Below are positions 1-30,615 of a DNA stretch of 30,615 bases, piece after piece; positions within the stretch are counted from its first letter, which is position 1, and every line of letters begins with the position of its first letter. The DNA is taken from positions 1 to 30,615 of IMG/VR virus record IMGVR_UViG_3300010370_000154; one strand, 5' to 3'. Source of the DNA: a virus. Made by a program: the position numbers and the translations under genes. The notes beneath the pieces are model-generated. The model was not told the origin of the DNA. It made no database searches and was given only the letters and a program-made list of their open reading frames with translations.

Positions 1-1
1 C

Positions 2-451
2 TCCGAATATCCCAATACCAGCTTCCCTGCTGTTCTGACTACGGACATCATTGAGGGTTTCGGCTACGACCCGGTGTTAGAAGGTCCCCAAGCCACCACA
101 ATCCCGCCGTACCAGTACAGCCAACGTGACGGCGTGGTTGAGGTCGACGGCAAATGGTACACGCACTATATCGCCGGCCCCGTTTTTCAGGACTACACCG
201 ATGACCAAGGTGTAGTACACACTGCTTCTGAACAGTATGAAGCATATTGTTTTACAAAAGATTCAGATCAGGCCAAAGTTGTTCGCACCGACCGAAACTC
301 TCGGTTAGCTGAGTGTGATTGGACGCAACTTCTCGATAGCCCTTTGGATAATCAGGGTAAAATTGCTTGGGAGTTATATCGAGAGGAGTTACGTAATATC
401 CCCCAGCAACCCGGTTTCCCTTGGGAGATTACCTGGCCGCAGAAACCATAA
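2..451 (+). CDS. Phage tail assembly chaperone-like protein (5' partial)
   Basis: The reading frame is open from base 2, so the gene starts upstream of the window and only its C-terminal 149 residues are seen. The C-terminus reads [12 protein letters not shown], then a short spacer, [24 protein letters not shown]. This arrangement (R-x-x-CDWTQL-x-D, WxxYRxxLRxIPxQxGFP, WP near the end) is the usual signature of the small domain found on phage tail-fibre assembly chaperones and at the end of some tail-fibre proteins. The N-terminal part visible here has a beta-rich region (residues of the type [13 protein letters not shown]) that I cannot assign. Family recognition is by pattern only. A strong terminator follows 23 bases after the stop, so this is probably the last gene of a tail operon. 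Confidence 0.7.
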
Positions 452-473
452 TTCGCTGTCGATTTGTTTTTAT

Positions 474-497
474 AAGCTCCTACGGGGGCTTTTTTTA
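474..497 (+). terminator. Rho-independent terminator after the tail gene
   Basis: AAGCTCC, loop TAC, GGGGGCTT followed by seven T residues. The stem (AGCTCC with GGGGCT, one G-T pair) lies directly after the tail-chaperone-like gene and before speD, so it should end the tail transcript. Confidence 0.8.
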
Positions 498-548
498 TGG
501 GTATTTGTTTTGACTGCTTCTATACTTTATTGGGTCTTGTGTTTATCC

Positions 549-908
549 ATGGGTCACGGCAAGCATTGTGTCTTAGAACTATATAATGCTGATCGTGATA
601 AATTAAACGATGAGATTTTTATACGCGATTCTTTGGCCGGTGCTGCCTTAGATGCTAACGCTACTTTACTGGACATAAAAACACACTCATTTAGCCCTCA
701 GGGTGTAACCGGTTTCGCGCTTTTAGCTGAGTCCCATATATCTATCCACACCTGGCCCGAACACGGATATGCCGCTGTGGACGTGTTTACCTGCGGAGTT
801 ACGACTGATCCGGAACGAGCTTGTGAGTTTTTAGCTGAATCTTTTTCCGCTAAATCGCAGCATATTATTACTTTGGATCGTTACTTACCAAGTCTTGTTT
901 CTGCTTAA
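549..908 (+). CDS. speD: S-adenosylmethionine decarboxylase proenzyme (prokaryotic class 1B)
   Basis: 119 residues, the usual length of bacterial/archaeal class 1B AdoMetDC. The enzyme self-cleaves to generate a pyruvoyl group and decarboxylates S-adenosylmethionine to supply the aminopropyl donor for spermidine synthesis. The processing site E61-S62-H63 (in [19 protein letters not shown]) is intact, and His67 and Cys82 (FTCG) sit at the positions of the conserved processing and catalytic His and Cys. The ATG at 549 was chosen because it puts G-x-H-x-x-x-ELY at the N-terminus as in the family. The frame is open further upstream, but it crosses the preceding terminator. TTG at 537 is an alternative start. 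No clear Shine-Dalgarno. It is an auxiliary metabolic gene, also known from marine cyanomyoviruses, and here sits between tail and lysis genes. Confidence 0.93.
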
Positions 909-951
909 TGCCGTTTGCTCCCTAAAATAGTACTAAGGCGCACACTTTTGA

Positions 952-1347
952 GTGAGCGAACAAGACCTTCTGTTCGAACTCAAATGTTTACAGCGAAGCT
1001 CTGCCCGTAAAAGATTCAGGAAGGATATCTTCGAAGCGTGGGATGGATGCGCTTATTGCGGTCGTCACAATCCGTCTACGTTAGATCACGTTGTTCCCCG
1101 CTCTAAAGGTGGATCAACCTGTAGAAGTAACTTAGTTGCCGCTTGTGCCGACTGTAATCTTCAAAAATCCGACTCAGATTTTTTTAGCTGGTTTCGAGCC
1201 CAGACCTTCTGGCTCTTAGACCGTGAGGAGAAACTTTTAACTTGGGTAAACCAAGATCATATGCAAGTGGAGTCTGCCAGAGAATATAAAGAACTCTGTC
1301 AGACTCCATTAATATGTTCGTCGACTACTGCTTCGCCAGACGAGTAA
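952..1347 (+). CDS. HNH endonuclease (McrA-like, zinc-binding)
   Basis: 131 residues with GTG start; AAGG about 15 bases upstream may be the ribosome site. The HNH core runs from residue 33 to 72: C33-x2-C36, then LDHVVPRSKGG (D45, H46), N60, and C65-x2-C68. Two CxxC pairs around a betabetaalpha-metal fold are typical of McrA-type HNH nucleases. Residues 75-131 are a Trp-rich extension of unknown role. It lies alone between speD and a minus-strand membrane cassette, and its last 23 bases overlap the end of the opposing small membrane protein gene. It may be a free-standing mobile endonuclease or a phage nuclease; the sequence does not decide. Confidence 0.87.
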   Translation: MSEQDLLFELKCLQRSSARKRFRKDIFEAWDGCAYCGRHNPSTLDHVVPRSKGGSTCRSNLVAACADCNLQKSDSDFFSWFRAQTFWLLDREEKLLTWVNQDHMQVESAREYKELCQTPLICSSTTASPDE

Positions 1348-1501
1348 TGATACCAGCGAAGATCTCGACGATCCGGTAGTAGGTAGCTACTGCGGAGTCA
1401 TCTTTTTTGGTTGGCGTCACGTTGACGATAATCAACGCCAACGCGTGGACCGCCAGTAAAATTTCGACCAGTGTTTTAGCGTGTGCAATTAGGTTGTCCA
1501 T
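1325..1501 (-). CDS. Small membrane protein, holin-like candidate (58 aa)
   Basis: Reads MDNLIAHAKTLVEILLAVHA, then LALIIVNVTPTKKDD and a short C-terminal amphipathic/hydrophobic stretch YYRIVEIFAGIITRLAKQ. The start is supported by a near-perfect Shine-Dalgarno (AGGAGGT, 5 bases upstream of ATG), rare in this window. One N-terminal membrane segment (about residues 9-28) is followed by VTPTxxDD and a second helix ending in basic residues. The same layout recurs in short cyanophage membrane proteins next to endolysins. It is the third gene of a minus-strand trio (2095-1325) adjacent to the + strand endolysin, so a holin role is a reasonable inference but not shown. The last 23 bases overlap the HNH gene tail to tail. 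Confidence 0.72.
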   Translation of the reverse strand: MDNLIAHAKTLVEILLAVHALALIIVNVTPTKKDDSAVATYYRIVEIFAGIITRLAKQ

Positions 1502-1524
1502 AAGACCTCCTGGATATACCTATA

Positions 1525-1839
1525 TTACTCCCTTTTGAAGTTGCTTCTTATTTCCATTGCTCCGCCAAGTAATTCTTGCGCTTTTGATCCGTCAGCAGGG
1601 TGTTCGATATAAGTTGTCGTTGGTGCGTCGACTTTAGCCCAATCTTTTTTTATCTGCTCTACCTGTTTATCTACGTCGTTTAGTGTCGTATCTATCTTCC
1701 ATAGCACCCAATCGTGTTTACAGTAATTTAATATTAATCTTACAATTTTATACTTTTTAACTTTTGGGAACTGTTCCGCTATATCTTTTAATAATTCATA
1801 CAGAATTGCAAACCAAAAATTGTACTTAATTTTTTTCAT
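1525..1839 (-). CDS. Hypothetical protein in lysis-adjacent cassette (104 aa)
   Basis: Not recognised. ATG start overlapping the end of the upstream minus-strand gene by 14 bases, so translation is probably coupled. The N-terminus has an aromatic/hydrophobic stretch (NFWFAILYELLKDIAEQF) that could be an amphipathic helix or a weak membrane anchor. The centre (residues 50-75) is a heptad-like helix with Asp, Val, Gln and Lys, and the C-terminus is polar. Sits between the coiled-coil membrane protein and the holin-like protein, 23 bases from the latter, which suggests a shared role at the cell envelope. Confidence 0.65.
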   Translation of the reverse strand: MKKIKYNFWFAILYELLKDIAEQFPKVKKYKIVRLILNYCKHDWVLWKIDTTLNDVDKQVEQIKKDWAKVDAPTTTYIEHPADGSKAQELLGGAMEIRSNFKRE

Positions 1840-2095
1840 TGATCTTACTTAGGATCAACTGATCTAATTTATCGTTAATATGGTTTAAACGGTCTTTAAT
1901 TTCTGTTAAGCCTGAATTCAGATCTGCTTTGGATGCATAAGTCATCGGAAAATCTGTCACTATCTTTTCAACATCATCTAGTCGTTTTTTAACAGAATTA
2001 AACCTATCGTTTAATACTGTCTGCCTCTGTTGATGCGACCACGTGAAAAACCCGAGCACCGTGGCAGCTATTGCTACTAAAGCTTCGGGACCCAC
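1826..2095 (-). CDS. Membrane-anchored coiled-coil protein, possible spanin or holin accessory
   Basis: 89 residues with GTG start. Residues 3-20 (PEALVAIAATVLGFFTWS) form a single N-terminal membrane helix. Residues 25-83 are a long helix with heptad spacing (LxxVEKIV, LTEIKDRLNHINDKLDQLI) expected to form a coiled coil. A short N-terminal anchor followed by a coiled coil ending in a polar tail is the layout of XhlA-like proteins and inner-membrane spanins, and similar MGPEA-starting proteins occur in cyanophages. First gene of the minus-strand trio that faces the endolysin gene across a 94-base divergent gap. Function is inferred from architecture only. Confidence 0.68.
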   Translation of the reverse strand: MGPEALVAIAATVLGFFTWSHQQRQTVLNDRFNSVKKRLDDVEKIVTDFPMTYASKADLNSGLTEIKDRLNHINDKLDQLILSKINEKN

Positions 2096-2189
2096 AGCTC
2101 AATAATCTATCTTTTTAAATTTTAGGAGTTTGTTGTTCTTACCGACCATAAAATATCGTTTAAACTAACAATATTCAGAGGGCTTTACA
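2096..2189. promoter_or_regulatory. Divergent intergenic region between membrane cassette and endolysin pair
   Basis: 94 AT-rich bases between a minus-strand start (2095) and a plus-strand start (2190). It must hold the promoters for both directions. TATAAAATA-like A/T runs occur near 2148-2160, but I could not place a convincing -35/-10 pair. CAGAGGGC about 10 bases before 2190 may serve as a ribosome site. Confidence 0.4.
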
Positions 2190-2627
2190 GTGAGCCAATT
2201 TACTAAAAATTCGGAGCTCGATAACCTCCTCGCTAGCGGTGTTTCTACCTCTAGTTACCGAGCGTATTCGACCTCATTCGATCAGCGCCGTACTCTGAAT
2301 GCCAGCGGTGTGGTGATTGTCACCGCGTCTCAGCGTGAATACGCCGCTGACGGTATTTATGGTATTTCTGATTATTATCAACTGACCGTCAACGCTACCG
2401 GCGTCATGCGTGTCAACATCCGCGAGACCAACTCCTGCGGTGACGTTATTGTTCTGAATTCATCTGGTGATGAGGTTCTGACCGCTTCGCCTTCGAAGTT
2501 CAGCTCCCGCGCCAACTCGGTGACGACCGCCAACATCAACTCTTCTGGCGTCTATTACACCTACATCCAACTCAAGGGTCGTAGTGGAGCCGAGTACAAA
2601 GTCGGTCTCGACGTTACTCCTGCGTGA
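2190..2627 (+). CDS. Beta-sandwich secreted/virion protein resembling a PPC domain
   Basis: 145 residues, GTG start preceded by GAGGG. After about 35 Ser/Thr-rich residues the chain is almost all predicted beta strand, with SDYYQLTVNATGVMRVNIRE, a Gly-Asp-Val-Ile-Val-Leu strand, then NINSSGVYYTYIQLKGRSG and a final VGLDV strand. The order Y-x-L-T-V ... D-x-x-V-L-N-S-S-G ... S-G-V-Y-Y-x-Y-I-x-L resembles bacterial pre-peptidase C-terminal (PPC) beta sandwiches. No enzyme motif is visible. The stop overlaps the GTG of the endolysin by four bases (GTGA), so the two are translated together. It may be a virion decoration or wall-contact partner of the endolysin. Confidence 0.7.
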   Translation: MSQFTKNSELDNLLASGVSTSSYRAYSTSFDQRRTLNASGVVIVTASQREYAADGIYGISDYYQLTVNATGVMRVNIRETNSCGDVIVLNSSGDEVLTASPSKFSSRANSVTTANINSSGVYYTYIQLKGRSGAEYKVGLDVTPA

Positions 2628-3868
2628 GCCATAAGATCTCCCAGAAAGGGTTAGATCTTATAAAAAAATTTGAGGGTCTCCGCCTCACTTCTTATCAGTG
2701 TGAGGCGGGTGTCTGGACTGTTGGTTACGGTTCAACTGGACCTGATATAGGAGCTAACCTGACGATTACCGAACCCGAGGCAGACGCTCTGCTTCGGGAT
2801 GACGTGGCGTATTTTGAGCAATTCGTTAATGAAAGTCTGAAGGTTCCTGTTAATCAGAATGAGTTTGACGCCCTTGTAAGTTTCACTTTTAATATCGGCG
2901 GATATGCCTTTAGATCTTCTACGCTGCTTGCTCTTTTAAACGACAAAACAGATCGAACTATTGTCGCGTCTGAATTTTTAAAGTGGGTAAAAGTCGGTTC
3001 AAAAGTAAGCGAAGGCTTAAGAATCCGGCGTGAACAGGAAAAAGCGCTATTTTTAACCAAGCCTCTGCATCCTCTCTTGAGCTCTTCGATCGTCGCAAAA
3101 CGAGACACGTGGCTTAAGCGTGAGCCCCTGCAGGCTGCTGATTTACCTGCAGAACGTAAGTTATTCGTCCCTAAAGGGTCTGCGCACGCCTGGGACCTTA
3201 TAACTATGGTTCCCGGTAAGTCAGACTATAGGTTGAAGTTAACCGCGCAACCAGATCGAGATTGGTGGTTCTTCCCAGACCACTGGAAAATTATTAATGA
3301 TCCAGTATCCGTCGAGTCGGAAGATTTTTCCCACGCAAATAAGCTGGTTTTAAATGTTCCTTATTTCAGTCAGCGAGATAATAAGGTAGATCCGATGCGC
3401 ACTTGCTTTAGCAGCAGTTGTGCGATGCTATTGAAATATTTAAAACCTTCTAGTATTACGACTGATGATGATTACATCAAGGTTGTATATGCCTATGGGG
3501 ATACTACTGATGCTTCTGTACAAGTCAAGGCTTTAAAGGATTTTGGCGTTTCTGCGGAATTTCGGCAAAACTTTGGGTGGAGCGATATCGATTCTCAATT
3601 GACACGTGGCATCCCTGTTCCGATTGGAGTTCTCCACAAGGGGCCGGTTTCCCGTCCCACGGGCGGTGGACATTGGATTGTCATTATCGGACGCAATGAA
3701 GACAATACAAAGTACGTCGTGAACGACCCCTTTGGTGAAATGGATCTAGTTAATGGTGATTATGTATCCTCTAACGGCAAACAACTTTTATATTCCAAGA
3801 AAAACTTAGGTCCCCGGTTTATGGTTGAGGGACCCGGAACCGGCTGGGTTATTAAGGCTTCCAAATGA
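2624..3868 (+). CDS. Modular endolysin: GH24 muramidase, SH3-like linker, C39-like peptidase
   Basis: 414 residues, GTG start overlapping the previous gene. Residues 4-145 are a phage-type GH24 lysozyme: E17 in KKFEGLR, C26 and T32 in SYQCEAGVWTVGYGST give the E-8-(D/C)-5-T catalytic spacing of T4/P22/P1-type muramidases. Residues about 155-225 (TWLKREPLQ, LPAERKLFVPKG, DWWFFPDHW) resemble SH3-like wall-binding repeats seen in cyanobacterial proteins. Residues 242-400 match a C39-family papain-like peptidase: Q250 and C261 (in YFSQRDN...RTCFSSSC), H350 (GGGHWIVIIG) and D368 (VNDPFG) form the expected oxyanion and Cys-His-Asp set. It should cut both glycan and peptide bonds of peptidoglycan. 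No signal peptide, so holin release is expected. The next gene overlaps by four bases (ATGA). Confidence 0.9.
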   Translation: MSHKISQKGLDLIKKFEGLRLTSYQCEAGVWTVGYGSTGPDIGANLTITEPEADALLRDDVAYFEQFVNESLKVPVNQNEFDALVSFTFNIGGYAFRSSTLLALLNDKTDRTIVASEFLKWVKVGSKVSEGLRIRREQEKALFLTKPLHPLLSSSIVAKRDTWLKREPLQAADLPAERKLFVPKGSAHAWDLITMVPGKSDYRLKLTAQPDRDWWFFPDHWKIINDPVSVESEDFSHANKLVLNVPYFSQRDNKVDPMRTCFSSSCAMLLKYLKPSSITTDDDYIKVVYAYGDTTDASVQVKALKDFGVSAEFRQNFGWSDIDSQLTRGIPVPIGVLHKGPVSRPTGGGHWIVIIGRNEDNTKYVVNDPFGEMDLVNGDYVSSNGKQLLYSKKNLGPRFMVEGPGTGWVIKASK

Positions 3869-4065
3869 ATTCTTCAGCTTGGGACAATATCGCGCGGTGT
3901 GCTGACACTCGTGCTCAGGAGAAAACCTTTAATTGGGATGAAGATTCCAGTCCTCTCGGGGATTTGACGACCCGTGAGATGGCTCGAATGCTAAGTTATC
4001 GATCTGCTCTCATCGAAAACATTGTCCGAAACTTCCAGCAACACTACGAATTCCCAACACTTTGA
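3865..4065 (+). CDS. Hypothetical protein (66 aa)
   Basis: Not recognised. ATG overlaps the endolysin stop (ATGA), the normal coupling seen in this block. Polar, with a Trp-Asp-rich N-terminal half (TFNWDEDSSPLGDLTTREM) and a helical C-terminal half (ALIENIVRNFQQHYEF). Its 3' end overlaps the proposed start of the next gene by 44 bases, which is long for this phage. Confidence 0.55.
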   Translation: MNSSAWDNIARCADTRAQEKTFNWDEDSSPLGDLTTREMARMLSYRSALIENIVRNFQQHYEFPTL

Positions 4066-4294
4066 TTGGCAAGTTGTTCTTGATAACTGGAATGTTCAGG
4101 AAGAACAGGATAAAGCTGATTTTTTAGAGGTTTTATATGATCTGTATAAACCCGAAGATCACACCTATACCGGTCTTTGGAAGCGTTTCGAAAAAGATGC
4201 CGCGTGGACTCTCCGCGATTATTGGGCTCGGGGTAACGTTAAAACTTTTCGTTTAGATACCGATGAATCTAAAATAGAAACATCTACTAAGTAG
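4022..4294 (+). CDS. Hypothetical acidic protein (90 aa)
   Basis: Not recognised. The only start that gives the full Ser/Thr-rich N-terminus is TTG at 4022, inside the previous gene; no ATG or GTG follows early enough and no Shine-Dalgarno is visible, so the start is uncertain. The body is Trp-, Asp- and Glu-rich and helical (DFLEVLYDLY, LWKRFEKDAAWTLRDYWARG). Two bases separate it from the small HNH gene. Confidence 0.55.
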   Translation: MSETSSNTTNSQHFDWQVVLDNWNVQEEQDKADFLEVLYDLYKPEDHTYTGLWKRFEKDAAWTLRDYWARGNVKTFRLDTDESKIETSTK

Positions 4295-4296
4295 TT

Positions 4297-4518
4297 GTGT
4301 CTAGAGATTACGATCAGGAGTACAAAACTTACCACGGTACAGACGCTCAGAAAAAGCGGCGAGCCGCGCGTAACAAAGCTCGTCGCCGGTTAGAGCGTGA
4401 AGGTCGCGTCCGGAAGGGTGATGGGAAGGATGTCGACCACCGTGATGGTAATCCTCTAAATAATTCTGACGCTAATATAAGAGTATTGAGCCGTAGTACA
4501 AACCGGAGCGAACAGTAG
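4297..4518 (+). CDS. Small HNH-family protein (73 aa)
   Basis: GTG start. The first 40 residues are very basic and helical (QKKRRAARNKARRRLEREGR). They are followed by the HNH core GDGKDVDHRDGNPLNNSDAN, then IRVLSRSTNRSEQ. The motif V-D-H-x-D-G-N-P-x-N-N-S-x-x-N-x-R-V-x-S-R-S is the standard one of very short phage HNH proteins, with Asp-His as the metal/catalytic pair and N as the last finger residue. Small proteins of this type in tailed phages are often linked to packaging or DNA nicking, but the role here is unknown. The stop abuts the next ATG directly. Confidence 0.8.
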   Translation: MSRDYDQEYKTYHGTDAQKKRRAARNKARRRLEREGRVRKGDGKDVDHRDGNPLNNSDANIRVLSRSTNRSEQ

Positions 4519-5010
4519 ATGGCCATCCTTCCCGGCTCAGACGCACGTGGGAACGCCCCGGAGGCTATGGGTGGCCTCATGTTCCCCCCTGGCTTGGACG
4601 GCTATAACGTTGAGCCTACCCGTGGCGTACGGCGCACTCTGCAGCTTGATGACGCCAATCGCATCGCTGCTCAACTCGAGAAAGATCGCGGCGTTTATAT
4701 TCGTCCGCCTATTGGACCCGTTGAGTACGCCGAGTCCAACATCAAAAAATCCACCGCTCTTACCGGCGTTGCTGGTTACAACCAGAAAAATATCCCGATG
4801 CCCAACAGCCCTGACGACATGAGTCAGGCTCAGTACATGGAATCCATCGCTCAGTCGGTTCCTGAGCAGCGGATGCGAATGCGTCAGGCTCTCTCCGTGG
4901 GCAAACAGAACTTCTTAAATACTCCAACAATGCCTCAGGAGTATCCTTTAAGCTCACACAATATGATGAACAATCTGCTTGCTTTAGCTAAGCAAAAACT
5001 AGGTAAGTAA
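4519..5010 (+). CDS. Hypothetical protein, possible structural component (163 aa)
   Basis: Not recognised. ATG follows the stop of the HNH gene without a gap. The N-terminus is Gly/Pro-rich (LPGSDARGNAPEAMGGLMFP). The middle has NRIAAQLEKDRGVYIRPP and the C-terminal part is Met/Gln-rich (SQAQYMESIAQSVPEQRMRM) and ends in a helix. GC-rich third positions match the virion-type genes at the left end, unlike the AT-rich early genes, so expression with late genes is likely. Confidence 0.62.
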   Translation: MAILPGSDARGNAPEAMGGLMFPPGLDGYNVEPTRGVRRTLQLDDANRIAAQLEKDRGVYIRPPIGPVEYAESNIKKSTALTGVAGYNQKNIPMPNSPDDMSQAQYMESIAQSVPEQRMRMRQALSVGKQNFLNTPTMPQEYPLSSHNMMNNLLALAKQKLGK

Positions 5011-5012
5011 TC

Positions 5013-5144
5013 ATGCGCGATTCCGATTTCCCTATTCGTCTTGCCGGTCAGCGTCTGGGTTTAGAAGCCTATAAACTGTCCGGTATAACTCCTTCGGAGA
5101 TTACACGTCGTCTCCGTTACCAAGAAACCTTTCCCCGTACCTGA
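5013..5144 (+). CDS. Small hypothetical protein (43 aa)
   Basis: Reads MRDSDFPIRLAGQRLGLEAY, then KLSGITPSEITRRLRYQETF and PRT. Two bases separate it from the previous stop and two from the next ATG, in keeping with operon packing. The middle (SGITPSEITRRLRY) looks like a short helix-turn-helix-sized helical pair, but is too short to assign. Retained because of its packing between genes and coding-like third positions. Confidence 0.5.
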   Translation: MRDSDFPIRLAGQRLGLEAYKLSGITPSEITRRLRYQETFPRT

Positions 5145-5146
5145 TC

Positions 5147-5311
5147 ATGCGTTTCGCTGGCCCGATGATTTACGAGAAACCCGAGGAGATGGAGTACACA
5201 GCCAACCGCTTTGCCGGCGCTGTGGCAAAACAACACCCTGGGTTGGTTGAACGGATAACCGCTGCTATCGTGCCGGGTAAACAAACCGGCGAGGATGAGC
5301 GTTCCGCTTGA
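5147..5311 (+). CDS. Small hypothetical protein (54 aa)
   Basis: Reads MRFAGPMIYEKPEEMEYTAN, then RFAGAVAKQHPGLVERITAA and a polar tail. It contains the RFAG tetrapeptide twice (residues 2-5 and 21-24). Another small + strand gene at 27681 also opens with MRFAG. The 3' end overlaps thyX by 17 bases. Function unknown. Confidence 0.52.
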   Translation: MRFAGPMIYEKPEEMEYTANRFAGAVAKQHPGLVERITAAIVPGKQTGEDERSA

Positions 5312-6026
5312 TTCCCTTCACAAAGTAACTCTCGATTGGGTGACTCCGTCTGCTGAGCGCTGCATTGCCAAGCACGCTCGCACTTCCACGGTTGATCCTG
5401 ATCGAGAGGAGTACAAGGGGCTTCTACGCTACTGTATTAAGCACGGGCACTTTAGTGTGTTCGAGCAAGCTTGCGCCTGCTTCGAAATTATTACGAGCCG
5501 TAGTATTTCAGCTCAGATAATCCGACATAGATCGTTTTGTTTCCAGGAAACGAGTCAGCGATACTGCAACCCTAATGAAGTCCTTGGTTCGAAAATCGAA
5601 AACGTTTGCGAGTTCGAGCTTCGTTCCCAAGATCTTAAAAATCGTCAGAACAGCATTGCCTATGACGATACACAGATGGAGGAGAAGTATCGCTCGCGCA
5701 TACGAGATCTATATCACCAGACCTTGGATCTCTACGACGACATGGTTTTGGACGGCGTGGCAAAAGAAGTCGCTCGTAATATCCTCCCGATGAGTTCCCC
5801 GACACGGATTCATATGCAGGGCAATATTCGCAATTGGTTGTTTTATGTCGGTCTGCGTTCCGTTCCGGGGACTCAGCTAGAGCACCGATACATCTCAAAT
5901 TGTATCGGGCGCGAACTTCGTTTCCTCATGCCTGACATCATTCAGGCGATCACCGAGGTTGCTTTCGAGGAGCGGTCCCTGGGTCTTAAGGGTTGGCGCT
6001 ACATCGATGAGCTGAAGTTCGCCTAA
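5295..6026 (+). CDS. thyX: FAD-dependent thymidylate synthase ThyX
   Basis: 243 residues, normal for the flavin-dependent enzyme that makes dTMP from dUMP with methylenetetrahydrofolate and NADPH. The ThyX signature RHR-x7-S is present as RHRSFCFQETSQRY (R77-H78-R79 ... S87), with H53-x-S-V-F-E-Q upstream (GHFSVFEQ) and the C-terminal nucleotide-binding segment ARNILPMSSPTRIHMQGNIR, then LRSVPGTQLEHR. The ATG at 5295 overlaps the preceding small gene by 17 bases. It is the last gene of the + strand block and is followed by a strong hairpin. Phage ThyX boosts dTMP supply for viral DNA and is common in cyanophages. Confidence 0.95.
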   Translation: MSVPLDSLHKVTLDWVTPSAERCIAKHARTSTVDPDREEYKGLLRYCIKHGHFSVFEQACACFEIITSRSISAQIIRHRSFCFQETSQRYCNPNEVLGSKIENVCEFELRSQDLKNRQNSIAYDDTQMEEKYRSRIRDLYHQTLDLYDDMVLDGVAKEVARNILPMSSPTRIHMQGNIRNWLFYVGLRSVPGTQLEHRYISNCIGRELRFLMPDIIQAITEVAFEERSLGLKGWRYIDELKFA

Positions 6027-6031
6027 GGGAA

Positions 6032-6061
6032 AGCCGGGGTTCATGGCCCCGGCTCTTTTCC
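6032..6061. terminator. Bidirectional terminator between converging blocks
   Basis: AGCCGGGG, a seven-base loop (TTCATGG), CCCCGGCT, then CTCTTTTC. The eight-pair stem lies between the thyX stop (6026) and the stop of the minus-strand gene at 6080, where the two large transcription blocks meet. The T tract is short and interrupted on both strands. Confidence 0.75.
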
Positions 6062-6079
6062 CTATGCGCATACTTTATA

Positions 6080-6664
6080 TTATAACAGATTATTCCACGG
6101 GTCAACCTGCTCGTCAGTCGGCTGAGTTTTGGGGACTGCCGGTGTCGGAACAAAAGGCGCGGGCCGAACCGGTGCAGCAGTTTGCGCTTGCATAATTTGG
6201 ATCGCTTGCCTCAGGTTCTTATTCTCTTCGACCAAAGGATTCATCTGCGCCTGCACCCATGCCTGCGCATTCTTAGTTAGTTGATCGAGAGCGTTTTGCG
6301 GGTGTGGGAAGGAGTAGACCAGACCCTGATCGTTCTCTACCCGCTGCCCTTCCTGGCTTTCTGCCAGCGTCTCTAGGAACGCGATGGCTTTGTCCGCCGC
6401 TATTTCGCCTAGAAACGAAAGCTCATACGGACTGATGACGCCGTTGTATTTGTCGTAAAGATACCTAAAAGCTTGAGCCACTCGCATAGCTTCAGCTTTC
6501 TGCTCTTCTGTTTTCCGTCGAGCTTCGCTTGCTACTGCTGCTGCAGCTAATGCTGCACCCGTGGCACCTACGGTTGCTCCGGTTGCTTTTGGTTCTACAA
6601 AAGCGCTTACGGTTGTAGCGCTAGCACCTGCGATGATGATGGCTGCAAAAATACGATTAATCAT
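6080..6664 (-). CDS. Exported or membrane-anchored hypothetical protein (194 aa)
   Basis: Not recognised. The N-terminus MINRIFAAIIIAGASATTVSAF is a good Sec signal peptide or anchor with a possible cleavage after VSA. It is followed by an Ala/Gly-rich hydrophobic stretch (residues 28-46), a helical central region (residues 50-150; DKYNGVISPYELSFLGEI) with heptad-like spacing at 140-160, and a Pro-rich C-terminal tail (PVRPAPFVPTPAVPKTQP). The start overlaps the end of the primase gene by eight bases. As the distal gene of a replication operon, an envelope-located product is unexpected. Confidence 0.7.
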   Translation of the reverse strand: MINRIFAAIIIAGASATTVSAFVEPKATGATVGATGAALAAAAVASEARRKTEEQKAEAMRVAQAFRYLYDKYNGVISPYELSFLGEIAADKAIAFLETLAESQEGQRVENDQGLVYSFPHPQNALDQLTKNAQAWVQAQMNPLVEENKNLRQAIQIMQAQTAAPVRPAPFVPTPAVPKTQPTDEQVDPWNNLL

Positions 6665-9446
6665 CTGATTGCTCTTTTGGTTGGTCGTGCTCTTCGAATG
6701 CGGCGTCCCAACTGTTGGGCGAACTGGCCCAGTCTATAGGTGAGGGCAACCTATTCTTACCGGAAGCTGCACGATCAGTCGAGATATCGAAGGGTTTTAA
6801 TCGTATTCCGGTGACTACAGCTTTTCCGTTGATGTACTTAGCTGTGATTCCGGGGATCTTGATTACGTTGTTGGTTGTCTCCTTCAGTCGGTCGACGAAT
6901 CGCGGCTTAGCGCTGTGCTTGTAACCGTTAGATTTGCAATAGTTCACGTAGGAGGCATACACTTCTGAGTATGCGTTCTTAACGTATAGACCTCGTTCGG
7001 ACTCATCGATGGTTGGCCGGAAGGCACCACCGCCCAGGATCGTGTGGGCATTAGGTGCATAGAGGCAGCAGTCAGCCATCCATGCGCAGATCGGGTTGTT
7101 GAATACCAGAGCGTCGAGGTTAGAGGTGTTCAGGTCTGGGCAATACTTAACCGGGTTTGCGAGTACATCTCGCATCTCCTCGTAAGGCATATCGATCAGC
7201 CATTTAGCCACGCCGGGCAGTTCTGCTGCGAATTCACCTTCGATTCGGTCGGGGAACACACTGATCAGGTTCCGCCGCTTCGAGGGGTCCACCACCCGAT
7301 CCATAACAATGGTCAGACGGCGGCGTTCGAGACCAGAGCTGATGTCTGAGCTGCTGATGTGCTCGTTACTCGCGATAGAGACCAGCAGTTCGGGTTTGAA
7401 GTTGACGATCTCCTTTCCGTACTTCCGCTCTGCTCGAAGGGTATCGCTCGATGACGTGAGCTTCTTAAGGGTGTCGAGGCGCTTACTGAACGATGCTTCG
7501 TCGGTCAGGAGCAGCAGTCGTTTGCCGATAAGGCTATGGCACTCGAACCTGTTTGTTTCGATGGTTTCTAGGTCAGACGTGTGCGTTCCGGTGTAGCCGG
7601 CCAACGCGATCAGAACCTGCTGCAGCGTGGACTTACCCGAACCGCCAGGGCCAATCAGGTGGAGGAAACGCTCACCTGTTGTGTATCCCGTCAATACAGC
7701 CCGAAGGAAAGCACGGATAATGATCGTCTTGTCCTTCCCGACTGCCCAATCCAACCACTTAAGAAACTCCGGGCAGCTTCCGTTGGTGTCGTAATCAAAC
7801 AGCAGCTTGGTTTGGAAGTACAGATCCTTGTGATTTCCGGGCTCGAAGTCGAGCGTGGCAGCATCGAGAACTCCATTGCGGAAGGGAATCTTGCCCCGGT
7901 TTGATTGCCAGATGGAAGCTCGGCCCGCTTTTACGGACTTAAGAAGCTTGGCTTTTAGGAGCTGATAAACCGAGTTCACTGTTGCCGAGCTGTACTTAGG
8001 CAGTACACCCGCTCGCACAAATGTATCTAAGGTCTTTACAACTCTGCGTTTGATATGCTGTTCATCATTAATAAACCAGACGCCTTCATCTCCATCGTAG
8101 TGAAAGAATTCATCCAGGCTTGAATCGAATAGGAAAGAGTCTCCATAGTTATTTACGATAATATCTGCAATATCGTTCTCACTAAACTGCCTGTTGTTGT
8201 TCTGGATCTGTATTAGCTGCGCAGGGGTATCGGGGGTTGGTGCCGTTGTCATTTGTTTTGATGTTGATGTTGATTTTGTTTTGTTCTCGACCTTCTGGTT
8301 GGCGGGTTTCTCCGAGGTCAGCTCGAAAGTGAGAACGGAATTAACAGGCTTCGGCCGCGTGGCCTTGATCTGATCCTTAATGTCGTCAGGACAATTCGAT
8401 TCAAATACATCCCGACTGTAATATTTTACCTTTTTCCAGGCGGCTAATTCACCGTCCTGGGAGGCCATGGTCACTGCGGGTCGCAGGTTCGGCGCGTCGT
8501 AAATGCTGCCGAGGATCCGGTTGAATTTGCCGTCTAGCTCCGGGGCGTACTCGTATATACAGTAGAAGAGTCGGTTCGAAATGTCAAGAGGTGCCTCGGT
8601 GACCGCGATCTTTTGTTCCCTCAGCCAGTTGCTCCATCCGATCAGTTCTTTCAGCGCCATCGCCATAGCGAAGGATCGATCCTCCACCGCTCCTCCTTCG
8701 AGGATGTGCCTGACCTGGGCGCTCAGCAGCGGTTCGAGCTGTAACCCATCTGGGTCAACGTCGATCTTTAGGCAATCAAGGGGATCGGCGTCCTCAGTTT
8801 CAGTCTTTGGTATCGCTACATAAGCCTGGAACGCCTCTTGAATCTTTTTAATTGGTATGTATTTATCTGTGAGCTCTATAAGTTCCGTGCCCTCTTTAGC
8901 TCCGTAGAAGAGGTTAACTGTCGATGTCGCCCTGAAGTCTGATCCAGGAATCTTTTTGGCGATTTCCTGCGTGAGCCACCTGTGGAAGCTCGGGTCTGTT
9001 ATCGGTTGCTCTAACCCAAAAACTAATCGGAATCGAGGCCAATCTTCAGCGTTACTGGGTGAGTAGTAGGCGAACGATAAGTACTTTTGGCATATCTCGA
9101 TGCCGCTAATCTCTTCTACGGTTAACTGAATGTCTTTGATTTTATTACCGTTTTCATCCTTACCATCAGCTTGATTATCGATATCGATGATAATTAAGCC
9201 TGCTTTTATCGCATTAGTTTCTCCTTTTACTCGTTTTCCGCCCACAAGGTGCCAAGCACAGAGCCCCGCACCCGCTAAGACCTCCTCGGAAATGGTTTTA
9301 ATATCCTTCTCACAGGCTTCCCAGTTAGAGTTAAATGCTCCAAAATTTCCCCCTTCCGGAATCTTGCCCAGCTTCGGGCTGATGTGCTTTTTGACTTCGA
9401 AATTCCGGGAGTAGAGAAAGTCCATAGTCTGAGCGCGTGGTGCCAT
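6657..9446 (-). CDS. D5-type primase-helicase (AEP-like primase plus SF3 helicase)
   Basis: 929 residues. The N-terminal part (about 80-220) resembles an archaeo-eukaryotic-type primase: a strand GLIIIDIDN holds the metal-binding D-x-D (about residue 86), followed by YLSFAYYSPSN, WPRFRLVFGLE and TVNLFYG. After a Thr/Ser/Pro/Lys-rich linker (about 370-410) comes a D5_N-like region (SFLFDSSLDEFFHYDGDEGVW) and a helicase superfamily 3 ATPase: Walker A GPGGSGKST (about 600), Walker B LLLLTDEA (about 648), and motif C/sensor SIASNEH (about 700), then an Arg-rich SGLERRR. It should synthesise primers and unwind DNA at phage forks. Members with this fusion occur in many phages. The ATG sits inside a 6-bp inverted repeat. 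Confidence 0.92.
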   Translation of the reverse strand: MAPRAQTMDFLYSRNFEVKKHISPKLGKIPEGGNFGAFNSNWEACEKDIKTISEEVLAGAGLCAWHLVGGKRVKGETNAIKAGLIIIDIDNQADGKDENGNKIKDIQLTVEEISGIEICQKYLSFAYYSPSNAEDWPRFRLVFGLEQPITDPSFHRWLTQEIAKKIPGSDFRATSTVNLFYGAKEGTELIELTDKYIPIKKIQEAFQAYVAIPKTETEDADPLDCLKIDVDPDGLQLEPLLSAQVRHILEGGAVEDRSFAMAMALKELIGWSNWLREQKIAVTEAPLDISNRLFYCIYEYAPELDGKFNRILGSIYDAPNLRPAVTMASQDGELAAWKKVKYYSRDVFESNCPDDIKDQIKATRPKPVNSVLTFELTSEKPANQKVENKTKSTSTSKQMTTAPTPDTPAQLIQIQNNNRQFSENDIADIIVNNYGDSFLFDSSLDEFFHYDGDEGVWFINDEQHIKRRVVKTLDTFVRAGVLPKYSSATVNSVYQLLKAKLLKSVKAGRASIWQSNRGKIPFRNGVLDAATLDFEPGNHKDLYFQTKLLFDYDTNGSCPEFLKWLDWAVGKDKTIIIRAFLRAVLTGYTTGERFLHLIGPGGSGKSTLQQVLIALAGYTGTHTSDLETIETNRFECHSLIGKRLLLLTDEASFSKRLDTLKKLTSSSDTLRAERKYGKEIVNFKPELLVSIASNEHISSSDISSGLERRRLTIVMDRVVDPSKRRNLISVFPDRIEGEFAAELPGVAKWLIDMPYEEMRDVLANPVKYCPDLNTSNLDALVFNNPICAWMADCCLYAPNAHTILGGGAFRPTIDESERGLYVKNAYSEVYASYVNYCKSNGYKHSAKPRFVDRLKETTNNVIKIPGITAKYINGKAVVTGIRLKPFDISTDRAASGKNRLPSPIDWASSPNSWDAAFEEHDQPKEQSDD

Positions 9447-9454
9447 TGTGGCAC
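9440..9454. promoter_or_regulatory. Inverted repeat over the primase start codon
   Basis: GTGCCA TTG TGGCAC, a perfect 6-bp inverted repeat with a 3-base loop; the primase ATG (complement of 9444-9446) lies at its loop edge. In mRNA it would hide the start codon in a small hairpin. Could be chance. Confidence 0.3.
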
Positions 9455-9485
9455 GACTTCCCAGTTCCCGCAGCGGAAGTGGGTA

Positions 9486-10265
9486 TTAAGGTTGGGAGTT
9501 GTCCTCGTAAAATTTTCTAAGAACTTGAAGCCAAAGTTCTTTGTGTTTACTTACTTGTTCCTTGCTGAAAGTAAAAACTTGAACAGGGTATTCGGGTAAC
9601 GGTGTAGACACAATAATCTGCGTCTTATCTATCTGAATACCTAGGCAACTCTCAGCTGCAATTGTATAAGCAGCGAGCTGGAGTTGAGTCTTTTTGAGTT
9701 TGAATACCCCGCTTATAAGTGCTTTCCTCGTTTGTTCTGGGATGTCCGCTTTCGCTTTGGGGAAGTTTGCGGAGTACGGGCCGACACTCGTTTTAAAGTC
9801 CCCGAGAATAATCTCTCCGTTACCGTCCTGATAAATTACGTCGCAGCATCCGGCGTATCCCCAACCTGTTTTGCTGTCGTAGTAGTGGATGCGGCCTACG
9901 CCATCTTCCCCTACATAGTTAGACCATTGGGGTTGGTTGAACGGTTTTTCACTCCACAGTATTTTTCCACGTTCAAATAGCTCATCTAGTTTTTCAGGCA
10001 TACCGTTCCAAAACGGCATGTACTCGTTTGGGGGGTATACTTCCAACCCTCTTACGTAATTTTCTACCGCGTTGTGGATAAAACTGCCCCTTTCCGCAGC
10101 TTTTTCCATCGCACCCGGATTCATGATATTCCAGTGCGCTAATTTTTTTCTTGTTTCTTCCGTTTGTGTTGCCGACAGTATGCTTGTTACAGACGGGAGC
10201 GGTATAGGTACGCCTCCGCATACATAGTGTCTTAATCCTTTGATCGTTAGCCGTGTTTGGGACAC
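9486..10265 (-). CDS. PD-(D/E)XK nuclease, RecB/Cas4-like
   Basis: 259 residues with GTG start. Nuclease motifs are in order: RGSFIHNAVENY (H64), GYAGCCDVIY (D142), IILGDFKTS (D156-x-K158) and the RecB-type QxxxY (Q196LAAY200). This matches RecB-type single-strand/exonuclease domains used in phage recombination or end processing. N-terminal residues 10-60 carry a conserved-looking LPSVTSILSAT segment common to this phage nuclease family. It lies between the primase-helicase and an HNH-AP2 homing-type gene, 39 bases upstream of the primase start, in the replication operon. Confidence 0.88.
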   Translation of the reverse strand: MSQTRLTIKGLRHYVCGGVPIPLPSVTSILSATQTEETRKKLAHWNIMNPGAMEKAAERGSFIHNAVENYVRGLEVYPPNEYMPFWNGMPEKLDELFERGKILWSEKPFNQPQWSNYVGEDGVGRIHYYDSKTGWGYAGCCDVIYQDGNGEIILGDFKTSVGPYSANFPKAKADIPEQTRKALISGVFKLKKTQLQLAAYTIAAESCLGIQIDKTQIIVSTPLPEYPVQVFTFSKEQVSKHKELWLQVLRKFYEDNSQP

Positions 10266-10275
10266 TGTAAGTGTG

Positions 10276-10878
10276 TCAACTTGCTTCTATACTACTCTCT
10301 CTTTTGAAAAAAGCGTCTATTTTATAGAGAACTTTTTCGCTTATTTTAGTTTCTCTGTTCAACCAGAAAGCATCTTTAAAGTTTATTTTGTACAGATTAC
10401 TTTTAACAAATAGTATTGTTGCTGCTATATCATGAGCTATTGCTGCGTGTTCCTTGAGTTTATAGTAGCCTAAATGAATTCTACCTTTACCTGGGTACAT
10501 TATATACGCTGCGTAATTTTCGTAGCCGTTTACTTTAGATACACCTCTCAATTCTGCGGTGCTCCATGTTTTACGATTATGTAGTTGTTGTAGAACTGTA
10601 GCTAGCCGAAGATTAGTTATAGAATTATTTAAACCGTTATTGTCTATATGATCTATCGTATAACCACTAGGTATTAATCCGTTGCTTTTTATCCAGATTA
10701 AATTATGTACTGCATATTGTTTGTTACTTATTTTTTGTCTCCAGTATCTTTTGTTTCCTGTCAGATACCCGAATTGTGATCCTTTTCTGTGCCTTTTAAA
10801 ATTTTTGGACCATACAGCTCCGCTAATGGAGTTTTCGTCGATCGATAATAGCTCACTAATATCTAATAGATTAACCAT
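10276..10878 (-). CDS. HNH endonuclease with AP2 DNA-binding domain (free-standing homing type)
   Basis: 200 residues. The HNH core is in the middle: AVHNLIWIK (H58), SGYTIDHIDNNGLNNSITNLR (D76-H77, N84/N85) and LQQLHNRK. It is followed by an AP2-like domain (residues about 110-160: LRGVSKVNGYENYAAYI, IHLGYYKLKEHAAIAHDIAA). This order is the hallmark of mobile phage HNH homing endonucleases. Coding sequence is much more AT-rich than the flanking nuclease and primase genes, which suggests separate acquisition. It lies in the gap between two genes rather than within one, so it is free-standing; the target could be a nearby replication gene in related phages. Confidence 0.92.
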   Translation of the reverse strand: MVNLLDISELLSIDENSISGAVWSKNFKRHRKGSQFGYLTGNKRYWRQKISNKQYAVHNLIWIKSNGLIPSGYTIDHIDNNGLNNSITNLRLATVLQQLHNRKTWSTAELRGVSKVNGYENYAAYIMYPGKGRIHLGYYKLKEHAAIAHDIAATILFVKSNLYKINFKDAFWLNRETKISEKVLYKIDAFFKRESSIEAS

Positions 10879-10881
10879 GAG

Positions 10882-11247
10882 TTAAAATTTTATCGGGAAT
10901 TTACCTGGATTTATACCTCCATCTTTTTCGTCTTCTTCATCATCATCTTCTTCCTCTTCTTCGTCTTCTTCATCATTTACAAAGAATTCCGAGACGTGAT
11001 AATCGAACTCGCGTTGATTAGCGTCTAATTCTTTCGATAGACACAGTCCTGCACTAAACGACTCAGTAACGATTTCTGCGCAGTTTTCAGCTTCTCTTGG
11101 GTTCCCTTCGGGGTCGATGCACTCCTGCAGGAGTTGATCAGATATAAGAATGGCGCAGAGTTTGTCCAGCTTGTGGTTGGTTGCGACGAGTTGTTCGAGT
11201 ACATGACGTTGGAAGTCTTCAAACTTCTGTGATTTTGATTTTGTCAT
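10882..11247 (-). CDS. Hypothetical protein with poly-acidic tail (121 aa)
   Basis: Not recognised. The N-terminal half is helical (KFEDFQRHVLEQLVATNHKL). Residues about 92-109 are an unbroken run of Asp and Glu (DEEDEEEEEDDDEEDEKD), and the C-terminus is Gly/Pro and basic. The acidic run comes from GAA/GAT/GAG triplet repeats at about 10925-10975, a likely site of length variation. Acidic tails of this kind can mimic DNA or bind basic proteins, but nothing more can be said. The start overlaps the stop of the methyltransferase-like gene by four bases. Confidence 0.65.
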   Translation of the reverse strand: MTKSKSQKFEDFQRHVLEQLVATNHKLDKLCAILISDQLLQECIDPEGNPREAENCAEIVTESFSAGLCLSKELDANQREFDYHVSEFFVNDEEDEEEEEDDDEEDEKDGGINPGKFPIKF

Positions 11248-11804
11248 TGCAGAGGAGGAAGTGGGTCTACACGGTCCCAGTCGAGTCCAAAGGTTACCTG
11301 AGTTCCATCGTGCCAGTTATCGGGTCGTTGAAACACGAACCAGCAAGAGGTAACCGAGTCCCGCGTGGAGCCGATGGCCCTGAATTTAGGACGCGGACTG
11401 AGGACAATCATATTCGAAAGCTTATTTTTAAGTAAGAATGTCCGACGCTTCGCAACAGGCTCTATAAACGAAAGTCTATCCAGGATTGCTATGCCTTTTC
11501 GTGCGATCTGTATACCGTATTCTAATATGTACTCATTAAACTCGTAGGATCCTAGTGTAGACGCTATGACCCAGTCGTAGTTCTTGTTTCGTTCTCCCAC
11601 CCACCAGATCGGATCCATAAGGTTGTCCGGGTTGGTGTTGGTCGTCACCGAGAAATTGTGAGCTCGAAGTTGATCCGATAAAACATTCAGCGGATCATGC
11701 GGAACCAAGACCGAGCCTTGTATATACGAGTGTTTAACAAGCGCATGTGTGACTCCTTTTGGGACTGTGTAGAAGGGTTCCACGAGAATCTGTTTTGATT
11801 CCAA
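11244..11804 (-). CDS. Methyltransferase-like protein with lost catalytic motif
   Basis: 186 residues; TTG start forced by an in-frame stop (TAA) six bases upstream. The central part YDWVIASTLGSYEFNEYILEYG, then IQIARKGIAILDRLSF and later PRPKF and the TRDSVTSCWFVFQRPD segment, follows the layout of phage N6-adenine/amino methyltransferase-like proteins (strand-motif IV-helix, a long LLRLSF strand-loop, a RPxF and a D-S-V-T-x-x-W-F-V-F end). In active enzymes motif IV is N/D-PP-Y/F. Here that position reads AST-L, so catalysis is doubtful. A SAM-binding motif I (FxGxG) was not found. It may be a binding-only decoy or an unrelated Rossmann-like protein. Confidence 0.6.
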   Translation of the reverse strand: MESKQILVEPFYTVPKGVTHALVKHSYIQGSVLVPHDPLNVLSDQLRAHNFSVTTNTNPDNLMDPIWWVGERNKNYDWVIASTLGSYEFNEYILEYGIQIARKGIAILDRLSFIEPVAKRRTFLLKNKLSNMIVLSPRPKFRAIGSTRDSVTSCWFVFQRPDNWHDGTQVTFGLDWDRVDPLPPLQ

Positions 11805-11872
11805 AGTTTACCGGGGTTCGGCCGGCCTGCGGATCATTATGTACCTAATATGACCAATATGCCTCTTAAGAA

Positions 11873-12112
11873 ATGCTGAATCTTCAGTGGCGTACCCCAG
11901 AACAGGACTTCCTGCACCAACGTGTAATGCAGGATGCTAAGAAACTGGATAAAGACCAGCTACTTGAGATTTTCGCAGAAATCCATAGCCAATATCTGTT
12001 AAGGAATCATTTGTTTAGTCGTTTAGCATCCTGGTGTGCTCAGAATGGTGTACTGCTTCCTAGCTTTCAGGAATTACTAGAACCCAAAAATGTTGATCAC
12101 CCATTTGAATAG
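11873..12112 (+). CDS. NblA-like phycobilisome degradation protein
   Basis: 79 residues. The core TPEQDFLHQRVMQDAKKLDK, then DQLLEIFAEIHSQYLLRNHL and FSRL lines up with NblA over its whole two-helix hairpin (L-x-x-EQ-x-F-x-x-R, ... M/L-S/D-x-EQ, ... LYxQxMxRxNxF/Y). NblA tags phycobilisomes for Clp proteolysis in cyanobacteria and is carried by several freshwater cyanophages. A 25-residue C-terminal extension (WCAQNGVLLPSFQELLEPKN) is longer than usual NblA. It is the only + strand gene within a 12-kb minus-strand block, starts 69 bases from the divergent methyltransferase-like gene, and its tail overlaps the opposing gene by 53 bases. It must therefore have its own promoter. Similarity is by eye. 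Confidence 0.65.
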   Translation: MLNLQWRTPEQDFLHQRVMQDAKKLDKDQLLEIFAEIHSQYLLRNHLFSRLASWCAQNGVLLPSFQELLEPKNVDHPFE

Positions 12113-12446
12113 GCGCAAAACCGATTCGTTCTAAGTATTTACTCATCGCGCTCCTTTTCTCCGATGTGGGCATAGAGATTACGGAGTCACCTGCCGGCAG
12201 CTGCGCCACAGCTTTCTTAGTTAATTCAAAAGCCGCCCTCAGGTGCTGGATACCAGCTCTTTTGTTATTTGTCCCCGCGTGGGCAGATCGTCTGTTCTTT
12301 CGTCTCCAATACCAGTCGCGAGCTCCCCTCTGACTTTTCGAAGTTGTCACGGCGATGTTCCAGACATCATCGTTAAAGCGTTCTAGAAATATAAAAACCC
12401 AAAAGCTTCCCTTTTTTACTTTGAGGGTTTTAAGTTTTTTCCGCAT
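12060..12446 (-). CDS. Hypothetical protein, possibly GNAT-like (128 aa)
   Basis: Not clearly recognised. The N-terminus is basic and beta-rich (SFWVFIFLERFNDDVWNIAV), followed by a Trp/Arg/Lys-rich RDWYWRRKNRRSAHAG and a helix AGIQHLRAAFELTKKAVAQL. The end LPAGDSVISMPTSEKRSAMSKYLERIGFAP resembles the motif B end of GNAT acetyltransferases, where a helix ends in Y-x-R-x-GF. No acetyl-CoA P-loop (Q/RxxGxG/A) is seen, so this is weak. Overlaps the NblA-like gene tail to tail by 53 bases. Confidence 0.58.
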   Translation of the reverse strand: MRKKLKTLKVKKGSFWVFIFLERFNDDVWNIAVTTSKSQRGARDWYWRRKNRRSAHAGTNNKRAGIQHLRAAFELTKKAVAQLPAGDSVISMPTSEKRSAMSKYLERIGFAPIQMGDQHFWVLVIPES

Positions 12447-12456
12447 AATCAGACAT

Positions 12457-12480
12457 TAAAAAAGGGGCGGTGTCCGCCCC
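12457..12480 (-). terminator. Rho-independent terminator
   Basis: On the minus strand: GGGGCGG ACA CCGCCCC followed by TTTTTTA. It is a perfect 7-bp GC stem with T run, 20 bases after the stop at 12500. It ends the transcript carrying the 269-aa and SSB-like genes, implying a high-level transcript. Confidence 0.9.
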
Positions 12481-12499
12481 AGTGTGCCTCAGATTTAAC

Positions 12500-13309
12500 T
12501 CAGAAGTCGATTCCAAGAGCTTTTGCTTGTTCTTCAGTCAGCTCCACAGCCTTCTTCCCGCCCGCTGCCGGTGGTTCTGGCTTTGCTGACTTGGGAGCAG
12601 GCGGAAGACTCGCCTGAGGATCAGCAGAGGCGAAGGTTCGATCAGATCCGGATGGATTCGCTGCTGCAAATTGAGCTTTGATCTCCGTGTGATCAGCGCC
12701 CAGCGGCAATTCGACAAGATTTGCCCCAGGGATGTGAGACCTGAGCGCAGCCGAGATAAGCCCAGGACCTTTGTCGTTAAGCCACGCATCGATGTCCGTG
12801 ATCAACTGGGTTTCTTTATCGTCTGCGGGGGGACGATCCGCGAACTCTAGTGCGTTGAAATTAATCTTCGCACCATCTGCACCCGTCATAGGATCACGTT
12901 CGTTGAACGAACGAGTCACAAACTTAGTGGTCGTGACCACTGAGGCGCAGTTGATTCGATTGTTGTAGAGAGTTTGGAAATAAGATATGAAGTTTTTCTG
13001 GCTGGATTTACCAGAAATCATCGAGGTCGTCACACATCGCGACGGCAGCAGCCTGTGGTTAGGTGATACACCGATGTATGCGATTCGGAGGAATTCCTCC
13101 TGATTCCTCATCCCGAGGTTTCCAAAATAAGGAGTGAATCCCAGCAGAATAAATTCAATCGGGATACCGTTGTCGTTTCGATCCACGATTGCTGAATCGG
13201 GATCAACATCAGATTTCCAACGTCGAGCTTGGAGATCAATCCGTAGAGTGTGAGGCGGGACGTTACAGAGAATTTCGTCCTCAGAAAATTGACCAGCGAT
13301 AAACACCAT
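12500..13309 (-). CDS. Hypothetical protein with SSB-like acidic/hydrophobic tail (269 aa)
   Basis: Not recognised with confidence. Residues 1-160 are beta-rich (IPIEFILLGFTPYFG, EEFLRIAYIG). Residues 215-255 form an Ala/Pro-rich disordered linker (ASLPPAPKSAKPEPPAAGGK). The chain ends ELTEEQAKALGIDF, an acidic helix finishing in Ile-Asp-Phe like the C-terminal tips by which SSB proteins recruit partners. It follows the SSB-like gene with a 15-base gap and precedes a strong terminator. A role in DNA metabolism, perhaps a second ssDNA-binding protein, fits the position but is unproven. Confidence 0.7.
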   Translation of the reverse strand: MVFIAGQFSEDEILCNVPPHTLRIDLQARRWKSDVDPDSAIVDRNDNGIPIEFILLGFTPYFGNLGMRNQEEFLRIAYIGVSPNHRLLPSRCVTTSMISGKSSQKNFISYFQTLYNNRINCASVVTTTKFVTRSFNERDPMTGADGAKINFNALEFADRPPADDKETQLITDIDAWLNDKGPGLISAALRSHIPGANLVELPLGADHTEIKAQFAAANPSGSDRTFASADPQASLPPAPKSAKPEPPAAGGKKAVELTEEQAKALGIDF

Positions 13310-13324
13310 GAGTAGTTACCAGAA

Positions 13325-13969
13325 TCAGAGAGAGAAGTCGATCGAGCCGATAGCTGCGGGAGCCACTTTTCCTTTTTCAGGATCAGCAGCTTTTTTAGGG
13401 GTTTGTTTGGATTGCTTTGGGAGATACAGAATTTTCTCAACCGTATAATTTAGATAATTCTTGTCCTCCTTTTCGCTTGTCGAAACTTTACCCACAGCAA
13501 TTGTGGGCGTGCCCGGCGCAAGTTCAGATAACTGTTGAGAAAGTTCACCGAAAGCCGAGAGTTTAAACCAGTTAGTTTCTTGATTCTCGTTTTGCCACGC
13601 TAAGGATCGATTGGTTACTGAGGTGTCGCTGAGCTCAACAACGTCAGTTTTCGGACCTAAACCCCCCGTGGCAATGAAGGTATTAAAAGCAAGTAAATCA
13701 TCAAAATTTTCTTTGCTCACTATGAGCATGGGTTGCATTTGAAGTGTTCCTTCTAGGGTTGACTTAGTCGGACCTATTGCTAATACTGTGTCATTTTCTT
13801 TTAGGTTTGCGATTAGTTTACCTACATAATGTTTCTCGTTTTGAATTAATTGGATTTTCGTGCTGACCTTTCGATCGCTAGCTGGGAGAACTTCTCCCAA
13901 TACATTGATTTTTTCTTCTTCTGTTTGGGTGTCAGACGTAATTTTTACGCCCAAGATAAAAACGTTCAT
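13325..13969 (-). CDS. Single-stranded DNA-binding protein-like, tandem OB folds
   Basis: 214 residues. The C-terminal domain (about 93-185) reads like an OB fold of the SSB family: VELSDTSVTNRSLAWQNENQ, ETNWFKLSAFGELSQQLSEL, APGTPTIAVGKVSTSE and YLNYTVEKILYLP. In order this gives VxNxSLA, T-x-W-F-x-L-x-x-F-G, L-x-x-G-x-x-x-x-V-G-x-V, and Y-x-V-E-K-I. The N-terminal 85 residues (INVLGEVLPA, VSTKIQLIQ, HYVGKLIANL) have the same strand rhythm and could be a second, degenerate OB fold. A Lys/Pro-rich linker leads to a short IDFSL end. It would coat ssDNA during replication with the nearby polymerase and primase-helicase. Start overlaps the upstream gene by 38 bases. Confidence 0.75.
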   Translation of the reverse strand: MNVFILGVKITSDTQTEEEKINVLGEVLPASDRKVSTKIQLIQNEKHYVGKLIANLKENDTVLAIGPTKSTLEGTLQMQPMLIVSKENFDDLLAFNTFIATGGLGPKTDVVELSDTSVTNRSLAWQNENQETNWFKLSAFGELSQQLSELAPGTPTIAVGKVSTSEKEDKNYLNYTVEKILYLPKQSKQTPKKAADPEKGKVAPAAIGSIDFSL

Positions 13970-14507
13970 CTTTGAGTTTTCGGTAAATGGTTGATCTGTG
14001 AACCTTGAATACCTGAGCTACCTGCGAAATGCTGGCGCCTTGGCCGATAGATGCTAGGAGTAATTTCTGGTCGCCGCCGGAAAGCTTCGAGTTTTTTTCC
14101 GCTTTGTATTCGAAGTGGTATGGGTTTATACAATGTATATTATTGCACTTTTGTTTTATAGTTTGATCTCCGCTTCGTACATCTAAGTAATCTGCTATAA
14201 TATTCCTGACATAAAATCTTTTACTGCACACGTATATACACGGGTGTCCGTTTGCCTTTTTACCGGGCCAGAGACTGCAATCCCTATAACTGAAATTATT
14301 TGACGCTAAATCACTGAAGAGTGTTGAGAGCTGTTCGTGTCCCGTCGTATCGTCCGCATATGTAAGCGTGTAGTTCTGAGTTTTTAAAGCACGAGCGATA
14401 TCCGAAGCTTGAGCCTGCGCGTGGTTTGAGTCCCCTCCATGTATCTCTATGATTAACTTATGCTTACATACATTTAGTTCTAACTTGTAATGATTTGTTT
14501 TTTCCAC
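13932..14507 (-). CDS. HNH-like protein with C-terminal helix-turn-helix
   Basis: 191 residues, GTG start. Residues 85-132 resemble an HNH-type finger: KANGHPCIYVCSKRFYVRNI, and KQKCNNIHCINPYHFEYK, with C121, C126, N128, H131 in the C-x-x-x-x-C-I-N-P-x-H-F arrangement of phage HNH proteins. The catalytic first-histidine position is unclear. Residues 144-180 (DQKLLLASIGQGASISQVAQ, VFKVHRSTIYRKL) form a resolvase-type helix-turn-helix. It might be a nuclease with sequence targeting or a transcription factor that kept the fold. It overlaps the SSB-like gene by 38 bases, unusually long here. Confidence 0.72.
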   Translation of the reverse strand: MEKTNHYKLELNVCKHKLIIEIHGGDSNHAQAQASDIARALKTQNYTLTYADDTTGHEQLSTLFSDLASNNFSYRDCSLWPGKKANGHPCIYVCSKRFYVRNIIADYLDVRSGDQTIKQKCNNIHCINPYHFEYKAEKNSKLSGGDQKLLLASIGQGASISQVAQVFKVHRSTIYRKLKDERFYLGRKNYV

Positions 14508-14512
14508 ATGCC

Positions 14513-14550
14513 AAAAAAATACCCCTCAATTTTACTTGAGGGGTTTCTTT
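14513..14550. terminator. Bidirectional terminator
   Basis: CCCCTCAA, loop TTTTAC, TTGAGGGG flanked by seven A residues on the left and TTTCTTT on the right. On the minus strand it follows the Gly-rich protein gene (stop at 14558) with a T run, so it should end the polymerase-side transcript. Confidence 0.88.
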
Positions 14551-14557
14551 GTTAGTT

Positions 14558-15517
14558 CTATCGTCCTTTGCCGCCGCCGCCACGACCGCCGCCACCACCG
14601 CCACCACCGCTATTGCTGGCGGAGAAAGCAGCCGCTGCCGCTGGAGGAGCTGTGTATGTAAACGGGCTAGCTATAGTTGTTGCCTGTCCGCCAGTTGTTG
14701 CGGGTGCAACCGAAATACCAGCTTCTCGGGCCACGGCTCCTTTAACTTCCTGTTTAGTTTCTTTACCTAGTTGCTTGGATACAGCGGTTTCTAAGAACGT
14801 TTTAGCCGCTGTGGGACTAGAGGGGAGCTGCCCACCGTAAGCACCCGTTGAACTTAATTTAAATCCGGCTTCCTTTATATCTGCTTGGACTGCCTGACCA
14901 ATCTGTGATTTGGGCATGGCAGCAGCAAAACCGAAAACACTGGCGGGGTCATAACCAGCTTTCAGGGCAGCCTGTACATCGGCTGCTGTAAATTTCGCCG
15001 CACCTAGTTGTGTATAACTAACGCCTCCAACTGTACCGGTATATTGTTTACCGGCTGTTGTAGTAGGTGTAGTCGGAGTAGTAGGTGTAGTCGGAGTAGT
15101 AGGTGTAGTCGGAGTAGTAGGTGTAGTCGGAGTAGTCGGAGTAGCGGGTGCTGCTGCAGCAGAACTTCCTTGCCGATTCAAGATGTCGATTATTTGACCT
15201 AACGATCCGGTCACTCCGGACAGATCAGCGGCAGCTTGATTGACATTTGCCGTCGCTGTGGGAGCACCTACATTAATTGTTGTCGCTCCTCCTTCTCCCC
15301 CTCCCACGGGGCCCATCATTACTTCCTTTTGGACTGGGGTTACGTCTCGTCCTAATCGACCGCCTCTTCTGGTTTTAGCACCATAGCTCAAACGGAGAGT
15401 TGGAAAGTAGTTAGCTAAAACCGATTCAGTCTGCGCTACTCCTTCTCCTCCAACCGAGGGCAGGTCAAAATCAAATTGCTGACCGGCAAAACCAAAAGAA
15501 TAACGACGGGGAGCCAC
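14558..15517 (-). CDS. Low-complexity Thr-Pro-repeat and Gly-rich protein (319 aa)
   Basis: Not recognised. GTG start. Residues 1-70 are structured-looking (RYSFGFAGQQFDFDLPSVGG, NYFPTLRLSYG, GRDVTPVQKEVMMGP). Residues about 123-149 are a tandem Thr-Thr-Pro array. Residues 155-270 are Ala/Gly-rich with a repeated KxxFTAADVQAALKAGYDP-type helix. The last 25 residues are Gly-rich with Arg/Lys (SNSGGGGGGGGRGGGGKGR), like RGG boxes that bind nucleic acid. Such Thr-Pro linkers and Gly tails are usual in virion fibres or scaffolds, but this gene sits in the replication block, just downstream of polymerase. It ends at a strong terminator, implying strong expression. Confidence 0.7.
   Translation of the reverse strand: MAPRRYSFGFAGQQFDFDLPSVGGEGVAQTESVLANYFPTLRLSYGAKTRRGGRLGRDVTPVQKEVMMGPVGGGEGGATTINVGAPTATANVNQAAADLSGVTGSLGQIIDILNRQGSSAAAAPATPTTPTTPTTPTTPTTPTTPTTPTTPTTTAGKQYTGTVGGVSYTQLGAAKFTAADVQAALKAGYDPASVFGFAAAMPKSQIGQAVQADIKEAGFKLSSTGAYGGQLPSSPTAAKTFLETAVSKQLGKETKQEVKGAVAREAGISVAPATTGGQATTIASPFTYTAPPAAAAAFSASNSGGGGGGGGRGGGGKGR
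15059..15147. repeat. 18-bp tandem repeat (Thr-Pro coding)
   Basis: About four and a half copies of GTAGTAGGTGTAGTCGGA on the + strand, coding for the Thr-Thr-Pro array on the minus strand. Copies are identical to the base, so recent expansion by slippage is likely and the number may vary between isolates. Confidence 0.95.
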
Positions 15518-15550
15518 GTAATTTCTCGAATCTACTTAGATTATAGGGCT

Positions 15551-16060
15551 TTACTTATTCTTATCCGTCTCCTGAAAAAACCTGCGGAGATTGTGACCTT
15601 TTTTGAGGACACGATCCAAGACGTTTGAGGAGATGATTGCCTCTTCGTATGTTTTAAAGATCTGAGCCTGTTCGGGTTCTTCTACATATTTAACTACCTT
15701 GTCGTTCGCTAGTATGTTGCTAGCAAAACCCCCGTCAGGCCCGATAATTACCCACGCCTCGCGGAACCTTAAATTGGTGTGCGAGGCCATCTCGCTCTCG
15801 GTGTAGAGCCTGTTTTTCTTGACTATTTTAGTCGTATTTTTTGCTACGCTCTTAGTTTCTTGTTTCTTAATATTTACGGTGATTTTATGTTGTCTTTTGA
15901 GCGAACGAGCGTGGTTGCTCGCTTTTAACGGCGAATCAAATGACTCAGGTATTACAAATACACACTCTTCGCCTGTAATTGCACCGTAGTATTTACCGTC
16001 GCTTTTAACAGTAAATACTTCTTTTGTCGGTTGTAGCGGGATCTCGATAAGGTTCATCAT
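15551..16060 (-). CDS. Hypothetical protein (169 aa)
   Basis: Not recognised. ATG start overlaps the polymerase stop by four bases. N-terminal part reads EVFTVKSDGKYYGAITGEEC, then FVIPESFDSPLKASNHARSL; the middle is Lys/Thr-rich (KKQETKSVAKNTTKIVKKNR). The C-terminal part (REAWVIIGPDGGFASNILAN, then EEPEQAQIFKTYEEA) resembles small beta-alpha repeats in which a displayed datum is followed by 'IFKTYEEA', seen twice in this chain in weaker form. Could be a duplicated domain. Coupled to polymerase, so possibly a replication accessory. Confidence 0.65.
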   Translation of the reverse strand: MMNLIEIPLQPTKEVFTVKSDGKYYGAITGEECVFVIPESFDSPLKASNHARSLKRQHKITVNIKKQETKSVAKNTTKIVKKNRLYTESEMASHTNLRFREAWVIIGPDGGFASNILANDKVVKYVEEPEQAQIFKTYEEAIISSNVLDRVLKKGHNLRRFFQETDKNK

Positions 16061-17952
16061 TTAGCTGCCCATGAGTCACCGATGCTCGCATCGGCTGATG
16101 CCGGAACTGATTTAAGAACGTTTTCTGCCGCGCGAACCATAGCATCTTCCAGAATCTTTTTGTACTCCTCAGCTAGCTCCTCTTTAACTTCTAGCACCAG
16201 TTCATCGTGAACACAGGCAATTAGGTGTACTGAGTCGTCTAAATAGTCGTTTAAATTAGCTATCGCCATTTTTAAAATATCCGCACCTGAGCCCTGAATC
16301 AGTGTGTTCGCACAAGCCATCATAGTTGCGTCGTCGTAGCTCAGTAATCGTCTGCGACCTAAAGCAGTCCGCGTGTACGTCCAGCCATCTTCGACCAGTG
16401 CAGCTCGCTCTTGGTGCCACTGCCTAAGCCTGGGATACGCGTTGTGGAAAGCCATGTGCGCAACTTTGGCCTCTGATAAAGTTATAACTTTACCTGATTG
16501 TGCAGCATACGTTTTATATTTCCTGTAGCCCATACCATAGAGCAGAGCGAAGTTAAGTGTTTTACCGTCTTGTCGCTCATCTTTTGATACTTCGGTTATA
16601 TCCTTTTTATATATGAGACTAGCTGTAAGTGTGTGTAAATCTATGTTCTCGTTAAACGCTTTCCTCATCTGAGGGATATTTACCAGTTCTGCCCCTAACC
16701 TCAGTTCGATCTGAGAGAAATCTGAGATAACCAGTTTGTAACCGGGTGCCGCCACAAAACATTCTCTGAAGTCTTTGGACCTCGGTATCTGTTGGATGTT
16801 GACGGCAAAAACTGTTTTTTTCTTCGTTTTAGCGGTTTTAGGCGCACCACTGGACGTGAACCGACCTGAGTTTGCACCCATCTGATTGTATCCAGAGTGT
16901 ATCCTGTTAGTTATGGGGTTTACATTATCTATTAGTTTATTTACGTGCTCTAGCCTTGTTTCAATTTTTGCCCGCTCTCGGTAGAGGATCACCGTGGGGT
17001 TGTCGCTATCGAATTCAGCCAAGGCAATCTGATTTAGTGTTGGCTTCCCTGTCGAACCGTCAACAGGCAACGCTATTTCCGCTGCTTGGAAGGCTCGGAC
17101 AACCTGAGCAGTTGACCCAGGGTTGAACTCTTTCTTAGCTTTCTTTCCGACCAGAATCTCACCCTGAACTCCGCGTGGGAGTTTGTGATCTTCCGGGAGC
17201 GTGTCGTCCAGCGACCGGATGAACTCGTTAGTTTTTCTTTCTAAATCACTTTCGATTTTTTCTCTTAGGGTCTTTAATTTTGTTACGTCGATTCCAAATC
17301 CTCTGTAGCACATCCTAGCTACGGGACGTATACATTTACTCTCTATACTGTAGATTCCGAGTAGTTCTTCTTCTTTAAGCTCAGCCAATTGATCCGCAGC
17401 TATCTTGGGAAGAATATCAACGTCTTTTGCGGCGTATACAATTTGATCCAGCGTCAACGTATCTACGCTCCAATCCGTTAAGCGCTGCTCTTTATCGATT
17501 TCTAAATTTAATCTCCGTTCTGCCACAGCTTTTAAGCCGCAGGACACGTCGGCAAAATATGGCTTGTTTATTTGCGGGCTATACCTCTTTTCCTTGAAAC
17601 CCGCTCGTAGGATTCTCTCGGCAACATACGTATCGAAAATTTTATTTTTGAAGTCGATACCTAAGTAGTAAAAGAACTGAAGATCGAAGTTGAGGTTGTG
17701 CCCGATGAGCATTTCCCTCGTTTCGATGAGTTCCTTCAGTTCCGTTTTTATGTTCGCTTTAAAGAGATCAAACACATAAACCGTTCGATCTTCTTCATCA
17801 GGGTTGGCGTCACACAGCTGCAGGAGTCTGGGTTCAGCGATCCCAGCTTGGAGCCCCGTGGTTTCAAAGTCTGCGCAGAGTTTGTCGGAAAGCTTTAGTT
17901 CCTCGATGGCGGCTTGAGCTTCGTCGGTTTTTGTCAGGTATTGAATTTGCAT
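16057..17952 (-). CDS. DNA polymerase I family A with 3'-5' exonuclease
   Basis: 631 residues. The N-terminal DnaQ-like proofreading domain has D28-x-E30 (CADFETTG), D90 (GHNLNFDLQ) and Y173-x3-D177 (YAAKDVD). The polymerase domain has motif A DFSQIELR (D411), motif B R460-DGK464-LNF468-ALLY472G and motif C HDE (582-584, VHDELVLEV). There is no 5'-3' exonuclease (FEN) domain, which accounts for the short length. Position 468 equals E. coli F762, so this is a Phe-type polymerase, unlike the Tyr-type of T7-like phages. ATG is right behind a terminator and has no Shine-Dalgarno, so transcription probably starts nearby or by read-through. The downstream 169-aa gene is coupled. Confidence 0.96.
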   Translation of the reverse strand: MQIQYLTKTDEAQAAIEELKLSDKLCADFETTGLQAGIAEPRLLQLCDANPDEEDRTVYVFDLFKANIKTELKELIETREMLIGHNLNFDLQFFYYLGIDFKNKIFDTYVAERILRAGFKEKRYSPQINKPYFADVSCGLKAVAERRLNLEIDKEQRLTDWSVDTLTLDQIVYAAKDVDILPKIAADQLAELKEEELLGIYSIESKCIRPVARMCYRGFGIDVTKLKTLREKIESDLERKTNEFIRSLDDTLPEDHKLPRGVQGEILVGKKAKKEFNPGSTAQVVRAFQAAEIALPVDGSTGKPTLNQIALAEFDSDNPTVILYRERAKIETRLEHVNKLIDNVNPITNRIHSGYNQMGANSGRFTSSGAPKTAKTKKKTVFAVNIQQIPRSKDFRECFVAAPGYKLVISDFSQIELRLGAELVNIPQMRKAFNENIDLHTLTASLIYKKDITEVSKDERQDGKTLNFALLYGMGYRKYKTYAAQSGKVITLSEAKVAHMAFHNAYPRLRQWHQERAALVEDGWTYTRTALGRRRLLSYDDATMMACANTLIQGSGADILKMAIANLNDYLDDSVHLIACVHDELVLEVKEELAEEYKKILEDAMVRAAENVLKSVPASADASIGDSWAAK

Positions 17953-17960
17953 GAGAAAAA

Positions 17961-17995
17961 AAACTAAAAAAAGAAAGCCCCAGAGGCTGGGGCTT
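17961..17995 (-). terminator. Rho-independent terminator
   Basis: On the minus strand: AAGCCCCA, loop GCCTC, TGGGGCTT, then TCTTTTTTT. It lies between the stop of the 293-aa gene at 18028 and the polymerase start at 17952, so it limits transcription into polymerase. Confidence 0.9.
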
Positions 17996-18027
17996 GATGA
18001 TAGGTCTTTTCTTTTGAGGTGTCTAGG

Positions 18028-18909
18028 TCACATGTTGCGAGCTTTGAAGAAATTGTAGATGTAACTATCTACGTCTCCCCAGAGGGCCTTCATCTTCTCG
18101 CCCTTCTCTGTTGCTTTGATTTTGTAATAAACCCGTTGCATACTGTGTGCATTTGCGCTTGTGTTAGCGCGAACGGGACCGACCGAGATTCCGCTCTTCT
18201 GCTCGACCAGATCGTTCTTACGGCACCACAGTAGACCTTCACGCAATCCGATGTAAATCGGGCTGACGTGGAAGGTCAACTTCCGCTCAACACCGGGTTG
18301 GAGCTCCAGGGGTTGCCACATCAAACCCAAACCGGAGTCCTCGGATTTAAATCCGCGAAAGAGTACGGACTTTTCTGAGATGTCGCTTTCACGCCAGACC
18401 CGGTTTACGTAATTGACTGCTACATCCTTAAGTGTTGTCCAGTCGTTTCGAGAGGTCGATGCGATTAGCAATGCCGCCCCGGTAGCCCAGTAATTATTGG
18501 AGTCGTGCAGCTTAGCGATCAGATCTTCGATGGTCGCACCCGCCGCCATCTCGGGGACTCTCGATGCGCGAGCAGGCTTCGAGACCATCGGGGCTGCCTT
18601 TGGGTCATCCTTATGTCGTACAGACATCTTGAAGGCCAGTGTGGCCAAGTCCGGGCTTTCGTGCTTGACCGCCATATCGAACAGCTTCTTGCTGTCGATT
18701 TTGCTGATGTTAATTACCTTAGCCAGGTCGATCTCAAACGGTCCGTTTTCCTTGTTCTGAGCGGCTTGCATGAGAGCCATGGCTTCGCCGTGCTCGATGG
18801 GTGTGCTCTGCAAAAGAAATTGAAAGGTCATGTCTATTAGGCTTGACTCGTCAAGATTAACGAAGAACCCTTGAGAGGTAAAGTCCTTCCGTTTATCTTT
18901 ATTTTTCAA
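18028..18909 (-). CDS. Hypothetical protein (293 aa)
   Basis: Not recognised. The long form starts with TTG directly behind the stop of the preceding gene; ATG at 18831 is an alternative. The chain is mostly helical: TFQFLLQSTPIEHGEAMALM, ISKIDSKKLFDMAVKHESP, then GATIEDLIAKLHDSNNYWAT, and a Trp/Arg-rich beta-like part (LGLMWQPLELQPGVERKLTF, HVSPIYIGLREGLLWCRKND). GC-rich third positions and a strong terminator suggest high expression. Its position between the AAA+/VWA cassette and polymerase gives no firm clue. DNA binding is possible from the many Lys/Arg residues but is a guess. Confidence 0.68.
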   Translation of the reverse strand: MKNKDKRKDFTSQGFFVNLDESSLIDMTFQFLLQSTPIEHGEAMALMQAAQNKENGPFEIDLAKVINISKIDSKKLFDMAVKHESPDLATLAFKMSVRHKDDPKAAPMVSKPARASRVPEMAAGATIEDLIAKLHDSNNYWATGAALLIASTSRNDWTTLKDVAVNYVNRVWRESDISEKSVLFRGFKSEDSGLGLMWQPLELQPGVERKLTFHVSPIYIGLREGLLWCRKNDLVEQKSGISVGPVRANTSANAHSMQRVYYKIKATEKGEKMKALWGDVDSYIYNFFKARNM

Positions 18910-19401
18910 CTACTGAATTTTGCCGCAGACCCCTTTTGGGGTTATAGCTTTTATGTTTTCTAATTTCGTTGTGCCTTGTTGATCTCGTTCTACAACATCC
19001 AGCCACAACTCGATATCATTCAGTATTTTAAAACTAACTTCCTGTAAATCCTGAGCTTCTAAAACTACATTATTGTATAGCTCATGTAGTTCTTGAATAC
19101 CGAAAGCCTCCCTCAAATATTGCTTCATCGGTATACAAACGTCGTAACTCACCCCTTTTGCTGCCGGGATAACTATAGATATGATTTTTGGTCTATCAAT
19201 CAACTGGATTATTGCGCCTTCGTACCACAACCGTGTGGGCTTTAAACGACTTTCCTCAAATAAGTGAGAGGGGGCGTAAAACTCTCTGATTAAAAATGTT
19301 TCTATCTTATGTTTTAAAGCATCTGCTGTTATTTCTGGGGGGCAGTACTGTTGCAGTATTTCTTCTAATACTGTTTCAGTTTTAGGGTAGGTATTCTTCA
19401 A
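18910..19401 (-). CDS. Hypothetical protein (163 aa)
   Basis: Not recognised. I place the start at the TTG of 19401 because the longer frame to 19506 would run 125 bases into another plausible gene (19382-19612). Neither start has a Shine-Dalgarno. Helical N-terminus (KTETVLEEILQQYCPPEITA) followed by a beta-strand-rich part (LWYEGAIIQLIDRPKIISIV) and VSYDVCIPMKQYLREAFGIQ, then a helix-rich end. The AT-rich codon use matches the 76-aa neighbour. Co-transcribed downstream of the VWA gene; the stop abuts the next gene. Confidence 0.62.
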   Translation of the reverse strand: MKNTYPKTETVLEEILQQYCPPEITADALKHKIETFLIREFYAPSHLFEESRLKPTRLWYEGAIIQLIDRPKIISIVIPAAKGVSYDVCIPMKQYLREAFGIQELHELYNNVVLEAQDLQEVSFKILNDIELWLDVVERDQQGTTKLENIKAITPKGVCGKIQ

Positions 19402-19612
19402 CTTTTCGCCACAATGTTTCTCCGTTGACTTTTCCGTAACAAACGAAAAGTCCAGCTCCCGTAGCATACAGCGATCCGACAGTGGCGTCACGGCTGAATT
19501 TAGCAAAGGCGTCCGGGCACCAAGGGCTTATATCAATATCCTCTATTGCTTTTAATGTTCTTCTTAGTTTGTATTCTTCTCTTATTTTTTCTAGTTCTTC
19601 TAGAGGATTCAT
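19382..19612 (-). CDS. Small hypothetical protein (76 aa)
   Basis: Not recognised. ATG 12 bases after the VWA stop. Helical N-terminus (MNPLEELEKIREEYKLRRTL) followed by a small beta-like part (RDATVGSLYATGAGLFVCYG) ending WRKVEEYLP. The acceptable start and tight packing argue for a real gene. Overlaps the next gene by 20 bases. Confidence 0.6.
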   Translation of the reverse strand: MNPLEELEKIREEYKLRRTLKAIEDIDISPWCPDAFAKFSRDATVGSLYATGAGLFVCYGKVNGETLWRKVEEYLP

Positions 19613-19624
19613 TTGATTTGGTGT

Positions 19625-21175
19625 TCATCGAAGACATTTCTGGATAGAGTCTACTGTTGTTTCGTTGTTACGTAAGTCGACAGAGTAGACCTCGTCACTA
19701 AAGTCTTTACAAACAGCGGGCACTGCCATGTTGATGCAGATCGTAGACCACTGTGTTCCTGTTTCATTTTTGAAGTGATTCAGTCTCCTCTTGAAATTAT
19801 CGTTTACTTCTGAGTTACCGTCAGTAATAAGCAATACATCAGCGCGTTCTCCGACGACCCCTTTGCTGACCGCGTGGGCAATCACCTCATTAAAACTTGT
19901 ACCTCCCCCGAGTGTCCAGTCACCGATGAATTCAATGAGCTCTTTGTTGTTTTTACGATCGCCAGCCAGTACAACAGATTCCTGTATACGTGTGTCGAAT
20001 AGATGTATACGTACTTCACGTTTCTCCTTCATTGCTTCTTCTGCAACAACAAAAGCGATTGCTTTGCTCCAGATCTCCGCATCTCCCGACATCGAACCCG
20101 ATACATCGACATACAGTACGATCGGACCCTTACCCTGATCTTTTAGGTTTGCTGTGTAATCCTTAGTTAATAGAGTCTTTTGGGAGTATTTTAATGCAAA
20201 CAGAGCCCGCCCTTGCGGTGTGTTAGCTAAAGCAATTTCCGTAGGGAAAGCTTTAGTTAGATCATCGCTGAATCGTGCGCCCGTGATTGCTTCGTAATTC
20301 GCAGATGCTTTCTTTGCCCTTTTGCGTTCCTGCCATACTCTCCTGAGCGCCCCTAACCTTTTAACAATCTGTTTAAGGTTTCTGTTATTTTTTAGTTTCT
20401 TAGCCAGTTCCCGTTTCTCAGAAAGGTTTCCTGCTGAGTGACCCTTACCAGAATCTTGTCCAAACAGCTGACTAATACTTTCGTTTATATCGTCGCTGTT
20501 CTTAACAGCTTCGTCTACGACAGCGTGGGTCTGAGGTTGGATAGCTTCACGAGCACTCTGGATTGCTTCATTAATAGCTTGGTTTAAAGCTTTCCCTTGA
20601 GCTCTAGCTTTTTGAGCTGCTTCTTTATCTCCAGCAGCAACAGCTTTTTGATAGTCCTCCCGTAGTTGCTGTAGCTTATTCCCTGCGTTAGTCAACAGTT
20701 CAACGTTGAATTGATTTTGCTCAATTGCTTCCTCAATAATTTCGGAGATACTGTTGATAATGTTGATAGCGTTGTTGCCCGCATTAAACTGCTGTCCGAC
20801 ACTTCTGTGCAGTAGTTCTGGCCACGCAGCTGCTTGAGTTAAATCGCTCATTATTGCCCACCAGATGCCGTTCTCCGGTTTATAGCCTTCAGGGATTGCT
20901 GTGGCATCACCATTACAAACCTTGCGGTAGTAATCCTCGTATGCGTCTTCGGTTACCAACCATGTAACGCTGTCTGCGTTGTACAACCTTTCGAATAACT
21001 CTTTCCCGAACCGTGACAGTTGTTTGATGTTGTAGTGATCTACTAAGTAGTTAACAGTAGGACGAGCGTCACGAATAAAATCATTCCATAGGAAATCCGC
21101 TAAGGCGGAGCACGCCAATGTGAGCGGTTCGTTATCTACGAGTCTTACAAAGTCACTCTGTTTGTTTAAGTTCAT
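19625..21175 (-). CDS. VWA-domain protein (ViaA/CobT-like MIDAS partner of the AAA+ ATPase)
   Basis: 516 residues from the ATG at 21175 (one base after the AAA+ stop; the open frame extends upstream but would overlap the ATPase gene). Residues 1-330 are helical, with a long Gln/Ala/Lys coiled-coil stretch (about 150-240) and a basic region with RLGALRRVWQERKRAKKA. The C-terminal VWA domain (about 345-510) has an intact metal-ion-dependent adhesion site: D-V-S-G-S-M-S-G, T in LGGGTSFNEV, D in LLITDGNSEV. The layout (helical N-terminus, C-terminal VWA, next to an AAA+ of MoxR type) is that of ViaA and of CobT-like proteins. It should use Mg2+ to bind a partner and work with the ATPase as a remodelling chaperone. 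Target unknown. Confidence 0.88.
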   Translation of the reverse strand: MNLNKQSDFVRLVDNEPLTLACSALADFLWNDFIRDARPTVNYLVDHYNIKQLSRFGKELFERLYNADSVTWLVTEDAYEDYYRKVCNGDATAIPEGYKPENGIWWAIMSDLTQAAAWPELLHRSVGQQFNAGNNAINIINSISEIIEEAIEQNQFNVELLTNAGNKLQQLREDYQKAVAAGDKEAAQKARAQGKALNQAINEAIQSAREAIQPQTHAVVDEAVKNSDDINESISQLFGQDSGKGHSAGNLSEKRELAKKLKNNRNLKQIVKRLGALRRVWQERKRAKKASANYEAITGARFSDDLTKAFPTEIALANTPQGRALFALKYSQKTLLTKDYTANLKDQGKGPIVLYVDVSGSMSGDAEIWSKAIAFVVAEEAMKEKREVRIHLFDTRIQESVVLAGDRKNNKELIEFIGDWTLGGGTSFNEVIAHAVSKGVVGERADVLLITDGNSEVNDNFKRRLNHFKNETGTQWSTICINMAVPAVCKDFSDEVYSVDLRNNETTVDSIQKCLR

Positions 21176-21176
21176 G

Positions 21177-22364
21177 TCACTTGGTGATGTCGTTGATGGC
21201 TCGGGCCAGTGTTTCGCAATGGGTTTGCAACTGCTGTACAAGCTTTACACCCTTTGATCGGGTGGATACGCTCATTTTGAATGTATTTCCATCGAGAATC
21301 TCATTTACTTTTTCCACGACGGTAGTCATATCCCTGTGATACTTACGAAGGGATATCACATCATCGTTTAGTTCCGATAGTCCACGAGCCTGCATTCGAT
21401 GACTGCGACTTGAGAACTCTGCCATAATTCCTGCTGCTGCACGTTTGGCATCTGCAAAAATTCGATCGGCTGTGGGGATCTCCTGCTCTAGCACTTCCCG
21501 GATGATCTGCTGATCCTCCTGTGTTTGGTACACAATGTGAACTAACGAGTCGTGCATATGCTCTGGGTGAAGTACATCGTCACCTTGAACAACAGCCCAC
21601 GCTCTCAAGAATTTGAGGATTTGAACTCGGCGGCGATCTGAGATTACGATGCTACGGGATTCGAGTGCCTGCCAAACACAGCTAAACTTTTCCAGGAACT
21701 CATCGGAGATTTTAATTTCTCCTGTTTGTTCTTGCAGTTCCTTTAGTTCCGCTAGCGTTAAGTGCTCTCCTACCTTTGGTCTGTCCTCCATCCCCAGCCC
21801 CCAAGCATCCAGAAGCCCCTTGGACGCTGGTTTCTTAAGTGCTTCGACCGTGGGGCGAAACAAGAATCGATCCGCAAACGCTTGCAGTGATTCTTCATCC
21901 GGCCAACTATTTGTCGCAGCGATTATGGATTGGATTGGTGTTTCTATATTTATCTTACCGTTATTGAATGTCCGCTCGTTCAGTAGCGTCAGCAAAGAGT
22001 TGAGGATGGCAGAGCTTCCGCGAAAAAGCTCATCAACAAAAGCGATGTGAGCGGAGGGCAGGTAACCCTCAATGTCTCTTGTATATTCGTCGTTCAACAG
22101 TTTGCTCACTGCGACTGGACCGAATACCTCAGATGGATCCGTTGTAGGAGTCAATAAATAACCGAAGTAGTTAGCTTCAGTAATGCCGCCACACAAACTG
22201 CGGACTAAGTCGGACTTTCCTGTGCCCGGTTTACCTAGTAAGAAGGCGTTCTGTTTACTCAATAATGACGCGAGAAGACCATCGATGATGTGCTCTCGCT
22301 CAAGTGTTGCGGCGTTAAGCGCTCCGCGAAACGATTGAAGCTTCTGGAAAAGTTGGTCCTGCAT
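21177..22364 (-). CDS. RavA/MoxR-family AAA+ ATPase
   Basis: 395 residues from the ATG at 22364 (the frame is open 60 bases further upstream, but that extension covers the 69-aa gene and has no better start). Walker A LLGKPGTGKSDL (G44-S51), a strand YLLTPTTDPSEVFGPVAVS that is typical of MoxR/RavA, Walker B HIAFVDELFRGS (D111-E112), AILNSLLTLLNERTFNNGK, sensor 1 AATN (N152), and later an Arg-rich SDRRRVQILKFLRAW helix. Residues 250-395 are helical. The order and wording of these motifs match RavA more than CobS or DnaC-type ATPases. Forms a pair with the VWA gene (one-base gap) and probably works on protein complexes. Confidence 0.9.
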   Translation of the reverse strand: MQDQLFQKLQSFRGALNAATLEREHIIDGLLASLLSKQNAFLLGKPGTGKSDLVRSLCGGITEANYFGYLLTPTTDPSEVFGPVAVSKLLNDEYTRDIEGYLPSAHIAFVDELFRGSSAILNSLLTLLNERTFNNGKINIETPIQSIIAATNSWPDEESLQAFADRFLFRPTVEALKKPASKGLLDAWGLGMEDRPKVGEHLTLAELKELQEQTGEIKISDEFLEKFSCVWQALESRSIVISDRRRVQILKFLRAWAVVQGDDVLHPEHMHDSLVHIVYQTQEDQQIIREVLEQEIPTADRIFADAKRAAAGIMAEFSSRSHRMQARGLSELNDDVISLRKYHRDMTTVVEKVNEILDGNTFKMSVSTRSKGVKLVQQLQTHCETLARAINDITK

Positions 22365-22374
22365 TGTGTAGGTG

Positions 22375-22584
22375 TTAGAGAGTGAATGGTTTGGGGCGTG
22401 GGAAGGGCATGTAAGCACAACCAACCCAACAGTTTTCTGTTAGTTTTCCACTGACCGTAGCCAGTCGATTGATCGCAAAATCGTAACTTACGAAAGTCAC
22501 AGCATCCATTATGTTGTCTGTGTAACTTTCTAGGTCACTGAGGTAACCCTTGTCGGATTCGATCACGTGAACGAGGCGGTCCAT
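22375..22584 (-). CDS. Small hypothetical protein inside the AAA+/VWA cassette (69 aa)
   Basis: Not recognised. Its ATG shares a base with the stop of the preceding gene (TAATG), a strong sign of coupled translation. N-terminal MDRLVHVIESDKGYLSDLES is acidic and helical; the C-terminus has Cys-x-x-x-Cys and Pro/Lys residues (CWVGCAYMPFPRPKPF). It ends 10 bases before the AAA+ start, so it belongs to the same transcript as the cassette and could be a fourth partner. Confidence 0.68.
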   Translation of the reverse strand: MDRLVHVIESDKGYLSDLESYTDNIMDAVTFVSYDFAINRLATVSGKLTENCWVGCAYMPFPRPKPFTL

Positions 22585-23789
22585 TAGAAATCCACTTCAA
22601 TGTCGGATGCATCTGTATTATTTTCCGTTACTTCAGCGATCAACTCATCGAGCTTACCTCCAGCCGCTTCGATTAATTCCTTGCGCTGTTCCAACAACTT
22701 TTTGAGTTTCTTGGAGCGTTGCTCGTAAATGTCCACCTCTAAGTTCACATCCTTCATCAGAAGATTGAGACTGTTGGAATTCTCAGCAGACTTAATCCTT
22801 TCGCAAAGTGTCTTATAAGACGACGAAAGAGCGAGAGACTGCTTGAGTTTTTCGAGACCTTTCGATTCGTCCCTTGAGTTACATATGTTCTCAAGTTCCT
22901 CGCGTATCTCAGTTTGAACCTGATAGAACTTTTCCGTAGCGTTCTGCCGCGTGGCTGTGTTGGGAGATTGCAAATCCGCGCCACTCTGTAAAAGCCGCTG
23001 TGAAAGCTCCGCGAGCTTATCGAAACCAGTAACTGAGTCACTAATGAGTTGTAGTTTCTCTGCTGTGATCTGCCAACTCCCACGCTTCTTCTCCGATCCT
23101 GTTTGTTGTTTGCCAATTTTGCTAACGATCCGGATGTCTAGATCATCCAGTAGCTGAGCCCCGAGGAGTAAAGCTCTATCTGCCGCACCTTGTTTTGCTG
23201 CTTCCAGAACTTTTTCGGTGTTGATGGCATTCTCAAACTGGATAAATGAATCGATATCTCCTTCGATTGGTTTGGTTACTTTTTGTAGTGATACGGGTAA
23301 AGGACCTAGAACACTAATGCGAATCGGTGTTCTGTATTCTTCCTTCGTAGGGAAGATTCGCATGTAAGCATCAAAAGCTACAGCGTATTCCATGTCATCA
23401 TGGAACAGAGGCTTAAGGATATTTTCCGTAGTTGTTTTCCACTTACTAAACTCTTCGTCCCAAAGATCTTTTAGTCGAGCGTTGGCTTCTTCTGCTTGCG
23501 CTCTAATAGTTTTAATCAGAGCGTTAGCGTCAGAAAAATAATTAGCAGTGACAAAATGATTATCGCCGAAGTGAATGCAATAGCTATCGTACAGTTCACG
23601 CTGTAGAACACGAAGTCCGTCAAGTTCCTTCTTGAGGGCATTGCTGAGATGCGGTCGGATACTAACCGTATTGCTTGCTTCAAGGGTGTCGATAACTGAT
23701 TGGGGAAGCTTTAGATCGTCGAACTTGAGCTGTACAGACTGTCTCACATCTGCTGAGATCTGACACGACAGTAAATAATGGGTTGTCAT
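22584..23789 (-). CDS. DUF3150-like coiled-coil partner of MoxR/VWA system
   Basis: 401 residues from the ATG at 23789 (leader TTAACTAACACA just before it). Mostly helical. N-terminal 130 residues have the rhythm of DUF3150 proteins: hydrophobic start, LKFDDLKLPQSVIDTLEA, then LRVLQRELYDSYCIHFGDNHF, VTANYFSDANALIKTIRAQAE and LKDLWDEEFSKWKTT. The last 100 residues are a clear Leu/Glu/Lys coiled coil (KLKKLLEQRKELIEAAGGKL). DUF3150 genes are often neighbours of MoxR-type ATPase plus VWA genes in phages and mobile elements. The order here (this gene, 69-aa gene, AAA+, VWA) supports that. Assignment is by pattern and context, and a search must confirm it. Confidence 0.65.
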   Translation of the reverse strand: MTTHYLLSCQISADVRQSVQLKFDDLKLPQSVIDTLEASNTVSIRPHLSNALKKELDGLRVLQRELYDSYCIHFGDNHFVTANYFSDANALIKTIRAQAEEANARLKDLWDEEFSKWKTTTENILKPLFHDDMEYAVAFDAYMRIFPTKEEYRTPIRISVLGPLPVSLQKVTKPIEGDIDSFIQFENAINTEKVLEAAKQGAADRALLLGAQLLDDLDIRIVSKIGKQQTGSEKKRGSWQITAEKLQLISDSVTGFDKLAELSQRLLQSGADLQSPNTATRQNATEKFYQVQTEIREELENICNSRDESKGLEKLKQSLALSSSYKTLCERIKSAENSNSLNLLMKDVNLEVDIYEQRSKKLKKLLEQRKELIEAAGGKLDELIAEVTENNTDASDIEVDF

Positions 23790-23830
23790 TGTGTTAGTTA
23801 AATGTTGGTTCAGGGTGAACAAAGGAAACA

Positions 23831-23880
23831 CCCCTCGTAACGAGGGGCAACTCAAGATAGCTATGTGCGCTGAGTGCGCA
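23831..23880. promoter_or_regulatory. Pair of hairpins between the 142-aa and DUF3150-like genes
   Basis: CCCCTCG TAA CGAGGGG (23831-23847) and TGCGC TGAGT GCGCA (23866-23880). On the minus strand both lie between the stop at 23889 and the start at 23789, and the second is followed by TGTTTCCTTTG. They may form a weak terminator or an attenuator-like leader for the AAA+/VWA cassette. Confidence 0.5.
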
Positions 23881-23888
23881 AGGTGTCT

Positions 23889-24317
23889 TTAGGATTTCTT
23901 AAGGCGGCTGAAGGCGAGCACGATTTTATCAGTTGTTTCATCGCATTCCTGGGCTGCTACCAGCTGCTCTGCCGCGTGTTTCAGCTGCAGTTTTGCCAGT
24001 TTCAATTCGTGTTCGAGCTTCTCTACTTTCGCTGCAAGCTTATCGAGCTTGGCGTGCGGCGTGGGCTTGCGGTGAATCCGAACGACGATGTTGGTATTCA
24101 ACTGCGGGAATTTAAATCGGCTGTTTTCTCCGGAGAACACCGAGAGATCAAGCCCTTCGCTCTCTGCGATCTTTACATCTCTCAGCAAATTATCCCGCGC
24201 AGCGTCGTAAGGAACACCGAAAGAATCATTTAGTTGTGAGAGTGCTTCATCCATTTCGTTGTAGCACTCGGCGGCGATTTGACCGAGATCGATCAAGTCA
24301 GATGTACGGATGGTCAT
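23889..24317 (-). CDS. Coiled-coil hypothetical protein (142 aa)
   Basis: Start placed at ATG 24317, because the frame extending to 24383 runs through a Thr/Ser-repeat leader that overlaps a candidate promoter. N-terminal half: DLIDLGQIAAECYNEMDEAL then SRFKFPQLNTNIVVRIHRKP. C-terminal half is a strong coiled coil (LDKLAAKVEKLEHELKLAKL QLKHAAEQLVAAQ). Not recognised. It lies just upstream of the AAA+/VWA cassette but is separated from it by two hairpins, so it may be a separate unit. Confidence 0.66.
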   Translation of the reverse strand: MTIRTSDLIDLGQIAAECYNEMDEALSQLNDSFGVPYDAARDNLLRDVKIAESEGLDLSVFSGENSRFKFPQLNTNIVVRIHRKPTPHAKLDKLAAKVEKLEHELKLAKLQLKHAAEQLVAAQECDETTDKIVLAFSRLKKS

Positions 24318-24383
24318 GGGGTTTGATGTTGATGTTGATGTCGCACCACGTTGAGTAGGGCTCGTGTGCCGCCCTGTGTTCAC

Positions 24384-24412
24384 ACTGTAGCACTAAGGGA
24401 GTTTTCTGTAAA
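24384..24412 (-). promoter_or_regulatory. Candidate sigma70-type promoter
   Basis: On the minus strand: TTTACA (24412-24407), a 17-base spacer, TACAGT (24389-24384). This is a good match to TTGACA-17-TATAAT with optimal spacing. It lies about 67 bases upstream of the 142-aa gene start, so it would drive that gene and possibly the AAA+/VWA cassette. Confidence 0.45.
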
Positions 24413-24421
24413 TAGGTGAGT

Positions 24422-24498
24422 CGGTGCCGAGGGATCGAACCCGCACGTGCTGCGATCAAACTCCCACGTAAAAAGCGCAGCAGCCACCAGGCGCACCG
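24422..24498 (-). other. tRNA-like / structured RNA element (non-canonical)
   Basis: The 77 bases on the minus strand begin CGGTGC and end GCACCG, so the ends pair as an acceptor-like stem. GGGTTCGATCCC (24442-24431) matches a tRNA T loop with its inner stem. GCTGCG (24449-24454) and CGCAGC (24476-24481) form a third stem around a 21-base loop. The D arm, anticodon arm and outer T-stem pairs do not fit the tRNA cloverleaf, so it is not a normal tRNA. It could be a decayed tRNA, a recombination site derived from a tRNA, or a regulatory RNA. No CCA is encoded. Confidence 0.4.
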
Positions 24499-24503
24499 TT
24501 AAC

Positions 24504-24683
24504 TCATCGCCGTGGATACACAGTGACCCAGGAGGCATAAACTTCCCGGTTCTGCTTTAGAAAAAGCTTTTTAGCTTCTTCCTGAGTGTCGGCAGCGATC
24601 TTTCCATCATACTTCCAACCGTCTTTTCCTCGTCGAACAAAGACATCAAACTCATGGATTATCTCGGGGCGCTTGGCTTGCAT
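24504..24683 (-). CDS. Small hypothetical protein (59 aa)
   Basis: Too short for most gene callers but coherent. Reads MQAKRPEIIHEFDVFVRRGK, then DGWKYDGKIAADTQEEAKKL and FLKQNREVYASWVTVYPRR. It is beta-alpha-beta-like, with a charged first strand, a helix (TQEEAKKLFLKQN) and a final strand. Codon third positions are coding-like. It lies in the same direction as its neighbours, between the tRNA-like element and an AT-rich intergenic region. Function unknown. Confidence 0.65.
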   Translation of the reverse strand: MQAKRPEIIHEFDVFVRRGKDGWKYDGKIAADTQEEAKKLFLKQNREVYASWVTVYPRR

Positions 24684-24894
24684 TGATGTGCAGCATTATT
24701 TAGCCCATCAATCATACCAATACCCCGAGATAAAGCTAATTTGGTTTAAGTAAAGCTACAAACATCACAGGTATTACAGAAGTAATAGCTCGTCCGTTCA
24801 TTAGCTAAAAAAGGAATACCTTATTAGAGTTTGGTTTACTTAACGTAAATTTCGCGACGAAAGTTTAATTTAGTGTCGCGGCGTGGTCAATCCG
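24684..24894. other. AT-rich intergenic region with inverted and direct repeats
   Basis: 211 bases without a gene. It has TTTGGTTTAAGTAA (about 24749) and TTTGGTTTACTTAA (about 24830), a near-direct/inverted repeat pair, and CGCGAC with GTCGCG (24853-24880) enclosing a 16-base AT loop. The last could end the minus-strand gene that stops at 24895, or be a protein-binding site. A minus-strand promoter for the 59-aa gene should be here. No clear -35/-10 pair was found. Confidence 0.45.
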
Positions 24895-25125
24895 TTAGTC
24901 CACAGGGTTTTCCTCTCGATAGGAGAGATGCTCCTCCGCTGCTTTGGATACGTTTAGCCCTCGTTTGTAGCTGAGCTGGATTGACGGACTCAGTTGCAGG
25001 TTGTTGTCGTTTTCGAAGTGCTTATACCGAATCATTAGTTCGTCTCTTACCTTGTCGAGAAACTTGTAGTAGTTGGGATCAAGAAGGGCGTTCTGCACTG
25101 AATTTACGGTGTTGTTCGAGAGCAT
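24895..25125 (-). CDS. Hypothetical protein (76 aa)
   Basis: Not recognised. Helical N-terminus (VNSVQNALLDPNYYKFLDKV, then RDELMIRYKHFENDNNLQLS) and a polar end. Its 5' part overlaps the previous gene by 47 bases, so a later start (for example ATG 31 codons in) cannot be excluded. No Shine-Dalgarno. Confidence 0.5.
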   Translation of the reverse strand: MLSNNTVNSVQNALLDPNYYKFLDKVRDELMIRYKHFENDNNLQLSPSIQLSYKRGLNVSKAAEEHLSYREENPVD

Positions 25126-25315
25126 CGTGGAAGATCAATTGCAATTGTTGGAAGTAATCAAGACTCTCCTGAATCGGTTCTTTTAATGCTGTTTGATCTA
25201 GTTCCTCCAGGGATGCTTTGTACTGTTTCATGATGTTCTTTATCTGCGCGGAGACGCTTTCCGTTTCCTCCTTAGTTAGATAGACAGGGATTCTGTAGTT
25301 TGAGAACTCTAGCAT
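25079..25315 (-). CDS. Hypothetical helical protein (78 aa)
   Basis: Start placed at ATG 25315 (the frame to 25366 would include the preceding hairpin leader). Begins MLEFSNYRIPVYLTKEETES, followed by VSAQIKNIMKQYKASLEEL and LDYFQQLQLIFHDALEQHRK, all helical. Not recognised. The upstream region from 25345 carries GGCTCCGCGCAAGCGG, a diverged copy of the hairpin leader seen at 28121-29759. Confidence 0.6.
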   Translation of the reverse strand: MLEFSNYRIPVYLTKEETESVSAQIKNIMKQYKASLEELDQTALKEPIQESLDYFQQLQLIFHDALEQHRKFSAERPS

Positions 25316-25375
25316 TGGAGGATGGTAGTGACACTTGAGTGTAGTCTGTGCGTCGGCTCCGCGCAAGCGGTTGGG

Positions 25376-25600
25376 TCAAGTCTCTCGCTGGATAAATGCG
25401 ACAACACATTGATGCCTCGGTCTTAATTCGATCAGATCGCCGTGATCGTATCGGTTGCACCTGACACCGTTCCACCCGATAAGATTCTTGGCGCGTCGCA
25501 CCACATTCTTATCCTCGGCTTCGATGTAGTGTTTCTCGACCCAGCTGTAGTTAGCTTGGCCGCCGAATGTGTCAGTGATTTCGATGAAGTAACCAGCCAT
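25376..25600 (-). CDS. Hypothetical protein (74 aa)
   Basis: Start placed at the ATG of 25600, preceded by the AC-rich leader TTTAACTAAGACA; the longer frame to 25741 overlaps the wHTH gene and is not coding-like. Begins MAGYFIEITDTFGGQANYSW and continues VEKHYIEAEDKNVVRRAKNL, then DLIELRPRHQCVVAFIQRET. It is a compact beta-alpha-beta protein. Not recognised. Four bases separate it from the end of the winged-helix gene upstream. Confidence 0.63.
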   Translation of the reverse strand: MAGYFIEITDTFGGQANYSWVEKHYIEAEDKNVVRRAKNLIGWNGVRCNRYDHGDLIELRPRHQCVVAFIQRET

Positions 25601-25604
25601 TGTC

Positions 25605-25829
25605 TTAGTTAAATACGTAGTGATTAAGGTTTGGGCGAACGAGCCACATCTCGTAAGCTCGGTCGATGTAGATGATTCCGCGCTTTTCGAGTGAAGTTGC
25701 GACGCGGCGAGACACAGCATCGGTGTGGATGTGGAAGGCATGAACTATCGCAGGACCATACAGGTTGATACTGCGACGCATAAAGTTGATCATCTGCTTC
25801 TGCAGATAGCCAAAAGGTCTGCTGTTCAT
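25605..25829 (-). CDS. Small winged-helix-like DNA-binding protein (74 aa)
   Basis: Chain reads MNSRPFGYLQKQMINFMRRS, then GPAIVHAFHIHTDAVSRRVA, TSLEKRGIIYIDRAYEMWLV and a short end. Helix (QMINFMRR), second helix (AIVHAFHI), recognition helix (TDAVSRRVATSLEKRG) and a beta hairpin wing (IIYIDRAYEMWLV) fit a winged helix such as MarR/ArsR-type folds. A start ATG is preceded by GGTAACTAACA, the recurrent AC leader. It may regulate early phage genes or act on the host; no operator is identified. Confidence 0.62.
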   Translation of the reverse strand: MNSRPFGYLQKQMINFMRRSINLYGPAIVHAFHIHTDAVSRRVATSLEKRGIIYIDRAYEMWLVRPNLNHYVFN

Positions 25830-25851
25830 TGTTAGTTACCGGGGGTGATTG

Positions 25852-26001
25852 TCAGATTTTGTCGTTAGGAACTAGAAACCAAGCAACGAAAAAACCGATA
25901 ATGATGCAATAAGGGGCGATGGGCAGTGTCGTTGTACCGCCCAGCACCATCAAAACGAAGGACAGAACGAAGAAAAGATTGTTTCGTTGAGATTTAGTCA
26001 T
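25852..26001 (-). CDS. Small two-helix membrane protein (49 aa)
   Basis: Starts MTKSQRNNLFFVLSFVLMVL and continues GGTTTLPIAPYCIIIGFFVA, then WFLVPNDKI. Two membrane helices (about residues 9-22 and 29-43) with a short Pro-containing turn. The ATG of 26001 overlaps the preceding gene by eight bases (ATGACTAA), which supports this start over one 36 bases upstream. Membrane location is inferred from hydrophobicity; no function is known. Confidence 0.65.
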   Translation of the reverse strand: MTKSQRNNLFFVLSFVLMVLGGTTTLPIAPYCIIIGFFVAWFLVPNDKI

Positions 26002-26179
26002 CGTCAGGAGCGAATGCGAAATTTTCGTGAAGTTCACCCATCACACAGTTGACTATGCTCTCCACAACACTTTCGGTTGTCGGTGACTCTGTGTGTTTGT
26101 GTGCCCGAGCGTGACCACGTCGGACACCATCTTCGATTGATTGCTCTAGCAGTTTGTAAAAACGAGGTTTCATGCTCAT
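25994..26179 (-). CDS. Conserved-type phage hypothetical protein (61 aa)
   Basis: Begins MSMKPRFYKLLEQSIEDGVR with RGHARAHKHTESPTTESVVE following, then a helix ending in an acidic FAFAPDDD tail. The pattern MKPRFYxLLExxIEDG and RAxKHTxxPT is one I recognise from short cyanophage early proteins; no function is known. ATG at 26179 or at 26173 (second Met). Downstream membrane gene overlaps by eight bases. Confidence 0.68.
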   Translation of the reverse strand: MSMKPRFYKLLEQSIEDGVRRGHARAHKHTESPTTESVVESIVNCVMGELHENFAFAPDDD

Positions 26180-26292
26180 GGGACAGAGGCAGGGAATGAT
26201 GATAGTACCTGCTGCAGAGAGGAAAGGTAGAGGTTATGGCAGATCTGCTGCGCCTCTGCTACTCTGCTCTCGTTTGTTCCACATAACATCGT
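26180..26292. promoter_or_regulatory. Divergent intergenic region
   Basis: 113 bases between a minus-strand start (26179) and a + strand start (26293), so both promoters should be here. It contains GCAGATCTGC (palindrome), AGGCAG/CTGCGCCT and CTCTGCTACTCTGCTCTCG direct repeats, suited to operators. No clear -10/-35 could be placed. Confidence 0.35.
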
Positions 26293-26616
26293 ATGGCGCG
26301 TCCGATTCCAGTCCCTGATGAGGTTGCTGAGTGGTTGGCATTGTCTGATGTTGAGGATTGTGAGACTCAATCTGGTTTGGTTTGGCGTAAAGATCGCAGC
26401 CGGTTTAAGGCGGGGCAACCAGCTGGTTATCTGTGGCTGGATAAGAACTCAGGTAAACATGTTTGGGTGATTCGGTTTAACTACAAGACGCTGTTAGCTC
26501 GTCGTGTTGTTTACAAGCTCGCGTACGGTATTGATCCGGGAGAGCGTAAAGTCTTCCACAAGGATAACGATTGGATGAACAATAAAGCCAGCAACTTGTA
26601 CCTAGAGGGAAGCTAA
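26293..26616 (+). CDS. HNH-like endonuclease (107 aa)
   Basis: Runs MARPIPVPDEVAEWLALSDV, then QSGLVWRKDRSRFKAGQPAG, a strand/loop GYLWLDKNSGKHVWVIRFNY, KTLLARRVVYKLAYGIDPG and RKVFHKDNDWMNNKASNLYL. The C-terminal part matches phage HNH proteins (A-R-x-V-Y-x-L-x-x-G-x-x-P ... V-F-H-x-D-N-x-x-x-N-N-x-x-x-N-L), with His, Asp and Asn spaced as a finger. It is + stranded within a minus-strand early region, and its 3' end overlaps the next minus gene by four bases. Likely a mobile nuclease inserted here; the AT content is not obviously different. Confidence 0.75.
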   Translation: MARPIPVPDEVAEWLALSDVEDCETQSGLVWRKDRSRFKAGQPAGYLWLDKNSGKHVWVIRFNYKTLLARRVVYKLAYGIDPGERKVFHKDNDWMNNKASNLYLEGS

Positions 26617-26810
26617 GACTCTCCGTAGGAGTCGATCTGTTCTCTGAGTTGGGCGATTGCATCTTGCAGCATATAAGATCTTGCGGATGAAGGTGAATCA
26701 TCGAGAGCACATTCAAGTTGCCAGAGTGTGTCCTTCGCGTCTTCGATTGTTAGGAACGTGTTGGTGCAGTAGGTTACACCGTATTCGTCTTGTTGAGTGA
26801 TGTTGATCAT
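26613..26810 (-). CDS. Hypothetical protein (65 aa)
   Basis: Start placed at ATG 26810 with leader AACTAACACCAACAACACA. Chain MINITQQDEYGVTYCTNTFL, then TIEDAKDTLWQLECALDDSP and a helical C-terminus (YMLQDAIAQLREQIDSY). A short strand then two helices. Not recognised. The 82 bases upstream of the start include a GC hairpin (CCAGCTACGCTGGG) resembling the repeated leader element. Confidence 0.6.
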   Translation of the reverse strand: MINITQQDEYGVTYCTNTFLTIEDAKDTLWQLECALDDSPSSARSYMLQDAIAQLREQIDSYGES

Positions 26811-26859
26811 TGTGTTGTTGGTGTTAGTTAGTGAGGGCGGCCCAGCGTAGCTGGATAGG

Positions 26860-27027
26860 TTACTTATCGCGCCACGATTTACATGGGACACGACTTACAT
26901 AATGCAGGGCTGTGGGATCAGATAAGTTATATTCTCGTGCCATACGATGAGCTTCCTTAGGATCGTTGAACTCGTCGATTGTTTCCACAGTCTTGGGATC
27001 TTCTCGACGTTGGATGTAGAACGGCAT
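26860..27027 (-). CDS. Conserved-type cyanophage small protein (55 aa)
   Basis: Starts at ATG 27027: MPFYIQRREDPKTVETIDEF, NDPKEAHRMAREYNLSDPTA, then LHYVSRVPCKSWRDK. The layout Y-x-I/V-x-R ... ETIDEF-x-x-x-KEA-x-x-M-x-x-EY-x-L-x-DP-x-x-x-x-YVS-x-x-PCKxW is one I know from short cyanophage early proteins. No function is known. The frame extends to 27216, but that part runs under the + strand gene 27062-27271 and is not expected to be translated. Confidence 0.7.
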   Translation of the reverse strand: MPFYIQRREDPKTVETIDEFNDPKEAHRMAREYNLSDPTALHYVSRVPCKSWRDK

Positions 27028-27061
27028 TGATCTAAACTGGTAACAAAGTTGTGTTGGTTCA

Positions 27062-27271
27062 ATGGAACAGTTAGCGGCTGAGTTCCTTAGCAAGTACATC
27101 ACCGAGAATGTCGGACCCTTAGGTGCTATTGGTCGGATGCCTTTAGGTGTTGTTGGTTCACTCGCTGGTGTTCCTGGTGTTGGCCCTGGTGGTGAAGTAT
27201 CGCCCGGCATTAACAAACCCGAATTGTTGGGAGGTTTAGCCGGGCTTGGTATCAGCTCGCTGTTCGGTTGA
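27062..27271 (+). CDS. Small Gly-rich hydrophobic protein (69 aa)
   Basis: Reads MEQLAAEFLSKYITENVGPL, then GAIGRMPLGVVGSLAGVPGV and GPGGEVSPGINKPELLGGLA, ending LGISSLFG. Rich in Gly, Leu, Pro and Val. It is not a clear single membrane helix. It faces away from the 55-aa gene (starts 34 bases apart) and ends nine bases from the 115-aa gene, so it is wedged between two minus-strand genes. Function unknown. Low confidence that it is expressed. Confidence 0.5.
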   Translation: MEQLAAEFLSKYITENVGPLGAIGRMPLGVVGSLAGVPGVGPGGEVSPGINKPELLGGLAGLGISSLFG

Positions 27272-27279
27272 TTGCTACA

Positions 27280-27627
27280 TCAACCCCGGACGAATGAGTG
27301 ACGGCTGTTAAGTTCAATCTCCCAATCATCTTCTTCGATTGCGGTGCCAAACCATTTGTGATTCTTCTGGTAGATACCAGCACCGCAGAGATAATGGAGG
27401 ATCACATTAAGGCGTGACTTTGTAGTTGGTGTTTGCCAACCGCAATCGCAGATAGTTACAAGATCGTGTGTGATCTGAGCGATTGGGTTGCCATGTAGGT
27501 ACACATTGACGCGCTCGATGTTGCGCTCGCCGTGTGGGAAGTACACTGCAGTTACTTCAGTGTTGCTGGACTTCCAATCCTTACGTTCACGGATTGCATC
27601 CAGCATCTGCTGTTCAATCTTTCTCAT
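27280..27627 (-). CDS. Conserved-type phage protein (115 aa)
   Basis: Begins MRKIEQQMLDAIRERKDWKS, with SNTEVTAVYF and VYLHGNPIAQITHD following, then QTPTTKSRLNVILHYLCGAG and a Trp/Glu/Asp-rich tail. The segments MRKIEQQMxxAIxxRxxW, VYLHGxxIA and TTKSRLN are characteristic of a phage small-protein family of unknown function, common in cyanophage early regions. The leader AAACCCAACAACCCATC before the ATG is A/C-rich without a Shine-Dalgarno. Confidence 0.72.
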   Translation of the reverse strand: MRKIEQQMLDAIRERKDWKSSNTEVTAVYFPHGERNIERVNVYLHGNPIAQITHDLVTICDCGWQTPTTKSRLNVILHYLCGAGIYQKNHKWFGTAIEEDDWEIELNSRHSFVRG

Positions 27628-27680
27628 GATGGGTTGTTGGGTTTGGTGTTCAGGTAGAATGAGTGGAGTGATCTCAGGTT

Positions 27681-27890
27681 ATGATGCGGTTCGCTGGTGA
27701 AGTGTTCACGGCTGAGGAGAATGATCCCGCTATCGCATCAAACTATGAGGATCGTGCTAGACACAGAGAAGAGGCTAAGATTCTATATAACATGATCATG
27801 AAGGGTGAACTAGGTGACCCCTCTAAGTATGCTGATACGTTGAAGGAGTTACAGGATCAAATAAGTGGCTTGGGGTTTAAGGGAGTTTGA
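27681..27890 (+). CDS. Small hypothetical protein with MRFAG N-terminus (69 aa)
   Basis: Reads MMRFAGEVFTAEENDPAIAS, then NYEDRARHREEAKILYNMIM and KGELGDPSKYADTLKELQDQ, ending ISGLGFKGV; two adjacent ATG codons. Helical after residue 14. Its first residues resemble the small late-strand gene at 5147 (MRFAGP). Wedged between the start of the 115-aa gene (54 bases) and the end of a 74-aa gene (5 bases). Unknown function. Confidence 0.55.
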   Translation: MMRFAGEVFTAEENDPAIASNYEDRARHREEAKILYNMIMKGELGDPSKYADTLKELQDQISGLGFKGV

Positions 27891-27895
27891 TACAG

Positions 27896-28120
27896 TCAAT
27901 CGAAAGTTTCGTTGTACAACTTGACGATTTGTTTGTACATTGTTTCGCACTCTTCGAGTACAGCAGCACAACCAGATTCGGTTAGGTAGTATTCCTTATC
28001 CTCTCGCGCTTTCCATAAGTGACTGCGCCAGTGTGCAGTTGAATCGTGCAGCATGTAGCGCAAGTGTCCTAGTTCTTTCTGATCGAATGTAACTTGAACC
28101 TTGATAACTTTGCTTTCCAT
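27896..28120 (-). CDS. Hypothetical protein (74 aa)
   Basis: Begins MESKVIKVQVTFDQKELGHL, then RYMLHDSTAHWRSHLWKARE and a helical acidic end (CAAVLEECETMYKQIVKLYN). A beta strand followed by helices. Not recognised. Directly behind leader repeat copy 1 (28121-28160), so its translation follows that structure. Confidence 0.62.
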   Translation of the reverse strand: MESKVIKVQVTFDQKELGHLRYMLHDSTAHWRSHLWKAREDKEYYLTESGCAAVLEECETMYKQIVKLYNETFD

Positions 28121-28160
28121 GATGTTTGTGTGATTGTGTGAGTTGGCTCCGCGTTAGCGG
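28121..28160 (-). repeat. Leader repeat copy 1 (hairpin plus AC tract)
   Basis: Forty bases upstream of the 74-aa gene. Reading on the minus strand: CCGC TAAC GCGG hairpin, AGCCAACTCACACAATCACACAAACATC, then ATG. The TAA in the loop is the stop of the 84-aa gene. Differs at two of 40 positions from copy 2. Confidence 0.9.
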
Positions 28161-28408
28161 TTGACCTTAAAGTTGTGTGGGATTGAGCGTGCAAGTGTTG
28201 ACCAAAAGGTCATGCGCTCCCTCTTCCATAATTCCACAGCGTATGTAGCATCGTTCGAGTTGTAGTATCCATAAGTGTGTGCTTCTTCCATGCGCTTTCT
28301 TGCACAATGTGCGATGTTGTAGCGCCTGAGGCTACACAATGTTGCTGGAGGTTCGTATTCATAAGTACACCCATCAGTGTCTATGTATTGAGGCAAAGTG
28401 TTAGTCAT
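28154..28408 (-). CDS. Hypothetical protein (84 aa)
   Basis: Begins MTNTLPQYIDTDGCTYEYEP, then PATLCSLRRYNIAHCARKRM and a Tyr/Arg/Lys-rich helical part, ending HNFKVNR. Not recognised. Its stop (TAA) lies in the loop of leader hairpin copy 1 and its start follows copy 2. Confidence 0.62.
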   Translation of the reverse strand: MTNTLPQYIDTDGCTYEYEPPATLCSLRRYNIAHCARKRMEEAHTYGYYNSNDATYAVELWKRERMTFWSTLARSIPHNFKVNR

Positions 28409-28448
28409 GATGTTTGTGTGATTGTGTGAGTTGGCCCCGCGCTAGCGG
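28409..28448 (-). repeat. Leader repeat copy 2
   Basis: Forty bases upstream of the 84-aa gene, 38 of 40 identical to copy 1. The loop contains TAG, the stop codon of the 134-aa gene. Confidence 0.9.
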
Positions 28449-28846
28449 GAGAGAATTAGAGCTTCGATGTCGATAAATGAATTTGTGTTGTCGTAGTAAG
28501 TAACATCAGCCGACAAACCTTGGCGTGAATCATAGTTAGCGTAGGTAACTTTCATAAACTTACTGGTCATAAGGTAAGCGTAGTGAGTAGTAAGGAAGTC
28601 GAAGATCTCGCTATCGGAATTGATTTCTTCTGTGTCCATAGAGATTGTCAGATTGTCATTGGATAGTTCTACATAGGACTCCAAGATGTCTGCAAACTCT
28701 TCGACTGATTTACAGTCAGCAAGTCCCTCAGGAATCTCATCCTCGTGGTTAGTTAAGTAGTCATAGAGTTGGTGACACAGATCGTTGCCATCAAGAACGC
28801 ACTTAATTGTGCAAGTTGCAGTTGCTGCGTGTTGTGTGTAAGACAT
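28442..28846 (-). CDS. Acidic hypothetical protein (134 aa)
   Basis: Begins MSYTQHAATATCTIKCVLDG, then NDLCHQLYDYLTNHEDEIPE, acid-rich helical middle (EEFADILESYVELSNDNLTI) and a beta-rich end (KVTYANYDSRQGLSADVTYY). Strongly acidic overall. Not recognised. Stop (TAG) lies in the loop of leader copy 2 and its start follows copy 3. Confidence 0.64.
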   Translation of the reverse strand: MSYTQHAATATCTIKCVLDGNDLCHQLYDYLTNHEDEIPEGLADCKSVEEFADILESYVELSNDNLTISMDTEEINSDSEIFDFLTTHYAYLMTSKFMKVTYANYDSRQGLSADVTYYDNTNSFIDIEALILSR

Positions 28847-28889
28847 TGGGTTGTTAATGTGATTGTGTGAGTTGGCCCCGCGTTAGCGG
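28847..28889 (-). repeat. Leader repeat copy 3
   Basis: Shares a 31-base core (GTGATTGTGTGAGTTGGCCC and CGCGTTAGCGG) with copy 2 up to one base; the start-proximal side instead reads TTGTTAAT. It contains the stop (TAA) of the 67-aa gene in its loop. Confidence 0.88.
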
Positions 28890-29086
28890 TTAGGGTTGCA
28901 TGTTGCTGGGTTGATGTTCACCGTGGTGATGTTGCCTTCGATGCACAACAGCGCATCATCAAGTTGGCGGATTGTATCTTGCGAACGATCTGCAAACGTG
29001 TTGGGGAAGTCTTTAGCTAAAGCCAACACACGTTGGCGATAATCAACCAGCGCAAGTCTGAGAATTGATGCATCAATCGTTGTCAT
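28883..29086 (-). CDS. Hypothetical protein (67 aa)
   Basis: Start placed at ATG 29086 rather than 29140, because the longer frame overlaps the upstream gene by 68 bases. Reads MTTIDASILRLALVDYRQRV, then LALAKDFPNTFADRSQDTIR and QLDDALLCIEGNITTVNINP. Helical. Not recognised. Stop (TAA) lies in the loop of leader copy 3. Overlap with the preceding gene is 14 bases. Confidence 0.6.
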   Translation of the reverse strand: MTTIDASILRLALVDYRQRVLALAKDFPNTFADRSQDTIRQLDDALLCIEGNITTVNINPATCNPNR

Positions 29087-29279
29087 TGTCCTTGTAGGTA
29101 ACTGTGTAGGGATGGTGTTGACTGTTGGGGAAGTCTTCATTTACTTCAGGAAGGATGAAGTTGAAGAAGCCAGTCTCTGTGGGAGTGATATCATTCTCCT
29201 CACAGTATTCCAGATAGTCTGAGGGTTCGTAACAGTAAGTGTGCGTTACTGTTATCTCCGCGATGTTAAATGTTTTCAT
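29073..29279 (-). CDS. Acidic hypothetical protein (68 aa)
   Basis: Reads MKTFNIAEITVTHTYCYEPS, DYLEYCEENDITPTETGFFN, then FILPEVNEDFPNSQHHPYTV and an acidic end. Beta strand, helix and strand; Asp/Glu-rich. Not recognised. Overlaps the next gene by 14 bases on both sides, consistent with a compact operon. Confidence 0.6.
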   Translation of the reverse strand: MKTFNIAEITVTHTYCYEPSDYLEYCEENDITPTETGFFNFILPEVNEDFPNSQHHPYTVTYKDNDND

Positions 29280-29448
29280 GAACCCTCAGGGCACAATGGG
29301 AATCGTCCATGTTTGATAATCCGGCATCATGTTTACAACTAGAAACCGTCAAATACTGATTGATTGCGTCGATTGCTGTAACTGACAGACCCAGAATGCC
29401 GGCGTTCAGCACTATGGCGGCGATGATGATAGCTGAATTTCTGAGCAT
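29266..29448 (-). CDS. Single-pass membrane protein (60 aa)
   Basis: Start placed at ATG 29448 so that it does not run into the previous gene. N-terminal MLRNSAIIIAAIVLNAGILG then LSVTAIDAINQYLTVSSC is a good membrane helix (residues 5-27), followed by a Cys/His/Asp-rich soluble end (CKHDAGLSNMDDSHCALRVH). No signal cleavage site is evident. Not recognised. Overlaps the 68-aa gene by 14 bases. Confidence 0.58.
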   Translation of the reverse strand: MLRNSAIIIAAIVLNAGILGLSVTAIDAINQYLTVSSCKHDAGLSNMDDSHCALRVHENI

Positions 29449-29453
29449 TTGAT

Positions 29454-29717
29454 TCACCTGACGTAAGCGATTGTGATGCCACGGTGCAGACAAACATCTT
29501 CGATGATGTCGCGCTTGAGTGTTTCCTCCGTGATGAACTGTTGGGTTTGTTCAGTGTCACGATCAACACTGTTAGATAGTGCGCGGATTGTGATCAGACA
29601 ATTGTCATGCCACTTGCGCAGTTGATCATCAGTCAACATGCATACGAAAGAGTGGAACGTTGTGATGATTGTGTCCACTGATTCTTTGCAGATACGATTG
29701 CGGAATGTGCGGTTCAT
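29454..29717 (-). CDS. Hypothetical protein (87 aa)
   Basis: Reads MNRTFRNRICKESVDTIITT, FHSFVCMLTDDQLRKWHDNC, LITIRALSNSVDRDTEQTQQ, then a helix ending ITIAYVR. Mostly helical with scattered Cys. Not recognised. ATG immediately after leader repeat copy 4 (29718-29759). Confidence 0.62.
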   Translation of the reverse strand: MNRTFRNRICKESVDTIITTFHSFVCMLTDDQLRKWHDNCLITIRALSNSVDRDTEQTQQFITEETLKRDIIEDVCLHRGITIAYVR

Positions 29718-29759
29718 GATGTTGTTAATGTGATTGTGTGAGTTGGCCCCGCGAAGCGG
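29718..29759 (-). repeat. Leader repeat copy 4
   Basis: Same core plus a start-proximal TTGTTAAT side as copy 3, with loop GAA instead of TTA, so the hairpin is CCGC TTC GCGG. Here the stop codon of the 69-aa gene lies just before the hairpin rather than in its loop. Confidence 0.88.
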
Positions 29760-29969
29760 TTAGGTTGCACTCTCTCCGAACATTTGTTCGAACAGAGATG
29801 GTTCGGACTCGTACTTAATCTGTTCGCGCACACGATTAAGCTCAGCCAGTAAAGCCTCGTGCTTAAGTTTCATCTTGTGCAGTTCATTCCAGCTGTGGAG
29901 AATGTCACGCTGCAGGGTGAATTGTTTGTTCACAAGATCATCCAGGAAGTCGAATGTTTCGTTTGTCAT
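29760..29969 (-). CDS. Hypothetical helical protein (69 aa)
   Basis: ATG at 29969, two bases after the stop of the preceding gene. A TTG six bases earlier would overlap that stop and is unlikely. Reads MTNETFDFLDDLVNKQFTLQ, then RDILHSWNELHKMKLKHEAL, LAELNRVREQIKYES and EPSLFEQMFGESAT. A coiled-coil-like helix. Stop (TAA) sits just before hairpin CCGCTTCGCGG of leader copy 4. Confidence 0.62.
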   Translation of the reverse strand: MTNETFDFLDDLVNKQFTLQRDILHSWNELHKMKLKHEALLAELNRVREQIKYESEPSLFEQMFGESAT

Positions 29970-29971
29970 AA

Positions 29972-30241
29972 TCAAACAGGGTTGCGGAGGTGTTCATAAC
30001 CGGGGACATCATGTGCCCAGTTTGGTGACGGTAACGCGCGGCGCAGTTCGTTATACAAACCAGGCTTGATGTCTACACGTTCGGCATTGTATGCAGCATC
30101 GCGCCAGATACCTGGCACAGCATGATGCCCTAGGTATCCCTCATCCCACGCTGCAATTCTCTTGCCGTCACTAACTAGAACGTATAGCCGGCGTGGGTTG
30201 CCGTTGCGATCATTGTGTGTGCAAAGGTGTTGGAAGTACAT
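29972..30241 (-). CDS. Conserved-type cyanophage protein (89 aa)
   Basis: ATG at 30241, preferred over an upstream start at 30247. Reads MYFQHLCTHNDRNGNPRRLY, VLVSDGKRIAAWDEGYLGHH, AVPGIWRDAAYNAERVDIKP, then GLYNELRRALPSPNWAH. The pattern RLYVLV-D-G-x-R/F-x-AAWDEGYxGxxAVPGxWRxxAYxAERxDI occurs in small cyanophage early proteins. No known function. Leader contains AACTGTAACTAACCCAACACA. Confidence 0.7.
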   Translation of the reverse strand: MYFQHLCTHNDRNGNPRRLYVLVSDGKRIAAWDEGYLGHHAVPGIWRDAAYNAERVDIKPGLYNELRRALPSPNWAHDVPGYEHLRNPV

Positions 30242-30272
30242 GATCAAATTGTGTTGGGTTAGTTACAGTTAA

Positions 30273-30581
30273 TCAGGAGCAATAGCGGCCCACGACAACA
30301 CGGTCGCAGTCACCTTCCATCAGGCGGACAACTGTTCCGCTGAAATATGAATCGGAACTGTATCCCTCCCAGTGTTGAAGCTCACTGGTAGATTCTGCAG
30401 GTGTGCGGATAAAGTCGCACAGATGGTAGAACTCACCGCGATACTTGAAGAACCCGTAGTTATATTCGATGCTATCGGGGTGCATCCAGTCGAATTGTTT
30501 GCGGATCTTATCTTGATCTGATTGGCTGAAGTCGCACAAGTGCATCAGATCGCGTGGCTGATTGTTCGTGATGATGTTCAT
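30273..30581 (-). CDS. Conserved-type cyanophage protein (102 aa)
   Basis: ATG at 30581 chosen over TTG 30596. Reads MNIITNNQPRDLMHLCDFSQ, SDQDKIRKQFDWMHPDSIEY, NYGFFKYRGEFYHLCDFIRT, then GYSSDSYFSGTVVRLMEGDC and VVVGRYCS. The pattern DLMHLCDFSxSxQxKIRxQFDWM, YGFFKYRGEFYHLCDF and SYFSGTVV...VVVGRY is characteristic of a recurring cyanophage early protein. Contains a repeated HLCDF segment. No function is known. First minus-strand gene at the right end that is complete within the window. Confidence 0.7.
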   Translation of the reverse strand: MNIITNNQPRDLMHLCDFSQSDQDKIRKQFDWMHPDSIEYNYGFFKYRGEFYHLCDFIRTPAESTSELQHWEGYSSDSYFSGTVVRLMEGDCDRVVVGRYCS

Positions 30582-30615
30582 AACATTCACCAGCAATAGA
30601 GCTGGCAGCTGACAA

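Follow-up and report, generated by a model that had tools for sequence, protein, structure and literature searches.

A repeated hairpin-and-tract leader as a candidate portable, Shine-Dalgarno-independent start signal in the small-gene cluster of S-EIV1-related cyanophages

The window analyzed here, a stretch of 30,615 nucleotides (positions 1 to 30,615 of IMG/VR virus record IMGVR_UViG_3300010370_000154), carries a repeated leader element in front of several of its small genes. We propose, giving the idea about an even chance, that the element is a portable translation-start leader that works independently of a Shine-Dalgarno (SD) sequence and is carried with each gene in a polycistronic operon of small genes in S-EIV1-related cyanophages. 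The module would consist, in order, of the upstream stop codon (in the hairpin or up to 11 nt before it), a GC hairpin, GCC, a G-poor tract (RAYTCACACAATYAC), an A/C-rich spacer and the ATG. Such a leader would keep the start codon single-stranded, allowing the ribosome to start without an SD sequence, and because every gene brings its own leader, the cluster could gain, lose or swap 'element + gene' units. Ribosomes would initiate at the element ATGs, and the small-gene cluster is presumably early and polycistronic.

Results

The source phage and its relatives

Judged from its sequence, the window is most probably part of the genome of a Synechococcus-type cyanophage related to S-EIV1. No close DNA match to it was found in the phage collection. 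An 86.6-kb relative, G018, has a DNA polymerase with 68% identity to the one encoded in the window, and G018, G019 and G015 share much of the window's replication module. The terminase of G018 in turn has 51% identity to the one from Synechococcus phage S-EIV1 (KJ410740); no closer cultured relative was found, so a Synechococcus-type host is likely. In the replication module, at 21177-22364 and 19625-21175 (minus strand), an ATPase-family protein (phrog_19600) adjoins a VWA/CoxE-type protein, an arrangement kept in relatives.

Four near-identical copies and two diverged ones

The original prediction held that four gene junctions carry almost the same element, and this is borne out by an 18-nt core, GCCAACTCACACAATCAC, which is exact in all four on the window's minus strand; core matches with up to three mismatches occurred in none of 100 dinucleotide-preserving shuffles. 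A CCGC/GCGG stem lies directly 5' of every core, and an ATG follows 9-12 nt 3' of it. The copies and adjoining genes are as follows.

Copy 1, 28118..28161, minus strand: hairpin CCGC-TAAC-GCGG at 28149-28160, core at 28130-28147, E=4.6e-18; stop TAA of gene 28154-28408 in the loop, then the leader and the ATG (28118-28120) of gene 27896-28120
Copy 2, 28406..28449, minus strand: hairpin CCCGC-TAGC-GCGGG at 28436-28449, core at 28418-28435, E=8.0e-19; stop TAG of gene 28442-28846 in the loop, ATG (28406-28408) of gene 28154-28408
Copy 3, 28844..28890, minus strand: hairpin CCGC-TAAC-GCGG at 28878-28889, core at 28859-28876, E=4.3e-18; stop TAA of gene 28883-29086 in the loop, ATG (28844-28846) of gene 28442-28846
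Copy 4, 29715..29760, minus strand: hairpin CCGC-TTC-GCGG at 29749-29759, core at 29730-29747, E=3.8e-13; stop TAA of gene 29760-29969 just 5' of the hairpin, ATG (29715-29717) of gene 29454-29717
Diverged copy, 25316..25371, minus strand: hairpin CCGC-TTGC-GCGG at 25359-25370, GCC-GACGCACAGACTACACT, a longer leader, ATG of gene 25079-25315
Diverged copy with compensated stem, 26811..26854, minus strand: CCAGC-TAC-GCTGG at 26842-26854, GCC, an A/C-rich leader, ATG of gene 26613-26810
27896..28120, minus strand: ORF of 74 aa, 3' of copy 1, without a family match
28154..28408, minus strand: ORF of 84 aa, family F32, between copies 2 and 1
28442..28846, minus strand: ORF of 134 aa, family F16, between copies 3 and 2
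29454..29717, minus strand: ORF of 87 aa, 3' of copy 4

The placement of the stop codons also agrees with what had been claimed: the upstream stop lies inside the 4-nt loop in three of the four copies (TAA, TAG, TAA) and overlaps the base just 5' of the stem in copy 4. Both of the suspected diverged copies are genuine, the one at 25338-25371 by its score (E=1.7e-10, with a scoring model made from other copies) and the one at 26842-26854 by its paired, altered stem followed by GCC and an A/C-rich leader. At the junction orthologous to the latter, the relative G001 has CCAGC-TCC-GCTGG and the full tract, and a G001 protein 97% identical to the product of 29454..29717 sits upstream of an element instead. 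Copies 1 and 2 (window 28118-28147 and 28406-28435) have TCACACAA twice in tandem within the tract (TCACACAATCACACAA). For the genes adjoining the four copies, family searches gave no convincing match.

As had been suspected, conservation extends to the element as such: at orthologous junctions whose downstream genes share 50-80% protein identity, identity reaches 0.64-0.69 in the tract and 0.87-0.96 in the stem, versus 0.41 at four-fold synonymous sites, with a P value that is only indicative as the pairs are not independent. A single recent tandem duplication, one of the circumstances named in advance as fatal to this idea, is ruled out by the adjoining genes, which are not paralogues. Two copies from one genome resemble each other no more than two from different genomes (0.592 versus 0.584; 191 of 500 permutations as high), by which homogenization within genomes was rejected; the equal likeness suggests constraint, or exchange among members of the group, and not a recent duplication.

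The hairpin is RNA-like, and a stop codon in its loop is optional

Predicted folding and compensatory changes suggest that the hairpin acts at the RNA level. In the alignment of our covariance model R1, seeded with 24 four-base-loop copies only, 98% of cells pair and two pairs are changed on both sides, in an alignment that itself leans towards structure. When leaders were found by TCACACAA and an ORF-opening ATG alone, 44 of 52 had a GC hairpin no more than 26 nt upstream, versus 23% at random positions, and the compensated stems among these include TCCAGC/GCTGGG, TCTCGC/GCGAGG and ACCGC/GCGGT; two leaders (in G024 and G030) have the tract without a hairpin. The predicted probability of the hairpin in its context has a median of 0.98, and the commonest loops are TAAC, TTC, TAC and TAGC. 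As a general feature, the stop codon in the loop on which the original prediction had laid weight does not stand: it is found in 17 of about 80 elements of the family, and in nearly all the remaining ones the stop lies 2-11 nt 5' of the stem. The loop is a common site for the stop without defining the element.

The idea that the hairpin insulates the start codon was rejected, as in-silico removal of its pairs changes start accessibility only from 0.636 to 0.633. Because the start is open without the hairpin in these foldings, mRNA protection or processing, or protein binding, is the more likely function for it. The first of these can be extended into an explanation of the element as such, with the hairpin shielding the 3' end of the upstream cistron or, after cleavage, the 5' end of the downstream one, and so tuning the decay of each cistron. 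A stable hairpin does stand directly 3' of the stop codon at most junctions, and the stem is conserved more strongly than the tract; however, the stem has just 4-6 bp and conservation reaches into the leader, and we consider this explanation unlikely.

The leader lacks Shine-Dalgarno motifs and is predicted to be open

The conserved tract, which follows the hairpin and GCC and precedes the spacer and the ATG, belongs to a leader with a base composition of A.37, C.37, G.09 and T.17 (n=76). None of the 76 element leaders carries GGAG, GAGG, AGGA or AAGG, and SD motifs occur in 12 of the 119 other leaders of the cluster, counts restricted to cluster junctions because genome-wide SD statistics on self-made gene calls are too noisy. 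The start region has an unpaired probability of 0.66, compared with 0.565 in the other leaders of the cluster (P about 1e-6) and 0.556 in coupled starts. Gaps at element junctions are mostly 33-60 nt whereas most other junctions are overlaps or gaps of 2-5 nt; the element therefore appears where coupled translation is unavailable. Other cluster genes are preceded by a further repeated leader type that lacks SD motifs, CTGTAACTAAC(A/C)CCA..CAAT.TGATC-ATG, at about 30242-30270 in the window and in related clusters.

These properties fit known SD-independent starts. Start regions of non-SD genes are unstructured, and in reporters this is enough for initiation (PMC3121790); in cyanobacteria, A/C signals lie upstream of non-SD genes (PMC5397173). 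The element leaders are likewise SD-less and G-poor, lack complementarity to the anti-SD and are predicted to have little structure around the AUG. Unlike the starts in a survey that found no conserved sequence or structural motif (PMC3121790), a specific hairpin and tract are reused here across unrelated genes. Against the start-leader proposal, SD use matching that of the hosts is reported for two marine cyanophages, S-SSM6a and b (PMC6847405).

In 22 of the 27 downstream gene families, the distance between GCC and ATG is divisible by 3 (3.8e-7 if families are independent and frames random). Despite this length, the element leader shows no sign of translation, and where the stop lies outside the loop, the downstream ATG is in frame with it in 15 of 52 cases, which is random. 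We therefore read the triplet-sized leader as the outcome of copying leader and ATG together, with length changes in units of three, and not of readthrough. Programmed readthrough or hopping at CGC-TAA-CGC, which would fuse the adjoining proteins, could draw on the downstream ATG being in frame in 11 of 16 non-redundant loop-stop junctions, but the random frame elsewhere argues against it and 3-nt loops contain no stop; it was rejected on the former ground, and we hold it to be extremely improbable.

Genes are gained and lost together with their leaders

The suggestion that the element marks genes gained as cassettes is supported, and extended to losses, by a mosaic gene order in which single genes, each together with one element, have been cleanly inserted or lost. 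Between families F28 and F07, G028 has an element only (F28-element-F07), G019 has F28-element-F16-element-F07, and G026 has F28-element-(152 aa ORF)-element-F07. Similarly, F10-element-F09 in G002, G005 and G017 appears as F10-element-F16-element-F09 in G007 and as F10-element-(52 aa ORF)-element-F09 in G008. The element precedes all eight members of F16, with varied families upstream.

Such a pattern could also come from a recombination joint or a neutrally spreading intergenic repeat, kept as homologous exchange between phages reuses its copies. Elements do bound cassette insertions and losses; in G030 (L150, about 8534-8790), F39 is inserted between F23 and F38 and brings a second copy of F38's leader, and the multiple-of-3 length from hairpin to ATG suggests that the whole block of leader and ATG is copied. 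However, neighbors at element junctions stay together about as often as those at other junctions of the cluster (0.555 versus 0.587, with heuristic gene families and the large mixed family F00 excluded), by which the element was rejected as a specific breakpoint hot spot; elements are therefore observed joints, not proven hot spots. The lack of homogenization within genomes, and the fact that elements always sit between a stop and a start and on the coding strand, also speak against a joint or neutral repeat, which we regard as quite unlikely. F38 itself retains the tract without a hairpin in G030. Related contigs carry tRNA genes (L034, 17148-17229; L041, 4174-4246, the latter inside the small-gene cluster), and a tRNA-like sequence is located in the F12-F22 gap.

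No sign of a promoter or terminator of the kinds searched for

A transcription element, that is, a promoter, a terminator or an antitermination site of the nut or put kind repeated before genes, would also place a hairpin and a linear tract at gene boundaries, and antitermination sites elsewhere have comparable parts. However, no sigma70-type promoter falls on the four copies (7 sites in the whole region versus 8.2 in shuffles), and the hairpin is followed by GCC and A/C-rich sequence rather than a U run, so that promoter and terminator were both rejected as identities of the element. In addition, the stem compensations favor an RNA structure over a DNA-binding palindrome, and the same clusters have a recognizable sigma70-like promoter elsewhere (TTGACT-16-TATAGT, before F03). 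No match to a T7-like RNA polymerase (PF00940) was found in 12 related records, a search in which control genomes gave no match either. We consider a transcriptional role very unlikely. Hairpins with a U-rich tail are present elsewhere in the clusters, before family F34. The conserved sigma70-like promoter, TTGACTGTTCCGACAGGCATGGTATAGT, lies upstream of F03 within the small-gene cluster in G004, G019, G026, G028 and G030.

The element recurs in a group of related phages

The original prediction had proposed looking for the motif in related genomes, and there the element is found at E<1e-4 in 31 of 32 IMG/VR records, usually in several copies. R1 gives matches in all 32, the weakest of which (G035, E=0.3) is to be counted as element-free. 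Most of these records were picked for carrying the element; G032-G035 were picked via a neighboring protein only, and three of these four have it. In long records read whole, strong copies are confined to one small-gene cluster per genome, and the copies per genome are few and variable in number. Other viral contigs with the element came up in exact-pattern scans. R1 gave no convincing match in S-EIV1 or in further viral contigs totaling 718 kb, and the element was not found in the phage and bacterial-genome collections as searched. An origin from a host genome was rejected, as the exact 20-mer is missing from the bacterial and archaeal genome collection. The only Rfam match in the window region is at chance level and away from the elements, which match no curated covariance model.

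S-EIV1 (L158, KJ410740) has a leader element of its own, GTCCYRAGCATGACRTTAAACTGCT, in seven copies on the minus strand (at 25892, 29142, 30486, 33575, 38782, 39501 and 42985). It fits an H-type pseudoknot, both helices of which show covariation, and has no Rfam match in the loci tested. By exact-pattern scan it occurs in at least 120 stretches of viral contigs, in most cases 24-110 nt ahead of where an ORF starts.

Discussion

The nearest precedents for the element as a cassette joint are the promoter early stem-loops (PeSLs) of T4-type phages, 'mobile regulatory cassettes' (Arbiol 2010 and Comeau 2014, cited in PMC4503421) with a proposed dual role in expression and cassette exchange. Both are repeated, hairpin-bearing intergenic units between small phage genes in shuffled, mosaic regions. 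Unlike PeSLs, the element shows neither a sigma70-type early promoter nor a terminator-like stem-loop with a U run; it has instead a conserved leader that reaches the ATG and lacks an SD, and is unrelated in sequence and phage group. In the haloarchaeal virus HGTV-1, a conserved motif with a TATA-like box and an inverted repeat stands before many ORFs and has been likened to PeSLs (PMC3950731). The element shares with it a repeated unit with an inverted repeat ahead of many ORFs of one virus, but the HGTV-1 motif is promoter-like, whereas no promoter was found with the element and its stem shows RNA-type compensations.

Tract specificity and a near-constant stem exceed what an unstructured leader needs, and a binding partner or copying must therefore be added to the start-leader proposal. 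A binding partner could also be the whole explanation, with the element as a translational operator at which a phage or host RNA-binding protein recognizes the hairpin and/or the tract and switches many small-gene leaders together, a regulon tag and not a bare start signal. In its favor, tract and stem are conserved sequence-specifically across non-homologous genes, and the hairpin is dispensable for opening the start in folding. T4 RegA, gp32 and gp43 are precedents, and the RegA targets and the gene 32 autoregulatory leader likewise place phage translational control in leaders of early or replication genes (PMC3014915); the element differs from these in target sequence and structure. No candidate protein was identified, however, the copies per genome are few and variable, and orthologues of one gene may be element-free (F02 has the element in 3 of 24). 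We regard an operator as possible but doubtful.

Returning to the start-leader proposal, a broader and tentative possibility is that S-EIV1-related cyanophages have lineage-specific, modular structured start leaders that replace SD sequences in the variable cluster and are recognized by a dedicated putative factor. The hairpin and tract would be the form used in this clade and the unrelated pseudoknot-like leader the form in S-EIV1 and many other contigs, and new genes would be plug-and-play. If the start-leader proposal is true, the element explains how unrelated, newly accepted small genes are expressed, as their own start signal arrives with each of them. The element would then offer a defined sequence and structure for the study of SD-independent initiation, where the survey found no motif (PMC3121790), and could mark the variable gene clusters in a cyanophage group that is almost uncultured.
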